A DNA stretch of 64,000 nucleotides, taken from contig NZ_CP054918.1 of NCBI RefSeq assembly GCF_013364195.1, forward strand, positions 7,830,563 through 7,894,562, given 5' to 3'. Positions 1 through 64,000 of the stretch are shown in pieces (positions within the stretch are counted from its first letter, which is position 1; every line of letters begins with the position of its first letter). Source of the stretch: Streptomyces sp. NA04227. GTDB taxonomy: Bacteria > Actinomycetota > Actinomycetes > Streptomycetales > Streptomycetaceae. The translations under genes were made by a program, and so were the position numbers. The notes below the pieces were generated by a model. It was not told the origin of the DNA, did not search any database, and was given only the letters and a program-made list of their open reading frames with translations.

Positions 1-359
1 AGACCGAGCCGCGAAAGGGCGGTGACCCCGTTGTCGGTCAGCTTGCCGAGGGAGTCCGAGCGGAACAGCACCCCGTCCCTGATCTGGTGTCCCGTTACGG
101 TCGAATAGCCCCCGAGGTCACGGGTGTTGACGGTGCCTTCCAGCGGGATGTGCCCACCGGGGACAGCGGCGCGGACATCCGCCGTGCCGGGCAAGGGGGC
201 GGTCCCCGGGCCTTCTGCGGCCGTGGCGCCCGCGACATCCGCGGTCGGGACGGAGCCGTCGACGGCAGCGGGGACGGCGACGGCGGGGGTGGCCAGGCCG
301 AGCAGAGCGAGTGCGGCCACGGCAGCGGGGGCCGTGGGCAGAAGTCGGTGAGCACGCAT
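1..359 (-). CDS. Secreted tyrosine/serine-type protein phosphatase, 3' part outside window
   Basis: The reading frame is open from an ATG at 359 to the window edge, so only the first ~119 residues are seen. The N-terminus is a Sec signal peptide (MRAHRLLP, then an Ala/Leu-rich core ending near AVAVPA). After a ~40-residue Ala/Pro/Gly linker comes IPLEGTVNTRDLGGY followed by DGVLFRSDSLGKLTDNG. This is the typical start of the Y_phosphatase3 family (NxRDLGG, then the RS(D/A) segment); the catalytic HCxxGKDR loop would lie beyond the window. Members dephosphorylate phosphotyrosine or other phosphoester substrates, and the signal peptide suggests action outside the membrane. Family assignment rests on the N-terminal motif only. 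Confidence 0.75.
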   Translation of the reverse strand, partial: MRAHRLLPTAPAAVAALALLGLATPAVAVPAAVDGSVPTADVAGATAAEGPGTAPLPGTADVRAAVPGGHIPLEGTVNTRDLGGYSTVTGHQIRDGVLFRSDSLGKLTDNGVTALSRLG

Positions 360-518
360 GCGCACATGCTGGCAGCGGAGGCTCCGGCTCGGTATGCCCC
401 GGCGCGATCTGCCGCCCCTCAACCCCAGATGACAACCCCTATGGCCCCTAAGGGAGTTGACTGCCACGCCAGGAGGGAGGCAACGAGTCGAGGACCGGTC
501 CGCGTAGTACTGAAGGGT

Positions 519-548
519 GGTGCGGGGGCGCGTACCGTCCCCCGCACC
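519..548 (-). terminator. Hairpin terminator after the secreted-protein gene
   Basis: A perfect 10-bp inverted repeat (GGTGCGGGGG / CCCCCGCACC) with a 10-base loop lies 28 bases past the stop of the gene at 577-1215. There is no T-run, as is common in Streptomyces. Confidence 0.6.
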
Positions 549-576
549 GTGTCGGATCTGGCGGTACCGCCCGGTC

Positions 577-1215
577 TCAGGAGGTGGTGGGCGGCTGGGT
601 GGCGGCTCCCAGAGTGAGCTTGATGGTGTTGCCGTCGCCCGGGACGATCAGGTTGATCAGCGGCGTGGAGAGCAGGCAGTGCTCGAACGCCGGAATGGTG
701 TACGTGCCGGAGAGGTTGCCGCCGCGCAGCGGGTTGAACCCGGCCTCGCTGCTCAGGTTGAGGACGGCGGGCGTCCTCGTCTCGCAGTGATCGCCCACCG
801 GCGTCGGGATCCCGGCGACCTTCATGTCCTTCAGCCGGAGCGTCAGCTTGGTGGTCGTCTTGGTCTCGCCGGTCTTCAGATCGAGCGTGCCCGTGGTGGG
901 TTCGGTCTCGATGAACTCGGTCGTCGCGGAGACGGGGATGACGCCGAGCATGTTGAACGAGACCTTCGCGGGCGGCAGTTTGGTGTTCGCGGTCAGCGTG
1001 CCCGCGAAGAGATCGGCCGACGCTTCGAGCGTGCCGGGGCCGAGGTTCACCGTCGAGCCGGTGCCCTTGAGGACGGTGCTGCCGGTGAGCGGGTAGTTCA
1101 GCCGGACGGGGGCGGCGTGGGCGGCACCCGTGGTGGCCGTCACCAGTGCGGCGGCCGCGGAAACGGCGAACGCGGCACGAACAGCGGTACGGCGGACGGT
1201 TCTTGAGGACTTCAT
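577..1215 (-). CDS. Secreted protein of unknown function
   Basis: This 212-residue protein has a clear Sec signal peptide: MKSSRTVRRTAVRAA, a hydrophobic core, and a cut near GAAHA-AP. The mature part is predicted to be mostly beta-strand, with alternating Thr/Val/Leu stretches. Only two Cys residues were noted in the mature part (GDHCETR and FEHCLLS); they could form one disulfide. I do not recognise a catalytic motif or a named domain. It stands alone, with a terminator hairpin behind it and a non-coding region in front. An extracellular beta-sandwich protein is the most that can be inferred. Confidence 0.75.
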   Translation of the reverse strand: MKSSRTVRRTAVRAAFAVSAAAALVTATTGAAHAAPVRLNYPLTGSTVLKGTGSTVNLGPGTLEASADLFAGTLTANTKLPPAKVSFNMLGVIPVSATTEFIETEPTTGTLDLKTGETKTTTKLTLRLKDMKVAGIPTPVGDHCETRTPAVLNLSSEAGFNPLRGGNLSGTYTIPAFEHCLLSTPLINLIVPGDGNTIKLTLGAATQPPTTS

Positions 1216-1909
1216 CGGGGCTCCAAGGGATCTGAGGGTCGCGGGATGCGGATTCCGTTGGGCTGTGCCGGGCTTCGGCGCGCGCGGAAGGTGCGCACGG
1301 CGTGCGGGAGGGCAAACGAGTCGGCCAGAGTGCGAGGCGGTCTTTCGTACGCATCGCCCTTCGGCCGTCCGCGTGTGATGACGAGCAACCGCGCTTCACT
1401 GCAAGCGAGTTCGGACCATACGGCGGTGCCGGGACAGCGGGCGCATGCGCGAGAGCGCACACACCGAAACTGTGCGGAGCAGTGGTGCGGCGGTACTGCG
1501 GGGGGTGGCACGGAGCGGCTTGACGCGGACTGTGCGAGAGAGCGGCGGTGCGGCGGTGCGGCTCGAACGGGGAAGGCAGCAAACCGGAGCGGTACGCGCA
1601 TCACGCGAGTGCCGGCAATACGACTACGGCGAGCGATGCGAGCAATGCGAGAGATGGGAACCACACGAACGATGTGCGAGGTTTCCTGCGTTTTCCGTGG
1701 TGATGGCCAGACGCTACACACGGGTAACCGGGCAGGCAAGAGCGGTTTCGCCGATCGCGAGCCGGGCTTGTCCGGCGGGGCGGCTTCTTGTCAACGCCGC
1801 ACTACCCGGCGGACGGTTCTTGTCGGCCGGTGAGCAGCGCCGGGCCTCGCGCCCGGCGCCGCAGTACGGCTCGCTGGGTTGAACAGGTGGGGGTGAACTT
1901 CCCCTGTTC
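1216..1909. other. Non-coding stretch
   Basis: About 690 bases with no convincing gene. Open frames here lack Streptomyces codon bias and plausible ribosome-binding sites. The right end carries a terminator hairpin for the oxidoreductase gene, and the left end should hold the promoter of the secreted-protein gene. Confidence 0.5.
1881..1909 (-). terminator. Hairpin just past the oxidoreductase stop
   Basis: GAACAGGTGGGGG pairs imperfectly with CCCCTGTTC, directly abutting the stop codon at 1910-1912. Confidence 0.5.
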
Positions 1910-2878
1910 TCACTCCAGTTCGAGGACGATCTTGCCCGCCGCACGTCGCTCGTCGAGGGCGAGCAGGGCTTCGGCGGCGTCCTTGAGCGGGTAGGTGGGG
2001 CCGAGTACGGGGTCCAGCCTTCCGGTCTCCAGGTGCGGCAGCAGCTCTGTCCACTGCTCGCGCAGGTAGGCGGTGCGCGGGAGCCAGTAGGCGCCCCAGC
2101 CGACCCCGCGTACGTCGATGTTGTTCAGCAGCAGCCGGTTCACCTTGACCGTGGGGATCTCACCGCCGGTGAAGCCGATGACCAGCAGACGGCCCTCCGG
2201 GGCGAGGGAGCGCAGGGAGTCGGTGAAGCGGTCGCCGCCGACAGGGTCGACCACGATGTCCACACCGCGGCCGCCGGTGAGCTCCTTGACCGCGCCGAGG
2301 AACCCTTCGGCCAGCACGACCTCGTCGGCGCCCGCCGCGCGGGCGACGTCGGCCTTCGCCTCCGAGGAGACCACGGCCACGACGCGGGCGCCCAGGACGG
2401 AGGCGAGCTGGACGGCGGCGGTGCCCACGCCGCCCGCGGCGCCGTGCACGAGAACCGTCTCGCCCGCCTTCAGGCCGCCGCGGCGGGTGAGTGCGAAGTG
2501 GACGGTGAGCAGGTTCATCGGCAGTCCCGCGCCCTGGGCGAAGGACAGCCGGTCGGGCAGCGCGAACACCATGGACGGATCGGTGGCCACCTGTTCGGCG
2601 AAGCCGCCGAACCCGGGGAAGGCGGCCACGCGCTGGCCGGACACGAACCCGGAACCGGCGGGCGCCTGGACGACGACGCCCGCGACCTCCGAGCCGGGCG
2701 TGAACGGCGGCTCGGGCTTGATCTGGTACTCACCGCGGCTGAGCAGCACGTCGGGGTAGGTGACCCCGGCCGCCTTCACGTCGATCAGTACCTGCCCCTC
2801 GACGAGCTGCGGTGCCTCGGCCGTGACCAGTTCCACTGCCTGAGGGCCTTCGAGCCGTACCACCTGCACCGCGCGCAT
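1910..2878 (-). CDS. Zinc-independent MDR-family NADPH:quinone oxidoreductase
   Basis: This 322-residue protein has the medium-chain dehydrogenase/reductase layout. Residues 1-120 form the GroES-like catalytic fold (GVTYPDVLLSRGEYQ, then PGSEVAGVVV). A Rossmann domain follows with the nucleotide-binding loop VHGAAGGVGTAAVQLA. No structural or catalytic zinc ligands were seen (Asp replaces the usual early Cys), which fits the quinone oxidoreductase/zeta-crystallin branch that reduces quinones or enones with NADPH. Length matches the family. The ATG at 2878 begins the conserved MRAVQVVR strand. It is divergent from the secreted nuclease gene and monocistronic. The physiological substrate cannot be read from sequence. 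Confidence 0.9.
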   Translation of the reverse strand: MRAVQVVRLEGPQAVELVTAEAPQLVEGQVLIDVKAAGVTYPDVLLSRGEYQIKPEPPFTPGSEVAGVVVQAPAGSGFVSGQRVAAFPGFGGFAEQVATDPSMVFALPDRLSFAQGAGLPMNLLTVHFALTRRGGLKAGETVLVHGAAGGVGTAAVQLASVLGARVVAVVSSEAKADVARAAGADEVVLAEGFLGAVKELTGGRGVDIVVDPVGGDRFTDSLRSLAPEGRLLVIGFTGGEIPTVKVNRLLLNNIDVRGVGWGAYWLPRTAYLREQWTELLPHLETGRLDPVLGPTYPLKDAAEALLALDERRAAGKIVLELE

Positions 2879-3184
2879 GCGCTTGTCCCTTCCCAGACTG
2901 CAACTGGGCCGAGGCTATGCCACCTCCTGAGCATTGCTCAATAGCGCACGGCTGTGAGGCGTACGGCAGTTCCGCTTCTCGCCCTGTGTCCCCTGTGTCC
3001 TCTGCGTCCCCTGTGCCTTCCGGGGTTCCGGCCTTCCGGTGTGACTCGCCAACAGGCCGTCCGCGCAAAGGTGTTGGCCTCTTGTCACAGGGATTTCACT
3101 CTTCGCATCTACCCGCATAGACCCGGCCGGGGCACCATATGGCCGCCCCCCCCGCACTCACCCCCTCCATCGCCAGGAGAAACC
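2879..3184. promoter_or_regulatory. Divergent intergenic region
   Basis: About 305 bases between the oppositely transcribed oxidoreductase and nuclease genes must contain both promoters. It includes a short repeated CCTCTGTG/CCCTGTG-like run near 2985-3020. An AGGAGA ribosome-binding site precedes the nuclease start at 3185. No clear operator was seen. Confidence 0.4.
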
Positions 3185-3823
3185 ATGCGCAATCGCGCTC
3201 GCGCCCTCGCCGCTGCCGTCACCGCCGCCGCGACCACCGCGCTGACCTTCGCGGCCACCGCTCCCGCACAGGCCGCCCTGCCGACCCCGATATCCGCGAG
3301 CACCGCCCGCTCCTACCTGGCCTCCATGCCGGCCACCGGCGAGCACTCCCGCACGGGCTACAGCCGTGACCTGTTCCCGCACTGGATCACCATCAGCGGC
3401 GCCTGCAACACCCGCGAGACCGTGCTCAAGCGCGACGGTTCCGGTGTGGTCACCGACTCCTCCTGTGCCGCGACGTCCGGCAGCTGGTACTCGCCCTACG
3501 ACGGTGCCACCTGGTCCGCGGCCTCCGACGTCGACATCGACCACCTGATCCCGCTGGCCGAGGCCTGGGACTCCGGTGCCTGGAACTGGAGCACCTCCAA
3601 GCGCCAGCAGCTCGCCAACGACCTGACCCGCCCGCAGCTGCTCGCGGTGACCGACAACGTCAACCAGTCCAAGGGCGACCAGGACCCGGGCACCTGGTGG
3701 CCGTCGCGTACCGCCTACAAGTGCACCTACGCCCGCGCCTGGGTGCAGGTCAAGCACTACTACGGTCTGAGCGTCGACTCGGCCGAGAAGAGCGCGCTGA
3801 CCTCGGTCCTCAACGGCTGCTGA
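3185..3823 (+). CDS. Secreted HNH-type nuclease (DUF1524/GmrSD-C-like)
   Basis: This is a 212-residue exported protein. The ATG at 3185 follows CCAGGAGAAACC. The frame is open further upstream, but only this start gives a signal peptide (MRNRARALAAAV, cut near AQAA). The mature part holds the hallmark DVDIDHLIPLAEAWDSGA, a beta-beta-alpha metal/His motif, and a later NVNQSKGDQDPGTWWP, where Asn and the K/D pair complete the HNH site. Actinobacterial homologues are extracellular DNases or RNases used in nutrition or competition. Four Cys (ACNTRE, DSSCA, YKCTY, NGC) suggest two disulfides. No immunity gene was seen beside it. A strong bidirectional terminator follows. Confidence 0.88.
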   Translation: MRNRARALAAAVTAAATTALTFAATAPAQAALPTPISASTARSYLASMPATGEHSRTGYSRDLFPHWITISGACNTRETVLKRDGSGVVTDSSCAATSGSWYSPYDGATWSAASDVDIDHLIPLAEAWDSGAWNWSTSKRQQLANDLTRPQLLAVTDNVNQSKGDQDPGTWWPSRTAYKCTYARAWVQVKHYYGLSVDSAEKSALTSVLNGC

Positions 3824-3837
3824 ACCGTTCCGCAGTG

Positions 3838-3885
3838 ACTGCCCGCCCCGCATCGTGCCGCTGTGCGCGATGCGGGGCGGGCAGT
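3838..3885. terminator. Strong bidirectional terminator
   Basis: A perfect 18-bp inverted repeat (arms 3838-3855 and 3868-3885, 12-base loop) sits between the convergent nuclease and ferredoxin genes. Confidence 0.85.
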
Positions 3886-3918
3886 GCGGGACCTGGCCTC
3901 CGCTTGCCCCGGACCGCG

Positions 3919-4191
3919 TCAACTGGTGGCAAGCACAAGGGAGATGGCCTGCACCGGACAGGCGTGGACCGCGTCGCGCAGCTCCGTCGTGTCGGGGTGG
4001 CTGCCGCGTCCCGTGCGGAGTGTGCCGAAGCCGTGGTCGTTCTGGACGAACACGTCGGGTGCGTTGCGGGCACACTGGCCCGCTCCGACGCACCGGCCGG
4101 TGTCGATGCTGATGTTCACCCGGCTTTTCATGGGGCTCTGCATGGGGCTCGTCGTGGGGTTGTTCATGTGACTCTTCGTGGGGTTCGTCAT
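3919..4191 (-). CDS. [3Fe-4S]-type ferredoxin, redox partner of the adjacent P450
   Basis: This 90-residue protein has a C-terminal ~65 residues that match actinobacterial P450 ferredoxins: VNISIDTGRCVGAGQCARNA, then DVFVQND, then HACPVQAI. Three Cys with the CX5C...CP spacing indicate a 3Fe-4S cluster, which passes single electrons to a P450. It lies 60 bases downstream of the P450 on the same strand, so co-transcription is likely. The first 24 residues are unusual: Met recurs in TNPTKSHMNNP and TTSPMQSPMKS, encoded by a degenerate repeat, so several alternative starts exist. The ATG at 4191 has AGGGA upstream, but translation may begin at a later Met. Confidence 0.88.
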   Translation of the reverse strand: MTNPTKSHMNNPTTSPMQSPMKSRVNISIDTGRCVGAGQCARNAPDVFVQNDHGFGTLRTGRGSHPDTTELRDAVHACPVQAISLVLATS

Positions 4192-4251
4192 GCCGTTGTC
4201 CCTACGGATTGCTCGCTGGTCGGGGCGTACTGCGCGGCCGTTCGGCGGTGC

Positions 4252-5538
4252 TCACCAGGTGACGGGCAGTTCGACAGGTCCCTGAACGGTGTCGCCGGGT
4301 TTGAGGACGAGGCTGTCGGCGGGCTGGGCGAGACGCAGACCCGGGAGCCGGGTCAGTAGTCGGCCGAGGGCGATCTCGATCTCCGCGCGGGCGAGGTTCT
4401 GTCCGAGGCACTGATGGCTGCCGAAGCCGAAGGCGATGTGGTGCCGGACGGGGCGGTGCCAGTCGAGCTCGTCCGGATGCGGGTAGACGCCGGGGTCACG
4501 GTTGACGGTCGAGGCGGCGAAAACGACGGCGTCACCGGAGCGGATCGTCACCCCGTCCACCTCGATGTCCTCGGTGGCCAGGCGCAGGATGCCGTCCACC
4601 ACGGACAGATGGCGCAGCAGTTCCTCGGTGGCCGCGGGGAGAAGCGCGGGATCGGCGCGCAGTTCGGCGAGCCGCGCGGGGTGTTCGAGCAGCGTGCACA
4701 CGGCCAGCGCGATCATGTTGGCGGTGGTCTCGTGGCCCGCGACGAGCAGTACCCAGGCGAGGTCGGCGAGGCTCTCGGTGGTGAGCGTGCCGTCGCCGAG
4801 CCGGTTGTGTACGAGGTCGTCGACCAGTCCGCGCCCCGGCTCGTGTTGTTTGCGCGCGACAAGTGTGCCGAGATAGCCGAGGAGTTGGCGGTGGGCGTCG
4901 GCGCAGTCCTCCGCCGAGGGCCCGCGCAGCAACCGCCGCGACTGCTCCTCGAAGAAGTCGTGGTCCTCGTAGGGAACGCCGAGCAGGGCGCAGATCACCC
5001 GCGAGGAGACCGGCAGCGCGAAGGAGCTCACGAGTTCGGCGGGCGGCCCCGCGGCGACGAGGTCGTCCAGGGCCTCGTCGACGGTCCGCTCCATCTCCGG
5101 CCGTAACGCATTGATCCGCTTGAAGGTGAAGCCCGGTATCAACAAGCGCCGCTCGGCGGCGTGTTCGGGCCCGTCGACCCCGATCAGCGGGGTGCGGGTC
5201 TTGGCGATACCGCTGAACCGCGCGCTGGGGACCGGGAATTGGGGATGCGTGCGGTCCGAGGACAGACGAGGGTCGGTCAGCAGTGCGCGGGCTGTGGCGA
5301 GGCGGGTGACCGCCCAGACCGGGCGGCCGTCGTAGAAGGAGACGCGAGTGAGCGGGCCGCCGTCGTGCAGCCGCCGGTAATCGGCGGGCGGCCGGTAGGG
5401 GCAGGAGCGGTCCTGGGGGTAGGGGAGGGGAGCACCGTCCGGCTCTCCTGCGACCCGGGTCTTCCCTGGGTCGCTCGGCTCTCCCGAGCTGCTCGGATCG
5501 TCGGCGCCGCCGGTGGGCGGGGCGGTGGTCGTGGCCAT
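4252..5538 (-). CDS. Cytochrome P450 (bacterial class I)
   Basis: This is a 428-residue soluble P450. The frame extends to 5754, but the ATG at 5538 is preceded by AGGAG and begins a normal Streptomyces P450 N-terminus (low-complexity, then PYPQDRSCPYRPP). The I-helix AGHETTANMI has the full acid-alcohol pair. The K-helix EELLRHLS gives ExxR, and the heme loop AFGFGSHQCLGQNLARAE carries the Cys ligand near residue 375. It should insert oxygen into an unknown substrate using electrons from the ferredoxin encoded next. No ferredoxin reductase or biosynthetic partner is adjacent, so the substrate is unknown. Confidence 0.93.
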   Translation of the reverse strand: MATTTAPPTGGADDPSSSGEPSDPGKTRVAGEPDGAPLPYPQDRSCPYRPPADYRRLHDGGPLTRVSFYDGRPVWAVTRLATARALLTDPRLSSDRTHPQFPVPSARFSGIAKTRTPLIGVDGPEHAAERRLLIPGFTFKRINALRPEMERTVDEALDDLVAAGPPAELVSSFALPVSSRVICALLGVPYEDHDFFEEQSRRLLRGPSAEDCADAHRQLLGYLGTLVARKQHEPGRGLVDDLVHNRLGDGTLTTESLADLAWVLLVAGHETTANMIALAVCTLLEHPARLAELRADPALLPAATEELLRHLSVVDGILRLATEDIEVDGVTIRSGDAVVFAASTVNRDPGVYPHPDELDWHRPVRHHIAFGFGSHQCLGQNLARAEIEIALGRLLTRLPGLRLAQPADSLVLKPGDTVQGPVELPVTW

Positions 5539-6079
5539 GGTGATCTCCTGCTGTGAACGTGCGGTGTTCGCTACCGGTGGATGCGGACCATGCCTTGCAC
5601 GCCGGTGACTGCCGTGGGCGCCGGTGTGCGGGCGAAGCTCCCGAAGGTGCGACCGATTCTGGGTCGCCGGGTCCCGCGATGTCCTTGGCACCGCTGGCAC
5701 GGTCGCTTGGCCGTCCCTGCCCGGCGGTCCCCTCGCGACTGCCGACCTCCACACCCCTTTGAGTCACTTCTGTCCCATTTGGAGGAATTGGCCAATTCCC
5801 CCCTTGGGGGTCGATTGGCTAGGAAGTGGCGGAATTCCGGTGTACGGGTGTGGCGCTTTTGGTTCCACCGAAACGTAGTGAGTCGCGTCACATTCACCTG
5901 CGTCCACCTCCGTGGAGAGGGCGGTCATTTCCCTTCAGCGAAGGGCGAGTTGATTTCTCTTCCGGGAAGCCTTCCCGGGTGGCCGGGCGCTTTTCCGGAT
6001 CACTCGCTTTGCGTTCCGTAATTCAGGCCTTGTTTGTTCTCGAGTTCCTCGCCTACGGTCTCGGCAATCCCGGGTGGAA
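5539..6079. promoter_or_regulatory. Divergent region between P450 and wall-hydrolase genes
   Basis: About 540 non-coding bases, lower in GC than the flanks. It holds a perfect 16-bp palindrome at 5784-5799 and a CCCCCTTGGGGG element just after it. The leader of the wall-hydrolase transcript should start in the right half, ahead of the riboswitch. No gene is credible here. Confidence 0.5.
5784..5799. promoter_or_regulatory. Perfect 16-bp palindrome, candidate operator
   Basis: GGAATTGGCCAATTCC lies 246 bases upstream of the P450 start in the divergent region. The A/T core and symmetry suit a dimeric repressor site. No cognate regulator is adjacent. Confidence 0.4.
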
Positions 6080-6247
6080 CGCCGAATCCTGCCGCCGCCC
6101 GGAATCCGCGCCCCCTACGTGGACCAGGCAGGAGCGGGGAACCCGGAAAGTCGCCGATTCGCCAAGCGGAACGGCTCGGGGTGAAGTCGTGCGGTAGTGC
6201 GGCCGGGTAACTCCACCCGAACCCGACAGCTCACCTCGCAGGCGGAG
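6080..6247 (+). promoter_or_regulatory. c-di-AMP riboswitch (ydaO/yuaA class)
   Basis: The leader of the LysM gene contains the conserved blocks of the ydaO/yuaA RNA in order: GCCGAATCCTGCC, GAGCGGGGAACCC, CTCGGGGTGAAG, CCGGGTAACTCC, CCCGAACCCGACAGCTC and ACCTCGCAGGC. It ends about 14 bases before the start codon and next to the GGAGGAGAGG ribosome-binding region. In actinomycetes this class senses cyclic di-AMP and typically precedes cell-wall hydrolase genes, where ligand binding switches expression off. Left boundary is approximate. Confidence 0.9.
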
Positions 6248-6261
6248 GAGAGGAAATCGCC

Positions 6262-7041
6262 ATGCCCAATAAGGGTAAGCACCGTCGTGTGAAGTCCCGT
6301 TCACTCCCGCGTTCCGTGGCTGTCGTCGGTGCGGGAGGTGCCGCACTCGTACTCCCGGTGATCGCCGCGACCAGCGCCAACGCGGCCGGAACCGCCGCAA
6401 CCGGCTCCGGGCACAAGGCCGGTAAGGCCGCCTCGGGGGCGGTTTCCGCTGCCGCACAGGCCGAGCGGGACGCGGCCGAGAAGAAGTACACCGTGGTCTC
6501 GGGCGATTCCCTTTTCAAGATCGCTGACAAGCATTCTCTCGAAGGCGGCTGGCGCGCTCTCTACAAGAGCAACAAGAAGGCTGTCGGAGACAATCCGTCG
6601 CTGATTCGCCCGGGTCTGAAGCTCACCATCCCCGTCCCCGGAAAGGGGCAGCGCGAGGAGCCCGCGCCCAGCAGGTCCGAGAAGCGTGAAGAGGCCAAGT
6701 CCCCGGCCTCCAAGACGTATTCGAACGACCTCGACGGCTGGATCAAGGAAGCCCTCGACGTCATGGCGAAGCACGACATCCCGGGCACCTACGACGGCAT
6801 TCACCGCAACATCATGCGAGAGTCCTCCGGCAACCCGCAGGCCATCAACAACTGGGACTCCAACGCCGCGAAGGGCACACCCTCCAAGGGCCTGCTCCAG
6901 GTCATCGACCCGACCTTCGCCGCCTACCACGTCCCCGGCACCCCGTACGACCCCTACGACCCGGTCGCCAACATCACCGCGGCCTGCAACTACGCGGCCG
7001 ACAACTACGGCTCCATCGACAACGTCAACGGCCCGTACTGA
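6262..7041 (+). CDS. Secreted LysM and lytic-transglycosylase (SLT-like) cell-wall hydrolase
   Basis: This is a 259-residue exported protein. Residues 1-42 form a signal peptide with an Arg/Lys-rich start (MPNKGKHRRVKSRS) and a cut near SANA. A LysM peptidoglycan-binding domain covers about residues 73-122 (YTVVSGDSLFKIADKHS to LKLTIP). A charged Lys/Glu/Ser linker precedes a C-terminal SLT-type domain, where MRESSGNPQA supplies the likely catalytic Glu and GLLQVIDPTFAAY the family motif. The enzyme should bind and cleave glycan strands during growth, germination or resuscitation. The c-di-AMP riboswitch in its leader implies shutdown when that messenger is high. A terminator follows. Confidence 0.93.
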   Translation: MPNKGKHRRVKSRSLPRSVAVVGAGGAALVLPVIAATSANAAGTAATGSGHKAGKAASGAVSAAAQAERDAAEKKYTVVSGDSLFKIADKHSLEGGWRALYKSNKKAVGDNPSLIRPGLKLTIPVPGKGQREEPAPSRSEKREEAKSPASKTYSNDLDGWIKEALDVMAKHDIPGTYDGIHRNIMRESSGNPQAINNWDSNAAKGTPSKGLLQVIDPTFAAYHVPGTPYDPYDPVANITAACNYAADNYGSIDNVNGPY

Positions 7042-7064
7042 CCCTCCCGCTCCCCCCACCACGT

Positions 7065-7103
7065 GTGTGCCCGTCCTCCCCGGCAACCGGAGGGCGGGCA
7101 CAC
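7065..7103 (+). terminator. Hairpin terminator after the wall-hydrolase gene
   Basis: Arms of 15 bases (7065-7079 and 7089-7103) with one mismatch and a 9-base loop lie 24 bases after the stop codon. Confidence 0.75.
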
Positions 7104-7228
7104 GCGTGTGAGGACGGTGACTCCGGGCGCGGATCGTCGTGCCGTCGCCCACGCGGCGCGATCCGCCGCGCTCCGGGGTGCCCGCCGGGAACCGGGACGG
7201 TGCCCGCGCGCGTACCGTACGCAGGTAC

Positions 7229-7253
7229 GGAAGCCGGAAGCCGGAAGCCGGAG
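7229..7253. repeat. Short tandem repeat GGAAGCC
   Basis: Three exact 7-bp copies of GGAAGCC followed by a partial copy, in the spacer before the kinase gene. Confidence 0.7.
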
Positions 7254-7369
7254 GTCGGCTGTCCGGCCGGTGACGGGTGTGGCAGAGTCGGGCGGGGCTT
7301 CGGCCCGAGGGCCCGCGGAACTGCGCAACCGACCTGTCCCGGGCTCCTCGTCGGGGTGAAGGGGGCGAA

Positions 7370-9379
7370 GTGGCGCGGGTGATCGACGGCCGTTTCGAGC
7401 TGCTGTCGCGGCTCGGCGGTGGCGGTATGGGGCTGGTGTGGCGGGCGCGTGACCTGGCGCTGCACCGCGAGGTGGCGCTCAAGGAGGTACGTCCACCCGA
7501 CCCGGACCTCGCCGAGTACGACCCCGAGGCCTCCGAGGCGCTGCGCGCACGTGTACTGCGCGAGGCCAGGGCGCTGGCCCGCATCGTCCACCCCAACGTC
7601 GTGACGATCCACCACATCGTCGACGGCGGCGAGGAGGGCACCTATCCGTGGCTCGTCATGGAACTGGTGCCCGGCGGCTCGCTCCAGGACCGCATCGACC
7701 GCGGCAGGCTCACCCCCGGCGAAGCCGCGGCACTGGGCCGGGGCGTCCTCGAAGGGCTGCGCGCGGCGCACGCGGCGGACATCCAGCACCGCGACATCAA
7801 GCCGCCCAACATCCTGCTCCGCCCCGACGGCCGCGCGGTCCTGACCGACTTCGGGATCGCCGCCATCCGGGGATCGACCACCCTGACCGCCACCGGCTCC
7901 GTGATCGGGACCCCCGACTACATGGCGCCCGAGCGCGTCGCGGGCCAGGGCGGCGGCCCGGCCGCCGACCTGTGGTCACTCGCCATGACGCTCTACGTCG
8001 CCGTCGAGGGCCACAACCCGATGCGCCGCGGGAACACCCTCGCCACCCTGGCGGCCGTGCTCGGCGAGGAGGTGCCGCCTCCTCGGCGTGCCGGGGCGCT
8101 GACCGGGCTGCTGACCTCCGTCCTCGTACGCGACCCGGCGGCACGGCCGGACGCCGCGACGCTGGACCGGCTGCTCGCCGAGGCGGAAGCGGCGGCCAGG
8201 TTCGAGGCCACCAAGGCCACCGAGGCCGCGACCGGCTCCGAGACCTCGTATCCCCTCACCCCGCCCCGCACCACCGCCCCTCAGCCGCCACCGGAGCCCC
8301 CGGTGCCGGGAAGCGGCGCGTCCACGCGGGAGGCGCCGCCCTGGATGCCGACCGCCCCGCCGGTGTCGTCCGCGTCGACGCCGCCCTCGTCCCCGCCCGG
8401 ACCCGCCGGACCGACGCCGCCTCCCTCGGCGTCCCCCTCGCACGCCGAGCCGTTCTTCGGGGTGCCGCACCCAACTCCGGCTCAGGCACTGCCCGTTCGA
8501 CGCAAACGGACCTGGATCTACGCCTCGGGTCTGGGCGCCGTCGCCCTGGCCGGAGTGCTTCTGTGGGCGCTGCTGCCCCTCGGCGACGGCTCGGGCGGTG
8601 ACAAGACCGAAGCCGACGGCGGCACGTCGCCCAAGCCCGGTACGTCCGGCGGCAGTTCGCAGCAGCCCGTGGATTCCAGCGGCAAGAAGATCACCATCGG
8701 GGTGAAGTACGACCAGCCCGGCCTGGGTTACATGGGGCCCGACGGCAAACCCTTGGGCTTCGACGTGGACGTGGCGACGTACATCGCCAAGAGGCTCGGC
8801 CACGCCCCGAGCGACATCGTGTGGAAGCAGGTCCGCGGCATCGAGCGGGAGGGTGTGCTGCAACGGGGCGAGGTGGACTTCCTCGTCGCCGTCTATGCCA
8901 TGAACGACACGCGCGCGAAGAAGGTGGACTTCGTGGGGCCCTATCTCGAAGCCCACCAGGACGTTCTGCTGCCCGAGGACGCCCCGGCGGTAACCACCGC
9001 CGCCGATCTGAACGGCAAGTCGGTGTGCACGGTGGCCGGCTCCTCTTCCGGCACGAACCTGCGGACACAGGCCGCACAGGCTCGGCTCGTAGAACGCGAC
9101 ACCTACTACAGCTGTATTGACGACCTCGTCGCGGGCAAGGTGGACGCCGTCACGGCCGACGACGCCCTGCTCGCCGGTTATGCCACCCAGGTGCCCCAGG
9201 ACCTGAAACTGGGTGGCCTGAAACTGAGCGACGAACGGTACGGAATCGGCCTCCGCAAGGGCAGCGAGTTGAAGGGAAAGGTCGAGACCGCGCTCAAGGA
9301 CATGATCAAGGACGGCTCGTGGCAGGCGTCCCTGAACGGCAACCTTTCGTTGCTCAAGTCGCCTCCGCCGCAACTGTGA
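7370..9379 (+). CDS. Membrane Ser/Thr protein kinase fused to a periplasmic-binding-type sensor domain
   Basis: This is a ~669-residue fusion. The GTG at 7370 follows AAGGGGG and starts VARVIDGRFELLSRLGGGGMG, the glycine loop; the frame extends further upstream but without a good site. The kinase domain (about 1-270) has ALKEV for the ATP Lys, HRDIKPPNIL for the catalytic loop, DFG and APE. A Pro/Ala/Ser linker (~270-375) leads to one membrane helix near 381-403. The outside part, ~440-665, is a bacterial type 3 solute-binding domain (ITIGVKYDQPGLGYM, FDVDVATYIAKRLG, GKSVCTVAGSSSGT). It probably senses an extracellular amino-acid-like ligand and signals by phosphorylation. No transporter is adjacent. 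Confidence 0.92.
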   Translation: MARVIDGRFELLSRLGGGGMGLVWRARDLALHREVALKEVRPPDPDLAEYDPEASEALRARVLREARALARIVHPNVVTIHHIVDGGEEGTYPWLVMELVPGGSLQDRIDRGRLTPGEAAALGRGVLEGLRAAHAADIQHRDIKPPNILLRPDGRAVLTDFGIAAIRGSTTLTATGSVIGTPDYMAPERVAGQGGGPAADLWSLAMTLYVAVEGHNPMRRGNTLATLAAVLGEEVPPPRRAGALTGLLTSVLVRDPAARPDAATLDRLLAEAEAAARFEATKATEAATGSETSYPLTPPRTTAPQPPPEPPVPGSGASTREAPPWMPTAPPVSSASTPPSSPPGPAGPTPPPSASPSHAEPFFGVPHPTPAQALPVRRKRTWIYASGLGAVALAGVLLWALLPLGDGSGGDKTEADGGTSPKPGTSGGSSQQPVDSSGKKITIGVKYDQPGLGYMGPDGKPLGFDVDVATYIAKRLGHAPSDIVWKQVRGIEREGVLQRGEVDFLVAVYAMNDTRAKKVDFVGPYLEAHQDVLLPEDAPAVTTAADLNGKSVCTVAGSSSGTNLRTQAAQARLVERDTYYSCIDDLVAGKVDAVTADDALLAGYATQVPQDLKLGGLKLSDERYGIGLRKGSELKGKVETALKDMIKDGSWQASLNGNLSLLKSPPPQL

Positions 9380-9713
9380 AGAGCTCGCAAGCGGCACACC
9401 GGGTGAGAGCACCACGGCATGCGGAAGAAGTGCCGCGCGCATCCAAGTAGCTGTGCGGGGGCGTGAGTTCGCGCCTTCGGTCGCAATAGCGGGACAACAG
9501 GCGTGACTTCGCGCCGTCGGCCGCCCGTATGCGCGCCGTTCGCAGTTCCGTGCACCCGGACGAAATGCCACAACTCCCCGTCTGGCGCGCGCAGTTCACT
9601 CTTTCGTGGCGCTTCGCGCGGATACCCCGGGGAAGTCAGTTTCCGACTTTGACGGCGTCGGCCGGGTGCGCGGCGCGGTGCCGTGACCGGGGGCGAGATG
9701 GGGAGGAACGGCT
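9380..9713. other. Non-coding spacer with an imperfect direct repeat
   Basis: No gene is supported. Two near copies of a ~20-bp element (GCGTGAGTTCGCGCCTTCGG near 9460, GCGTGACTTCGCGCCGTCGG near 9502) are spaced about 42 bases apart and could be regulator half-sites. GGGGAGGAACG precedes the next start. Confidence 0.4.
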
Positions 9714-9995
9714 GTGACGAATGGCAGCGGGGACCCGCGTCGTGGGCAGGCGGAGGAGGCGGTACAGATCGTCGCCGGGCTCGTGGACCTCGGACTGGAA
9801 CAGGCGGAGGGACTCATCCGCCGTATGAGGGGTGTCCTCGGACGCTCCGACCTGGATGTGATCACCGCCGACGGGCGCGAGGACCTGCGCGCACGCGGCG
9901 AACTCGCGCTGAAACGGCACGCCCCCACGGCCGAGTCGCACATGGAGACACTGGCCCGCCAAGTCGCCGCCCGTCGCTCCGGCTCCGGCGCCTGA
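9714..9995 (+). CDS. Small protein of unknown function, coupled to a prenyl synthase gene
   Basis: This 93-residue protein starts at a GTG with GGAGGAACG upstream and stops one base before the GTG of the prenyl synthase gene, so translation is probably coupled. The sequence is charged and helical (EEAVQIVAGLVDLGLEQAEG, then a basic RRMRGVLGRSDL). There is no signal peptide, membrane span or Cys. I do not recognise the family. Its position suggests an accessory or scaffold role for the isoprenoid enzymes that follow, but this is inference from position only. Confidence 0.7.
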   Translation: MTNGSGDPRRGQAEEAVQIVAGLVDLGLEQAEGLIRRMRGVLGRSDLDVITADGREDLRARGELALKRHAPTAESHMETLARQVAARRSGSGA

Positions 9996-9996
9996 G

Positions 9997-11055
9997 GTGC
10001 ACGGAACCGGGCTCATCGCGCCCCGCGTCGACCGGGTCCTCGCGGAGTTCGCGCACCGCGAGTCGGCACTGCTGTGCGAGGTGGATCCCCAACTGGAGCC
10101 GATGGCCGTCCAGTTGACCACCGCACTTGGCGAAGGCAAGCGTATGCGCGCGGCCTTCTGCTACTGGGGCTGGCGGGCGACCGGGCAGCCCGACAGCGAA
10201 GCCATGGTCAAAGCCGCCGCGGCGATGGAGATCCTGCACGCCGCAGCGGTCGTGCACGACGACCTGGTGGACGAGTCCGCCGTGCGCAGAGGCGTCCCGA
10301 CCGCACACATCGCCCTGCTCGACGCACTCGACGCGTCCCTCTTCGCAGACGAGGCCACTCGCACCGCCGGTGCCAGGAACCTGGCGATGCTGGTCGGCGA
10401 CCTGCTGATGTCCTGGGCCGGGCAGCTGTTCACGGAGTGCGGACTGCCGGGCGCCTACCTGGCCCGCGCCCGGCCACTGTGGGCCACTCTCGCCCGGGAG
10501 CTGATAGCGGGGGAGTGCCTGGAGATCCTGCGCACCCGGGCGGTGCCCGAACAGCACAGCAGCCTCAAGATCATCCGCTACAAGACCGCGAAGTACACCG
10601 TCGAACACCCCCTGCACATCGGCGCTCTGCTCGGCGGGGCGCCCCGTCAACTCCTGTACGACTTCAGCGAGTTCGGTCTCGCGCTCGGTGAGGCCTTCCA
10701 GCTCCGGGACGACCTGCTCGGCGTGTTCGGAGACCCGTGCGAGACGGGCAAGTCCGCGCTCGACGACCTGTCCGGCGCCAAGCCGACCGTACTGCTCGCA
10801 CTCGCGCTGTCCCAGGCGGCCGCCGAGGACCGCGTCGAACTGCGGCGGCTCATCGGCCGCCCCGACCTCGGCGAGCCGGAACTCGAAACGGTCAGAGCGA
10901 TCATGGTGCGCTCCGGTGCCCGCGGCGCGGTGGAGGAACTCATCACCGAACGCGCCGAGACCGCGCTCAAGACCCTGGACCAGCTGCGCATCCCTGACGA
11001 GCCCGCCGCCGCGCTGCGCCATCTCGTCACGGCGACCGTTGCCCGCACCTCGTGA
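9997..11055 (+). CDS. Polyprenyl (E-isoprenyl) diphosphate synthase
   Basis: This 352-residue class I prenyltransferase condenses isopentenyl diphosphate with an allylic diphosphate using Mg2+. The first Asp-rich motif is HDDLVDESAVRRG and the second is LRDDLLGVFGDP, with GEGKRMRA as the usual diphosphate-binding Gly-Lys segment. Length fits geranylgeranyl-type synthases; chain length cannot be fixed by eye. A GTG start one base past the upstream stop is used. The oxygenase-like gene at 11141 follows on the same strand. A second synthase of this family lies at 60145, inside the meroterpenoid cluster, so the two probably serve different pathways. Confidence 0.92.
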   Translation: MHGTGLIAPRVDRVLAEFAHRESALLCEVDPQLEPMAVQLTTALGEGKRMRAAFCYWGWRATGQPDSEAMVKAAAAMEILHAAAVVHDDLVDESAVRRGVPTAHIALLDALDASLFADEATRTAGARNLAMLVGDLLMSWAGQLFTECGLPGAYLARARPLWATLARELIAGECLEILRTRAVPEQHSSLKIIRYKTAKYTVEHPLHIGALLGGAPRQLLYDFSEFGLALGEAFQLRDDLLGVFGDPCETGKSALDDLSGAKPTVLLALALSQAAAEDRVELRRLIGRPDLGEPELETVRAIMVRSGARGAVEELITERAETALKTLDQLRIPDEPAAALRHLVTATVARTS

Positions 11056-11140
11056 CCGCGCCCGAAGCACCCGTACGTCACCACGCCTGCCGTACGGCCC
11101 CGATCACCACCACATCCGTACTGCCCCAGGAGGAGCCGAG

Positions 11141-12364
11141 ATGACCGCTGCCGCAGAACCGGCACCGCCCGCCGACGCGCCGGGCACCCGGGCCGCCAGG
11201 CCCACCGAGGAGTCGATGGACGCCCTGCGGCTGCGCGGCGACGAACTCGCCGACGCCACCGTGCGCACCCTCTTCGAGCGGGGCGAAGTGGGCAAGTTCA
11301 ACACCCTGATGCGCTGGTTCAACCAGTCGGGACAGCCGCTGCCCGACGGCCTGCCCGAGGTCGCGCGCGAGTATCTGGAGGCGACCGCGCACCCGCCCGC
11401 CTGGGTGGACTGGGCCGAGATGGAGCGGGCGAGGCTGTTCTTCATCGACAACAACGTGCACATCTCGACCGCGCTGTCCTTCGCCTCCATGCCCGCCTGC
11501 TACATGCTGCCGCACGTGGCCCGGCTGCTCAGCGCCACGCACGGCCTTTCGTACCCGTCCAAACGGATGGCGGAGACCGGCCAGTTCACCGTGTACCTGA
11601 TGCGGCCCGACGCCTTCGAGTCCGGCAGCCGCTTCGTGCCCGCCGCGCAGAAGGTGCGTCTGCTGCACGCCTCCATCCGCCACCACCTGCGGGAGAAGGG
11701 CCTGTGGGACGAGGCAGCCCTGGGGGTGCCGATCTGCCAGGAGGACATGATCGGCGGGCAGATGATGTTCTCCATCCAGGTCCTGGACGCCCTGCACCGG
11801 CTCGGCATCCACATGACCCAGGAGGGCGCCGACGCCTACTACTACGCCTGGCGCGTGGTGGGCGCCATGCTCGGCGTGGACATCGAGGCCGGGCCCGCCG
11901 ACCTCGCCGCCGCCCGCGACTTCTCCGACCTCTACATGACCCGTCACATGGGCCCGTCCGCCGAAGGCACCCTGCTCACACGGCAGTTGATCGACCTCTA
12001 CGAGGAGGTCGTCCCCGGCACCCTCTTCGACCCGGTGGTCCCGGCCGTCATCCGGTATCTGATCGGGGACACGGCCGCCGACTGGCTGGAGGTGCCCCGC
12101 TCGTCCTTCGACGCCGCCGTCAAACTGTCGCCCGCACTGCTCGGCGTCCTCGAAAGCATCGAGGACGCCTCCCCGCTGGGTGCCTGGGCCCTGGACCACC
12201 TGGGCAAACTGACCACGGTCTTCGAGCTCAGCTCCCTGACCCGGGGTCGCGTCATGCAGTACGCGATCCCCGAGCATCTGAAGGACGAGTACGGCGTCAG
12301 GTCGCCCAAGCCGCGCACCGGCCGCTGGACGCCCCCGCCGCCCTCGGACCTGCTCGCCCGATAA
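11141..12364 (+). CDS. MpaB/latex-clearing-type oxygenase family protein (DUF2236)
   Basis: This is a 407-residue protein. The frame continues upstream, but the ATG at 11141 has AGGAGGAG in front. The body resembles the MpaB/Lcp heme oxygenase group: NTLMRWFNQSGQPLPDG, FASMPACYMLPHVARLL, an RHHLREKGLWDEA segment with candidate heme His, then GVPICQEDMIGGQMMFS. The YYAWRVVGAMLGVD helix is characteristic. Rubber oxygenase Lcp cleaves poly-isoprene, and MpaB cleaves a prenyl side chain. The neighbouring prenyl synthase makes an isoprenoid substrate plausible. There is no signal peptide, unlike true Lcp, so action is probably intracellular. A terminator follows. Confidence 0.85.
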   Translation: MTAAAEPAPPADAPGTRAARPTEESMDALRLRGDELADATVRTLFERGEVGKFNTLMRWFNQSGQPLPDGLPEVAREYLEATAHPPAWVDWAEMERARLFFIDNNVHISTALSFASMPACYMLPHVARLLSATHGLSYPSKRMAETGQFTVYLMRPDAFESGSRFVPAAQKVRLLHASIRHHLREKGLWDEAALGVPICQEDMIGGQMMFSIQVLDALHRLGIHMTQEGADAYYYAWRVVGAMLGVDIEAGPADLAAARDFSDLYMTRHMGPSAEGTLLTRQLIDLYEEVVPGTLFDPVVPAVIRYLIGDTAADWLEVPRSSFDAAVKLSPALLGVLESIEDASPLGAWALDHLGKLTTVFELSSLTRGRVMQYAIPEHLKDEYGVRSPKPRTGRWTPPPPSDLLAR

Positions 12365-12441
12365 CTCGGCGTACCCGCCCGGCACTTCACGCACAAGACT
12401 CTGAAGCAGCGTGTGGTCAGGGCCGAATGGCGACAGCTCAC

Positions 12442-12474
12442 CCTGAACCGGCCCGCCACCAGGGCCGGTTCAGG
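12442..12474. terminator. Bidirectional terminator between convergent genes
   Basis: A perfect 13-bp inverted repeat (12442-12454 with 12462-12474, 7-base loop) overlaps the stop codon of the ArsR gene and follows the MpaB-like gene. Confidence 0.75.
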
Positions 12475-12829
12475 CGTGCCAGGGCGCTCCGGTGACCTGG
12501 TGGTCGGCATGGCTCAGTGCCTCCACGACCAGTCGGCGCAGATGCCCGTCGCTCAGCGCGTACACCGCGTGCCTGCCCTCCCTGCGGGCGTGGACGAGAC
12601 CGGCCAGCCGCAGCTTCGCCAGGTGCTGGCTGACCGCGGTACGCGCGGCCCCGCTCGCCGTGGTCAGCGCGGTGACGTCCGCCGGTCCCTGCGCGAGCAG
12701 CCACAGCAGATGCAGCCGGGTCGGGTCGGCGAGCAGCGCGAAGACGGTCGCCGCCGTCCGCAACTGCTCCCGCCCGGGAGCGCGTTCATGCGCACCACTT
12801 GCAACTGGGCCCGGTTCGCGTGTGGTCAT
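12470..12829 (-). CDS. ArsR/SmtB-family winged-helix repressor
   Basis: This is a 119-residue regulator. Start at 12829 (MTTREPGPV) is preferred, because an upstream ATG at 12883 would lie inside the shared operator. The winged helix is clear: VFALLADPTRLHLLWLLAQG, then TTASGAARTAVSQHLAKLRL as recognition helix and VHARREGRHAVYAL as wing. A C-terminal LSDGHLRRLVVEALSHADH contains Asp/His residues resembling the alpha-5 metal site of nickel/cobalt sensors such as NmtR/KmtR. It is divergent from an MFS exporter with a His-rich tail, so metal-responsive derepression is the likely logic. The metal is not determined. Confidence 0.9.
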   Translation of the reverse strand: MTTREPGPVASGAHERAPGREQLRTAATVFALLADPTRLHLLWLLAQGPADVTALTTASGAARTAVSQHLAKLRLAGLVHARREGRHAVYALSDGHLRRLVVEALSHADHQVTGAPWHA

Positions 12830-12862
12830 GCGGCCATCGTACGGTCGGCCCGATTCGACGTT

Positions 12863-12888
12863 GTCATGTGCGCAGGTGTGCACATGAC
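12863..12888. promoter_or_regulatory. Shared ArsR operator in the divergent promoter region
   Basis: A perfect 9-bp inverted repeat, GTCATGTGC and GCACATGAC separated by 8 bases, lies between the repressor gene and the divergent MFS gene. Size and symmetry fit ArsR/SmtB binding sites. Confidence 0.7.
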
Positions 12889-12932
12889 GCTATGGTGCGA
12901 GGAGTTCGCCCCGTCGACCGAAGGACGCGGCC

Positions 12933-14285
12933 GTGCTTGTTGTGCTGCGCAACCGCACCTACCGTCATCTGTTCGCCGCCCAGGTCATCGCGCTGCTCGG
13001 CACCGGTCTGGCCACCGTGGCACTCAGCCTGCTGGCCTACGACCTCGCGGGGGAGCGTGCCTCCGCCGTCCTCGGCACCGCCCTCGCGATCAAAATGGTC
13101 GCCTTCGTCACCCTCGCCCCGCTGGTGAGCGCCCTCGCCGAGCGCATTCCGCAGCGCGCGCTCATGGTCGCGATGGACCTGACCCGGGCCGCCGTCGCCG
13201 TGGCACTCCCCTTCGTCACCGAGATCTGGCAGATCTACGTCCTGGTCCTTCTCCTGCAAGCCGCCTCCGCCGCGTTCACCCCCACCTTCCAGGCGACCCT
13301 CCCCGTCGTACTGCCGGACGAACGCGACTACACCCGCGCCCTGACGATGTCCCGCCTCGCCTACGACCTGGAGACCCTCCTCAGCCCGGCACTCGCCGCG
13401 GCCCTGCTGTCCGTGGTCACCTACGACTGGCTGTTCGCCGGAACCGTCGCCGGGTTCCTGGCCTCCGCGCTCCTGGTCCTGTCCTGCGTACTGCCCCCTC
13501 GCGCCCCCGTGGCACGAACCGGTGGCCTGGGCCGCAAGGCAGGCTTCGGCATCCGCCTGTTCTGGGCGACGCCCCGGCTGCGCGCCCTCCTCGGCCTCGA
13601 CCTCGCCGTAGCGGCGGCGGGCGCGACCGTCGTGGTGAACACCGTGGTCCTGGTCCGCGACCAACTGCACCGCTCGCCCGGCGAGGTGTCCCTGGCGCTC
13701 GCCGCCTACGGAGCCGGTTCGATGGCCGCCGCACTCCTGCTGCCCCCGCTCCTGGACCGCGTCGGCGACCACGCCGTCATGCTCCCCGCGGGCTGCGTCG
13801 TACCCGCCGTCTTCGCCGCTCACGGCATCGCCACCGCCTCGGGCCCGTCCTGGCCCGCACTCCTCCTCGCCTGGGCCGCCTTCGGCGCCGCGTGCTCGGC
13901 GGCCCTCACGCCCACCGGACGACTGATCCGCCGCTCGGCCGCCCCCGCCGACCTGCCCGCCGCCTTCGCCGCCCAGTTCTCGCTCTCGCACGGCTGCTGG
14001 CTGCTCACCTACCCCCTGGCGGGCTGGCTCTCGGTCGCGGCGGGCACGACCGCCGCCTCCTGGACACTCGGCGCGCTGGCCCTCACCGGCGCCCTGGCCG
14101 CGACCCTGCTCTGGCCGGCCCCCGACCCCGCCCATCTCGACCACTCGCATCCCGGTCTGCCACCCGGCCATCCCCACCTCGCCGAGGTCCGCCCCACAAC
14201 CGACTCCAACCGGCACAGCCACCACTACGTCATCGACCACCTGCACCCGCACTGGCCGACCGCACGCCGCCCGGCCGGTTCGTGA
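12933..14285 (+). CDS. MFS exporter with His-rich C-terminal tail, probable metal efflux
   Basis: This is a 450-residue protein with about 12 membrane spans, starting at a GTG (MLVVLRNRTYRHLFAAQVIA). The N-terminal half has the MFS loop ALAERIPQRALMVAMD between spans 2 and 3. The cytoplasmic tail, after about residue 395, is rich in His: DPAHLDHSHPGLPPGHPHL and later NRHSHHYVIDHLHPHW. His-rich tails are known in NreB-type nickel exporters. With the divergent ArsR regulator and shared operator this looks like a metal-resistance pair, though an organic substrate cannot be excluded. Confidence 0.87.
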   Translation: MLVVLRNRTYRHLFAAQVIALLGTGLATVALSLLAYDLAGERASAVLGTALAIKMVAFVTLAPLVSALAERIPQRALMVAMDLTRAAVAVALPFVTEIWQIYVLVLLLQAASAAFTPTFQATLPVVLPDERDYTRALTMSRLAYDLETLLSPALAAALLSVVTYDWLFAGTVAGFLASALLVLSCVLPPRAPVARTGGLGRKAGFGIRLFWATPRLRALLGLDLAVAAAGATVVVNTVVLVRDQLHRSPGEVSLALAAYGAGSMAAALLLPPLLDRVGDHAVMLPAGCVVPAVFAAHGIATASGPSWPALLLAWAAFGAACSAALTPTGRLIRRSAAPADLPAAFAAQFSLSHGCWLLTYPLAGWLSVAAGTTAASWTLGALALTGALAATLLWPAPDPAHLDHSHPGLPPGHPHLAEVRPTTDSNRHSHHYVIDHLHPHWPTARRPAGS

Positions 14286-14391
14286 CCCACGACCGTCGCA
14301 CTCCGTAGTGCCTGCGGCCATGGGAGGGAACAACGCCGGGGGAACGTGTCATCGAACCGTCGCCCCTGTCGATCATGCACACCATCTGCGA

Positions 14392-16155
14392 GTGAATCTT
14401 CGACAGAAATGCCTGCCCTTCGTACTGGCGGCGCTCACCGCCGCGCCCCTGATGTCCGCCCTTCCCGCCACCGCCCTTCCCGCCACCGCCCTTCCCGCCA
14501 CCGCCCTCCCCGCCATCGCTCCGCACACGGCGGCACAGGCCGCCGCTGCCGAGCCCCGCCCGGCACCGTCGAAACACCTGGTCCTGGACGGTGATTCGCT
14601 CACGCTGGACGACATGGTCCACATCGTGCGCGGCCGCCCGGTGACCCTGGAACTGGAGGACGGGACGGCGCGCACGATGCAGCGGGTCCGCGAGGGCGCG
14701 CTGAAGGCACTCGACGAGGGCCAGCGCGTCTACGGCTGGAACCAGGCGCTCGGCCCGCTCAAGGACCAGCCACTGACCCCCGATCAGCAGGAGGAGTTCC
14801 AGCGCCGCATCCTGCGCTCGCACGCCGCCGGGGTCGGCAAGCCGGTCCCGGACGGCGAGGCGCGCCTCGCCCTGGTGCTCCGCGCCAACGCCATGGCCCG
14901 CGGCACCATGGGCGTACGCCCGGAACTGGTGCGGCGCATGCTCGACCTCGTCAACGCCGGTGTCACCCCGGTCATCCCGCAGATCGGCTCGCTCGGCACC
15001 GGTGACCTCCAGCCGATGGCCGCCGCGGGCCTCGTCCTCACCGGTGAGGACGCACCCGCTCGCTACCGGGGCCGCACCGCACCGGCCAAGGAGATTCTCC
15101 GCGAGGCGGGCCTGGAACCCTCGTTCCCGCTCCAGGCCGGTGAGGCACTGCCGATCATCAGCGGCAGCGGCCTGCTCACCGCACGGTACGTGCACGCCAT
15201 CGACCGGGCGAAGTCCCTGGAGACCCAGTTCGAGGGCGCCTTCGCCCTGTTCATGGAGGCGACCCGAGCCGAGAAGAGCTCGCTCGATGCGCGCACCCAC
15301 AAAGAGCGGCGGATCCCCGAGGAAGAGGCCGTGGCCGCCCGGCTGCGCGGGCTGGTCGGGGACAGCGACTGGATGACGGAGGCCGGACGCAAACGCCTGG
15401 GCGAGACCTCGCCCCGCGTCCAGGACGCCGTGTCGGTACGTGCGGCTCCGCACATCGCCGCCACTTTGGTGCACACCCTCGACGAGGCGAGGACCATCGT
15501 CGAACGCGAGGCCAACGCCTCGACCTCGAATCCGCTCATCTTCCCCAAGGACGGCGGCGGTTACGAGTTCGTCATGGGCGGCAACTGGGACGGCGCCCAG
15601 ATCGGCCATGCCATGGACACCCTCAACGCCGAGGCCACCGACGTCGCCGTACTCACGCACGAACTCTCCGCCCGGCTGCTCTCCAAGAAGTGGAGCTACG
15701 GCCTGCCCGCCAACCTCGCCTACCCGCCCGTCGGCCTCAACTCGGGCATGGTGCAGGTGCAGACCGTCGCCGCCGCCCTCATCCCCGAGATGCAGACCCG
15801 GGCCGCGCCCTCCGGCGTGCTGTCCCGCCCGGCCAAGGACGGCCAGGAGGACCACAACACGATGGCCATGGCCTCCGCGCGCAACCTGCACGAGAACCTG
15901 GACCGCTTCGAAACGGTGCTCGCCGTCCTGCTGATGATGGACGCGCAGGGCATCGACCTCATCAAGGAGGACATGAAGGGACTCTCACTCGGCGCCGGGA
16001 GCGCCGCCCTGCACGCGCGCATCCGGCAGACGATCCAGCCCCTCAAGGACGACCGCTGGATGTCCCCCGACCTGAAGAAGATGACCGCCTTGGTCCGCCA
16101 GGGGGACCTGCGTGACATCGTCCTCGCCCGGTCGGCCTCCGGCTCCACGCGGTAA
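14392..16155 (+). CDS. Exported HAL/PAL-superfamily protein with altered MIO triad
   Basis: The fold is that of aromatic amino acid ammonia-lyases: GSLGTGDLQPMA, STSNPLIFPKDGG, GLNSGMVQVQTVAAAL and QEDHNTMAMASARNL with the catalytic Glu. The canonical Ala-Ser-Gly that cyclises to the MIO electrophile is missing; the loop reads GSL-GTG-DL, one residue short with no Ser. The usual NNG/ING motif is IISGSG. A GTG at 14392 gives a typical signal peptide (MNLRQKCLPFVLAAL) followed by ALPAT repeats. The frame also allows a start at 14308, which would spoil the signal. Export is unusual for this enzyme family. It may be a pseudoenzyme or use Gly-Thr-Gly chemistry. Confidence 0.82.
   Translation: MNLRQKCLPFVLAALTAAPLMSALPATALPATALPATALPAIAPHTAAQAAAAEPRPAPSKHLVLDGDSLTLDDMVHIVRGRPVTLELEDGTARTMQRVREGALKALDEGQRVYGWNQALGPLKDQPLTPDQQEEFQRRILRSHAAGVGKPVPDGEARLALVLRANAMARGTMGVRPELVRRMLDLVNAGVTPVIPQIGSLGTGDLQPMAAAGLVLTGEDAPARYRGRTAPAKEILREAGLEPSFPLQAGEALPIISGSGLLTARYVHAIDRAKSLETQFEGAFALFMEATRAEKSSLDARTHKERRIPEEEAVAARLRGLVGDSDWMTEAGRKRLGETSPRVQDAVSVRAAPHIAATLVHTLDEARTIVEREANASTSNPLIFPKDGGGYEFVMGGNWDGAQIGHAMDTLNAEATDVAVLTHELSARLLSKKWSYGLPANLAYPPVGLNSGMVQVQTVAAALIPEMQTRAAPSGVLSRPAKDGQEDHNTMAMASARNLHENLDRFETVLAVLLMMDAQGIDLIKEDMKGLSLGAGSAALHARIRQTIQPLKDDRWMSPDLKKMTALVRQGDLRDIVLARSASGSTR
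14458..14517. repeat. Four 15-bp tandem repeats inside the lyase-like gene
   Basis: Copies of GCCCTTCCCGCCACC (the last degenerate) encode ALPAT repeats just after the signal-peptide core. Confidence 0.85.
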
Positions 16156-16215
16156 CGCCGCAACGCGCTGACCCGGCAACCGGCAAAGCCGTACGGCGAG
16201 TTGGGCGCCCAACGG

Positions 16216-16254
16216 GTGCGGGCCCCGGAGCAGCGAGTGCTCCGGGGCCCGCAC
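16216..16254. terminator. Strong bidirectional terminator
   Basis: A perfect 17-bp inverted repeat (16216-16232 with 16238-16254, 5-base loop) lies between the convergent lyase-like gene and the siderophore operon. Confidence 0.85.
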
Positions 16255-16266
16255 CTGTCCGCTCTA

Positions 16267-17583
16267 CTAGGCCCGCCCCGGCGCCTCGAACGAAGTGAAC
16301 GCGCTGCGCTTGGGCAGGCGGTAGGCCTCGCGCCCGGTGATCGTGTTCAGGATCGCCGCGTTGCGCACCGCGCCGATGTCCAGGTTCGGCGCGGACACAC
16401 CGTGCGAGTGGATCTCGGCGTTGGCCACGAACACCCGGCCCGCGACCCCGTCGGCCAGTTCGAGCGAGTGGTCGAGCCGTACGCGATGCCGCCCCTGCTC
16501 GTCGCGGAGCAGCAGCTCCTCGACGGGCTTCAGGAACGACGGCGGACGGTTGCGGTAGCCGGTCGCGGCGACGACCAGATCGGTGGTGTGCTCGAAGAGC
16601 TGCCCGGTGTCGCGGTGGCGGCAGGTGAGCACCGTCCGCCCGGCCGCGTCCGTGCCCGCGGACTCCACGCTGATGCCGAACCGCAGCTCCACCTCGGCGA
16701 GTTGGTGCTCCAGCTGACGCCGGTAGAGCAGCTCGTGGACCTCCTCCAGGGTGTCGGTGGAGATGCCCTTGTAGAACTGCCACTGCTCACCGATCAGCCG
16801 GTCGCGGGTGTCCTGCGGCAGCGAGTGGAAGTAGTGCATGTACGCCGGAGTGGTCAGCTCCAGGTTCATCTTGGTGTAGTCCAGCGGCGCGAACGACGTG
16901 GTACGGGTGAGCCAGCTGACCGCCGGCCCGCCGTCCAGGTTGCGGTTCAGCAGGTCGATGGTCACCTCGGCCCCGGACTGGCCGGAGCCGACCACGGTCA
17001 CCTTGCCCGCGGCGGCCACGTCGGCCGCCCGGTGCAGATAGTCCGAGGTGTGCAGCACCCGCTCGGACGGCAACGACTTCAGGGCGTCCGGGAGGTACGG
17101 CGCGGTGCCGATGCCCAGGACCAGGTTGCGGGCGCGCAGCCGCAGCGCGGTGCCGTCGCCGCGGGTGACCCGTACCGTGAACTGCTCGGCCGCGGCGTCC
17201 CATTCGACCTCGTCGACGTGGTGCGAGAAGCGCACCGACGGCAGTTTCGAGGCCGCCCAGCGCAGGTAGTCCTCGTACTCCCGGCGCGAGGGGAAGAAGT
17301 TCTCGCGCACGGTGAACGTGTAGAGCCGGTCCATGTCGTGCAGGTAGGCCAGGAACGACAGCGGGTGGCTGGGGGCGACCAGGGTGACCAGGTCGGCGAG
17401 GAAGTTCACCTGCATCGAGGCGTCGCCGAACATCATGCCGCGGTGCCAGGTCAGCTCGGGCTCTTCCTCCAGGACCACGAGATCGAGGTCGTCGACGGTG
17501 GAGGCGAGCGCCGCCAGGCCCAGGTTGAAGGGGCCGCAGCCGATGGCCACCACATCGTGTTCGGTGGCGGTGAGTTCGGTCAT
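16267..17583 (-). CDS. Siderophore amine N-monooxygenase (lysine/ornithine/diamine N-hydroxylase)
   Basis: This is a 438-residue flavoprotein of the IucD/SidA/PvdA group. FAD motif VVAIGCGPFNLGLAAL sits at the N-terminus, the NADPH site VVGSGQSGAEVTIDLL at mid-protein, and the substrate-side ATGYRNR and HSHGVSAPNLDIGAVRNA toward the end. It hydroxylates a terminal amine, giving the hydroxylamine later acylated to a hydroxamate. It is the last gene of the five-gene siderophore operon, and its ATG overlaps the stop of the acetyltransferase gene transcribed before it (ATGA). Given the decarboxylase upstream, the substrate is probably a diamine such as cadaverine rather than free lysine. Confidence 0.93.
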   Translation of the reverse strand: MTELTATEHDVVAIGCGPFNLGLAALASTVDDLDLVVLEEEPELTWHRGMMFGDASMQVNFLADLVTLVAPSHPLSFLAYLHDMDRLYTFTVRENFFPSRREYEDYLRWAASKLPSVRFSHHVDEVEWDAAAEQFTVRVTRGDGTALRLRARNLVLGIGTAPYLPDALKSLPSERVLHTSDYLHRAADVAAAGKVTVVGSGQSGAEVTIDLLNRNLDGGPAVSWLTRTTSFAPLDYTKMNLELTTPAYMHYFHSLPQDTRDRLIGEQWQFYKGISTDTLEEVHELLYRRQLEHQLAEVELRFGISVESAGTDAAGRTVLTCRHRDTGQLFEHTTDLVVAATGYRNRPPSFLKPVEELLLRDEQGRHRVRLDHSLELADGVAGRVFVANAEIHSHGVSAPNLDIGAVRNAAILNTITGREAYRLPKRSAFTSFEAPGRA

Positions 17584-18173
17584 CGGGGCATGTCCTTGTC
17601 CGAGCGCGGATGCACGAGCAGCGCGGCCTTCTTGTCGGGGAAGACGACCTCACCGGCGGGGCGGAAGCCCGCGGCGGTGAAGGCCTTGAGCGAGGGGGCG
17701 TTGGTCACGTCCGGCTCGGCGACCACCCGGGTGCAGTGGGGGTCGGCGGCCAGCAGGCCCTCGGCGAGGGCGCGCAGCAGCGCCCGGCCGAGCCCCTTGC
17801 CGGTCCGGCCCGCCTCGCCGATGGCGATGTGCACACCGAGGTCGTGCGGCAGGTGCGGGTAGTGCCCGGCGAGCCGGTCGCGCTGTACGCGGTAGACCTC
17901 GATGTACGCGAGGTCGCTTCCCTCGTGCCGGATCACCACCGGCAGGATCGCCTCGCCCGCGAGGTGTCCGGAGATCTCCTCCACCCACCGTTCGCGCGGC
18001 CAGGCCTGGTGCCAGAAGGCGTCGATGTGCGGTTCCTGCATCCAGCCGTGTACGAGGTCCAGGTCCGCGCCCTCGGCCTGGGCGATCCGGGCCGACCAGG
18101 GCCCTTCGAGCCGGGGCAGCGGCGGACCGGGAACCTCGGCGGGCGCGTCCTGCCGTGCGGGTGACGAGGTCAC
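17580..18173 (-). CDS. Siderophore N-hydroxy-amine acyltransferase (IucB/GNAT type)
   Basis: This is a 197-residue GNAT protein. The GTG at 18173 overlaps the stop of the upstream synthetase gene as GTGA. Motifs are typical of the IucB/RhbD group: EPHIDAFWHQAWPRERW, YIEVYRVQRDRLAGHYP, DLGVHIAIGEAGRTGKGLG for acyl-CoA binding, then VAEPDVTNAPSLKAF and GEVVFPDKKAALLVH. It acylates the hydroxylamine made by the monooxygenase, giving an N-acyl-N-hydroxy amine (acetyl or succinyl; not decidable here). Translational coupling on both sides places it firmly in the siderophore operon. Confidence 0.92.
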   Translation of the reverse strand: MTSSPARQDAPAEVPGPPLPRLEGPWSARIAQAEGADLDLVHGWMQEPHIDAFWHQAWPRERWVEEISGHLAGEAILPVVIRHEGSDLAYIEVYRVQRDRLAGHYPHLPHDLGVHIAIGEAGRTGKGLGRALLRALAEGLLAADPHCTRVVAEPDVTNAPSLKAFTAAGFRPAGEVVFPDKKAALLVHPRSDKDMPR

Positions 18174-19963
18174 GCCGAGGCCTCCTGAAGGGGGTTGGGC
18201 GCGTCCAGGTAGACCGACTGGGCGTCCAGCGGGGCCAGCACCTCGTCGATCCCGTGCAGGCGGGTGAGCAGATTGCCCTTGCACGGCAGGGTGTCCGCGT
18301 CCAGCCAGCGGCGGGCCAGGCGGTCGCCCTCGGGTCCCGCCTCGGCGAGCTGCGGCAGGGCGGCCCGCAGCCGGGCGGCGAGCACGGCGAGCAGGTCGCG
18401 CTCGTCTGCCAGACCGTCGACGGCCAGACAGCCGATCACCGACAGCGCCTGGTTGCGCAGCAGGTAGTACGACAGCCGGTCGTCGACCAGCGCGTCGTCG
18501 ACCACCGCGAGCGTCGAGGAGTCCGCGCCCAACTGCTTGAGCAGACCGGGCAGATGGGACGTCGCCAGGTAGTAGCCCTGGTTGTCGCGGAAGGTGCTGC
18601 CGGTCACCCGGCCCCGCTCGTCGAGCCGTACCAGCGTGTTCTGCTGGTGGGCCTCCAGGCCGATGCCGGTGGCGGCGTACAGGTGCAGCATCGGGACGAG
18701 GACCTGGTCGGTGTAGTCGGCCACCCACTGCTCGGCGGCGCCCGCGCCGAGCGCGGCGACGATCTCGCCGAGCGCGCTGCGGCCGAGCCCGGGCTGCGGG
18801 GCGACCAGGCCGACCAGGCACTTCAAGTCGGCGATGTGCGGCGGCACTTCGCGTACGGCGACGTCGAGCCCGGTGATCTCCGGGCCCTGGGCGCGCCCCG
18901 GTTCGTCGACGGCGAGCCACGCCGGGTCACGGGTGATGGCGAAGCCCGGGTGCGCGGCGAAGGTGCTCGCGGCGTAGCCCGCGTCGAGCAGCCGGTTGAT
19001 CTCCAGACCGCGGCGCAGTTCCGTACGGGTGGACTCGCGGCGGGAGTTGGTGAGCCTCAGGCCGAGCGAGAGCTTCAGCATCACGTCGGCGTCGGGCCGG
19101 TAGACGGTGCGCACACTGGAGGTCGGCCACCACTCGGCGCCGAGCTCGCCGAGCGGCTTCAGCGCGCCGGAGGCGACCAGGCGCGCGATACGCGGCCGGT
19201 GCAGCAGGTCACGGGCCTGCCACGGGTGCGCCGGTACCAACACCCGGCCGTCGGCGGGGCGTTGACCGGCCAGTTCGGCGAGCAGCTGGACGGTGTCCTT
19301 GCCCGCCAGCGAGGGCGCGCCGTCGACGGCGTCGTGAGAGACCACCGAGGCGTCGGCCTCGAACCAGTGCAACCGGAAGGAGCCGCGAAGCTCCGGTGAG
19401 AACGCGGCGGCGTCGTGGTCCGAGATGCCGTCGCGGCTCTTGGGCGCGGGGTGGTTCAAGTGCCCCAGAAGCAGGGCCTGTTCGGCGTCCAGGAAGCCGT
19501 CGGTGCCTTTCGGCGGCTCGGGGTTGGCGCGGCGGTGACCGATGAAGGAGGCCACCCGGCGCACCGACTCGGCGGTGCGCTCGACCAGATCGGCCACCTC
19601 GCCCTCGGGTACGCCTCCGGCGCGGCTGCCGCCCCGTACCGCGGCCTCGGTGGAGAGCAGGGCGACGGCGGTCACCGGGTCCGCCGCCGCACCCAGCGGC
19701 CCGCCTGGGCCCTCCAGGCGTGCCGGTGCGAAGCGGTGCCAGCCGGTGGGGGAGCAGTGGGTCACCTCGGTGACCAGCGCCAGTCCGGCGGTCGGCAGCT
19801 CGACGCGCAGCGGGCCGGGCGCGACCGGGGAGCCGGTCTCCCGCAGCCAGCAGCGCAACAGCGCCTCGACATGGGCGTGTTCGGCCGCGGCCCGCGGGTT
19901 CAGCGTGTGCAGCGGGTCGGCCGGTACGCCGCCGGGAGTCGAAGTCGTCGCGGGGGTGCTCAT
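18170..19963 (-). CDS. IucA/IucC-family NRPS-independent siderophore synthetase (second)
   Basis: This 597-residue synthetase activates a carboxylate with ATP and joins it to an amine or hydroxamate amine. Family landmarks are VPAHPWQARDLL, SSVRTVYRPDADVMLKLSL, LTNSRRESTRTELRRGLEIN and GIGLEAHQQNTLVRLDERG, ending in TFRDNQGYY. It starts at an ATG with GAGGAG upstream and overlaps the decarboxylase stop (ATGA). A paralogue is encoded by the first gene of the operon, so each probably adds one arm to citrate or a dicarboxylate. The pairing resembles aerobactin- or schizokinen-type assembly more than the single-synthetase desferrioxamine set. Confidence 0.93.
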   Translation of the reverse strand: MSTPATTSTPGGVPADPLHTLNPRAAAEHAHVEALLRCWLRETGSPVAPGPLRVELPTAGLALVTEVTHCSPTGWHRFAPARLEGPGGPLGAAADPVTAVALLSTEAAVRGGSRAGGVPEGEVADLVERTAESVRRVASFIGHRRANPEPPKGTDGFLDAEQALLLGHLNHPAPKSRDGISDHDAAAFSPELRGSFRLHWFEADASVVSHDAVDGAPSLAGKDTVQLLAELAGQRPADGRVLVPAHPWQARDLLHRPRIARLVASGALKPLGELGAEWWPTSSVRTVYRPDADVMLKLSLGLRLTNSRRESTRTELRRGLEINRLLDAGYAASTFAAHPGFAITRDPAWLAVDEPGRAQGPEITGLDVAVREVPPHIADLKCLVGLVAPQPGLGRSALGEIVAALGAGAAEQWVADYTDQVLVPMLHLYAATGIGLEAHQQNTLVRLDERGRVTGSTFRDNQGYYLATSHLPGLLKQLGADSSTLAVVDDALVDDRLSYYLLRNQALSVIGCLAVDGLADERDLLAVLAARLRAALPQLAEAGPEGDRLARRWLDADTLPCKGNLLTRLHGIDEVLAPLDAQSVYLDAPNPLQEASA

Positions 19964-21498
19964 CCGGCGCTCTCCTCAATGAGACGTGCACAGGCCCGGC
20001 CTGCGTCGAGTACGACGGCCACGAGATCGTCGATGTCCTCGGTCGTGGTGGTGGGGTTGAGCAGGGTGAACTTCAGGCACACCTGCTTGGTCGCCGGGTC
20101 CTCGGCCGAGGCGACCTCGGTACGTCCGATGAGCGCGGTGCCGGTCTCCAGGAGCCGGCGCCGCAGGGCGCCGTTGAGTTCGTCCGCCCGGGACAAGTCC
20201 GTGGTGCGGTAGCGGAAGACCACCGTGGTGAGTTCGGCCGGTGCGACCAGTTCGAGCCGGGGCTCGGCGAGGATGCGCTGCTCGGCGTGGCGGGCCAGGT
20301 CGTGGCAGGTGTCGACCATCCGGCCCAGGCCCTCGCGGCCGTAGGCCAGCATCGTGGCGGTGGCCTTCACCGCGTCCGGGCGGCGGGTGGTCTGCAGACT
20401 CCGGCCGAGCAAACCGTCGTAGCCCGCCTCCGAGTCGTCCGTCGGATTGAGGTAGGCGACCTCGCGGTCCAGCGAGGTGAACGCGGTGGTGTCGGAGACG
20501 AGCAGGACGCTGGTGGCGGCCGGCTGCCAGCCGATCTTGTGCAGATCCAGGGTGATGGAGTCGGCGAGTTCGAGTCCGTCGAGTCGTTTGGCGAGCCGGT
20601 CCGAGAGCAGGGCGCCGAATCCGTACGCGGCGTCGACGTGCATCCAGACGCCGTGCCCGGAGGCGATCTCGGCGATCTGCGGCAGTGGGTCGATGGAGCC
20701 GAAGTCGGTGGTGCCCGCCGTCGCCATCACCGCGAGCGGTGTCCGGTCCGGGCCGAGCGCGTCGAGCGCCGCGGCCAGCGCCTCGGGACGCATGCGCCGC
20801 CGCGCGTCGGTCGCGATCGGGTGTACGGCGGCTTCGCCGAGTCCGAGTGCCGCGCAGGCGCGGTGCACCGAGAAGTGGGCGAGCTCGGAGCAGAACACGA
20901 CGGGGCCGGGCAGCGCGGCCACCCCGTGCTCGCGGGCGTTGAGTCCGCGGCGCAGGGCGGCGGCGTCCCGGGCGAGCAGCAGGCCGAGGAGGTTGGACAG
21001 CGAGCCGCCGGGGGTCAGGACGCCGTCGGCGCGGTCGCCGAGTCCGGCCAGGCGGGTCAGCGCCTGGATCAGCCAGCGCTCGACGGCGATCGCCGAGGGG
21101 CCCGAGTCGTAGGTGTCGAGCGAGGCGTTGCCCGCGGAGGCCAGAACGTCGGCGGCCACCGCGACCGACAGCGTCGGCGGCTGCAGATGGGCGGCCGCAC
21201 GCGGGTGCGACAGATCGATGCCGTGCTCGATCAGCACATTGGCCATCAGGTTCAGCGCCGCTCTGGTGCCCATGCCCGCGTCGGGGAGCCGGGCGTCGCC
21301 GAGGGCCTTGGCCGCCGCGGCGAGTACCTCGGCCGGAGTGCCCGCGGGGATCGGGCCTGCCGGACGGGCGGCGGAAAGGGCGGTGTCGACCGTTTCCGTC
21401 AGGGCAGCCCGCACCTCGGCGAGACCCTCGCGGGTCCCGGCGAGCACGGACGGGGGGAACGGGGCGGGAACGGGTGGTGCTTCGGTCAGCGGTATCAC
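19960..21498 (-). CDS. PLP-dependent amino acid decarboxylase for the siderophore diamine
   Basis: This is a 512-residue group II decarboxylase, starting at a GTG after GAGGAG. The cofactor Lys lies in SITLDLHKIGWQPAATSVLL. Other landmarks are LTPGGSLSNLLGLLLARD, WMHVDAAYGFGALLS and ATAGTTDFGSIDPL. Siderophore-associated members decarboxylate lysine (to cadaverine, as DesA) or 2,4-diaminobutyrate (to 1,3-diaminopropane). No diaminobutyrate aminotransferase is present, which favours lysine. It follows the first synthetase by 12 bases and overlaps the second. Confidence 0.92.
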   Translation of the reverse strand: MIPLTEAPPVPAPFPPSVLAGTREGLAEVRAALTETVDTALSAARPAGPIPAGTPAEVLAAAAKALGDARLPDAGMGTRAALNLMANVLIEHGIDLSHPRAAAHLQPPTLSVAVAADVLASAGNASLDTYDSGPSAIAVERWLIQALTRLAGLGDRADGVLTPGGSLSNLLGLLLARDAAALRRGLNAREHGVAALPGPVVFCSELAHFSVHRACAALGLGEAAVHPIATDARRRMRPEALAAALDALGPDRTPLAVMATAGTTDFGSIDPLPQIAEIASGHGVWMHVDAAYGFGALLSDRLAKRLDGLELADSITLDLHKIGWQPAATSVLLVSDTTAFTSLDREVAYLNPTDDSEAGYDGLLGRSLQTTRRPDAVKATATMLAYGREGLGRMVDTCHDLARHAEQRILAEPRLELVAPAELTTVVFRYRTTDLSRADELNGALRRRLLETGTALIGRTEVASAEDPATKQVCLKFTLLNPTTTTEDIDDLVAVVLDAGRACARLIEESAG

Positions 21499-21510
21499 GC
21501 GCCGGTCTCC

Positions 21511-23322
21511 TCAGCCTTCTGCGAGCGGATTGGGGTGCGTGCCGTTGGGGTACAGCGCGTGGCGCAGTGCGCGGTCGCCGTAGCGCGTGACCACGATCCG
21601 GTCGCGGTTGAGCCCGTAACGCGGGATCTCGGGGGTCAGCAGGTCGTACTCGGCGAAGCGCTCGGCCAGTTCCGGATTGCGCTTCTGGAAGTCGAGGATG
21701 GTCTGGCGGACCAGGGACCAGAAGGTCTTCTCCGGGACGCCCAACTGCTCGGCGCACAGCGGCGCGAGGTAGCGGAAGTGCCCGACGAACACCTGGTCCA
21801 TCACGTGCTGCTTGATGATCGAGGGGTGCTTGCGCGGCAGTACGTGGTCGTGCCCGTCCGGCTCGGCGCCGCGCTCGGGCACGTCGGTGAAGGACACACA
21901 GACGTCGTCGACGAAGTCCTTCAGGTACAGGCGGACCGGCACGTTGTTCTCGTCGTAGCCGAGCAGGGTGTTCTGGCCGTGCGGGTTGAAGGTGACCCCG
22001 TACCGGTAGAGCACGTGCAGGATCGGTACCAGGAGGGTGTCGAACAGGCGCCGCAGCCACTCCTGCGGCTCGAGGCCCGAGGAGCGGACGAGCGCGGCCA
22101 CGAAGGCGTCGCCGGTGTGGTCGACGTGCAGCAGCGAGGCGAAGGTGCGCACCCGCTCGTCGGCGTCCTTGCGGGCGGTGACCGAGTCGCGCCAGATGCA
22201 GCCCAGGGTCTCCAGGTGCTGGTACGGGGCGTCCGGGAGTTTGGTCAGGTAGGGGTGGCGCACCGTCACCGAGGCGACCTCGCCGAGGAAGACGGTGCGG
22301 CAGGTGTCGGTCAGGAACGGATCGCGCTCGACGAGTCCGCGCAGCCACTGGGTGACGACCGGCGCGCCCATCGTGCAGTGCGGCGGAATCCCGCGCCACA
22401 CAAGGGTGTTGAGGATCTTCAGCGGGAGTTTGACGTCGTACCGGTCGGGGGTGCCGACGTTGGCCATGGTGCGGATCGACTGACCCGGAAGATAGGCGTC
22501 CTGGCTCTCGCCGAGCGGGATGATGCGCTGCTGGGCGATGTCCGCGGCGTGCAGGATCTGCACCGCGTGGTCCCACTGCCAGGGGTGCACCGGCATCCAC
22601 ACATAGCCCTGCGGGTCGGCTCCGGCGGCTTCCAGTACCGCGGTGAAGCGCGCCCGGGTGGACTCGTCCAACTCGCGGGCGAGGATGGCCTCTTCGGACA
22701 GTTCGGAGGTACCGCGGAACTCGGCGAGACCGCGGTGCACGGCCACCCACTGCAGGGTCAGCGGCTGGGCGGACTCGGGCGCGTAGCGGCGGACGTCGGT
22801 GGCCGAGAAGCCGATCCGGCCCTTGTTGGCGACCAGGAGGTTGTGGCCGGTCATCCGGCACTCCAGCTCGCTGTGGCCGAGGTCGAGCAGCTCGGCCACG
22901 GTCTCGCCGCCGTGGGTGATACGGGCGGCGTCGACGGCCAGCGTGGCGGAGAGTTCGGTGAAGTAGGTGGCCACGGTCGAGGGGTCGGTGCCCAGCGTCG
23001 AGGCCGCTTCAAGCAGGAACTGCTGTGCGTCCCAGGCCGGTTCGGCTATGGAGTTGCCCAACATGCTGGTCGCGGTACGGGTCAGGGACCTCGGGTCCAC
23101 CCGCAGCCAGCCGAAGGCGCCCACGGTGGCTCTGAAGGCGTAGGAGGTGCCGCTGTCGAGGTCGATGCGGTAGCCGCCCTCGCCGGTGTCCACCGCCTTG
23201 AGCATGTCCTCGAAGCACCACTCTCCGACGGCCTTCGCAAGGAGCTGTTGGTTGGCTTCCCGCCAGGCCGCGGGAGTCACCTCCGACAGGTCGGGCACGG
23301 GGTGGTTCTGCGGGGTGGGCAT
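21511..23322 (-). CDS. IucA/IucC-family NRPS-independent siderophore synthetase (first)
   Basis: This 603-residue protein is encoded by the promoter-proximal gene of the siderophore operon. The ATG at 23322 follows GGAG. Motifs: VAVHRGLAEFRGTSELSEEA, MPVHPWQWDHAVQ, IPLGESQDAYLPGQSIRTM, VTFNPHGQNTLLGYDENNVP and KQHVMDQVFVGHFRYLAPL. The last two mark the ATP and substrate pocket of NIS synthetases. The IdeR-type box at 23387-23405 lies just upstream, so the operon should be repressed by iron. Confidence 0.93.
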   Translation of the reverse strand: MPTPQNHPVPDLSEVTPAAWREANQQLLAKAVGEWCFEDMLKAVDTGEGGYRIDLDSGTSYAFRATVGAFGWLRVDPRSLTRTATSMLGNSIAEPAWDAQQFLLEAASTLGTDPSTVATYFTELSATLAVDAARITHGGETVAELLDLGHSELECRMTGHNLLVANKGRIGFSATDVRRYAPESAQPLTLQWVAVHRGLAEFRGTSELSEEAILARELDESTRARFTAVLEAAGADPQGYVWMPVHPWQWDHAVQILHAADIAQQRIIPLGESQDAYLPGQSIRTMANVGTPDRYDVKLPLKILNTLVWRGIPPHCTMGAPVVTQWLRGLVERDPFLTDTCRTVFLGEVASVTVRHPYLTKLPDAPYQHLETLGCIWRDSVTARKDADERVRTFASLLHVDHTGDAFVAALVRSSGLEPQEWLRRLFDTLLVPILHVLYRYGVTFNPHGQNTLLGYDENNVPVRLYLKDFVDDVCVSFTDVPERGAEPDGHDHVLPRKHPSIIKQHVMDQVFVGHFRYLAPLCAEQLGVPEKTFWSLVRQTILDFQKRNPELAERFAEYDLLTPEIPRYGLNRDRIVVTRYGDRALRHALYPNGTHPNPLAEG

Positions 23323-23386
23323 CAGCGGCTCCGAAGTGTCGCGGTAGGCAAGGCTCCTGGGCCCGGTGACCAGGCCGAGGAGGAGT

Positions 23387-23405
23387 TTAGGTAAGGTTTA
23401 CCTAA
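23387..23405. promoter_or_regulatory. IdeR/DmdR iron box for the siderophore operon
   Basis: TTAGGTAAGGTTTACCTAA matches 16 of 19 bases of the actinobacterial iron-box consensus and lies 64 bases upstream of the first synthetase start. Confidence 0.9.
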
Positions 23406-23500
23406 CTCACAAGCCCATCTCGACGGGTTCCGGTGTGACGAGCGCTCAACTCGCCCCGTATGCGCACCTCGTGGCGGGTGCCGGAACCCCTCCGCTGTGA

Positions 23501-23519
23501 TTAGGTTAACCTAACCAAA
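23501..23519. promoter_or_regulatory. IdeR/DmdR iron box for the exporter gene
   Basis: TTAGGTTAACCTAACCAAA matches 16 of 19 consensus bases and lies 36 bases before the MFS start at 23556. Confidence 0.88.
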
Positions 23520-23555
23520 CCTTTCTGGCACTCCCCATCCCCGAGGTGATCAGCG

Positions 23556-25061
23556 ATGCCCGCCAGCCCGCACGCCGCACGCTGGACGTTCGCCCTGGTC
23601 AGTGCGGGCGGGGTCGTGATGACCCTCGATGTGACCGTGGTCAACGTCGCACTCGCCGCCATCGCCCGGGACTTCGACGCCGGACTCGACCGCGTGCAGT
23701 GGACCGTGTCGGCGTACTCGCTCGCCTTCGGGGCGCTGCTGCTCACCGCGGGCGCGCTCTCCGACCGCATAGGCCGCAGGGCCGTGTTCACCGCGGGCAT
23801 GGTCCTGTTCACCCTCGCCTCGGCCGCCTGCGGACTGGCACCCGACGCGGGCACCCTCATCGTCGCCCGCGCGGCCCAAGGGCTCGGCGGATCCATGGTG
23901 TTCGCACCCGCGCTCGCCCTGATCGCCGCCGCCTACGAAGGCGCCCGTCGCCAGGCGGCGATCGCCTCCTTCGCCGCCATCGCCTCCGCGGCCGGAGCCC
24001 TCGGGCCGGTGGTCGGCGGCATCCTGGTGCAGACCCTGGGCTGGCGGTGGATCTTCCTCGTCAACGTGCCGATCGGCGTACTGGTCGTCGCGGGCGCACT
24101 GACCCGGATGCCCGAGTCCGCGGCGCCCGAACACCCGCGCCGCCTCGACCCGTTGGGCGCACTCCTCGCCGTCGGCGCCCTGCTCGCGCTGCACTACCCC
24201 CTGACCGTCGGCCCCGAGAAGGGCTGGACGTCACCCGGAGTGTTCCTGTCGGCCACGGCCGGACTCACCCTGGCCGCCGCCCTGGTGGCCAGCCAGCGCC
24301 GCCCGGACGGACTCATCGACATGGCCCTGCTGCGGATCCGCGCCCTGTCCGGCGCCGCGGTCCTGGGCTTCCTCGCCCGGATGACCTGCCTCGGCGTACT
24401 GGCCTTCGTCACCCTGTGGCTCCAGGCCACGCACGACTACTCACCGCTCGAAGTCGGCCTGCATCTGCTGCCGTTGACCGGCAGTGTGCTGGTCGCCGGG
24501 ATGTTCGTGGCCCGGCTGCAGAAGCTCCACCCGCCACAGACACTGGTGGCGGCCGGCTTCGCCGCACAGGCCCTCGGACTGCTCGCTCTCGCGGCCGCCG
24601 CGGACGGCGGCCCGCTGCTGACGGCGACCGGCCTCGTCCTGCTCGGCTGCGGCAGCGCCGTCATCTTCCCGCCGTTGATGGGCGTCGCGGTGGGCGCCGT
24701 ACCCGCCGACCGGGCAGGCATGGCCTCGGGCCTGACCAACGCCTGCTATCCGCTCGGCACGGCCACCGGGGTGGCCGTGTTCGGCGCCCTGTTCACCGCG
24801 CGCGTCGATGCCGGACTGAGCACCGCCGAGGGCGCGTCGGCCGCCCAAGAGGCCACCGGGACAGGGCAGTTCGGCGACATCGAGCCCAGCCTGCGGCCGG
24901 TTGCCCAGGAGGCGTTCACCGACGCCTTCACCGCCGTCTGTCTCGCCTCGGCGGCCCTGTGCCTGCTCGGCATGCTGGCCGCCCGCACACTGCGGCCGGT
25001 GCCCACGAGCGCGGACACGCCCGTGGGCCGCTCCCTGACCGGTACCGCTCAGGCGTCCTGA
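23556..25061 (+). CDS. MFS exporter (DHA2/14-span type), probable siderophore exporter
   Basis: This is a 501-residue protein with about 14 predicted membrane spans. It has the family opening TLDVTVVNVALAAIARDFDA, the DRIGRRAVFTAGM loop, and GLGGSMVFAPALALIAAAY of the drug:H+ antiporter-2 group. It is divergent from the siderophore synthetase operon and has its own iron box, so iron starvation should induce both. Export of the finished siderophore is the natural role; broader drug export is possible. The 3' end overlaps the convergent permease gene by 13 bases. Confidence 0.9.
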   Translation: MPASPHAARWTFALVSAGGVVMTLDVTVVNVALAAIARDFDAGLDRVQWTVSAYSLAFGALLLTAGALSDRIGRRAVFTAGMVLFTLASAACGLAPDAGTLIVARAAQGLGGSMVFAPALALIAAAYEGARRQAAIASFAAIASAAGALGPVVGGILVQTLGWRWIFLVNVPIGVLVVAGALTRMPESAAPEHPRRLDPLGALLAVGALLALHYPLTVGPEKGWTSPGVFLSATAGLTLAAALVASQRRPDGLIDMALLRIRALSGAAVLGFLARMTCLGVLAFVTLWLQATHDYSPLEVGLHLLPLTGSVLVAGMFVARLQKLHPPQTLVAAGFAAQALGLLALAAAADGGPLLTATGLVLLGCGSAVIFPPLMGVAVGAVPADRAGMASGLTNACYPLGTATGVAVFGALFTARVDAGLSTAEGASAAQEATGTGQFGDIEPSLRPVAQEAFTDAFTAVCLASAALCLLGMLAARTLRPVPTSADTPVGRSLTGTAQAS

Positions 25062-27106
25062 TTGCGGCGCAGCAGCCACACCAGATACGGCGCACCGATC
25101 AGCGAGGTCACGATGCCCACCGGGATCTCGGTCGGCGCGATCAGCCAGCGCCCGAGCGCGTCCGAGGAGACCACGAGCACCGCACCGAGCACGGCTGCCA
25201 TCGGCACCATCCGCGCGGCGCTGTTGCCGACGAGGCGGCGCGCCAGGTGCGGAGCGACCAGTCCGACGAAGCCGATCGCGCCCACCGCCGCAGCCGTACC
25301 GGACGCCAGCACGGCACCCGCACCGAGCACCAGCAGCCGTACGCGCCCAAGGCGCAGCCCGAGCGCGCGCGGCAGCTCGTCGCCAAGCGCCAGCATGTTC
25401 ACCGGACGTGAGGCGAACACCAGGAGCACGGCGACCACCGCGGGCAGCACCAGCCAGTTCAGTGCGGTGTAATCACGGCCGTACGTACTGCCGTTGAGCC
25501 AGGTCAGTGCCGCGGAGATGTTCATCTGCGCGCCGACCACCATGATGTTGACCAGTGCCATCGCGGTGGCGCCCGCCCCGAGTCCGACGAGCACCACACG
25601 CGTCGGGTCCAGACCGCTGCGGCCGCCGCTCTTGGGGCCCCTGGCCACCAGGACGACCAGACTCAGCATCAGCACACCGCCGATCCCCGCCGCGAACGGC
25701 AGAGCGACCGCGGGAGCCGAGGGAACGACGAGGATGACCAGCATGGCCGCCACCGAGGCGCCACCGGTCACGCCCACCAGGCCCGGCTCGGCCAGCGGGT
25801 TGCGCACCACCGCCTGAACCGCCGATCCGGCGACCGCCAGACAGGCACCCGCCAGCGCCGCCACCAAAATGCGCGGCAGCCGGTACGAGAGGACCGCCTC
25901 GGTCATCGGGTCGCCCGAGCCGAACAGTGCCGTGCCCAACTGGCCCCAGCTGATGTGCACATCACCGATGCGCAGCCCGATCGCCATCGCGGCCGCCAGC
26001 GCGACAAGACCGGCGCCGATCGCCACCGTGTAGGCGGGCAGGTGCCGTTGACCGGCCACCGTCACCGCCGCACCACTGTCCGCGTCACCCGTGCTCACCC
26101 GGCGCGCCAGCGCCATGAACACCGGTCCGCCGATCAGCGCGGTGACCACGCCGACCGGGATCTCCGCGTACCCGGCCGACGGGGGCAGGGTCAGCTGGGC
26201 CGCCGCGTCCGCGGTGAGCACCAGGGCGGCGGACAGTACGGCCGCCAGCGGGATGAGCAACGCGTGCTTGCGAACGCCGAGTTGGCGCACCATGACCGGC
26301 GCGATGAGGCCGACGAAGCCGATCGGTCCGGCCAGCGAGACCGCCGAGGCCGAAAGCAGCACGGCGATCAGGAAGGCCGCCGGACGGATGCGCTCCACCC
26401 GCACGCCCATCGCCTGAGCGGTCTCGTCGCCCAGGCCCATCAGGTCGAGCGGCCGGGCGAGGAGCGGGGCGAGCAGAGCGCCGAAGAGCACCAACGCGCC
26501 GAGCGTCAACGGCCGTTCGAGGCCGGACTGCATCAGCGTGCCGTTGCCCCAGAAGAACAGCCCGCGGGTGGCCTGCACGTCGAGGATCTGCATCAGCTCG
26601 GCGGCCGACGTACCCGCGAGCGCGACGGTCGCACCGGCGAGCAGCACCCGGCCCGGCGTCAGAACGCCACCGCTGGTGAGCAGATACACGAGACCGATCG
26701 CGACCAGCCCGCCGAGGAAGGCCGCGCCGCCGGAGGGTATCGGACCGAGGTCCGCGCCGGTGAACGCGACGAGCACCACGGCGAAGTAGGCACCGGCGTT
26801 GACGCCCAGGGTGTCCGGGGCCGCCAGCGGATTGCGGGTCGCGCCCTGGATGAGCACCCCGGACACACCGAGGGCGACACCGACCACGAGCCCGGTGAGC
26901 GTACGCGGCAGCCGCGCACCGAGAAGCACGTCCTCGGTGTTCTGGTCGCCACTGCCCACCAGAACCCGCGCGATGTCGCCGATGCCCACGCCGGAGGCGC
27001 CGAGACCGAGATGGACGACGCCCACCAGGCACAGGACGAGGGACAGCCCGCCGCCCACGAGCAGAGCTCGTGGGCGGCGGCTGAGCACAGGAACCGAAGC
27101 GGTCAT
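25049..27106 (-). CDS. Fused FecCD-type siderophore ABC permease (FhuB-like double domain)
   Basis: This is a 685-residue membrane protein with two homologous halves of about 330 residues. Each half has the FecCD pattern: LPRTLTGLVVGVALGVSGVL with NPLAAPDTLGVNAGA in the first, and LPRILVAALAGACLAVAGS with NPLAEPGLVGVTGGA in the second. Each ends in GFVGLIAP or GFVGLVAPHLAR, the contact with the ATPase. About 20 spans are expected. A single chain replaces the usual FecC/FecD pair, as in E. coli FhuB. Its ATG shares a base with the stop of the binding-protein gene (TGATG), so translation is coupled. Confidence 0.95.
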   Translation of the reverse strand: MTASVPVLSRRPRALLVGGGLSLVLCLVGVVHLGLGASGVGIGDIARVLVGSGDQNTEDVLLGARLPRTLTGLVVGVALGVSGVLIQGATRNPLAAPDTLGVNAGAYFAVVLVAFTGADLGPIPSGGAAFLGGLVAIGLVYLLTSGGVLTPGRVLLAGATVALAGTSAAELMQILDVQATRGLFFWGNGTLMQSGLERPLTLGALVLFGALLAPLLARPLDLMGLGDETAQAMGVRVERIRPAAFLIAVLLSASAVSLAGPIGFVGLIAPVMVRQLGVRKHALLIPLAAVLSAALVLTADAAAQLTLPPSAGYAEIPVGVVTALIGGPVFMALARRVSTGDADSGAAVTVAGQRHLPAYTVAIGAGLVALAAAMAIGLRIGDVHISWGQLGTALFGSGDPMTEAVLSYRLPRILVAALAGACLAVAGSAVQAVVRNPLAEPGLVGVTGGASVAAMLVILVVPSAPAVALPFAAGIGGVLMLSLVVLVARGPKSGGRSGLDPTRVVLVGLGAGATAMALVNIMVVGAQMNISAALTWLNGSTYGRDYTALNWLVLPAVVAVLLVFASRPVNMLALGDELPRALGLRLGRVRLLVLGAGAVLASGTAAAVGAIGFVGLVAPHLARRLVGNSAARMVPMAAVLGAVLVVSSDALGRWLIAPTEIPVGIVTSLIGAPYLVWLLRRNQDA

Positions 27107-28098
27107 CAGACCTTGAGCGCCTTACCGGTCTCGTCGAGGATCTGCACCGCCGACAGCGGGCCGCCGAACAGCCAGGTGCCCGGGTCCAAAGCGCGGGTGC
27201 GGTCCTGCTTGACGAAACTCAGGTTCTTCCAGACCGGGTTGCCCGCCAGATCACCCGTGAAGGGGTTGTCGGCCTCACTGGCCACGTACAGGAACGTCGA
27301 GTCCTTCTCGACCTTCGTCAGGCCCTCCACACCGACGGTGGTCATGCCCCAGACGTCGGACTTGCCCTTCCAACCGTTCTTCAGACCCGCGAGGTTGAGC
27401 ACCTGCGGGGCGAAGGCGTCGTCGGTGAGCATCCGGATCGAAGCGGTGCCGTTGGCGGTGAAGCCCTGCGCGAGCGCGTACTTCAGGCCCGCCTTGTCGG
27501 CCTTCGCCAGACGGGACTTGAGGTCGGCGGCCTTGGTGTCGATCTGTCCGATGACTTCCTTGGCCTTGTCCTCCTTGCCCACGGCCTTCGCGAGCTCGGT
27601 GAAGTTGTGCTTCATCGTCTCGAGCTGGGGCTTGGTGGTGTACTTGAACGACGCCACGGGGGCGATGCTCTTGAGCTGCTTGAGGTTCGACTTCGAGCGG
27701 TCGTCGTCGATCACGATCAGGTCGGGACGCAGCGCCCGGATCTTCTCCAGGCTCGGCTCGTTGCGGTCACCGACGTCGGTGACCTGCTTCGGAAGCTCGG
27801 CGCCCTTGGCGGTGATCCACGTGCCGTAGCCCTTGTTGTCGGCGCTGCCCACCGGCGTGACGCCGAGCGCCACGAGCTCCTCGGTGTAGGTCCACTCCAG
27901 GGCCACGACCTTCTTCGCGGGCTTGTCGAGGTGGACCGTACCGCGCTCGGTGTCGATCGCGATCTTGCCCTTGCCGGACTTGTCGCCCCCCGACTCGTCA
28001 CCGGCGTCCCCGGCGGTGCCGCCTCCGCAGCCGACCGCGGCCAGCATGAGCGCGACGGCGGTGCCGCCCGTCGCGAGGGCGCGCAGCATTCTGTGCAT
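27106..28098 (-). CDS. Iron-siderophore-binding lipoprotein
   Basis: This is a 330-residue lipoprotein. The lipobox is LAAVGC at about residues 20-25, followed by a Gly/Asp/Lys-rich tether. The mature part is a FecB/FhuD-type cluster A-8 binding protein: KKVVALEWTYTEELVALGV, LRPDLIVIDDDRSKSNLKQL, SVRMLTDD-like GTASIRMLTDDAFAPQ, and FLYVASEAD. It captures ferric siderophore outside the membrane and delivers it to the fused permease encoded next. It is the middle gene of an ATPase-binding protein-permease operon. Confidence 0.94.
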   Translation of the reverse strand: MHRMLRALATGGTAVALMLAAVGCGGGTAGDAGDESGGDKSGKGKIAIDTERGTVHLDKPAKKVVALEWTYTEELVALGVTPVGSADNKGYGTWITAKGAELPKQVTDVGDRNEPSLEKIRALRPDLIVIDDDRSKSNLKQLKSIAPVASFKYTTKPQLETMKHNFTELAKAVGKEDKAKEVIGQIDTKAADLKSRLAKADKAGLKYALAQGFTANGTASIRMLTDDAFAPQVLNLAGLKNGWKGKSDVWGMTTVGVEGLTKVEKDSTFLYVASEADNPFTGDLAGNPVWKNLSFVKQDRTRALDPGTWLFGGPLSAVQILDETGKALKV

Positions 28099-28163
28099 GG
28101 TGGAGTTTCTCCCTTGTGCTGATGGTGAAGGACGGGTCGTACTTGGGGGGTTGGGGTGTTGGT

Positions 28164-28973
28164 TCAGGAGGCGGCGGCGGGCGCGGACCGCTGCGGGAAG
28201 CAGGCGAGGTAGCCGCTCTCGGGGTCGCGTACGACGTCGACCCGCAGCCCGAAGGCACGCTCGATGGTGTCCGGGGTGAGGATCTCCTCCGGCGTCCCGG
28301 AGGCCGTCACCGAGCCGTCGGAGACCACCACGACCTCGTCGGCGTACGCGGCCGCCTGCATCAGGTCGTGCAGGACGACGCCGCAGGCGATGTCGTGCTC
28401 ACGGGCCAGTTTGCGGACCACGTCGAGCACCTCGAACTGGTGCCGCAGGTCCAGATACGTCGTGGGCTCGTCGAGCAGAAGTACACCCGCACGCTGGGCA
28501 AGTACCGTTGCCAGCCAGGCGCGTTGGCGCTCGCCGCCGGACAGTTCGTCGAGCCTGCGGTCGGCCAGCGGACCGGCGTCGGTGACCTCCAGCGCCCACT
28601 CGATCGAGGAGAGGTCCTCGTCGGTGTGCCGGGCGAACGCGCCCCGGTGGGCGTAGCGGCCGTGCCTGACCAGCTCACGGACCGTCACCCCGGCGGGTAC
28701 CAGCGATGCCTGCGGAAGAAAGGCGAGTTCCTGCGAAAGGGACCGCCTGGAAAGCGAGTTGAGGGGACGGCCGTCGATCTGCACCTCGCCGCCGATCGGC
28801 GGGAGCAACCCCGCGACGGTGCGCAACAGGGTCGACTTGCCACAGCCGTTGGGCCCGACCAGAACGGTGATGGCACCGGCACGCAACGACACGTCGACCT
28901 GCTTGAGCACCGTCCGGCCCGCATGCCCGACCTCGAGCTCCTTCGCCACCAGACGAACGCCGCCCTTGGACAC
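28164..28973 (-). CDS. Iron-siderophore ABC transporter ATPase (FecE/FepC type)
   Basis: This is an about 269-residue ATPase. The frame is open to an ATG at 29015, but that codon abuts the iron box. GGAGG lies 7 bases before the GTG at 28973 (VSKGGVRLVAKELEVGH), which I prefer. Walker A is LVGPNGCGKSTLLRT, the signature is LSGGERQRAWLA and Walker B is GVLLLDEPTTYLD, with the switch His in VVLHDLMQ. It powers uptake through the fused permease. First gene of the import operon, directly behind an IdeR box. Confidence 0.94.
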   Translation of the reverse strand: MSKGGVRLVAKELEVGHAGRTVLKQVDVSLRAGAITVLVGPNGCGKSTLLRTVAGLLPPIGGEVQIDGRPLNSLSRRSLSQELAFLPQASLVPAGVTVRELVRHGRYAHRGAFARHTDEDLSSIEWALEVTDAGPLADRRLDELSGGERQRAWLATVLAQRAGVLLLDEPTTYLDLRHQFEVLDVVRKLAREHDIACGVVLHDLMQAAAYADEVVVVSDGSVTASGTPEEILTPDTIERAFGLRVDVVRDPESGYLACFPQRSAPAAAS

Positions 28974-29016
28974 CACGTAACCTCCCCGCCTCGGACCGTC
29001 GGCGCCACCATACATT

Positions 29017-29035
29017 TTAGGTAAGCCAAACCTAA
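29017..29035. promoter_or_regulatory. IdeR/DmdR iron box for the importer operon
   Basis: TTAGGTAAGCCAAACCTAA is a strong 19-bp iron box, 44 bases upstream of the preferred ATPase start. Confidence 0.9.
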
Positions 29036-29269
29036 TACCCGGGCCCGTGAATGTTCGATCCGTAACCGCGTTGAGACTTAGCGTCCCGGTCCGCGGCCAC
29101 CGTCGCGGGGCTGTGCGATTCCGGCAAACCGAACGGGCCGCGGGGACCTGCGGCGATGCGTCGACGCCGAGGAGGCCCGACTCGCAGGCGAGCGGCGGCT
29201 GTCGGGCGGCAGGCAGAGTACGCGCTGCCGCCCGAAGTCACAACTCCCCATTGATTGGCGGTATTTGGC

Positions 29270-29722
29270 CTACGCGGCGCAGAACTCGTTGCCCTCCGGA
29301 TCACGCATGATCCACCAGTGTCCGGCAGGGCCCTGGTCCACCTCACGGACCCGGGTCGCCCCCAGCGCTTCCAGTCGGGCCGCCAGCACTTCGAGGCCCC
29401 CCGCCTCGCCGTGGATGTCGATGTGCAGCCGGTTCTTGACGGACTTCTCCTCCGGTACGTCCTGGAAGAGCAGCCGTCGTCCGCCGCCGACCCCGCTCGT
29501 CGGGTCGAACGGGTCCTCGGGATGGCGGACCGCGGCATAGCCCCGGAAGGTCTTGCGCCCGTGGTGCTCCGCCACCGCGGCCTCGGGCAGCTGCCCGGCC
29601 GCGAGCAGCTGCTCGACGAGCGGGCTCGGGTCCTCCACCTCGTAGCCCAGCGCGGCGGCCCAGAAGTCCGCGAGGGTCGCCGCGTCCCTGCTGTCGATGA
29701 CCAGCTTCCAGTTCAGTGCCAT
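29270..29722 (-). CDS. VOC/glyoxalase-superfamily protein
   Basis: This is a 150-residue protein. The frame runs upstream to 29845, but MALNWKLVIDSRDAATLADF at 29722 is the natural start of the fold. It has FWAAALGYEVED early, LHIDIHGEAGGLEVLAARLE in the middle and the typical end GHWWIMRDPEGNEFC. Two beta-alpha-beta-beta-beta modules are expected to form the small metal-containing pocket. Members include glyoxalases, dioxygenases and bleomycin-binding proteins; here no partner indicates the substrate. It is divergent from the PAS/SpoIIE gene. Confidence 0.87.
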   Translation of the reverse strand: MALNWKLVIDSRDAATLADFWAAALGYEVEDPSPLVEQLLAAGQLPEAAVAEHHGRKTFRGYAAVRHPEDPFDPTSGVGGGRRLLFQDVPEEKSVKNRLHIDIHGEAGGLEVLAARLEALGATRVREVDQGPAGHWWIMRDPEGNEFCAA

Positions 29723-29991
29723 ACGACCAGTCTGCCCGCGCCGCCTGCCCGCCACGACTCCGAGGAGAGCGGGCGGGACCGCGATCCGGGCAGGTCTCCG
29801 CCGCCGGCGCCGGGGGAGCGCTGCGCAGAGTGAAGGACGACGCACCCAGCGGGAGCACGGCCCGAAACAGGTCCGGGCTGGGCGTGCGGGTGAGGACGGT
29901 GGCGAGGGAGTATGGAGGGGCCGGTGCCGCGTATCCGGGTGCCCGGTGCGCGTCCGGTGCGGCAGCCCGACGGGGCCCGGAAGGAGAGCCC

Positions 29992-31500
29992 GTGGACATG
30001 GGTGCGACCGACCCCCTGGGGGCCGATCCCGGAGCGGGCCCCGCGCCCTCCGGGACCGGAGGCCTGCTCGATGAGCTGGGCGTGGCCGCGGTTGTCCTCG
30101 ACGGCGAGGGGCGGATCCGGTTGTGGAGCCCCCAGGCCGAGGAACTCTTCGGATACACCCCCCAGGAGGCGCTCGGGGAGTACGCTGCCCCGCTGCTCGT
30201 CTTCGAGGAGCACCTGGAGCAGGTGCTCAACCTGTTCGCCCGCGTCATGGCCGGCGGAGGCATCTGGGCGGGCGCCTTCCCGGTGCGCCACAAGGACGGC
30301 AGCAGCCGCCTCGTCGAATTCCGCAACATGCGGCTGGAGGACCAGGAGGGAGCGGGCTACGCCCTGGGGCTGGCCACCGACCAGGCCACTCTGCGGCGCG
30401 TGGAGCGCGACCTCGCCCTGTCCACCCGACTGGTGTCGCAGTCGCCGATCGGACTCGCCGTCCTGGACACCGACCTCCGCTACATCTCGGTCAACCCCGC
30501 GGAGGAACGCATGAACGGCGTGCCCGCCGCCGAACACGTCGGGCGGCACGCGCACGAGATCATGCCCCAGGTCGACGCGTCCTTCGAGTCGGCGATGCGG
30601 AAAGTACTGGACACCGGGGTCTCCGTGATCGACCAGTACACGGTGGGCCGCACCCAAGCCGACCCGGACCACGACCACGCCTGGTCGGTCTCCTTCTACC
30701 GGCTCGAGGCGCCGAGCGGGAAGGTGCTGGGCGTGGCCACCCTGAGCGTGGACGTCACCGACCGGCATCGCGCCGCCGAGGAGCAGCGACGCACCGCCAT
30801 CGCCCTCCAACGAGGCCTGTTGCCCCGGCCCACCCCGCGCCGCCCCGGCCTCGACATCGCGGTCCGCTACCGCCCCGCACAGGCCACCGTGGAGATCGGT
30901 GGCGACTGGTACGACGTCATCCCGCTCAGCGACGACAAGACCGCCCTTGTGATCGGCGACGTCATGGGCAGCGGTGTCGCCGCCGCGGCCACCATGGGCC
31001 AACTGCGCACCGCCACCCGCACGCTGGCCGATCTCGACCTGCCTCCCGAGGAGATCCTGCATCACCTCGACCGCATCACCGACGGTCTGGGCGAGGCCAT
31101 CGCCACCTGCGTCTACGGCGTGTACGACCCGCACACCGCACAGTGCGACATCTCCGTCGCAGGCCATCTCCCGCCACTCCTGCACCACCGCGACGGCACC
31201 CGCGAACTGCTCGACCTGCCCACCGGCGCCCCCCTCGGCGGCTGCGGCGTCGACTTCCACACCACCCGCCTCGACATCCACCCCGGCGAACAGCTCATCC
31301 TCTACACCGACGGCCTCGTCGAAACCCGCGACCAGCCCATCGACGTCCGCCTCGCGGCCCTGCTCGACGCCCTCGACGATCCCACCCGGCCCCCCGAGGA
31401 GACCTGCGACCGGCTGCTGCACACCATGCGTCATCCCAGCGGTCACGACGATGTGGCGTTGCTGGTCGCGCGGACGGGGATGCCGAACTCTCAACCCTAA
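29992..31500 (+). CDS. PAS-domain SpoIIE-type (PP2C) phosphatase
   Basis: This is a ~502-residue cytoplasmic signalling protein. The GTG at 29992 follows AAGGAG. Two PAS domains come first: VLDGEGRIRLWSPQAEELFG at about residues 28-140, and VLDTDLRYISVNPAEERMNG at about 155-265. A SpoIIE domain follows with IGGDWYDVIPLSDDK, VIGDVMGSGVAAA and LILYTDGLVETR, holding the metal-binding Asp residues. In Streptomyces such enzymes dephosphorylate anti-anti-sigma proteins and so release sigma factors. No HATPase kinase domain is attached, and no sigma/anti-sigma gene was seen nearby. The PAS input could be redox or ligand. Confidence 0.93.
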   Translation: MDMGATDPLGADPGAGPAPSGTGGLLDELGVAAVVLDGEGRIRLWSPQAEELFGYTPQEALGEYAAPLLVFEEHLEQVLNLFARVMAGGGIWAGAFPVRHKDGSSRLVEFRNMRLEDQEGAGYALGLATDQATLRRVERDLALSTRLVSQSPIGLAVLDTDLRYISVNPAEERMNGVPAAEHVGRHAHEIMPQVDASFESAMRKVLDTGVSVIDQYTVGRTQADPDHDHAWSVSFYRLEAPSGKVLGVATLSVDVTDRHRAAEEQRRTAIALQRGLLPRPTPRRPGLDIAVRYRPAQATVEIGGDWYDVIPLSDDKTALVIGDVMGSGVAAAATMGQLRTATRTLADLDLPPEEILHHLDRITDGLGEAIATCVYGVYDPHTAQCDISVAGHLPPLLHHRDGTRELLDLPTGAPLGGCGVDFHTTRLDIHPGEQLILYTDGLVETRDQPIDVRLAALLDALDDPTRPPEETCDRLLHTMRHPSGHDDVALLVARTGMPNSQP

Positions 31501-31606
31501 AGGTGAACTTGACCTTCACTCCGACTGTCACTCCGACTGTCGATCGCTCCCCGAGACCCGAGCCTCGACGTCTCTGGCACGGTCAGCGTCAGGAGCGAGG
31601 CAGCGG

Positions 31607-32104
31607 TCAGCACCCGATCCGTACGTCCTGAGGAGCGCTGCGCGGAAAGGCCCAGGTCCGGCCCGACGTGCTGACCGCCGTCACCGCTGTCTCGTCCAAC
31701 ACCACCTGGCCGAACGGGTCGGACCAGGCGCAGACCGCGATCCAGCACAGCGTCCGCACCGCGTCGTCCCGGGTCAGCGCCACCCACCCGAAGCTCCCGT
31801 GCGCGGCGGACTCACCGGCCAGAGCACGGTGCCCGTCCCGTACGTCGGAGGCGAGCACGGAGTCGACGTCCACCCAGTCCCGGGTCGTCCAGGAGGTGGC
31901 GCGCAGGCACTCGTGCCACTGCCACCGCTCGTCGCGCGGGTCCTCGGCCCCTCCGGGCGGACCGAGACGCACCAGCTCCATCACGGCCAGCGACCCGTCC
32001 GCGAACAGCACGCAGTCGTACCCCGGCGCCTCCCGTGCCTGCCATCTGCGGTGCACTTCGGGCGAGTTGGGGGTGATGTTGTCCGTGTTCATGTACGGGT
32101 TCAT
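31607..32104 (-). CDS. Protein of unknown function
   Basis: This is a 165-residue soluble protein. The frame extends upstream but loses codon bias; ATG at 32104 (MNPYMNTDNITP) or 32092 are both possible starts. It is rich in Trp and acidic residues (WQWHECLRATSWTTRDWVDV, then FGWVALTRDD and ICWSDPFGQVV-like segments). I do not recognise the family, and no catalytic motif stands out. It converges with the SpoIIE gene and is divergent from a membrane-protein gene. Confidence 0.65.
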   Translation of the reverse strand: MNPYMNTDNITPNSPEVHRRWQAREAPGYDCVLFADGSLAVMELVRLGPPGGAEDPRDERWQWHECLRATSWTTRDWVDVDSVLASDVRDGHRALAGESAAHGSFGWVALTRDDAVRTLCWIAVCAWSDPFGQVVLDETAVTAVSTSGRTWAFPRSAPQDVRIGC

Positions 32105-32288
32105 GTCCGTGATCGTGGCACGACGGAGGGGTGCCGACCCGCTGCCGAGCCGGGACAGGCCGGGCCCGGCGGAGTCGGCCCGGGGAGGACTGGCAAGTCG
32201 AGTCCGCTGAGAAGGCGATTCGCAGGTTGTGGCGATCCTGTTGCCGCGATGCGAGGTGGCCGTTGGCCTGCCTGGCGACACTGTCCTC

Positions 32289-33518
32289 ATGTCTGACCAC
32301 GTCAAGCGTTTGCCGGCGGGCGTCGCCCCCGCGGAGGTCCGCTCCTGGCCCGTGACGGCGGCCGAGCAGTGGCGGGATGCCGTGCCGCGAGGGGTTCTCG
32401 CGCCGGGGCCGGGGGCCTGGACGCTGGCCGCGGCGACCGGGGTGTTCTGGGTGATGACGTGGCACGACGTGACGGCGTTGCCGTCGTCGACGGTGTGGAG
32501 CGTGTACGGCGAGGTCGTCCTGCTCGGCCTGTTGCCTTTGTGGTACCGGTACTTGCCCGGTGCCGCCGCACTCGCCGCTGCCGTGCTCCCCGTCAACTCC
32601 CTTCTCTTCCTCATCACTTACGACACCACGGCCGAGGACCGGGTGCGGCATCTGCTCGAACTGGCAGTGGCCGTCTACGCGTTCACCGGAGCCTGGACCC
32701 GACTGCGTGCCCGTCGCCGTCAACGGACCCTCTTCCGGTCCGCAGCGGGTGCCGCCACCCACCCGCTGCCCGCGCAGTCCGCCCTCGCCGGTCGCCGCCG
32801 ATACGCCATGTGGTGGGCACTGTCCGGAGGCGGGCTCTGCCTGATCGCCGCCGCGCTGCTCCTGTACGGCCTCAACCGTGACCTGGCCGCCCACGGCACC
32901 GACTCCCCGTACAACGCGTTCAACGAGCAGGGATATGCACTCGTGTGCCTCATGGCCGGAACACCGTTGCTGGGGAGGGGAGTTGGTGTGTGGTGGGCGC
33001 TGCGGCGGCTCGCCTCGGGCAGCCGGCCCGTCCTGGTGATCGGTGTGCGCGTCTCGGAGGTGGGCTTCCACTGGCTGTACCCGAACGCGGTCACCACCAC
33101 TGCCGGGCCGCTGGCCGCGCGTTCCCGCTGGAGTACCGGCAGAACCTGGGGCAGGCAACCGCTCGTCGGTGGCGCGGAGGAGAGCCTGCGCAAGGCCCAC
33201 CGCGATGTCGACGCTCGCCGGGAGCCGTACGAGGCGCTCCTGTACGGCGAGGCATACGAGGGAGCGGAGATCCTGCTGCGGTCCGCCGTCTACAACCAAG
33301 CGGGCAACCGCATCGTCTCCGACTACGTCGTGGCCGGACTGCTGCCCAACCGCCCGCCCCAAGCGCGCCCTTGGCACCCCGCCGTGGGCTCACACCGCCT
33401 GGACGTCCGGGCGAGTCAGGCCGCGGAACGCGAGAAGCGCGCCGAACGAGAGCGGACGGGCTCCACGGGCGGAGGGTGCGGGGGCTGCGGCAACTCGTGT
33501 GGCGGCTGCGGAGATTGA
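32289..33518 (+). CDS. Membrane protein with Cys/Gly-rich C-terminus, unknown function
   Basis: This is a ~409-residue protein starting at MSDHVKRLPAG. Five or six hydrophobic segments occur, among them AWTLAAATGVFWVMTW, YGEVVLLGLLPLWYRYLPG, ALAAAVLPVNSLLFLITY and MWWALSGGGLCLIAAALLL. The last third is soluble and charged. It ends in a strongly acidic/basic helix (AAEREKRAERER) followed by GGGCGGCGNSCGGCGD, with four Cys in a Gly bed. Such a tail could bind metal, be lipidated or act as a processing handle. No family recognised. Confidence 0.75.
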   Translation: MSDHVKRLPAGVAPAEVRSWPVTAAEQWRDAVPRGVLAPGPGAWTLAAATGVFWVMTWHDVTALPSSTVWSVYGEVVLLGLLPLWYRYLPGAAALAAAVLPVNSLLFLITYDTTAEDRVRHLLELAVAVYAFTGAWTRLRARRRQRTLFRSAAGAATHPLPAQSALAGRRRYAMWWALSGGGLCLIAAALLLYGLNRDLAAHGTDSPYNAFNEQGYALVCLMAGTPLLGRGVGVWWALRRLASGSRPVLVIGVRVSEVGFHWLYPNAVTTTAGPLAARSRWSTGRTWGRQPLVGGAEESLRKAHRDVDARREPYEALLYGEAYEGAEILLRSAVYNQAGNRIVSDYVVAGLLPNRPPQARPWHPAVGSHRLDVRASQAAEREKRAERERTGSTGGGCGGCGNSCGGCGD

Positions 33519-33828
33519 CCGCGTCGGACGTCTAGGCGTAGGCGAACGGGCACGTATTCGACTTCGACCGGTACGGGGACGGGCCGGGTGCCGGTGCGAC
33601 GGGTACGGCCCCGAGCCGCTGCCGGCGTACATCCACCCGAACCTCCGCCCAAGGGCAGAGACCCGCGCCACGCCGTCGTCTCGAATCCCTTGGTCGGGCG
33701 AGGTGTTGGTGGGTAAGGATGGGCCCACCCCCGCCTCGGCTGCGTGGCGTTGTCGCTGGGGTGCGCGTCCTCTTCCGCGCACCGTGGTGCCGCCGGGCTG
33801 CTGTTCTGCACTGTTCAGGAGTCCGGTT
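33519..33828. other. Non-coding spacer
   Basis: About 310 bases with no supported gene. An AGGAG motif near its end serves the next start. No repeat or operator was seen. Confidence 0.4.
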
Positions 33829-34254
33829 GTGTCCGACCGTAGCGACATCGTCGTAGCCGCCTCGTGCCCACCACTCACTCGCCGCGGTCTGCTCGGCGAA
33901 CGCGGCACTCCCGGCGAGGGTCAGATCCTCGGTGACCCTGTCGACTGCGCCGGCCTCGGCGCTTTCCCCGTGGCCGATGACCCCAACTGTGCGCAGGTGT
34001 ATGTGCAGTTGCCCGGCCGCAGCGCGCTGATCCGGGCGCTCACCGCGCCGCGTCAGGGGATGGGAAAGTACTCCGCGGATTCGGCCGCTTTCCTGGTCGA
34101 CGAGTTGTGCGACGACGTACGGCGTGCGACGGCCGCGCTCCAACGGGCCGCCCTGGAAAGGGGCGTACGGACCGACGGAGCTTCTCCCGGCCGCTTCCTG
34201 ACCGACGTGATCGACTTGATAGACCCCGACGCGATGGTGCACGAGATCGGCTGA
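33829..34254 (+). CDS. Small soluble protein of unknown function
   Basis: This is a 141-residue protein. The GTG at 33829 (MSDRSDIVVAASC) has CAGGAG upstream; the same frame runs further 5' but only as a shadow. Composition is ordinary Streptomyces coding. Features: LTRRGLLGERGTPGEGQI, CAQVYVQLPGRSALIRAL and a helical MGKYSADSAAFLVDELCDDV. There is no signal, membrane span or known motif. It lies directly before a tiny membrane-protein gene on the same strand, possibly in one transcript. Confidence 0.6.
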   Translation: MSDRSDIVVAASCPPLTRRGLLGERGTPGEGQILGDPVDCAGLGAFPVADDPNCAQVYVQLPGRSALIRALTAPRQGMGKYSADSAAFLVDELCDDVRRATAALQRAALERGVRTDGASPGRFLTDVIDLIDPDAMVHEIG

Positions 34255-34379
34255 GGCGCGGAGACGGGACGCAAGGAAGGAAGGGCCGCCCGAAGCGTGG
34301 ACTGGCCCGCCGCTGTGTCGGCGCAGCGCCCTAACGTGGGTACGTCGGGTGGGGATTCGGCACCAGGGGGAGTGGCGTG

Positions 34380-34526
34380 GTGCAGTGGGTGTGGGCGGGA
34401 CTCGTTCCGGTCGGCGTGCTCGGGGTGGGCGCCGGTGTGTTCTGGGTGTGGGCCCGGATGGGCACCGACAGGCCGGTGGAGCACCACAGTTCGATGCCGA
34501 CGGAGTATGTGCCACCCGAGGGCTGA
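34380..34526 (+). CDS. Very small single-span membrane protein
   Basis: A 48-residue frame begins at a GTG after GGGGGAG (a second GTG lies one codon upstream). It reads as one membrane helix, VWAGLVPVGVLGVGAGVFWV, followed by WARMGTDRPVEHHS and a polar tail ending VPPEG. Codon use and the ribosome-binding site make it believable despite its size. Function unknown. Confidence 0.5.
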   Translation: MQWVWAGLVPVGVLGVGAGVFWVWARMGTDRPVEHHSSMPTEYVPPEG

Positions 34527-35634
34527 GCGCGCGACGGCCGAAAGTGCAGCCCAGGCGGAGAACGGCGCCTTGACATCGATGACCGCGAACGCGGGGGAGC
34601 GGTATCCGGACGGAGTCCCGGACCGGTGCGCCGCGTCTCGGCGCACTGTGTGAACCCGCCGCACAGCAGTCCACGGCAGGTGACCAGGCGCTCATGTGCG
34701 ATGGCGCACGGTGAGGGCTCCACGCGTGTAGGTGCCAACAGCCTTGGGCGGCAGTCTCGTTGGAGCGAACTCGAACTGTCCGTCACGGGCTCACCCCTCG
34801 GGTGCGCCGATGTATGGCGTGTGCACACCCGGTGAACCCGGCCATGGCGCCGCAATTTTTGAACGTACTGCTGCCAATTTTCCGGCCAGTTTTTCGCGGG
34901 TTTACTGTCGGATTTGTTGCCGGATGCAGTGCCTGGTTGGCGTTGGGGCGTTCATGGGTGTTGAATCCATGACTATTGCCTGCCGTTGACTCAAACGTTG
35001 AAGACAAGTGCCGGTTTCGGCGCAAGGATCTTGGCGGTGCGTCTGGACGGGAGCCAGGTGGGACCCCTAGCCTCATTGAGGCGTTCGCCCCGGTGAAACA
35101 AGCACGCCCAATTCACCTGGGTGTGTTGACATATATTCGAGTTATCGCAGTCTCTGTACAGAGCGACTCTTTCCTCAGGTGAAGTTGACCGATCGTCCGG
35201 ACCTGCTCCGTACGGTTCCACCGGTTCTGGCCCGTTCTTCTTGTTCTTCCTGCTCTCCTCTGCTCCTGCACCTGGTTCGTCCTTCGGTCGAGTCGTCGCT
35301 CGGCGAATGGGTCCCCAGTATGGAAAGGGCATCGAAGTCATGCGGAAAGACAGCTGTGTTGCTGCATGTGGCGCTCGGCTTCGGGCCCGGAGATCTCCTT
35401 GTCTCAGTCCTCGTTTCGAGCGGCGTTTGGTCCGCTCCGACTGGTAACGCCCCAATCGGGTACAGGAGTTGGGCGAGCAACGCCCATGGTTGCGTACCAG
35501 CGCGGATTTGAATTGAGACCATCGAGGAAGCGAGAGGGACGGAAAGGCTCCCGGCGCTGCCTCGACGGTGTTGCGTGCACAGTTCTCTTCGGCTCTCTTT
35601 CGGCCTTCGACCCGACTTCCGGGGGATGTCAGAC
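34527..35634. other. Long non-coding stretch ahead of the P450 cassette
   Basis: About 1.1 kb with no convincing gene. GC content drops between about 34850 and 35200, with short poly-T and AT-rich runs such as CAATTTTTGAACG and CATATATTCGAG. It contains a TTGACA at 35126-35131 and a perfect 12-bp palindrome at 35152-35163. It is the likely promoter region of the P450-cupin-P450 genes, perhaps with remnants of lost DNA. Confidence 0.45.
35152..35163. promoter_or_regulatory. Perfect palindrome CTCTGTACAGAG
   Basis: A 12-bp palindrome 20 bases downstream of a TTGACA element, in an AT-richer patch, about 470 bases before the P450 start. A candidate operator only. Confidence 0.35.
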
Positions 35635-37227
35635 ATGAGCACAACACGCGACGTCGGCAGTCTGCTGACGCTTTACCGAGCGATATACGCGGCGGGAGTG
35701 TCCGTCGCGGCGTTGGCAGCGGTTGCCGCGGCCGGATGGGCGCTCGGCGGCGGCCCCGGCCTGGTGGCCTGGCCGGTGGCCGCGGTACTCGCCGCCGCCC
35801 TGCTCTACGGGGTCGGTAAACGCGCCGCCGAATTCCGTTCGCTGCGTCATGTGCCCGGCCCGAAGCCCGCCTTCTTCCTGGGGAACATGGCGGACCTGCT
35901 GGCGCACGGACACGGCGGCCGCGACCGCGCCCTCGAAGCGCTGCACGAGCGGCACGGACCCGTCGTCCGGCTGCACCTGGCCTGGGGAAGCGCCCCGCTG
36001 GTGTCGCTCTCGTACGCCTCGGGCAATCTGGGCCGCAAAGGTCTCGACTCGCACCGGCGCGCCGACGGGACGGTGCTCTCCCGCAGCCTGATGGGCGTCC
36101 CCGGCGGCGAGCTGCACCGCAGCCACCGGCAGACCATCACTCCGCACCTGACCAAGCGCAGCGTCGGCGAACGCACCTATGTGCTGCGGGAGATGGCCGC
36201 TCTCTACGTGGAGAAGTGGAAGCACATCGACGGCGTCCACGACGGGCTGCAGTCCGACCTGCGCGACTGGAGCGTCGGCTGCCTCAGCGCCTTCCTGTTC
36301 GGCGACGACTGGCACGCCCAGGACGTCGACATGAAGTGGTACTACGGCGAACTCGCCGCCATCGAGGAGGAAGTGAGCTTCCGGGCCTTCCACCCCTTCT
36401 TCGTCCGCTGGATCTTCCCCTCCCGGCGCGCGCGGGTGAACGCCGCCTACCGGAACGTGGCCGGTGTCATGGAGTCGGTGATGCGGCACCGCGAGCGGAG
36501 CGTCCCGGACTCCTGCCCCGCGCACGAGCGGCCGCAGGACCTGCTCGACCAGCTGGTCCGGCCGGCGCCGGGCAGCGAGGCGGCGTCCTGGACCGAGAAG
36601 GACCGTGTCGAGGAGCTGATGTCGCTGATCCTCGGCGGCGCGGACCCCATGTCGTACGTGATCTCGCAGGCCCTCGTCCTACTGGCAAAGCACCCCGAGG
36701 TGCAGCAGAAGGCGCAGGAAGCCGCCGGACGCCCGGCGGCGGTCGCGGTCGGAACCGGCGGAGCGTGCCCGGTGACCGGAACGCGCAACGAGGCACCCGA
36801 CCCGTACATCCTGGACGTCGTCTACGAGACGCTGCGGCTGTACCCGCCCGTCCCCTACAGCGCGAAGTTCTCACCGGACCGACCGGTGGAGGAACGGGGT
36901 CTGAGCATTCCGCCGGGCACGGTCATCATGTGGATGAAGAACGTCGTCGGGCGCAACAAGGAAACCTTCGAGGACCCGGACGGATTCCGCCCCGACCGCT
37001 TCTCCGCGCAGGGCGTGGACCGCGACACCCTCAACAGTTTTCTGCCTTTCGGCGCCGGGCCCCGGCACTGCGTGGGAAACCGGCTCGCCGAGCGGCAGTG
37101 CGCGGTCCTGCTGACCGAGATCCTCAGGAATTTCGACATCGCCCACGACGACAACGTGAAGGTCGAGTTCCACTCCACGATCAGTGTGGTCCCGTCGACC
37201 GTGCCGGTCAGTCTCATCGCCCGGTAG
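35635..37227 (+). CDS. Membrane-anchored cytochrome P450 with atypical I-helix
   Basis: This is a 530-residue P450, longer than normal because residues 1-60 form two hydrophobic segments (GVSVAALAAVAAAGWALGG and VAWPVAAVLAAALLYGVG) before HVPGPKPAFFLGN. The heme loop FLPFGAGPRHCVGNRLAERQ and ExxR in YETLRLYPP are intact. The I-helix reads LILGGADPMSYVI: the acidic residue is present but the conserved Thr is Pro. ATG at 35635 is 9 bases after GGGGG. The eukaryote-like proline-rich hinge and N-terminal membrane anchor are uncommon in bacteria. It is the first gene of a P450-cupin-P450-NOS series on one strand. Confidence 0.9.
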   Translation: MSTTRDVGSLLTLYRAIYAAGVSVAALAAVAAAGWALGGGPGLVAWPVAAVLAAALLYGVGKRAAEFRSLRHVPGPKPAFFLGNMADLLAHGHGGRDRALEALHERHGPVVRLHLAWGSAPLVSLSYASGNLGRKGLDSHRRADGTVLSRSLMGVPGGELHRSHRQTITPHLTKRSVGERTYVLREMAALYVEKWKHIDGVHDGLQSDLRDWSVGCLSAFLFGDDWHAQDVDMKWYYGELAAIEEEVSFRAFHPFFVRWIFPSRRARVNAAYRNVAGVMESVMRHRERSVPDSCPAHERPQDLLDQLVRPAPGSEAASWTEKDRVEELMSLILGGADPMSYVISQALVLLAKHPEVQQKAQEAAGRPAAVAVGTGGACPVTGTRNEAPDPYILDVVYETLRLYPPVPYSAKFSPDRPVEERGLSIPPGTVIMWMKNVVGRNKETFEDPDGFRPDRFSAQGVDRDTLNSFLPFGAGPRHCVGNRLAERQCAVLLTEILRNFDIAHDDNVKVEFHSTISVVPSTVPVSLIAR

Positions 37228-37307
37228 CCGCCATAATCCGCACCGGGAAACCCTGTTACCGAACCGCCCCAGCACCAGCAGAGAATTCGTGGAAGGACTG
37301 ACCGACT

Positions 37308-37835
37308 ATGCCGGGCACGGAAAAGACTCCGCCCATCGCACTGCGCCGCGACGAGGGCGAGGCCATCTGGTTCCTCGATTTCCTCGCCATCATCAAGGGC
37401 TCGGCGGACACGACCAATGGCTCGGCCTCCGTCATCGAGCACGTCGGCCGACGCGGCTCCGGCTCGCCGCTGCACGTACACCGCCAGGAAGACGAATGGT
37501 GGTACGTCCTCGACGGCGAGATGACCTTCTGGGTGGCCGGAAAAATCATCGAAGCCCCCGCCGGTTCCTATGTCTTCGGCCCGCGGGAAGTCCCGCACAC
37601 CTTCCAGGTCAGCTCCGACGAAGCACGATTCCTGCATGTGACCGAACCCGGCGGATTCGACGGATTCACCCGCGCGATGGGCACCGCCGCGAGCTCGCTG
37701 GAAGTTCCGACCTCGGTCACGCTGCCCGATCTCGAAGAACTCGCCGCGACCGCCGCCAAGTTCGGTATCGAACTGCTCGGCCCGCCCGGAATTCCGCCCG
37801 CCGAGCCCGACGAGGCCACCCCCGGCACGAAGTGA
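37308..37835 (+). CDS. Single-domain cupin, possible dioxygenase
   Basis: This is a 175-residue cupin. Motif 1 is GSPLHVHRQEDEWWYVLDGE, with two His and a Glu as metal ligands; motif 2 is YVFGPREVPHTFQV, with the fourth ligand His. A helical C-terminal tail (LPDLEELAATAAKFGIELL) follows. Quercetin-dioxygenase-like cupins oxidise phenolics; others isomerise or only bind. It sits 80 bases after one P450 and 180 before another, so a joint oxidation step is likely. A second, unrelated-looking cupin lies at 45292 inside the THN cluster. Confidence 0.9.
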   Translation: MPGTEKTPPIALRRDEGEAIWFLDFLAIIKGSADTTNGSASVIEHVGRRGSGSPLHVHRQEDEWWYVLDGEMTFWVAGKIIEAPAGSYVFGPREVPHTFQVSSDEARFLHVTEPGGFDGFTRAMGTAASSLEVPTSVTLPDLEELAATAAKFGIELLGPPGIPPAEPDEATPGTK

Positions 37836-38015
37836 ACAACCCTTCGTACAAACGGTTTTGACGTGTGAACCACCTCCGCGTGCGAACGGCCCCGCCGCCC
37901 GCATCACCGCACCGCGGAACCGGCTTGCCGTGCGACCGGCGCACCACCGCCCGACCCGCCCTCCCGTGCACCCCGCGGCACCGGATTCCCGGTGCCGACG
38001 TCAAAGGAGCTTGCC

Positions 38016-39236
38016 ATGCCGGGTTTATCCCCGCTGTCCGACCCCGCCATCGTGCCCAACCCCTTCCCCGTCTACGCCGAACTCTCCGAGCGTGAACCGG
38101 TGCACTGGTGCGAGGGCCTGAACGCCTGGGCCGTCCTCCGGCACGCCGACTGCACCGCGGCCCTCAAGGACTCGCGGCTGAAGGCCGAGCGCATGGAGGA
38201 GGTCCTCGGCGCGAAGTTCGACGGCCGGGCACTGCCGCCGGACAGCATCTACCACCGGTTCACCAAGAACGTGATGATGTACACCGACCCGCCGCTCCAC
38301 GACGAACTGCGCCGGGCCACCCACGCCGGTTTCACCCGCTCCGCGCACGAGCACTACAGCGAGGTCATCAAGGAGGTCGCCGAGGACCTGGTCGCCGAAC
38401 TCCCCGAAGGTGTACGGGAGATCGACGCCGTCGCCGCCCTCGCGGCCAAGCTTCCGGTGAACGCCGCGGTCCGCGCCTTCGGCGTACCGGAGAGCGACCT
38501 TGAGTTCGTGGTGCCGCGCGTGGACACCATCATGACGTTCTGGTCGGGCCCCCAGGACCAGCCCGTCGACCTCGACACCCTGCTGGAACAGCTCACCGAT
38601 CTGCACGTCTACTCGCTCGAACTCCTCGAGGGCAAGCGCGGCAAGGTCCTGCCGGACACCGTCATCGCCCGTCTCGCCGCCGCCCAGCAGAACCCCACCG
38701 AGACCGAGCTGCGCCAGACGGTGCACCAGCTCGTACTGCTGCTCATCGCCCTCTTCGCGCCCACCACGCCCGGCTCGGTGAGCAGCGGCATGCTCACCTT
38801 CGCGAAGAACCCCGAGCAGATCCGGCGGTTCCTGGCCGACGAGGCGTGCGTGGACAACACCGCCAACGAGGTCGTGCGGTACAACGCGTCGAACCAGTTC
38901 ACCTGGCGCGCCGCCGCCACCGACCTGGAGATCGGCGGCGTACCGATCAAGAAGGGCCAGAACCTCGCGCTGTTCCTGGGCGCCGCGAACCGCGACCCGC
39001 GCGTCTTCACCGACCCGGACACCTTCGACCTGGGCCGGACCAACAGCGGCAAGCACCTGTCCTTCGGCCTCGGACTGCACTCCTGCCTCGGACGGCAGAT
39101 CGCCAGCCTCGAAGTGAAGTGGTTCTTCGTCGCCCTGTTCGCCCGCTTCCCGAGCATCCGTCTCGCCGGCGAGCCCGAGTGGAACACGAACCTGGAGTTC
39201 CGCTCCCTGAGCTCGCTGCCGCTGGCCGTCGGCTGA
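38016..39236 (+). CDS. Soluble cytochrome P450 lacking the I-helix acid-alcohol pair
   Basis: This is a 406-residue P450. ATG at 38016 follows AAAGGAG; the frame starts a little earlier without a site. Heme loop [20 protein letters not shown] and K-helix NEVVRYNAS are normal. The I-helix segment [18 protein letters not shown] aligns with AGxETT as A-P-T-T-P-G, so both the acid and the Thr are replaced and a Pro sits at the Thr position, as in the P450 encoded two genes upstream. Classical O2 scission is therefore doubtful; peroxide-driven, substrate-assisted or non-oxidative chemistry is possible. A terminator hairpin lies after it. Confidence 0.92.
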
Positions 39237-39293
39237 CGCTCGACGGCCGCCGGCCGTCGCTCCTCCGACGAGGTTCCGAAGTCTGTGGGTCCC

Positions 39294-39344
39294 GCCGAGA
39301 CGGGCCCGGGTGAAGCGCGTTCGCCGCTTCCCGCCCGTCTCGGC
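39294..39344 (+). terminator. Long hairpin terminator after the second P450
   Basis: Perfect 12-bp outer arms (39294-39305 with 39333-39344) enclose a further GAAGCG/CGCTTC pairing, 57 bases after the stop. Confidence 0.7.
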
Positions 39345-39562
39345 CGGACACGTCGTCGCGCGCACGCCAAGCAATCCCAGCATCAAGGCGCCCAAGTGCC
39401 CTCGCCGGTCCCCGAGACGGGACCGCGCCCCCTTCACCCGCCCCCAGGCACCGCGCGCCAGGCCCAGGCCATCCGCCCGGGCCGCACCGACCGCCGCAGC
39501 GGGCCTCCCCGTATCCCTCCGGCTCGGTGGACGGTGCGGTCCGGCACACCCCCTCCGCGAGG

Positions 39563-40507
39563 ATGACCGTGACATCCGAAAGCATTCGGCCCCACACCAC
39601 CTCCGCGCACCCGGCCTCCGCACACTGCGCGCCTCGCACCGTTCCCGGCAGCGGTGCCGACCTGGCGTCCGGCAGCGGTGACGACGGCATCGCCGACCCG
39701 TACGAGGCCGAGGAGTTCCTGCGCCAGTTCCATGCCGAGAATCCGCGGCAGAGCGTTCCGCTCGACGCGCGCCTGCGCGGTATGCGTGCCGACATCGACA
39801 CCACCGGCACCTACGTCCACACCACCGAGGAGCTCACCTTCGGTGCGCGCGTCGCGTGGCGCAACGCCAGCCGCTGCATCGGGCGCCTCTACTGGAACAG
39901 CCTGCGCGTCCTGGACCGTCGTAAGGCCCAAGCACCCACACAGATCTACGAACACCTCGTCGACCACCTGCGGCAGGCCACCAACGCCGGTCGCATCCGC
40001 CCGGTCATCTCCGTGTTCGCCCCCGACACCCCCGCGCGACGCGGCCCGCGCCTGTGGAACGACCAGCTCATCCGCTACGCGGGCTATCGCAACGACGACG
40101 GCACCGTACTCGGCGACCCCGCGTACGTACGGTTCACCGAACAGGTACGCCTTCTGGGCTGGCAGGCACCCCAAGGCCCGCACGACATCCTGCCGGTGGT
40201 GATCGACACCCCCGACGACAAACTGCAGCTCTTCGACCTGCCCCGGGACCCGGACGTGATCCTGGAGGTTCCGATCGTCCACCCGCACCACCAGCGGATA
40301 ACCGATCTCGGCCTACGCTGGCACGCCGTCCCCGCCATCTCCCACATGCGCCTGCGCATCGGCGGCGTCAACTACCCGCTCGCCCCGTTCAACGGCTGGT
40401 ACATGGGCACCGAGATCGGCGCCCGCAACCTGGTCGACGCCGACCGCTACAACCTCCTCGCCGACATCGCCACCCTGCTCGGCCTCGACACCACCAGCGA
40501 ATCTTGA
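39563..40507 (+). CDS. nos: Bacterial nitric oxide synthase oxygenase domain, C-terminally short
   Basis: This 314-residue protein is clearly NOS. RVAWRNASRCIGRLYW holds the heme-thiolate Cys near residue 105, ISVFAPDTP lies mid-protein, and FNGWYMGTEIGARNLVDADR contains the Arg-binding Glu. NOS makes NO and citrulline from arginine with borrowed electrons. The frame stops at LGLDTTSES, about 90 residues before the usual end. The part of bacterial NOS that contributes the pterin-side Trp and dimer face (the DHH...W.W..PP region) is absent, and I found no trace of it in the next bases in any frame. Start ATG 39563, with GTG 39569 as alternative. Either a decayed gene or a specialised form. Confidence 0.85.
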   Translation: MTVTSESIRPHTTSAHPASAHCAPRTVPGSGADLASGSGDDGIADPYEAEEFLRQFHAENPRQSVPLDARLRGMRADIDTTGTYVHTTEELTFGARVAWRNASRCIGRLYWNSLRVLDRRKAQAPTQIYEHLVDHLRQATNAGRIRPVISVFAPDTPARRGPRLWNDQLIRYAGYRNDDGTVLGDPAYVRFTEQVRLLGWQAPQGPHDILPVVIDTPDDKLQLFDLPRDPDVILEVPIVHPHHQRITDLGLRWHAVPAISHMRLRIGGVNYPLAPFNGWYMGTEIGARNLVDADRYNLLADIATLLGLDTTSES

Positions 40508-40597
40508 GCGCTATGCCCGACGGTCACGACGAGAGCGAGGCCCAGACCGTACGCGCACGGGCAAGGAGCGCGTACGGGGGACTCGGACGACTCCGAG

Positions 40598-40894
40598 ATG
40601 CTGGGGGAGCCGGTGGCAGGTGTGTGCGGTGCGGCAGACGAAAGCGAAAGCGGAGCCGGAGCCGTGGCTGGAGCCGTGGCCGGGGTTGGGGTCGGGGGTT
40701 GTGCGGGTGGGGGCCGGGCGGTGTTCCGGATCGAGCGGGGTGAGGTCACGCAAGCCGAACTGGCCGCGGTGACCGTGGTGTTGATGCTGCTGGCCACCCG
40801 AGACGAGGGCGCGGCCGAGCGCCGGCGGCCCCAGGCGCCGTGGCGCCCGCAGTGGCTGCCCGGCATGTACCGCTCCCCGCACCAGTGGCGCTAG
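40598..40894 (+). CDS. Acyl-CoA carboxylase epsilon-subunit-like small protein
   Basis: This is a 98-residue protein. The segment VFRIERGEVTQAELAAVTVV matches the start of actinobacterial acyl-CoA carboxylase epsilon subunits (R.xRGxxTxxELAAl), and the end WRPQWLPGMYRSPHQWR resembles their Trp/Pro-rich C-terminus. Epsilon subunits bind and activate the beta subunit that makes malonyl- or methylmalonyl-CoA. Here it has a Gly/Ala-rich, low-complexity N-terminus and no beta-subunit gene beside it. Start is uncertain, as a later GTG could be used. It might boost malonyl-CoA for the THN synthase, but that is inference. Confidence 0.65.
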   Translation: MLGEPVAGVCGAADESESGAGAVAGAVAGVGVGGCAGGGRAVFRIERGEVTQAELAAVTVVLMLLATRDEGAAERRRPQAPWRPQWLPGMYRSPHQWR

Positions 40895-42028
40895 CCCCCG
40901 CACCAGCGCAGGCCTCAGCCCGCCCCGCCCCGCAGGCAACCCGAAATCCGCGGCCCCCGCCCCACCGGCCGACCCCGCCACCGCACCCCCGGCACCTCCC
41001 GCGCCGTGTGCCGCGCCGCCCGTACGCCCCGGCGCCCGTGCCCCCACGTCGTACGCCCCGCCCGTACGCCCCCGCCCGTATGCCCCGCCCCGTACGTCGG
41101 CCGCGCCGCACCGTTGCGCCGTACGCCGCGCTGCGCCGCGCGGTGCCGTGCTGTGTGCGGCGTATCCCGAAGGCGCCGTACCCGGTGACTGCCGTGCTCC
41201 GCATGGGAGTTGCGGGTGTTCGCGCTGCTGTGTGGGTGTGGTGCGCGGTCGCCTGCCGGAGCACTTGCCTGCCGCAAATAGTGTGTGCGGTGGGTGGGTT
41301 GCAAGGGTGGATCAGGCCATGACGTTGCGGAAGGCGTTGCCTGCGCGGGCGGGGCGGGGTTGTCCGGCCCGTATGGCGTGAAAGTGCTGTAGGTCTGCTG
41401 CGGCGTGGTCGTGCGCCTCCTCGGCGCGGCCTCCTGCGTCTGCCGGACGCCCTGTGAGCCGCCCTGGACCTGTGAGCCGCCCTGGACCTGTGGCCGCCCT
41501 GGACCTGTGAGCCGCTGCGGGGCCGCGGTCCCTCGTGGTCGCGGGGGCCCGGCGGCCCGCGGTCCTCGTGGTCGCGGGGCCATGGGTGCTTGTGGCCCCG
41601 GGTGTTTATGGGCGTGGGGCGTGTGCGCTGAGGGGTGTAGGGGCGGGGGTGGGGATGTCTTGTCCTGTTCCGGGGTGTTGTGCGGTGTGCTGTGTCTTGT
41701 TCCGGGGTGTTGTGCGGCCGTTACGCAGGGGTGTGGGGGCGGGGGTGTTCCGGACTTCTGGTGGCGGCATGTTTTCGCTGGTCTGTGCGGTGCGGAAGCG
41801 GACTTTGAGGTTCAGTCCGTGATGTCCCTGGCGGGATGGCGGTGTGTCGAACGCTCGTGTGAGGCTCAATTGGCTGAACATCGCCGGTTGAGCGGCGCGA
41901 TACCCGTCCAGTATTGACCGACCGACTGCGCTGTCTTTTTATCTGGGGGTCCTGTTACACGGCCGAGCGTCAACTCTCGCAGGTCAAGCGCCGGGCTGCG
42001 GTCTTTGCCTGAACTCATGGGGGAACGT
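40895..42028. other. Low-complexity spacer before the SARP gene
   Basis: About 1.1 kb with no supported gene. The left third is extremely C-rich on the + strand (to ~41200), then abruptly G/T-rich (41200-41860). Short direct repeats are frequent, including the 18-bp array at 41451-41520 and two copies of GTTCCGGGGTGTTGTGCGG near 41668 and 41699. The last ~200 bases probably contain the SARP promoter. Confidence 0.5.
41451..41520. repeat. 18-bp tandem repeats
   Basis: Unit CCTGTGAGCCGCCCTGGA: two exact copies, one copy lacking a base and one divergent copy. Confidence 0.8.
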
Positions 42029-42817
42029 ATGGACATTGAAGTGCTGGGCCCGTTATCAGTGCGTGAGAACGGGGTGTCGGTCGTGCCGACGGCGCCCAAG
42101 CCGCGGCAGGTCCTGGCTCTGCTGGCCCTCAGTGCCGACCAGGTGGTTCCGGTGGCCGCTTTGGTCGAGGAGTTGTGGGAGGCCAAGCCGCCGCGCAGTG
42201 CGCGGACCACGTTGCAGACCTATGTGATGCATCTGCGGGAGCTGATCGCTCTGGCGCTGGCGCGTGGTGAGGATCAGCGGTGCACCACTCCCAAGGATGT
42301 TCTGGCCACCGTTCCGGGTGGTTACCGTCTGCAGACGCGGGGCGGCACGGTGGACTTCCGGGAGTTCGAGCGGCGTGCCGGTGCCGGTTACCGGGCGATG
42401 GACGCCGAGGACTTCGCGGGCGCGGCGCGTCGTCTGGCCGATGCGCTGTCGCTGTGGAACGGTCCCGCGCTCGCCGACATCCAGGTCGGTTCCCGTATCG
42501 CGATGGAGGCGCGGCGTCTGGAGGAGGCGCGGTTGTGCGCGCTGGACCAGCGCATCGTCGCCGACCTGGGGCTGGGCCGTCACCGCGAGCTCCTGCCGGA
42601 ACTGACGGTACTGGTCAACCAGTACCGCATGCACGAGAGCCTGCACGGGCAGTTCATGCTGGCCCTGCACCGCTCGGGCCGCCGCGGTGAGGCCCTGGAC
42701 GTCTACCAGCGGCTGCGCACCACCCTGGTCTCCGAGCTCGGCCTGGAGCCCTCCGCCGCCCTGCGCCGCCTGCAGCACTCGATCCTCACCACCCGCCTGG
42801 CGGCCCGCACCACCTGA
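42029..42817 (+). CDS. SARP-family pathway-specific activator
   Basis: This is a 262-residue regulator. ATG at 42029 follows GGGGGAACGT and begins MDIEVLGPLSV, the typical SARP start. Residues ~15-100 form the OmpR-type winged helix (APKPRQVLALLALSADQVV, then TLQTYVMHLRELI). Residues ~110-255 are the bacterial transcriptional activation domain (VDFREFERRAGAGYRAMDAE, HRELLPELTVLVNQYRMHE, LHRSGRRGEALDVYQRLR). It lacks the ATPase and TPR parts of large SARPs. Small SARPs activate the cluster they sit in, so it probably drives the THN meroterpenoid genes starting at 44044. Confidence 0.93.
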   Translation: MDIEVLGPLSVRENGVSVVPTAPKPRQVLALLALSADQVVPVAALVEELWEAKPPRSARTTLQTYVMHLRELIALALARGEDQRCTTPKDVLATVPGGYRLQTRGGTVDFREFERRAGAGYRAMDAEDFAGAARRLADALSLWNGPALADIQVGSRIAMEARRLEEARLCALDQRIVADLGLGRHRELLPELTVLVNQYRMHESLHGQFMLALHRSGRRGEALDVYQRLRTTLVSELGLEPSAALRRLQHSILTTRLAARTT

Positions 42818-42855
42818 CGGCGCCGCCCGCGCCCGCGCATCCACCCGGCCGCGCC

Positions 42856-42940
42856 CGCGTACGGCACCACCCCGCGTACGGCACCACCCCGCGTACGGCA
42901 CCACCCCGCGCACGGCATCATCCTGCATACGGCATGACCT
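42856..42940. repeat. 17-bp tandem repeats
   Basis: Unit CGCGTACGGCACCACCC, three near-exact then two decayed copies. Confidence 0.85.
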
Positions 42941-43283
42941 TGCGATGCGAGCACCTTGTAGTACGCGTACGTGGCGACACCCCGGGGCCCGTCCGGGAGC
43001 CCGCGTGCCGGAGAGGGCATCACGCCACCCCCATCTCCCCGGCCCGGGCCCCGCCCCGCGCCCAGCACCTCTCAACACCCGCACTGCGCCGGGCCGTTGA
43101 CGCATCCCCTGACGCAGACGCACGCCTTCTCCCGCACGCAGCCGCCCCTGCGCCCCGCAGTCGCCTCCGTCCCCGCGACCGCCCGCGCGGCTCAACTGCG
43201 GCCGCGCCCTTGGTACTTCGCCCTGCGCTCTTGCCGTGCGCCTCTGCGGTGGGGCCCGGGCGCGAACAGCCGTAGGCCGCATC

Positions 43284-43338
43284 CGCACCCGTTCCGCACC
43301 CGTTCCGCATCGGTTCCGCATCGGTTCCGCATCGGTTC
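43284..43338. repeat. 11-bp tandem repeats
   Basis: Five copies of CGCAYCSGTTC (two CGCACCCGTTC, three CGCATCGGTTC). Confidence 0.85.
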
Positions 43339-43376
43339 CGTGGTCGCTGTCGCTGTCGCTGTCGCCACGCCCTGCC

Positions 43377-43432
43377 GTTGCCCCGCTCTGCGGCCCGTTG
43401 CCCCGCCCTGCGGCCGGTTGCCCCGCCCTGAC
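43377..43432. repeat. 20-bp tandem repeats
   Basis: Unit GTTGCCCCGCCCTGCGGCCG, two full copies and one partial copy. Confidence 0.75.
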
Positions 43433-43464
43433 TCGTGTCCCGGCCGCACGCAACTGCCCTTCGC

Positions 43465-43535
43465 CACCCCGCCGTTGCCTCCTCCTGCCACCCCTCACCC
43501 CGCCGTTGCTTCCCCCTGCCACCCTCACCCCGCAG
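43465..43535. repeat. 30/31-bp tandem repeats
   Basis: Two copies beginning CACCCCGCCGTTGC and ending TGCCACCC(C)T, then a partial third. Confidence 0.75.
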
Positions 43536-43863
43536 AGTGACCCAGGTCACATTGTTCTGGGTCTTGGCGGCGCGGGGTGTGCGTGTCACGATTCCTGCAC
43601 ACCTCCCCTGCCCTGAAGTACTGACGGGGCTGTGGGGGAGGGTGTGTTCGCCGGTTCGTCCGGGCGGGGCCGCCGCTGTTGTTGTCGCGTGTGGCTGCAA
43701 CTCGCCTGCCGCTGGCCGCATTTCCCCCTTGTTTTCCGGTTGTCCGGGTTTTCTGGCCTTTGGTGTCCTGTGTCTTTCGCGGGCTTTCCCGGCCTTGTTG
43801 CCGGGGTGGTTTCCGGCGAGGGCTCGGGGTGTTCGTGTGGTCGTGGGCGCCGTGAATTCCTCA

Positions 43864-43905
43864 ATGCCGCATGCCGCATGCCGCATGCCGCATGCCGTAT
43901 GCCGT
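43864..43905. repeat. 7-bp tandem repeats ATGCCGC
   Basis: Six copies in a row, the last two reading ATGCCGT. Confidence 0.9.
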
Positions 43906-44043
43906 GAACTTGCCTGGCTGCCCTGACTGTCCGGTTGCCCTGGCTGTCTGGCTGTCTTGGCTTTCTGTGCCTGGTTTGCGGTGGGGTTGTGTGCTGTCAG
44001 CTCAGCGTTTCCTCGTTTCCTCTCGCAGAAGTGGATTGTGTCT

Positions 44044-45111
44044 ATGTCGAGGTTATGCAAGCCGTCGATGAGCGTGCCGGAACATGTCATCACTGTGGAA
44101 GAGACCCTGGAATTCGCCGAGAAGGCGCATGCGGGGAAGCCGCAGTTGCCGTTGGCGCTTCGGCTGATCAGGAACACGGGTGTGAAGAAGCGGCACATGG
44201 TGCAGCCGATTGAGCAGACGCTGCGGCATCCGGGTTTCGAGGAGCGTAACCGGATCTATGAGCGGGAGTCGAAGCGGCGCTGCCCGCAGGTCATCGAGCA
44301 GGCGTTGGCGAACGCGGAGGTGACGGCGCGGGATATCGACGCGTTGATCTACGTGTCGTGTACGGGGTTCATGATGCCGTCGTTGACGGCGTGGCTGATC
44401 AACACGATGGGGCTGCGCAGTGATACGCGGCAGATCCCGATCGCGCAGTTGGGTTGTGCGGCGGGTGGGGCGGCGATCAACCGGGCGCACGATTTCACGC
44501 TGGCTCATCCGGGCAGCAATGTGCTGATCGTGGCGTGTGAGTTGTGTTCGCTGTGTTATCAGCCCAGCGATGACGATATCGGTTCGTTGTTGTCGGACGG
44601 GCTGTTCGGGGACGCGGTCGCCGCGGCTGTCGTGCGGGGGATCGGGGGTACGGGGATCGAGTTGGAGCGGAATGCCTCGTATCTGATTCCGGATACGGAG
44701 GAGTGGATTTCCTACGCGGTCAAGGACAGCGGGTTCCATTTCCAGCTGGATCGGCGGGTGCCGGGGACGATGGAGCCGCTCGCGCCGGTGTTGCGGGAGC
44801 TGGCGAAGGATCACAGCTGGGAGGTCGGCAAGCTCGACTTCTATCTGATTCATGCCGGTGGTCCGCGGATTCTGGATGACCTCGCGAAGTTTTTGGAGGT
44901 CGACCGTGAGGTGTTTCGGCACAGCTGGGCGACGTTGAGCAGTTACGGGAATATCGCCAGCGCTGTCGTGCTGGAGGCCGCGCGCCGGCTGTTCGAGGAG
45001 GATCCGCCGGTGGCGGGGGCGACGGGGGTGATCGCGGGGTTCGGTCCGGGGATCACCGCGGAGATGGCGCTGGGGACGTGGGCGGTGGACCGTCCGCGGT
45101 CGGTGGCCTGA
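44044..45111 (+). CDS. rppA: RppA-type 1,3,6,8-tetrahydroxynaphthalene synthase (type III PKS)
   Basis: This is a 355-residue chalcone-synthase-fold enzyme that condenses five malonyl-CoA into THN. The start MSRLCKPSMSVPEHVIT aligns with known RppA N-termini. The catalytic Cys138 lies in QLGCAAGGAAINRAHDF, His in FYLIHAGGPRILDD and Asn in SSYGNIASAVVLEAA; YVSCTGFMMPSLTAW holds a second conserved Cys (near 106). No strong ribosome-binding site is visible before the ATG. It is the first gene of the biosynthetic run after the SARP. Codon use is richer in G/T than in its neighbours. With the following cupin it should supply flaviolin-type naphthoquinone. Confidence 0.96.
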   Translation: MSRLCKPSMSVPEHVITVEETLEFAEKAHAGKPQLPLALRLIRNTGVKKRHMVQPIEQTLRHPGFEERNRIYERESKRRCPQVIEQALANAEVTARDIDALIYVSCTGFMMPSLTAWLINTMGLRSDTRQIPIAQLGCAAGGAAINRAHDFTLAHPGSNVLIVACELCSLCYQPSDDDIGSLLSDGLFGDAVAAAVVRGIGGTGIELERNASYLIPDTEEWISYAVKDSGFHFQLDRRVPGTMEPLAPVLRELAKDHSWEVGKLDFYLIHAGGPRILDDLAKFLEVDREVFRHSWATLSSYGNIASAVVLEAARRLFEEDPPVAGATGVIAGFGPGITAEMALGTWAVDRPRSVA

Positions 45112-45130
45112 TGCCTGCCCGGTGGCGGGC

Positions 45131-45285
45131 ACGAGGACCCGAGGACACCCAGGACTCGAGGACACCCAGGACTCGAGGACACCGAGGACACCGAGGACTC
45201 GATCGAGGCGACCGGGGACTTGGTCGAGGCGACCGGGGACTTGGTCGAGGCGATTGAGGACTTCGAGGACATTGAGGGGAGGCGG
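45131..45285. repeat. Spacer of 17-bp and 21-bp tandem repeats
   Basis: The gap after the THN synthase gene consists of GGACACCCAGGACTCGA copies, then CACCGAGGA copies, then GTCGAGGCGACCGGGGACTT copies. Confidence 0.85.
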
Positions 45286-45291
45286 GAGTAG

Positions 45292-45930
45292 ATGACCGAC
45301 CTGATTCTTCCGGCGGGTGCGGGGCGCAAGCTCATCACTCCGGCGCAGGAGGTGACGTTCAAGGCGACGAAGGCGATGGGGTCGGCGGTGTCGATCTTCG
45401 AGGTGGTTGTGCCGCCCGGGTTCGATGTCGGGGCGCATGTGCACGGCCGTTCCCAGGAGTTCTTCTATGTGCTGGAGGGCGAGCTGGACCTGCTGGCCTT
45501 CGAGCCCGCCGAGCGGACGGCCGACAGCTGGCACCGGTGGCGTTCGGTGTCCGGGCAGCGGGTGGTGCGGGCGGCGGAGGGCGGGTGCATGTTCGTGCCC
45601 TCCGGGATACCGCACGCGTTTCGCAATCCGACGGACAAGCCGGTGCGGATGCTGTTCCAGAGCTATCCCTCGCCTGATCACGAGGACTATTTCGAGGAGA
45701 TAGCCGAGATCTGGTCGCGGGGCACGACGGTGGACTCGGCCGCGGTCGAGGAGATGCGCGCGCGCTACGACGTCAGCCAGATCACCCCCCTGCGCTACGA
45801 GCCCCCCGCCACCGCGGCAGCGTCCGCCATTTCGGCATCGCCTGCCGTTTCGGCTACGGGCGCTGCTTCGGTTACGGGCGTCGCCGTGGCGGGCAGCGGG
45901 GCGGGGCATGTGAAGGAGGGCGGGCAGTGA
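45292..45930 (+). CDS. Cupin oxygenase, probably THN to flaviolin
   Basis: This is a 212-residue cupin. Motif 1 is GAHVHGRSQEFFYVLEGEL and motif 2 GCMFVPSGIPHAFRNP, so all metal ligands are present. Cupins directly behind THN synthase genes (MomA-type) oxidise THN to flaviolin, and that is the expected role here. The core ends near residue 175; the last ~40 residues are an Ala/Ser/Val low-complexity tail (SAISASPAVSATGAAS). Ribosome-binding site GGGAGGCGGGAGT precedes the ATG. Its stop overlaps the start of the aminotransferase gene. Confidence 0.9.
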   Translation: MTDLILPAGAGRKLITPAQEVTFKATKAMGSAVSIFEVVVPPGFDVGAHVHGRSQEFFYVLEGELDLLAFEPAERTADSWHRWRSVSGQRVVRAAEGGCMFVPSGIPHAFRNPTDKPVRMLFQSYPSPDHEDYFEEIAEIWSRGTTVDSAAVEEMRARYDVSQITPLRYEPPATAAASAISASPAVSATGAASVTGVAVAGSGAGHVKEGGQ

Positions 45931-47165
45931 GTACACCGTCAGAGATTCCCTCAGCAGCCGCACCGCCCATCGCCGCACCGCAGACTCCTGCGCACACTCC
46001 GGCGCGGGCTCCGGCGGAGATTCCGTTGGTGCATGCGAGTCTGGGGGAGCGTGAACTGGCCGCGGTCGCCGAGGTGTTCGCTTCGGGCTGGCCTGCGGGG
46101 CAGGGGCCCAGGGGCAAGGCGCTGGAGGAGGAGCTCACCCGGATGTACGGGGTGGGGGACGCGGTCGCTGTCAGCAACTGTGGTGCGGCGCTGCATCTGG
46201 CGCTGCTCGCGTTGGGTGTGCAGGCCGGGGACGAGGTGATTGTCGCCGACTACACGTTTCCCGCGCCGGCCCAGGCGGTGCGCTATGTCGGTGCGACGCC
46301 GGTGTTCGCCGATGTCCGTGCCGATACGGGCACGGTCGATGTCGGCGCGGTGGCCGATCTGATCACTTCGCGGACGGTGGGAGTGATCGCGGTGGACACG
46401 GTGGGGCTGCCCGCCGATTACGAGCCGTTGCAGCAACTGGCCGACCGGCACGGGCTGTTCGTGGTGGAGGACGCGGCGTGCGCGGTCGGTGCGACCTACC
46501 GGGGCCGGATGGCGGGCGCTTTGGCGCAGGTGGGCTGTCTGTCCTTCCATGGCCGTAAGGGCGCGACGAGCGGGGAGGGCGGGGCGCTGCTGGCGGCGGA
46601 TGTGAAGATCGCCGCTGATGCGCGGCTGCGTTCGTCGTTCGGGATCGGCAGCATCTTCGAGATGGGCAAGGTCGTGGGTCTGCCGGTGCCCGAGTTCACC
46701 GAGATCGGCTACAACTTCAAGCTGTCCGATATCGCCGCGGCGATTTTGCGGGTGCAGCTGGGCCGGGTCGGTGAACTCCTCGCGCGTCGCAGCGCGGTGG
46801 CCGCCCGGTACGGTGAACTCCTCGCCGGCGAGGAGTTGTTGAGTCTTCCGGTGGTGCCCGAGGACCGTACGCATGCCTGGCAGTCCTACATGGTGACGCT
46901 GGATGCGCGGGTCGACCGTGCGCAGGTGGCTGCCGCGCTGCGCGGGCAGGGGATCGGCTGCGGTCACGGCACGTGGGCCAGTCATCTGCAGCCGGTGTTC
47001 GCTCCGGCGCGTGCCTGCCCGGTCTCGGCGGATCTCTTCCGCCGCAATCTGGCGTTGCCGATGCACGCGGAACTCACCGCGGATCAGGTCGAACGGGTCG
47101 CCCTCGCGCTGCGCGGTGCGCTGCGCGAGGCGGTGTCCCCCCGAGCCCTGGGAGGGGCAGCATGA
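45927..47165 (+). CDS. DegT/DnrJ/EryC1-family PLP aminotransferase
   Basis: This is a 412-residue protein. The GTG at 45927 overlaps the cupin stop (GTGA). After an Ala/Pro-rich leader of ~35 residues comes the family core: VSNCGAALHLALLALGVQ, VIVADYTFPAPAQAVRYVGA, VVEDAACAVGATYRG and the cofactor Lys in CLSFHGRKGATSGEGGALL. Such enzymes usually aminate keto-sugars. In furaquinocin-type clusters the homologue is thought to aminate the flaviolin ring, so an 8-amino-naphthoquinone intermediate is the likely product. Translationally coupled to the methyltransferase that follows (ATGA). Confidence 0.93.
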   Translation: MSTPSEIPSAAAPPIAAPQTPAHTPARAPAEIPLVHASLGERELAAVAEVFASGWPAGQGPRGKALEEELTRMYGVGDAVAVSNCGAALHLALLALGVQAGDEVIVADYTFPAPAQAVRYVGATPVFADVRADTGTVDVGAVADLITSRTVGVIAVDTVGLPADYEPLQQLADRHGLFVVEDAACAVGATYRGRMAGALAQVGCLSFHGRKGATSGEGGALLAADVKIAADARLRSSFGIGSIFEMGKVVGLPVPEFTEIGYNFKLSDIAAAILRVQLGRVGELLARRSAVAARYGELLAGEELLSLPVVPEDRTHAWQSYMVTLDARVDRAQVAAALRGQGIGCGHGTWASHLQPVFAPARACPVSADLFRRNLALPMHAELTADQVERVALALRGALREAVSPRALGGAA

Positions 47166-48157
47166 AGGCGTCGAGCCCGTCTCCGGATGGCGTGATGCGG
47201 CTGATCAACGGCTACTGGGCCACCGGCATCCTCGGGGTTGCCGCCCACAACAGGGTGTTCACGCATCTTGAGGAGGGTTGCGCCACGGCCGCCGAGGTGG
47301 CGGGGCGTGCGGAGATTTCCGAGCGGGGCGCGCAGACTCTGCTGGATGCTCTGGTCAGTACCGGTCTGGTGGACGTGTGTGAGGGCCGTTATCGCAATAC
47401 GGCGGAGGCGTCGGCCTATCTGGTCGAGGACCGGCCTGCTTCGCTGGCCAGTTTCGCCCGGTTGAAGATGACGCACATGGCGAGCCTGGCGGATCTGGGT
47501 GAGGTGGTGCGGCTGGGGCAGCCGGTGGCGAGCCCGGTGGTGGAGGTGGCCAACAATCCGCACTGGGAGGCCATCGTGACCGCGATCGCCGCCCAGTCCC
47601 ATCCGGCGGCCACGCTGGCCGCGGACCTGCTGGGCCTGGCCGCTGCCGGTGAGGTGAGCATCCTGGATGTGGGCGGCGGTTCGGGTGTCTATTCGGGTAT
47701 CTGGCTCGAGGCCAATCCGCGGGCCCGCTCGGTCCAGCTCGACTGGCAGCCGATCAACGCCATCGCCCGCCGCCTGCTTGAGGCGCGGGGTGTGGGGGAG
47801 CGGTTCACCTGTGTCGACGGCGACTTCCACACCACCGACTTCGGGAGTGGCCAGTACGACGTCGCGGTGTACTCCCACATCGCCCACCAGGAGGGCCCCG
47901 ACAGCAATGTCGAGGTCTTCACCCGGCTGCGTAAGGCGCTCAGGCCCGGCGGCGCCCTGGTCGTCAACGACTACATCCTGGACGACGACCGCGCAGGTCC
48001 GGCGTTCGCGCTGATGTTCGCCGCGGAGATGCTCCTGAAGTCCAAGCACGGCGGCACCTGGCGGCGCGCCGACTACCACCGGTGGCTGACCCAGGCGGGG
48101 TTCGAGGACATCACCTTCCACCCCGCCCCGCCCGGCACCCTCGTCATCGCCCGCTGA
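47162..48157 (+). CDS. SAM-dependent methyltransferase (acetylserotonin-OMT-like) I
   Basis: This is a 331-residue protein with an N-terminal dimerisation winged helix (MRLINGYWATGILGVAAHN, AEISERGAQTLLDALVSTG) and a Rossmann domain whose SAM loop is VSILDVGGGSGVYSGIWLE. Later motifs are YDVAVYSHIAHQEGPDSN and LRPGGALVVNDYI. Such enzymes methylate phenolic oxygens or, in some quinone pathways, ring carbons. The ATG at 47162 overlaps the aminotransferase stop. It is one of two methyltransferases here; furaquinocins carry both C- and O-methyl groups, so each may take one. Confidence 0.93.
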   Translation: MKASSPSPDGVMRLINGYWATGILGVAAHNRVFTHLEEGCATAAEVAGRAEISERGAQTLLDALVSTGLVDVCEGRYRNTAEASAYLVEDRPASLASFARLKMTHMASLADLGEVVRLGQPVASPVVEVANNPHWEAIVTAIAAQSHPAATLAADLLGLAAAGEVSILDVGGGSGVYSGIWLEANPRARSVQLDWQPINAIARRLLEARGVGERFTCVDGDFHTTDFGSGQYDVAVYSHIAHQEGPDSNVEVFTRLRKALRPGGALVVNDYILDDDRAGPAFALMFAAEMLLKSKHGGTWRRADYHRWLTQAGFEDITFHPAPPGTLVIAR

Positions 48158-48526
48158 CCCACCCCCGCACCGCACCACCCGCAGACCGCAACCGCACCGC
48201 AGAGCGCACCACCCGCAGACCGCAACCGCACCGCAGAGCGCACCACCCGCAGAGCGCACCACATCGCGGATACCGCACCACATCGCACTGCACTGCACTG
48301 CGCGCACCACATCGCACTGCGCTGCACTGCGCGCACCACATTGCGCTGCACTGCGCGCATCGCACTGCGCGCATCGCATCGCACATACCGCACCGCATGG
48401 CAGTGCGCCTCATCGCACACCCCGCACACCCCGCACGCCCTGCACATCCCGCGCGCCCCCGCTTTCTTCATGCGGGGGTGCGCGGCATTGACCCCTGCTC
48501 GTAAAGCCGGAAAGAAGGAATCGGTT
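48158..48526. repeat. Spacer built of tandem repeats
   Basis: Two copies of a 34-bp unit starting CCGCAGACCGCAACCGCACC are followed by a half unit and by degenerate repeats of ATCGCACTGCACTGCGCGCACCAC-like sequence, then CGCACACCC-type repeats. No gene. AAGAAGGAA at 48511-48519 serves the next start. Confidence 0.8.
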
Positions 48527-49153
48527 ATGGCTCCCGTGAATGTCGCGATCATCTACTACAGCTCCACCGGCACCGTCCACGCCCTGGCCCAGGCCGCCGC
48601 CGAGGGCGCCGAGAAGGCGGGTGCGACGGTACGTCTGCGCAAGGTCCGCGAGATGGCCCCGCCGGAGGCGATCGGCTCCAACCCGGCCTGGGCCCAGCAC
48701 GTTCAGGACACCGCCGACATCCAGGAGGCCGCCCTGGACGATCTGAGCTGGGCCGATGCGATCCTCTTCGGTACGCCCACCCGGTTCGGCAATGTCGCCG
48801 GCCAGCTCAAGGCCTTCATCGACACCACCGGCGGGCTGTGGCAGCAGGGCGGCCTGGCGGGCAAGGTCGTCTCCGCGTTCACCGCCAGCGGTACGGCCCA
48901 TGGCGGTCAGGAATCGACCATCCTCGCGCTGAGCAACACCTTCTACCACTGGGGCGGCATCATCGTGCCGCCCGGATACACCGACCCGATCCAGTTCCAG
49001 ACCGGCAACCCGTACGGCACCTCGCATGTCGCCGGTGTCGGTGGCGCCGCCTCGGGTCCCGGTGAGAGCGTTCTGCAGGCCGCCCGTCACCAGGCCCGCC
49101 GCGTCGCCGAGACGGCGGCCGCCCTCAAGGCGGGCCGCGCCGCCTCCGCCTGA
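48527..49153 (+). CDS. wrbA: WrbA-type NAD(P)H:quinone oxidoreductase
   Basis: This is a 208-residue flavodoxin-fold enzyme. FMN phosphate loop is IIYYSSTGTVHALAQAAAEG; TPTRFGNVAGQLKAFIDTTG and FTASGTAHGGQESTILAL are WrbA signatures, as is GYTDPIQFQTGNPYGTSH. It performs two-electron reduction of quinones to hydroquinones. Within this cluster it should reduce the (amino-)naphthoquinone so that the ring becomes electron-rich enough for methylation or prenylation. It has its own ribosome-binding site, with a repeat spacer upstream and two terminator-like hairpins downstream. Confidence 0.93.
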   Translation: MAPVNVAIIYYSSTGTVHALAQAAAEGAEKAGATVRLRKVREMAPPEAIGSNPAWAQHVQDTADIQEAALDDLSWADAILFGTPTRFGNVAGQLKAFIDTTGGLWQQGGLAGKVVSAFTASGTAHGGQESTILALSNTFYHWGGIIVPPGYTDPIQFQTGNPYGTSHVAGVGGAASGPGESVLQAARHQARRVAETAAALKAGRAASA

Positions 49154-49177
49154 CCCACCCGCACATCCTCCACAACG

Positions 49178-49211
49178 CCCGCCCGCCCGTGCGCATGTGC
49201 GGGCGGGCGGG
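49178..49211 (+). terminator. Hairpin after wrbA
   Basis: Perfect 12-bp arms CCCGCCCGCCCG / CGGGCGGGCGGG with a 10-base loop, 24 bases after the stop. Confidence 0.7.
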
Positions 49212-49244
49212 GCCGAACTGCGGTGCCACAGGCGCCTGTTGAGG

Positions 49245-49288
49245 ACACCCGCCCCCGCCCCACCCCCGCGTACTGCGGGGGCGGGTGT
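49245..49288 (+). terminator. Intrinsic terminator with T-run
   Basis: Perfect 14-bp arms (49245-49258 with 49275-49288) followed by CGGGGATGTTTTT. This second hairpin suggests readthrough control before the ligase-like gene. Confidence 0.8.
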
Positions 49289-49347
49289 CGGGGATGTTTT
49301 TCGCCGACCGTACAAATGCCGACCGTACAAATGAGGAGACAGCCGCG

Positions 49348-50934
49348 ATGAAGGGCTCTGTGGCCTACCAGTCGATACAAAAGCGCGGTCTTCATCTGGG
49401 CCTGCTTCCGGCGCTGGCCGCCGAGGTCAACGCTTCGACGCCGATCACGCTGGATCACGATCTGGATGTGGCACCGGCGGCGGGACGGGAGCTGACCACC
49501 GCACAACTGGCCGATCTCGTGGACGATCTGGCGGGGCGTCTGTGGGCGGCGGGTGTCAGGCCCGGTGAGCATGTCGTGATCCACAAGAAGGCGAACGCCG
49601 ACATGTGGGTGCTGGCGTGCGCCGCCTCCCGGATCGGCGCGATACCGGTGATGCTGTCGCCCGGTTTGGACGCGGCGACGGTGGGGGCCCTGCTGGAACG
49701 CCTGGGGCAGCCCAACCTGCTCAGCGACGGGCACAAGCTGGACGTACTGGCCACGGTGCCGCTCGCCGGGCTGACGCGCCGGGTGATGGTGGTGGCAGGC
49801 GTTCGGGCGGGAGCTCTGTCGCTTCAGGAGCTGGCCGGGGCGCCGCGCGTGAAGCCGGTGGTGCGGCCCCTGGACGAGGCCGCGGTGATCACCCACACCT
49901 CGGGCACCACGGGGCTGCCCAAGCTGGTCGTCCACACGGCCCGCACGCAGGGCATCCGGCTGAAACCGCAGTGGCGGCTGCTGTCGCTGATACGGCGCCG
50001 GGAGAACGTGGCGATCCACATCTCCTTCGTGCACTCGCGGATGGTCGCCGCGATGGCCCTGGCCCTGCTGAAACAGATGCCGGTCCTGCTCATGAACAGC
50101 GCCGAGCCCGAGGCGGTCGCCACGTTGTTCCTGCGGCACCGGCCCGGGCTCGTCGAGGCGCTGCCCAACTCGCTCATGGAGTGGGAGCACCTGGCCGACG
50201 ACCCGCGGCGCCCGTTCGCTTCGGTGAAGTACTTCAGCAGTACCTTCGACGCGATCCACCCGGCCACGATGAGCCGTCTGCTGGCCGCCTCCGGGCGGCC
50301 GGGCGCGCTGTTCTTCCAGATCTACGGGCAAAGCGAGGTCGGCCCGGCCGTGGGCCGCGCCTACTTCCGCCGCAGCGCCCACAAAGCCGACGGCCGCTGC
50401 GTGGGCTGGCCCATGCCGCTGGGTGCGGCGAGGGTACGCGTGGTCAGCCGCGACGGCCACCGCCCCACCTCGAAGAACCCCGGCTTCATCGAGGTGGCCT
50501 GGCCGGGCCTGGCCAAGGCGTACTTCGCCGAAGCGGACCGCTACGACACCAACCGCCGCGGCGCCTGGTGGCGCACCGGCGACGTCGGCTACTTCACGCG
50601 CCTGGGCTGTCTGCACATGCTCGACCGCGAGGTCGACATGATCCCCGGCCTGCGCAGCTCTCTGGAGGTCGAGGACCTCGTCCTTGGCAGGCTGCCCGAG
50701 CTCAGCGAACTCGTCGTCGTCCAGGGCCCGGCCGGCGAGGCCGTCCCGGTGATCTGCACCCGCGACGACCAGCCGCTGGACGAAGGCCGCTGGCGGGCCG
50801 CGGCCGCCGACTTCCCCCAGCTCGCCCGCCCCGTGCAGATCCCGCAGGCCGAACTGCCGCGCACCGCCACCCTCAAAGTCCAGCGCCTCCAACTCGCCGA
50901 CCGTCTCAAGAACCGGCCGGACAACAGGCCCTGA
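49348..50934 (+). CDS. Adenylate-forming (acyl-CoA ligase-like) enzyme
   Basis: This is a 528-residue ANL-superfamily protein. ATP loop THTSGTTGLPKLV, A5 motif FFQIYGQSEVG, A7 WWRTGDVGYF, A8 MLDREVDMIPG and the A10 Lys in PRTATLKVQRLQL are all present. The pocket region (WRLLSLIRRRENVAIHISFVH) differs from standard fatty-acid ligases. Nothing in the expected meroterpenoid needs an acyl-CoA, so an alternative is ATP-dependent activation of nitrite for diazotisation, as described for CreM-type ANL enzymes acting on arylamines. That would fit removal of an amino group put on by the DegT-type enzyme. This role is inference. Confidence 0.9.
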   Translation: MKGSVAYQSIQKRGLHLGLLPALAAEVNASTPITLDHDLDVAPAAGRELTTAQLADLVDDLAGRLWAAGVRPGEHVVIHKKANADMWVLACAASRIGAIPVMLSPGLDAATVGALLERLGQPNLLSDGHKLDVLATVPLAGLTRRVMVVAGVRAGALSLQELAGAPRVKPVVRPLDEAAVITHTSGTTGLPKLVVHTARTQGIRLKPQWRLLSLIRRRENVAIHISFVHSRMVAAMALALLKQMPVLLMNSAEPEAVATLFLRHRPGLVEALPNSLMEWEHLADDPRRPFASVKYFSSTFDAIHPATMSRLLAASGRPGALFFQIYGQSEVGPAVGRAYFRRSAHKADGRCVGWPMPLGAARVRVVSRDGHRPTSKNPGFIEVAWPGLAKAYFAEADRYDTNRRGAWWRTGDVGYFTRLGCLHMLDREVDMIPGLRSSLEVEDLVLGRLPELSELVVVQGPAGEAVPVICTRDDQPLDEGRWRAAAADFPQLARPVQIPQAELPRTATLKVQRLQLADRLKNRPDNRP

Positions 50935-51045
50935 ACCACACCGGGAACCACATCCGGCCGGCCCGGCCCGCACCGCCGCATCACACACAGGCCGCGCGCC
51001 TCAAAAAGAAGGGTGCCGGCCGCTTCGATGAGAGAGGTCCGTGAC

Positions 51046-52116
51046 ATGACACCCCACGCCACGCTCGCCCGGCTCCGTGAATACATGGTGGGCCCCTCCC
51101 GGTTCATGACCCTGCTGTCCTGTTTCGAGCTGGGCCTGATCGACACGCTGCGCCGGCGCCCCGCACTGAGCGCCGCCGAACTCGCCGCCGCCGCGGGCGC
51201 CCGCCCGGCCGCCGTGGAACAACTGCTGTTCCTCCTCGTCAAGGAAGGCTTCGTCACCCGCGAGGAGACCACCGGCCGCTACCGCCTCGACGCCCTGGCC
51301 GACGTCGCCGAGAAAGACCTGACCCAGGCACGCGCCGACCTCGACATGATCAAAGCCGTCACCCTGCGCCAGCTGTACTACCTCACCCCAAGCGTGCGCG
51401 CGGGCCGCGTCGTCGCCCTCAAGGAGCTCTACGGCTTCGAGGGAAACCTCTACGACGCGCTGGGCGTCTACCCCGAACTACGCGAGCCCTGGGCACGGCT
51501 GATGGACACCGTCACCGCCCACGTGGACCCGTGGTTCTTCGCCAATATCGACATCCCCGCCGGATCCCGGGTACTGGACCTGGCGGGCAACACCGGACTC
51601 GGCGCCCTGCACACCTACCGGCTGAAGAACTCACCCGGACTGACCGTCACCACCTTCGACCTGCCGGAAAAGGAACAGGAATGCCTGGCCAACTTCCGCG
51701 CCCACCACGTCGAAGACCACTGCTCGTTCATCGGCGGTGACGTCTTCGAAGGCCTGCCCAGCGGCTTCGACGTCATCCTCGTCAAACACTTCCTGCCCAT
51801 GTTCGACAAGGACGACGTCCTGCGGATCCTCCAAGCCGCCCACGGCGCACTGAACGACGGCGGACAGATCCACGTCCTGGTCCCTCTCCTGCCCGAAGAC
51901 CTCACCGACCCCGACAACTACACCGCCGACTTCTACCCCAGCTTCTTCGTCGGCTGCACCATGGGCCAGGGCGGACCGCAGAAACTCTCCACCTGGCAGA
52001 GCTGGATCGAGGAATGCGGATTCACCCTCACCAAGGCACTGACCGACGACCCCGCGAACCTGCCCCCGCACGCCCTGACCGTCGAAGCCCTCCTGTCCGC
52101 GACGAAAACCGCCTGA
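51046..52116 (+). CDS. SAM-dependent methyltransferase (acetylserotonin-OMT-like) II
   Basis: This is a 356-residue protein. ATG at 51046 (MTPHATLARLREYMVGPSR) lies 8 bases after GAGAGG; an in-frame start at 51013 is weaker. It has an N-terminal winged helix (LSAAELAAAAGARPAAVEQL), then the SAM loop SRVLDLAGNTGLGALHTY and the catalytic-face FDVILVKHFLPMFDKDDVLR. Related to plant-type O-methyltransferases and to the enzyme at 47162 but clearly divergent, suggesting a different acceptor position on the naphthoquinone. Confidence 0.93.
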   Translation: MTPHATLARLREYMVGPSRFMTLLSCFELGLIDTLRRRPALSAAELAAAAGARPAAVEQLLFLLVKEGFVTREETTGRYRLDALADVAEKDLTQARADLDMIKAVTLRQLYYLTPSVRAGRVVALKELYGFEGNLYDALGVYPELREPWARLMDTVTAHVDPWFFANIDIPAGSRVLDLAGNTGLGALHTYRLKNSPGLTVTTFDLPEKEQECLANFRAHHVEDHCSFIGGDVFEGLPSGFDVILVKHFLPMFDKDDVLRILQAAHGALNDGGQIHVLVPLLPEDLTDPDNYTADFYPSFFVGCTMGQGGPQKLSTWQSWIEECGFTLTKALTDDPANLPPHALTVEALLSATKTA

Positions 52117-52513
52117 CACCGACGGCGACCACAAGAGCTGACGGCCCGTCACTTCAGAGGGCGGAGCACTCCCGCTCACAAGGCGGAGCACTCCCACAGG
52201 CCCCTGCGCCTGCCACCCGCACCACAACCCCGGCACCTCAACAGGCGTAACAGGACATCGACTTGACGCAACGTCACCTCGTGCCCCTTCGCCTGGCGCG
52301 CGCCCCTTAGGCGCACCCGCATACCCGCCGCGAATCCGCGTACCCGCCGCGTGCCCGCCCGCGTGCCCGGCGTTCCGGCACACCAGCCCCGCGCCCGCGC
52401 CTGCGCCCGCGTATCTCCGGCGCGCCCGCCCCCCCCCGCACGCCCTTTTCCCTTTCCGTTCTTCTCCTTTCCTTATCCCTTCCGTTCCGAGCAAGGCCGA
52501 TCTTGGAGGACGC
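52117..52513. other. Low-complexity spacer before the prenyltransferase gene
   Basis: Contains GCGGAGCACTCCC twice near 52159 and 52182, then CGCGTACCCGCCGCG-like degenerate repeats and a pyrimidine tract (CCTTTTCCCTTTCCGTTC). TTGGAGGACGC precedes the next start. No gene. Confidence 0.5.
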
Positions 52514-53446
52514 ATGTCGAAAGCAACGAAGGCGGAAGCCGTCTACACGGCCATCGAGGAAGCGGCCGGGCTGCTGGACATCCCCTGCTCGCGCCAGAAG
52601 GTCCTGTCGGTACTGTCCGCGTTCGGCGGCGGGGTCTCCCAGGAGTCCGTGGTCGTCCTGGCCATGGCCGGCGGCGAACGCCACAGCGGCGACATCGACT
52701 ACAACTTCACCGTCCCCACCGAAGTCGGCGACCCGTATGACATCGCGGTGGCGAACGGCTGGATCGAGGCCACCGACCACCCCGTCTCCCGCGTCCTGCC
52801 CGAGATCGTGGAAAGCAGCCCGGTCACCTTCTACGGAGTGGAAAGCGGAGTCGTCGGCGGCTTCAAGAAGACCTACGTGTTCTTCCCGCTGGACAACCTC
52901 GGCAAGCTCTCCACCCTCGCCGCGCTGCCGTCGATGCCCCCGAGCGTCGCCGAACACGCCCGCACCTTCGCCGCCGCGGGCCTGGACAACCGCGTGTCCA
53001 TCGTCGGCATCGACTACATCAGCCGCACCGTCAACATCTACTTCATGGCCGGGTCCCTGGAAGAAAAGACCGCCCTGTCGATGCTCGCCGACACCGACCT
53101 TCCCGTACCCGGCGCGCCCCTGCTGGAATTCATCCAGAAGTCGTTCTCGGTGTATCCCACTTTCGGCTGGGACTCCGCGCAGGTCCACCGGATCTGCTTC
53201 TCGGTGGTCAGCCCCGACCAGGCCGCGTACCCCACCACGCTCCACCCGGAGATCGCCCACTTCGCGCACAACGCCCCGCACGAGTACGAGGGTGCGCGGG
53301 TCCTCGTCTACGGGGCGACGGTCGCCCGCGGCGAGGAGTACCACAAGCTCGGCGTCTACTTCCGCAGGCCGCCCGCGTTCTGGAACAACCTCCCGCTGGC
53401 CGCCACGTTCGAAAAGCTCGTCGCCGACCAGCAGAACACCGCCTGA
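52514..53446 (+). CDS. ABBA aromatic prenyltransferase (NphB/Fur7/CloQ family)
   Basis: This is a 310-residue soluble, DDxxD-free prenyltransferase. Typical segments are AIEEAAGLLDIPCSRQKVL, GERHSGDIDYNFTVP, FFPLDNLGKLSTLAALPS, VSIVGIDYISRTVNIYFM and VYPTFGWDSAQVHRICFSVV. The fold is a ten-strand antiparallel barrel that binds a prenyl diphosphate with basic residues. It should attach a geranyl (or similar) chain to the reduced naphthoquinone; the cluster's own prenyl diphosphate synthase is at 60145. An excellent ribosome-binding site (TTGGAGGACGC) precedes it. Confidence 0.93.
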   Translation: MSKATKAEAVYTAIEEAAGLLDIPCSRQKVLSVLSAFGGGVSQESVVVLAMAGGERHSGDIDYNFTVPTEVGDPYDIAVANGWIEATDHPVSRVLPEIVESSPVTFYGVESGVVGGFKKTYVFFPLDNLGKLSTLAALPSMPPSVAEHARTFAAAGLDNRVSIVGIDYISRTVNIYFMAGSLEEKTALSMLADTDLPVPGAPLLEFIQKSFSVYPTFGWDSAQVHRICFSVVSPDQAAYPTTLHPEIAHFAHNAPHEYEGARVLVYGATVARGEEYHKLGVYFRRPPAFWNNLPLAATFEKLVADQQNTA

Positions 53447-53540
53447 CACCCCGTCACGGCCACGGCACCACACCACATCACAGCACCACACCCGCACCCG
53501 CACCCGTATCCGTAACTGCCCGTAGGGGAGAGGAAGACCA

Positions 53541-54002
53541 GTGTCCGAATCTGTTGAGGCCGCCGAACACGCCGCCGCCTTGGACTCGCTCGGCGACGTT
53601 CTCGGCGAGGCCGGCGCGGCCGCGCTGGCCGGACAGCGCGCCCAGCTGGCCGAGAAGCTTCTGCGCGCCGCCTTCGAAGTGTGGGAGAACCCGGCCATAC
53701 GCCCCAACCTCCTGGGACTGCTGCACGCCGCGGTCAACAGCGAGGAAGGCGCCGAGAAGATGCGCCAGTTCCTCGCCAACCAGCTCTTCGCCCAGGTGGG
53801 CAAGGCGATCGGCATCGACGGCATGGACATCTACCAGGCAGCGGAAACCATCAAGGTCCCCGTGATCAACATCAACGCCGCCGCCGGCCAGGTATGGGGC
53901 GTCGTCCTGCTGCGCTACGTCGTCAAGCTGGAACCCATCGCCTCGGCCCCCGCCGAAGAACTCATCGACCTGCTCATCCCCACCATCCGCCGCTACCTCT
54001 AA
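53541..54002 (+). CDS. TetR-like C-terminal ligand-binding domain without DNA-binding domain
   Basis: This is a 153-residue all-helical protein starting at a GTG after GGGGAGAGGAAG. The body reads like the C-terminal half of an actinobacterial TetR regulator: FEVWENPAIRPNLLGLLHAA, then MRQFLANQLFAQVGKAIG, then AAAGQVWGVVLLRYVVKLEP and a final LIDLLIPTIRRYL. The usual N-terminal HTH (about 50 residues with the F..A..G...T.Y..F pattern) is missing, and the upstream spacer has no room for it. It may bind the cluster product or an intermediate, act as co-regulator or dimer trap, or have been recruited as a binding or catalytic protein. Confidence 0.8.
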   Translation: MSESVEAAEHAAALDSLGDVLGEAGAAALAGQRAQLAEKLLRAAFEVWENPAIRPNLLGLLHAAVNSEEGAEKMRQFLANQLFAQVGKAIGIDGMDIYQAAETIKVPVININAAAGQVWGVVLLRYVVKLEPIASAPAEELIDLLIPTIRRYL

Positions 54003-54129
54003 CCCCAGACGCAACCCGCAACCCGCAGCCCGTACCCGGACCGGCCGGGACCACCGGGCCGCCGGGCCGCCGGGACCCCCGGACTACCAGGCCCCCAGCC
54101 CTCCGAAGCACCCCAAAACACCCCAACCC

Positions 54130-54163
54130 TTCACCGGCCGGCACCCAAACGCCGGCCGGTGAA
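54130..54163 (+). terminator. Hairpin terminator
   Basis: A perfect 13-bp inverted repeat (54130-54142 with 54151-54163, 8-base loop) followed by AAACAGG lies between the TetR-like domain gene and the exporter gene. Confidence 0.8.
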
Positions 54164-54356
54164 AACAGGACCGCGCACCCTGTCACATCCGCCAGGGCAC
54201 ATACGTCACTACTCCAAGACCCACACCATCCCGCGAGCAGGCGGGGCCGACAACAAGGCCCCCCGGGAACCGACCAACAACACCCCGGCCCCGCCTTCCT
54301 TGCCCGCGCGGACGGAGCAGTGCCGCCCGCGGAACCTTCGGAGGAACTGGTTAGAC

Positions 54357-55889
54357 ATGAGTAGCGCAGACGACAAAGCCCCGGCCGAAACGGCCCACCT
54401 TGCCGCTGCCGACCCACGGCGATGGCAAGCCCTCGCCGTCCTGACAGCGATGCAGTTCATGCTCATGATGGACATCACCGTCGTGAACATCGCCCTACCC
54501 CGCATCGAAGACGACCTCGACTTCTCCGTCGGAGACCTGGCATGGGTCGTCAACGCCTACGTCCTGACCGCCGGCGGATTCCTGCTCCTGGGCGGACGAC
54601 TGGCCGACATGTACGGCCGACGCCTCACCTTCATCGCAGGCGTCCTGGTCTTCGGCATCTCCTCGGTCGTATGCGGCGTCGCCGTCAACTCCGGAATGCT
54701 CGTCACCGGCCGATTCGTCCAGGGATTCGGCGAAGCCCTCGCCGGCCCCGCCGCCCTCGGACTGATCCCCGTACTCTTCCGCGACCCCAAAGAACGCACC
54801 AAAGCCCTCGGCATCTGGGGCGGCATGGCAGCCCTGGGCAGCGCGGTCGGCTCCGTCGTCGGCGGATCACTCACCGACCTCGTCGACTGGCGATGGATCT
54901 TCTACATCAACATCCCCGTCGCCCTCTTCGCCCTCATCATGGTCCCCCGCGTCATCCCCGAGAGCAAAATGGCCCGCGAAGGCCACCGCATCGACATCAT
55001 CGGCGCCCTCAGCGCAACCGGCGGCCTCGTCGCCATCGTCTACGGCCTGCTCCAAGCCGCCGACGACCCCTGGGGCTCCACCGACGTCCTGCTGCCCCTC
55101 CTCGGCGGCCTCGCCCTGCTCATCCTCACCGCCATCTGGGAATCCCGCGTCCCCGACCCCATGATCCCCCTGCGGTTCTTCACCAACCGCACCCGCCTGA
55201 CCTCCAACGGCGTCAGCATCCTCTCCCTCGCCGCCTTCTACACCTACGCCTTCCTCCTCACCCTCTACCTCCAGCAAGTCCTCGACTACTCCCCCCTCAA
55301 AACCGGCCTCACCTACGTCCCCTTCACCCTCGCCATCGGCATCGGCATGGGCGTATCCACCGCCCTCATGCCCCGCATCGGCGTCAAAGCCACCCTCATC
55401 ACCGGCTTCCTCGGCAGCGCCGCAGGCCTGGCCCTCGCCGCCGCCGGCCTCGCCACCGACGCCACCTTCCTCAGCGGCATCATGCCCGGCCTGCTCGTCT
55501 ACGGCTTCTTCAACGCCGTCGCCTACCCCGCCCTCACCAACGGCGCACTCCACCAAGTCACCGGCCAAGACGCAGGCCTGGCCTCCGGCGTCCAAACCGC
55601 CATGCAACAAGTCGGCGCCTCCCTGGGACTTGCCACCCTCGTCCCCCTGGCCCTGCGCTACGTCAACGACCACGTCGAAGACGGCACCCTCCCGCAGATC
55701 GCCCAAACCGACGGCTACGCCCTCGCCCTACGCGTAGCCGCAGGCATCCTCGTCGTCGCAGCCGCACTCGCCCTCCTCATGGAAAAGGTCGACGCCAAAC
55801 CCCGCGACGCAGCCGCCGAAGCCACCGCCGACGACCCCACCGACCCCGGCCCCGAAACCGACGCACCAGCAATCGCCGCCAAACCCTGA
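54357..55889 (+). CDS. MFS exporter (DHA2/14-span, EmrB/QacA type)
   Basis: This is a 510-residue membrane protein. ATG at 54357 (MSSADDKAPAET) lies downstream of TCGGAGGAACTGG. Family landmarks are MLMMDITVVNIALPRIEDDL, RLADMYGRRLTFIAGVLVFG and GFGEALAGPAALGLIPVLF. It ends in an Asp/Pro-rich cytoplasmic tail. Its place in the cluster makes it the likely exporter and self-resistance pump for the meroterpenoid. Base composition changes along the gene: the first part is normal, while from about 54900 the coding strand becomes extremely C/A-rich and G-poor. Confidence 0.92.
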   Translation: MSSADDKAPAETAHLAAADPRRWQALAVLTAMQFMLMMDITVVNIALPRIEDDLDFSVGDLAWVVNAYVLTAGGFLLLGGRLADMYGRRLTFIAGVLVFGISSVVCGVAVNSGMLVTGRFVQGFGEALAGPAALGLIPVLFRDPKERTKALGIWGGMAALGSAVGSVVGGSLTDLVDWRWIFYINIPVALFALIMVPRVIPESKMAREGHRIDIIGALSATGGLVAIVYGLLQAADDPWGSTDVLLPLLGGLALLILTAIWESRVPDPMIPLRFFTNRTRLTSNGVSILSLAAFYTYAFLLTLYLQQVLDYSPLKTGLTYVPFTLAIGIGMGVSTALMPRIGVKATLITGFLGSAAGLALAAAGLATDATFLSGIMPGLLVYGFFNAVAYPALTNGALHQVTGQDAGLASGVQTAMQQVGASLGLATLVPLALRYVNDHVEDGTLPQIAQTDGYALALRVAAGILVVAAALALLMEKVDAKPRDAAAEATADDPTDPGPETDAPAIAAKP

Positions 55890-55932
55890 CCCCCAACCAC
55901 CCCCACCCCGGCACCAACTGAAACACCCTCAC

Positions 55933-55977
55933 CCGCGCCCGTCCCCCGCAGGCCCACCCTGCCAAGGACGGGCGCGG
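55933..55977 (+). terminator. Hairpin terminator after the exporter gene
   Basis: A perfect 12-bp inverted repeat (CCGCGCCCGTCC / GGACGGGCGCGG), 44 bases after the stop. Confidence 0.7.
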
Positions 55978-56206
55978 CGCGTTACACCACCACGCCCCGA
56001 CCAACAGCCGCCAAGCACCCAAACACAGGCAGGCCACCCACACCCACCCTCACCAAAACCCCCCCGCCCCCCGAACTCCAATGCCACCAAAGCGAATTGA
56101 CACCACACCACAAAAGAAAAGAGCCACCCACCCACCACAAAACCAGCAGCACAACCCACCCAACAAACCCAACCGGGCCGCACCCGAACCGAAAGGCAGC
56201 ACACAC
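55978..56206. other. C/A-rich spacer
   Basis: Almost free of G on the + strand and rich in CCCACC and CAAAA runs. No gene; GAAAGGCAGC near 56190 is the probable ribosome-binding site of the acyltransferase gene. Confidence 0.5.
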
Positions 56207-57412
56207 ATGAAAGACCAAACCGCGGCACCGGACCCCAACGGTTCACCGCAACGCCCCACCCAACTCCCCTCACTCACCGGCCTCAGATTCCTCGCAGCCC
56301 TCATCGTCTTCCTCTACCACGCCTCCTACCTCGCCGGACCACTCCGCCCCACCGCCCCCATCAACTTCTTCAACGACCCCGACATCGCCCAACCCGTCGC
56401 CGACTTCTTCCAACCCGCCGGACGCATCGGCGTCTCCTTCTTCTTCGTACTCAGCGGCTTCGTCCTCGCATGGTCCGCCACCCCCGGCAGCAAACTCACC
56501 ACCTTCTGGCGCCGCCGCGCACTGAAGATCTACCCCAACCACATCGTCATGTGGACCCTCGCCATGTGGCTCTACGCCTCCACCGCACCCACCGAGGCAT
56601 GGCTGTCGAACCTCCTCCTGGTCCACACCTTCAGCAACCGCCCCGACATCGCCGCAAGCATCAACTCCCCCTCCTGGTCCCTCTGTTCAGAAGTCCTCTT
56701 CTACGCACTCTTCCCCCTCTTCCTCCTCGCCGTACGCCGCATCAACCCACACCGACTGTGGTGGTGGACAGCCGCCATGATCACCGGCATCGCCACCATG
56801 GCAACAGCAACCAAACACCTCGTCACCGGCGGCCTCCCCAGCCCCTTCTCAAACCTCACGGCCAATCAAGAATGGTTCGGATACGCCTTCCCACCCCCAC
56901 GCCTCTTCGAATTCATCCTCGGCATGCTCCTCGCCCGCATCGTCGCCGAAAACCTCTGGCCACCCATCGGCCTGTGGCCCTCCACCCTCCTGTTCACCGC
57001 CGGCTACGCCCTCGCCCTCGCCGTCCCCGCCCCCTACAACTTCAGCCTCACCACCGTCATCCCCATCGGCATGATCCTGTGCGCCGCCGCCACACGAGAC
57101 CTCCACGGCCAAACCAGCTGGCTCGCCACCCGCCCCATGATCTGGCTCGGCAACATCTCCTTCGCCTTCTACCTCGTCCAAGGCGTCGTCATCTTCTACG
57201 GCCGACCCGAACTCCTGGGCGCCCACACCTACAACACCCCCACAGCCCTCGCCATGTTCACCCTCCTCCTCCTCGCAAACCTCCTCGCCGCCTGGCTACT
57301 CCACCGCCTCATCGAACAACCCGTCATGCGCCGCTGGAGCCACCCCACCAAAAAACCCACCCCCCACACCCCCCACCACAACAACCCCCAACCAGCCAAC
57401 GAAACCGTCTGA
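56207..57412 (+). CDS. Membrane acyltransferase (acyltransferase 3/OafA family)
   Basis: This is an about 401-residue protein with roughly ten membrane spans. The frame opens at 56081, but MKDQTAAPDPNGS at 56207 is the sensible start. Signature segments are LPSLTGLRFLAALIVFLYHAS, GRIGVSFFFVLSGFVLAWS and FWRRRALKIYPNHIVMW, containing the R...H and R-R pattern of OafA-type enzymes. NSPSWSLCSEVLFYALFPLF also matches. These enzymes transfer acyl groups to sugars or secondary metabolites at the membrane. Here it may acylate the meroterpenoid. Codon use is strongly C/A-biased. Confidence 0.9.
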   Translation: MKDQTAAPDPNGSPQRPTQLPSLTGLRFLAALIVFLYHASYLAGPLRPTAPINFFNDPDIAQPVADFFQPAGRIGVSFFFVLSGFVLAWSATPGSKLTTFWRRRALKIYPNHIVMWTLAMWLYASTAPTEAWLSNLLLVHTFSNRPDIAASINSPSWSLCSEVLFYALFPLFLLAVRRINPHRLWWWTAAMITGIATMATATKHLVTGGLPSPFSNLTANQEWFGYAFPPPRLFEFILGMLLARIVAENLWPPIGLWPSTLLFTAGYALALAVPAPYNFSLTTVIPIGMILCAAATRDLHGQTSWLATRPMIWLGNISFAFYLVQGVVIFYGRPELLGAHTYNTPTALAMFTLLLLANLLAAWLLHRLIEQPVMRRWSHPTKKPTPHTPHHNNPQPANETV

Positions 57413-57439
57413 ACCCCCACCCCCAAACAAGGAGCAGAA

Positions 57440-57823
57440 ATGAACCTCGCACTCTGGATCACCACCGGATTCCTGGCCGCCCTCTTCCTGGGAGCAGGCA
57501 TCAGCAAACTCCTCGTACCCCAAGAAAAAATGGCCACCATGGCCACCGCCACCCAATGGGCCGCAGACTTTCCCCCCACCGCCCTCAAAACCATCGGAAC
57601 CCTCGAACTCCTCGGCGCCCTCGGCCTCATCCTGCCCGCCGCCCTCGACACCGCCCCCATACTCGTCCCCCTGGCCGCCCTCGGCCTCGCACTCGTCATG
57701 ACCGGCGCCATCACCCTGCGCATCCGCCGCCACGAATACGCCCTCATCGCAGCCGAAGCCCTCTACCTGGCCGCCACCCTCTTCATCGTCTGGGGCCGCT
57801 TCGGCCCCGAATCCTTCAACTAA
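57440..57823 (+). CDS. DoxX-family membrane protein
   Basis: This is a 127-residue protein with four hydrophobic helices: WITTGFLAALFLGAGISKL, then LLGALGLILPAAL, VPLAALGLALVMTGAITL and AALYLAATLFIVWGRFG-like. It has the DoxX landmark GISKLLVPQEKMA and the ETIGTLELLGALGL-like TIGTLELLGALGLILPA stretch. AAGGAGCAGAA precedes the ATG. DoxX relatives are linked to quinone or thiol redox at the membrane; in natural-product clusters their role is unclear. It lies 27 bases after the acyltransferase gene, so the two are probably co-transcribed. Confidence 0.88.
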   Translation: MNLALWITTGFLAALFLGAGISKLLVPQEKMATMATATQWAADFPPTALKTIGTLELLGALGLILPAALDTAPILVPLAALGLALVMTGAITLRIRRHEYALIAAEALYLAATLFIVWGRFGPESFN

Positions 57824-57905
57824 CCAACCCAGCCCAGCAGTTCAACACTGACCCAGCAAACCCGAACCACCCGGCCACCACCACACCGACAAGAAAGACA
57901 CCCAC

Positions 57906-58883
57906 ATGCCCGACACCGGAATCCTCGGACTCGGCACCTACGTACCACCCCGCATCGTCACCAACAACGAAGCCGGCGCCAACGCCGGAATCGACGACGA
58001 ATGGATCACCCGCAAAACCGCCATCCGACAACGCCGCTGGGCCGAACCCCACCAAGCAACCTCAGACCTCGCCACCCACGCAGCACACACCGCACTCACC
58101 AACGCCCACATCACCCCCGACCAACTCACCACCATCGTCGTCGCCACCTCCACCCCCGACCGCCCCCAACCCCCCACAGCCGCCTACGTCCAACACCAAC
58201 TCCGCGCAACCAACGCAGCAGCCTTCGACATCAACGCCGTCTGCTCCGGAGAAATATTCGCCCTCTCCACCATCCACGGCGCCCTCACCCACCGCGGCGG
58301 ACACGCACTCCTCATCGGCGCAGACCTCTACTCACGCATCCTCAACCCCACCGACCCCAAAACCATCTGCCTCTTCGGCGACGGCGCAGGCGCCATGATC
58401 ATCAGCCACAACACCCCCCACGCACACCTCCGCCACCTCGCACTCCACACCTTCGGCGAACTCGCCCACCTCATAGAAGTCCCCGCCGGCGGCAGCCGCC
58501 TCCCCACCAACAACCACACCCTCCAAACAGGCAGCCAATACTTCACCATGAACGGCCGCCAAGTACGCCAATTCGTCGAAGAAAAACTCCCACAACTCAC
58601 CAAACAATTCCTCCACGAAGCAGGCGTCACCCCCGACGACATCCACCACTTCATCCCCCACCAAGCAAACGGCATCATGCTCGAAACCGTCTTCACCCAC
58701 CTCGCCCTCACCCACGCCACCATGCACCAAACACTCACCCACTACGGCAACACCGGCGCCGCCTCCATCCCCATCACCCTCGACAAAGCCACCCGCGAAA
58801 ACGCCTTCAAACCCGGCGACCTCATCCTCCTCGCAGGCTTCGGCGGAGGCATGTCAGCAGGCTTCGCACTCCTCGAGTGGTAA
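57906..58883 (+). CDS. NphT7-like acetoacetyl-CoA synthase (KAS III family)
   Basis: This is a 325-residue thiolase-fold enzyme. Over its length it reads like NphT7, which condenses malonyl-CoA with acetyl-CoA to acetoacetyl-CoA for the mevalonate pathway: GIDDEWITRKTAIRQRRW, STPDRPQPPTAAYVQHQL, FDINAVCSGEIFAL with the catalytic Cys113, HHFIPHQANGIML with His and HYGNTGAASIPITLDKA with Asn. In related meroterpenoid producers this gene sits in a mevalonate gene set; no such set is in this window. It may feed isoprenoid supply or make a starter unit. Codon use is extreme: GAA, CAA and AAA dominate over GAG, CAG and AAG. Confidence 0.93.
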   Translation: MPDTGILGLGTYVPPRIVTNNEAGANAGIDDEWITRKTAIRQRRWAEPHQATSDLATHAAHTALTNAHITPDQLTTIVVATSTPDRPQPPTAAYVQHQLRATNAAAFDINAVCSGEIFALSTIHGALTHRGGHALLIGADLYSRILNPTDPKTICLFGDGAGAMIISHNTPHAHLRHLALHTFGELAHLIEVPAGGSRLPTNNHTLQTGSQYFTMNGRQVRQFVEEKLPQLTKQFLHEAGVTPDDIHHFIPHQANGIMLETVFTHLALTHATMHQTLTHYGNTGAASIPITLDKATRENAFKPGDLILLAGFGGGMSAGFALLEW

Positions 58884-58899
58884 CACACCCACCACAAAC

Positions 58900-59082
58900 T
58901 CAACCCCGCCGCCGCAACGCAATCTCCACCAACTCCTCAATATCGAACTCCGAACGCCCCGGCGTCCCATAACGCGTAATCTTCCCCCGACTCACCCACT
59001 TACGAATCGTCGCCGGAGAAACCCCCGCAGCAAGCGCAGCCACACTCGTCGGCACCAACCTGTGACGCGGCGGCCTACTCAC
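58900..59082 (-). CDS. Small HTH DNA-binding protein (AlpA/MerR-like)
   Basis: This is a 60-residue protein. The GTG at 59082 overlaps the stop of the upstream gene as GTGA, which fixes the start; a longer frame to 59133 exists. The sequence LVPTSVAALAAGVSPATIRK followed by WVSRGKITRYGTPGRSEF is a MerR-type winged helix as in AlpA/excisionase-like proteins, ending in DIEELVEIALRRRG. It should bind DNA as a partner of the protein encoded just before it. Convergent with the NphT7-like gene. Confidence 0.85.
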   Translation of the reverse strand: MSRPPRHRLVPTSVAALAAGVSPATIRKWVSRGKITRYGTPGRSEFDIEELVEIALRRRG

Positions 59083-59708
59083 GCCCCCACCACCCCACAA
59101 CCCCGCCCCACAAGCGGCCGCAACAAAATCCACTCACGCAACTCCCACGAATGCCCCAACGAACACCCAATACTGCTCCCACCCGAACCCCCCACACCCC
59201 GCGGCAACCCACTAATCACCCCCGAACAACCCTCCACCACACACCCCCTCGAAAACCCACCAACACCATCACGCTCCGGATCAATCGCACTCAACAAATC
59301 CCCCCGCAAACCCTCCACCTCATCCGCAAAATCACCAGCCGGAGGCTGAGCAACAAGCCACCCAAGATGACCCAACAAAAACCCCGCCAAAGAAGAAACA
59401 GAACGCTCAGGCACCCCCACCCCCAACTCCTCCGCAACAAACTCAGCCCAACACTCCAAAACAGCAACAATATTAAACCGCGCATCCAAAACAGACACAT
59501 TCAAATGATCCCGACTACGACTCCCCGACACCCACGTCTGCCCCACCCGCCGCGACACCGGCGCCACCTGATGCAAACACTCCTCATGAAGACCAGGAAG
59601 ACCACGCAAACCACGCTCCACCTCCCCGATACACACACCACACAACACCGCACCAACAGCCGCCCCAAACCCCCGCACACGACACCTCGAGCACACCTCA
59701 AAACCCAT
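59079..59708 (-). CDS. Cys-motif protein of unknown function, coupled to the HTH protein
   Basis: This is a 209-residue protein. ATG at 59708 follows GAGGGAG; the open frame extends to 59921 but that part is low-complexity. It begins MGFEVCSRCRVRGFGAAVGA and continues AVLCGVCIGEVERGLRGLPG: CxxC-like pairs at about residues 6-9 and 26-29 look like a zinc knuckle. The middle is helical (RFNIVAVLECWAEFVAEELG, SVSSLAGFLLGHLGWLVAQ). I do not know the family. Coupling to the HTH gene suggests a two-protein regulatory unit. Confidence 0.8.
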   Translation of the reverse strand: MGFEVCSRCRVRGFGAAVGAVLCGVCIGEVERGLRGLPGLHEECLHQVAPVSRRVGQTWVSGSRSRDHLNVSVLDARFNIVAVLECWAEFVAEELGVGVPERSVSSLAGFLLGHLGWLVAQPPAGDFADEVEGLRGDLLSAIDPERDGVGGFSRGCVVEGCSGVISGLPRGVGGSGGSSIGCSLGHSWELREWILLRPLVGRGCGVVGA

Positions 59709-60144
59709 CGAAACTCCCTCATCGAATGATCCTGAGCAACCGTCACTGGCAAACACAAACACCCGCAACAAAAAACCCAACAAAAACCCGGCCCCACCAC
59801 CAGACCAGAAACACCCCGAAAGACCGGACCAAAACCCAACCCCAAATACACCACACCACACACAATCAAAAACCCCGCACAGCCCCCACCCCCACCCCCG
59901 GACACCCAGACATACAAACAAGCCCCAAGAAAGCGACGACGCACATCCTGCCAGAGCAGCACCGATAAATCAGCAACACAAATACCCAGTCAATCGCCCC
60001 TACAGAGAAACTCCAGTTCCCTGCGCCCAAGACTCCGGCAAAACCACAAGCCACCCGACACCCACACACCACCCAGCAAGCACAAAAAGAACGAAAGCCC
60101 AACCCACCAACACCACACCCACACCTCCGCCCAAGGAGACAAAC
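59709..60144. promoter_or_regulatory. Divergent C/A-rich intergenic region
   Basis: About 435 bases between the Cys-motif gene (leftward) and the prenyl synthase gene (rightward). The + strand is nearly G-free for long stretches. Both promoters should be here. CCCAAGGAGACAAAC is the ribosome-binding site of the synthase gene. No gene. Confidence 0.5.
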
Positions 60145-61218
60145 ATGACCACAGGAGCCACCACCCACCACACCAGCGACAACCCCACCCCCTCCGCACA
60201 CCACACCAGCCAAACCCTGCTCCAACACGTCGAACTCCGGCTACGCACCCTCCTCACCACCGAACGCGAACGATGGACCCAGGTGAACCCCCGAGCAGTC
60301 GTCACCATCGACGCCCTGGCCCACATGATCAACTCCGGCGGCAAACGCATCCGCCCCACCTACTGCCTCACCGGCTACCTCGCAGCGGGCGGCGACCCCG
60401 ACAACCCCGCCGGCGCCACAGCAGCAGCTGCAGCCCTGGAAATGCTGCACGCCTCCGCCCTCATCCACGACGACGTCCTCGACAACTCACACCAACGACG
60501 CGGACAACCAACCATCCACACACAACACACCGCACTGCACGAACAACAAGCCTGGCAAGGCGAACCCCGCCGATTCGGCGAAGGCGTCGCCCTCCTCACC
60601 GGAAACCTCGCACTCGTCTACTCCGAACAACTCATGGCCGACGCACCCACCACCGTCACACCAGAATGGAACACACTCCGATCAGAACTCATGATCGGCC
60701 AGTACATGGACGTCGCCGCAGCCGCCGAATTCTCAGCAGACCCCCAACTCTCCCGCTGGATAGCCCTCATCAAATCCGGCCGCTACACCATCCACCGCCC
60801 TCTCGTCATAGGAGCCAGCGCCGCAAACCGAGCCGACCTCGCCCCCGCCTTCGAAGAATACGGCGAAGCAATAGGCGAAGCCTTCCAACTCCGCGACGAC
60901 CTCCTCGACGCCGTCGGAGACACCGCAGACACCGGCAAACCAGCCGGCCTCGACCTCAGCCAACATAAAATGACACTCCTACTCGGCTGGGCAATGCAAC
61001 GAGACGAACACATCCACACCCTCATCACCCAACCCGGCCACACCACCGAAGAAATACGTGACCGCCTCGTCGAAACAGGCGTACCCAAGGACATCGAAAA
61101 GCACATCGCCAACCTCGTGGAAAGAGGCTGCAAAGCCATCACCGACGCCCCCATCCACCCCGTATGGCGAAGCCAACTCAAGTCCCTTGCGCACCAAGTG
61201 GCTTACCGCAACACGTAA
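60145..61218 (+). CDS. Prenyl diphosphate synthase of the meroterpenoid cluster
   Basis: This is a 357-residue class I synthase. Start ATG follows AAGGAG. Landmarks: INSGGKRIRPTYCLTGYLA, first Asp-rich motif ALIHDDVLDNSHQRRG and second FQLRDDLLDAVGDTADTG, both complete. It builds geranyl, farnesyl or geranylgeranyl diphosphate; chain length cannot be told by eye. As the last cluster gene it should supply the donor for the ABBA prenyltransferase encoded at 52514. Codon use shares the strong C/A bias of its neighbours; the bias ends at its stop. Confidence 0.93.
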   Translation: MTTGATTHHTSDNPTPSAHHTSQTLLQHVELRLRTLLTTERERWTQVNPRAVVTIDALAHMINSGGKRIRPTYCLTGYLAAGGDPDNPAGATAAAAALEMLHASALIHDDVLDNSHQRRGQPTIHTQHTALHEQQAWQGEPRRFGEGVALLTGNLALVYSEQLMADAPTTVTPEWNTLRSELMIGQYMDVAAAAEFSADPQLSRWIALIKSGRYTIHRPLVIGASAANRADLAPAFEEYGEAIGEAFQLRDDLLDAVGDTADTGKPAGLDLSQHKMTLLLGWAMQRDEHIHTLITQPGHTTEEIRDRLVETGVPKDIEKHIANLVERGCKAITDAPIHPVWRSQLKSLAHQVAYRNT

Positions 61219-61507
61219 CACCCGCCCCGGAAAGGGAAATAGGAGCGGGAACCGCGGCCGAGAATATCCAGAAAGAGAAATGGACGAAACGTCAACTCCC
61301 TGAAGAATAAAGCTATTTGATGTAAGAAGAATCTCGGCACGAACTGGGTTGATATTTCCCGTACTTGTCGAGGAGGGGATACCGATCTCCAGAATCGAGG
61401 AACAGCCGAGTGCCCCGCTGGCTGCTGCCAGCCTGAAGGTGACCGCGGAGCGGGCAGCTTCCAACTCCCTTAGCCACAAGCAAAGTTGCAGATAACAATG
61501 CAGCGAA
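61219..61507. other. AT-richer junction region
   Basis: About 290 bases without a gene. Composition changes sharply from C/A-rich to balanced and AT-richer (e.g. GAAGAATAAAGCTATTTGATG). It marks the right edge of the meroterpenoid cluster. Confidence 0.5.
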
Positions 61508-61660
61508 GGTGGTGAGTCGATCGCGGAGCTATCGACTCACCACCGACCGATCACGTGCTCCACGGAGTGGAGCACTCGGCCACGGAGTGGCCGACAGATC
61601 GCGGAGCGATCTGGACCGCCGCGTAGCGGCGGCGCGTCGTGTCTGCGGAGCAGACCGCGC
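61508..61660. repeat. Array of six adjacent triloop hairpins, telomere-like
   Basis: Six inverted repeats follow each other almost without gaps. Arms: 61508-61524/61528-61544 (17 bp, one mismatch), 61555-61563/61567-61575 (9 bp), 61576-61583/61587-61594 (8 bp), 61595-61602/61606-61613 (8 bp), 61616-61622/61626-61632 (7 bp), 61641-61646/61650-61655 (6 bp, with further pairing outside). Every loop is three bases: GGA in five, GTA in one. The stems differ in sequence. Streptomyces chromosome and linear-plasmid ends carry such series of short palindromes with three-base purine-rich loops. Tandem stem-loops near mobile elements are another possibility. Confidence 0.85.
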
Positions 61661-61803
61661 GCATCCAGAACCACAACCGACCACCCCCTGCCGCCGCACA
61701 CTGACTACGCAGCAGAGTGCCCAGCAGCCCGACTCAGCACATCAGGAACTGGCCGCGTTCATCCGTACGCGGGTGAGGACGTTCACGTGTACGCCGACAC
61801 CTG

Positions 61804-62121
61804 GTGAAGGGCATACCACCGATCCGCTCCCGCCGCGGGCGACGGCGACGCAGGCCGGACAAGCTTCACGCAGACAAGGGATACGACTACCTTCACCTGC
61901 GGCGATGGCTACGAGGCCGCGGCATCAAGCACCGCATTGCCCGCAAGGGGATCGAGACCTCGCAGCGGCTCGGCCGCCACCGCTGGACCATCGAGCGCAC
62001 CATGTCCTGGCTCGCCAGCTGCCGCCGACTCCACCGCCGCTACGAACGCAAGGCCGAGCACTTCCTTGCCTTCACCAGCCTTGCCTGCACCCTCATCTGC
62101 TACCGCAGACTCAAGACAACT
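61804..62121 (+). pseudogene. IS5-family transposase, C-terminal remnant
   Basis: An open frame (to 62148) encodes only the end of an IS5-type DDE transposase: DKLHADKGYDYLHLRRWLRG, IARKGIETSQRLGRHRW, TIERTMSWLASCRRLHRRYE and LAFTSLACTLICYRRL. The N-terminal two-thirds, including the first catalytic Asp region, are absent, and the sequence just upstream is unrelated. The last Asp/Glu of the catalytic triad (ERT) is retained. It cannot be an active transposase. It lies between the hairpin array and the small unknown gene. Confidence 0.88.
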
Positions 62122-62144
62122 CCATGCGTTGTGAAAGCTGCGCC

Positions 62145-62480
62145 ATGATGGCCGGCGTGAGCAAAGAGACTGCGCTTGAGGCGGTAGCACGCCTGTACCA
62201 GGAATTCATGGGATTGCCCTTCCCTCCCAGGCTGGCTGGAGCGGACCGGGCCGGCTTCGACCTGGTGATGCTGGACTCCGACACCGCAGCCTGGATTTTT
62301 ATCTGGATCAAGAACGGCGGCGAGCTCGAAACGCGAGGTCGGAGCGGTCTGCTTCGCTGCATCGCCCGCCTGGACCAGGTCATACCTGTACTCAGCGAAG
62401 AGGACGGCCCTGAGTACTGGCACCGCCTGCGCGAGATGGCTCACCTTGTCGCGGTTACCTCACAGATAGCCACCAAATGA
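62145..62480 (+). CDS. Small protein of unknown function next to the integrase gene
   Basis: This is a ~111-residue protein. Candidate starts are ATG 62124, ATG 62145 and GTG 62157 (VSKETALEAVARLYQEF); I use 62145. The body is acidic and helical with a Trp/Ile-rich strand (DSDTAAWIFIWIKNGGELE) and LDQVIPVLSEEDGPEYWHRL. There are no Cys-pair, HTH or membrane features, so it is not an evident excisionase. It stops 11 bases before the integrase start, so co-transcription is likely. Function unknown. Confidence 0.6.
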   Translation: MMAGVSKETALEAVARLYQEFMGLPFPPRLAGADRAGFDLVMLDSDTAAWIFIWIKNGGELETRGRSGLLRCIARLDQVIPVLSEEDGPEYWHRLREMAHLVAVTSQIATK

Positions 62481-62491
62481 GATGACCCCTT

Positions 62492-63772
62492 ATGACCACG
62501 CCGCGCCCCGCCGCCTCCCACCGCACCCGCACCCGCTCCCGCGCCAACGGAGACGGCACCATCTACCAGCGCAAGGACGGCCGCTGGGAAGCCGCCGGAT
62601 ACGTCCTCGCCCCCGGCAACACTCGCAAGCGCGTCCGCGTCTACGGCACAAGCCGGAAGGAAGCCCTGGGCAGGCTCACCAAGAAGATCGCCGCGAGCAA
62701 CCTCGGGCTGCCCGTCGCAGTATCCGACTGCACCGTGAGCGACTACCTGACGTACTGGCTGAACAGCATCGCCGTCCACCAGGTCCGGGAGATCACCCAC
62801 ACCCGCTACGCCGCCTGCATCCGTCTCCACCTCATCCCCGGCCTCGGCGCGAAGAAGCTCGCCCGGCTCACCGCCCGCGACGTCCGCACCTTCCTCGACC
62901 ACCTCCGCGTCGCCTGCCAGTGCTGCGTACATGGACGGGACACCGCCCGGCACTCCTGCTGCGCCATCGGCCAATGCTGCGACAAGAGGCTCTCGCCACT
63001 GACCGTGACCTACGTCCACTCGGTCCTCAAGTCCGCACTTGAGCACGCCGTCCGCGAAGACGACCTGCCCCGCAACGTCGCCCGAAACGTCAGGACCCCC
63101 GCGCCCCGCCCCCGGCGCTTCAAGCCCTTCACCGCGAGCGAGGCCCGGCAGTTCCTCCAGGCCGCCAGCGGCGACCGGCTTCACGCGCTGTACGAACTCG
63201 CCCTGCGCACCGGCCTCCGCAAGGGCGAACTCCTCGGCCTGCACTGGGAAGACCTCGACCTCGACGCGGGAACCGCCGCCATCCACCGCTCCCTCCAGCG
63301 CACTCACACCGGCGGCCTGACCATCCTGCACACCAAGACCCGCGCCTCTGAACGCCGTATCGCACTGCCCACCGAATGCATCAACTCTCTCAAGATCCAC
63401 CAGGAGAGGCAGCAGGAAGATCGTCAGGCTGCGGGATCACGATGGGCGGACAACGGTCTCGTCTTCACCACCCCGGTCGGCAGGCCCTTCGATCCCACCA
63501 ACCTCACACGCCGCTTCCGCCACCTCCTCGAACGCGCCGGCCTTCGAGTGATCCGCTTCCATGACCTCCGGCACTCGACCGCCACCCTCCTCCTGGAGCA
63601 GGGCATCGACCTCGTCGTGATCAAGGAGTTGCTCGGCCACGCCCACATCGGCGTGACGGCCAGCGTCTACGCCCACGTCCGACTCCGCCTCCACCGCCAA
63701 GCCATCGGCAGCCTCGGCGAAGCTCTCAGCCCTGGCAGCGACGGCCCCGACTTCCCACCCGTCGTCCGCTGA
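62492..63772 (+). CDS. Tyrosine recombinase/integrase of an integrative element or phage
   Basis: This is a 426-residue integrase. An Arg/Lys-rich AP2-like N-terminus (GDGTIYQRKDGRWEAAGYV) and a SAM-like core-binding domain (LTYWLNSIAVHQVREITHTR) precede the catalytic domain. The catalytic residues are visible: Arg in LRTGLRKGELLGLHWEDL, HxxR in RFHDLRHSTATLLLEQG, the later His in LLGHAHIGVT and the Tyr nucleophile in SVYAHVRL. An insert between the two parts, CQCCVHGRDTARHSCCAIGQ followed by CC, has seven Cys and looks like a zinc site seen in some actinobacterial integrases. No tRNA or obvious att duplication was seen beside it. Confidence 0.93.
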   Translation: MTTPRPAASHRTRTRSRANGDGTIYQRKDGRWEAAGYVLAPGNTRKRVRVYGTSRKEALGRLTKKIAASNLGLPVAVSDCTVSDYLTYWLNSIAVHQVREITHTRYAACIRLHLIPGLGAKKLARLTARDVRTFLDHLRVACQCCVHGRDTARHSCCAIGQCCDKRLSPLTVTYVHSVLKSALEHAVREDDLPRNVARNVRTPAPRPRRFKPFTASEARQFLQAASGDRLHALYELALRTGLRKGELLGLHWEDLDLDAGTAAIHRSLQRTHTGGLTILHTKTRASERRIALPTECINSLKIHQERQQEDRQAAGSRWADNGLVFTTPVGRPFDPTNLTRRFRHLLERAGLRVIRFHDLRHSTATLLLEQGIDLVVIKELLGHAHIGVTASVYAHVRLRLHRQAIGSLGEALSPGSDGPDFPPVVR

Positions 63773-63856
63773 CGTTGCCGTCACCGTTGCCGTCAAACGC
63801 CCGTAGAGGCCCCGCTGGAAAACGGCGAATTCAAGGTGTCGTGGCAACACCGCTGG
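63773..63856. other. Junction between integrase and IS30-type element
   Basis: Holds GTTGCCGTCACCGTTGCCGT just after the integrase stop, a place where attP cores often lie. A GGTGTCGTGGCAACACC element at about 63835-63851 is probably the terminal end of the IS30-type element. Confidence 0.4.
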
Positions 63857-64000
63857 TCATGCGGCTGTTGTGAGGAGCTTAGCGAGGCGCTCGGCTGGGG
63901 TTTCCCAGCCGAGCGTTTTGCGTGGACGGCCGTTGAGTTCGGTGGCGACGGCGTCCAGGCGCTCACGGCTGTGCCGGGACAGGTCGGTGCCCTTCGGGAA
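63857..64000 (-). CDS. IS30-family transposase, C-terminal end (rest beyond window)
   Basis: The leftward frame is open to the window edge and stops at 63857. The 47 visible residues include FPKGTDLSRHSRERLDAVAT, ELNGRPRKTLGWETPAERL and AKLLTTAA. NGRPRKTLGWxTPAE is the diagnostic end of IS30-type transposases. Whether the gene is intact cannot be seen. The element borders the integrase gene, adding to the mobile character of the right edge. Confidence 0.9.
   Translation of the reverse strand, partial: FPKGTDLSRHSRERLDAVATELNGRPRKTLGWETPAERLAKLLTTAA

Follow-up and report, generated by a model that had tools for sequence, protein, structure and literature searches.

The closest described relatives of the sequence reported here are the Streptomyces telomeres of the Sg2247 class. 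The published account (PMC8743542) gives S. griseus 2247, S. rimosus ATCC 10970 and the plasmids pSCAT and pSHJG1 as examples, with loops of GGA, GAA or GTA and conservation that is best at the 3' end; the proteins of the class are reported there as unknown. According to the same account, two strains with chromosomal Sg2247 ends are without tap and tpg, and strains with one Sg2247 plasmid end do carry these genes. Telomeres with GGA and other GNA loops have been described in a soil population, and the GtpA and GtpB genes are named as candidates for GGA-capped telomeres in that work (PMC7205883). The term "pseudo-telomere" is also in print, PMC8743542 citing for it work on SCP1 and SLP2.

The DNA analysed here, referred to as the window, comprises the last 64,000 of the 7,894,562 bases of a single contig (G000:C1:7830563-7894562); the position in the full replicon, which the initial annotation had wished to see checked, is thus the right-hand end of 7.89 Mb. 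Its array resembles the Sg2247-class telomeres in its row of stem-loops, its GGA and GTA loops and its strongest conservation at the 3' end, but in this assembly it does not stand at an end and is joined to IS21 DNA at its last base. It shares with the pseudo-telomeres of Streptomyces linear replicons a telomere-like sequence in an internal place; as far as the use of the term in PMC8743542 goes, it may differ from the published cases in a terminus that is complete to the last base and in having an IS21 fragment as partner. The archetypal Tap/Tpg Streptomyces telomere is likewise a row of small hairpins with 3-base loops, but the present array belongs to another sequence class, and its genome has no Tpg match and no Tap match above the cut-off. 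The telomere class and the term pseudo-telomere are already known, and what is unusual here is the very clean junction; among the titles listed for the open-licence literature, none was on internal telomeres, telomere fusion or internal copies. The features, in window coordinates, are the following.

61423-61507, + strand: inner portion of the telomeric region; 72% identity between 61423-61648 and bases 3-244 of the S. cellulosae linear plasmid NZ_CP109223
61508-61662, + strand: Sg2247-class palindrome array of six GNA triloop hairpins, from structure and identity to replicon ends
61508-61544, + strand: hairpin 1, 17-base arms, 94% complementary with a mismatch, GGA loop
61555-61575, + strand: hairpin 2, 9 bp stem, GGA loop
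61576-61594, + strand: hairpin 3, 8 bp stem, GGA loop
61595-61613, + strand: hairpin 4, 8 bp stem, GGA loop
61616-61632, + strand: hairpin 5, 7 bp stem, GTA loop
61641-61655, + strand: hairpin 6, 6 bp stem, GGA loop; 61632-61662 when extended in the fold
61616-61662, + strand: terminal 47 bases, the most conserved, with the GTA hairpin and the terminal GGA hairpin; 100% to pSCAT (NC_016113) bases 1-47 and to both ends of contig G051:C1, with covariation and fold
61662-61663, no strand: junction of the last telomere base with the IS21 fragment, no visible overlap, from alignments with the internal chromosomal copy and with replicon ends
61663-61800, - strand: IS21-family end fragment of 138 bp, transposase-proximal end, interrupted within the transposase gene at 61663, with the IS terminus at about 61800; 99% copies
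61804-62148, + strand: C-terminal part of an IS5-family transposase remnant (PF01609, PF13586; NF033580 at 92.3 bits, cut-off 110)
62492-63772, + strand: tyrosine integrase of 426 aa (PF00589, PF14659), flank of the mosaic
63824-64000, no strand: end of a 1.3-kb insertion sequence inside which the contig breaks; 100% copy at C1:7419945-7420121, 99% copy at 2368264-2368440

Judged by its sequence, the array is a complete Streptomyces telomere of the Sg2247 class, intact to the last base, and it is so identified because it is identical to literal replicon ends, not on structural likeness alone. When 72,556 plasmid records were searched for distant similarity, literal ends of linear Streptomyces plasmids were matched. 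Those of S. cellulosae were matched over about bases 3-244 (72%), bases 1-47 of pSCAT (NC_016113) are identical to 61616-61662 (47/47), and two S. hygroscopicus plasmids match over bases 1-47 at 97.9%, one of them, CP003276 of S. hygroscopicus 5008, being taken to be pSHJG1. With 61603-61662 as query, the best place was terminal and outward-facing, at most 109 bases from the end, in 37 of 50 plasmid records; it was inward-facing at 0.9-3.6 kb from the end in 11, inward at 15 kb from the end in one and outward at 0.7 kb inside in another (NBC_01483), a tally that counts the best place per record (73 places in all) and includes near-duplicate records. This comparison with known telomeres had been proposed in the initial annotation, and it bears out the resemblance to a Streptomyces telomere claimed there.

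Genome assemblies gave the same picture. A 34-base pattern, which ends 8 bases short of the terminus, had 26 matches in 84,980 named species genomes, three strains giving two matches each. Twenty-two of these lay at most 8 bases from a contig end and nine at exactly 8 bases, eight of the nine ending CCGCGCGC, as in the window; the remaining four lay 20, 32, 32 and 963 bases from the contig end. The canonical telomere end is thus TCTGCGGAGCAGACCGCGCGC; every base of it is present in the window, up to 61662. Terminal sequence was present at both ends of the single contig G051:C1 (7,574,085 bases) and of the 72-kb contig G128:C1. Across the genus sample, at least 58 of 392 genomes were matched at E 0.001 when two first-look candidates were scored per genome.

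The telomeric unit starts near 61423, as placed by homology to the plasmid end, and its terminal base is 61662; the span first given, 61508 to 61660, was right as to place and short at both limits. The array points outward, towards the right contig end. The last gene before it, at 60145-61218, encodes a polyprenyl synthetase (PF00348) and ends 290 bp short of the hairpins.

The six near-contiguous hairpins were found where they had been described, with five GGA and one GTA triloops, each flanked by C and G. The DNA fold of 61480-61690 has an energy of -68.5 kcal/mol; 200 dinucleotide shuffles averaged -41.0 (sd 3.4), which puts this stretch at z = -8.1, and none of the 200 was as low; the last bases of the array, GCGCGC, are paired in the fold. 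The computed folding check that had been suggested was also positive for 61515-61662 on both strands (z -6.3 on the + strand, -7.2 on the - strand). The + strand of the 64-kb window holds 30 perfect triloop hairpins with a stem of at least 6 bp, five of which have the C-GNA-G form, and all five lie inside the array (the mismatched hairpin at 61508-61544 is not counted among them); the - strand of the window holds no perfect C-GNA-G hairpin with such a stem. The densest 160 bp of the window is the array itself, with 5 triloop hairpins, whereas of 40 first-order Markov sequences, each 64 kb long, 30 had 2 and 10 had 3 in their densest 160 bp. The near-contiguous array of six hairpins is well beyond chance.

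Pairing was further examined in a 27-row alignment of terminal pieces (26 distinct), hand-picked for variety from terminal and internal places. Eight of the 19 pairs were changed on both sides, 96.4% of cells were paired and 21 cells were doubly changed; none of 500 shuffles reached any of the five pairing and covariation measures, and sliding the partner dropped pairing to 19-48%. The rows being related and picked, these figures support the structure and are not a calibrated test. They support a selected hairpin structure, the palindromes being kept by paired changes across replicons.

In the window, therefore, similarity to class members over the terminal bases, terminal stem-loops closed by triloops of the GGA/GAA/GTA set and palindromes kept by paired changes occur together. 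The array does not stand at the replicon end in the assembly, where 2,338 bases follow 61662; because of these bases it is classed as a pseudo-telomere, as long as the extension is not a chimera, and it is an internal telomere sequence provided that the assembly is right. The statement that the array is internal thus holds for the assembly, at about 2.3 kb from the right contig end.

The telomere is followed by a mosaic of mobile-element pieces. Bases 61658-61801 align with G000:C1:5876611-5876754 at 99.3% over 144 bases, and since the sole mismatch is at 61662, true IS21 identity starts at 61663. An ORF fragment at this chromosomal copy matches NF033546 (transpos_IS21) with 47.1 bits, under the cut-off of 160; this transposase fragment beside the internal copy, together with an IS-like outer end at about 61800, is the reason for assigning 61663-61800 to an IS21-family end. 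A second copy of the fragment lies at 37293-37422 (130 bases, 99%). In the left arm, at G000:C1:37293-38300, the IS21 end fragment adjoins a piece 75-79% like the right-end insertion sequence, a similar mixture of fragments. The IS5 remnant and integrase that had been placed distal to the array were recovered there by their Pfam domains (PF01609 and PF13586 at 61804-62148, PF00589 and PF14659 at 62492-63772). The insertion sequence at 63824-64000 is presumably of the IS30 type, going by a motif; its copies at C1:7419945-7420121 and 2368264-2368440 share 1,345 bp at 99.9%. The start of the extension, CCAGAAC, is like the CCAGAAG found after some inward copies, a likeness put down to chance, the extension being the 138-bp IS21 copy.

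Among 295 genus genomes, with two candidates scored in each, there was no match spanning both sides of the junction; telomere-side matches reached at most 23 bases past it (G159, G212, G240) and IS21-side matches began at most 9 bases before it. Pieces of 61200-64000 occur in many plasmids (393 records with a match), and among the matches listed, which cover 30 of the 393 records, no record had one place covering 80% of this stretch.

The explanation that we regard as probable is that an intact telomere was joined at its last base to a broken end inside an IS21 element and is now an internal pseudo-telomere, presumably without activity. As the class would lead one to expect, replication of the live end would have left the + strand of the array as a 3' overhang, which would have folded into a row of GNA-capped hairpins and served in protein-primed patching at the terminus. 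Once the terminal protein was lost, a bare terminus would have remained, and this may then have been joined to a break within the IS21 element, with Ku-dependent end joining as the likeliest route; the genome carries a Ku gene (167.4 bits). Afterwards the chromosome arm would have gained further DNA, or the chromosome would have closed on itself. The initial annotation had offered a fossil end left by linear-plasmid integration. A fossil end does agree with the favoured reading, as one of linear-replicon fusion; integration of a plasmid in mid-chromosome does not, the array lying in the outermost arm with the telomere facing outward. Provided that the join is real, the junction seems recent, since the IS21 piece is 99-100% identical to copies at two other chromosomal sites, and end joining at a protein-capped bacterial telomere could be tested on it. 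It would suggest a start of telomere turnover in Streptomyces in which the old end is kept whole and buried by joining, not resected.

The genes for end replication were sought as had been recommended. Searches with two Tpg proteins gave no match in this genome; in the second of them 74 of 101 genomes had a match, and this one was among the 27 without. A search with the Tpg family model matched no control and so is uninformative. Tap gave two partial matches, of 56.8 and 44.4 bits against a cut-off of 600 that none of 14 controls passed. A Tpg match was lacking in 4 of 6 genomes with strong terminal matches (G000, G021, G022, G037, G051, G088, by a threshold set after seeing the data) and in 23 of the 95 others (Fisher p 0.042). 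When five weak matches were added (G007, G016, G058, G078, G081) the figures became 5 of 11 and 22 of 90; the link between strong terminal matches and the lack of a Tpg match is weak and is not relied on, and the tap- and tpg-bearing strains with one Sg2247 plasmid end in PMC8743542 speak against it. A genome with an Sg2247-class telomere and no Tpg match is a place to look for the priming proteins.

The main alternative, possible and in our judgement somewhat unlikely, is that the chromosome has its live right end at 61662 and that the following 2.3 kb is an assembly or library chimera, a piece of an unassembled replicon having been ligated or scaffolded to the natural end. The join sits at the exact terminal base, where a ligation chimera of a natural end would also put it, and the contig stops, 2.3 kb past the junction, within a repeat, the kind of place in which assembly errors accumulate. 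There are repeats on both sides of the extension, namely the IS21 fragment with its two other copies and the insertion sequence copy at the contig break. Tails of 12, 24, 25, 61 and 61 bases follow the same terminus in L070, L063, L069, L039 and L098, respectively. In the S. melanogenes plasmid NZ_CP108296 (L121) the tail of 108 bases, like the last 50 bases of L120, resembles a Nanopore adapter, and it is possible that these two deposited linear plasmids have untrimmed ends. Because of the five assemblies with short tails and the adapter-like tail, bases after the terminus are not always biology. Against a chimera, the window is without N bases, the genome is otherwise one contig, and the best 40 of 350 candidates in the assembly included no contiguous second copy of what follows the junction, so that the partner needs an unassembled source; this absence speaks against a simple chimera with this chromosome.

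A special case of the joining of an intact telomere to an IS21 break, and an improbable one, is a circular chromosome: the right telomere would have fused with a broken left arm, and the assembled contig would have been opened at the insertion sequence repeat. The left contig end is without such a telomere, so that the chromosome may be linear or circular: the first 20 kb of the contig holds no C-GNA-G (or complementary) triloop hairpin of at least 6 bp, and comparison of these 20 kb with the last 14.5 kb revealed no terminal inverted repeat, only one 60-base match at 80%. The contig does break inside an insertion sequence copy, and PMC5124664 describes end-to-end fusion and circularisation by illegitimate recombination for Streptomyces. 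The first 20 kb, however, has no match to the insertion sequence at the contig end, so the contig ends do not simply abut.

Arrays of this kind also occur inside other replicons. Twenty-one of 22 distinct internal places align to the telomere's last base, the sole exception, in G259, stopping 13 bases short; two pairs of loci are counted as the same place, the weak second arm of L051 is left out, and the loci were fetched by a terminal-motif match and are in part related, so that the figure is a lead and not a rate. The 22 tails, that of the window included, have 18 distinct 8-base starts. Twelve of the 13 internal best matches in the plasmid records face inward, 11 of them at 0.9-3.6 kb from the end. 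That intact Streptomyces telomeres have repeatedly been joined to other DNA exactly at the last base is a tentative proposal, which we rate as unlikely on these loci. If true, linear replicons would regularly gain and exchange ends by joining at a whole telomere, with either end joining or the terminal protein as the means, and the window would be a case that faces outward and has an IS21 break as its partner. With such inward copies, two inverted telomeres can enclose the outermost block, which then resembles a mini linear element fixed by its inner end.

Internal Sg2247-like arrays alignable to the last base were seen in L009, L010, L030, L050, L055, L056, L057, L097, L100, L103, L105, L111, L112, L113 and L115; those of this group with a known end face inward, 0.9-4.7 kb from it. 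In eight alignable replicons the outer and inner arrays match over the terminal 32-58 bases only, and L009, L113 and L115 have an outer end that differs in type from the inner array. In one plasmid group (L009:1922-2926, L113:2171-3349, L122:2192-3370, and the arrays that follow these stretches) an inward array lies between a DUF932 gene and the start of the next gene; with similar surrounding sequence, it is read as inherited and may have a function. The terminal motif also occurs deep in large contigs, 2.6 Mb from the end in L104 (G389:C1:2609185-2609229) and 0.4 Mb from it in L095 (G339:C1:8513088-8513134). In S. sennicomposti (L051:940-1003) a complete terminus stands head to head with an inverted array lacking its last hairpin, which is either a fusion or an assembly fold-back.

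The right end of the NBC_01483 plasmid (NZ_CP109439, L120) is like the window in having an outward Sg2247-type remnant, which lies 0.7 kb inside and has a new end beyond it. It differs in that its remnant is truncated; its new end resembles the right terminus of the 50,410-bp S. lividans 1326 plasmid, with 72% identity of the last 0.7 kb over the aligned part. We take that plasmid to be SLP2 and its end archetypal. On this alignment, the NBC_01483 plasmid reads as an old end buried under a new one.

It is very improbable that the array merely resembles a telomere and serves some other function as a hairpin-rich RNA or DNA element, such as a terminator series, an attenuator or a binding array: it folds well on both strands, and other replicons have related internal arrays, some of them a short way before the start of a gene, but its terminal sequence is identical to literal replicon ends that stop at the same base and no Rfam match at gathering thresholds falls on it, and the structured RNA offered as an alternative in the initial annotation is accordingly set aside. 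A dispersed repeat, also named there as a refuting case together with an intact IS end, is ruled out by the single copy in its own genome (all 40 first-look candidates scored), and elsewhere the array mostly marks ends. The hairpins are not an IS terminus: the IS21 part starts past the terminal base and has its outer end at about 61800. A phage element is rejected too, as none of 50,697 phage records matched at E 1e-5. Scanned in full against Rfam at gathering thresholds, the window has one match, far from the array, a c-di-AMP riboswitch (ydaO/yuaA leader) at 6070-6257 with 62.3 bits.
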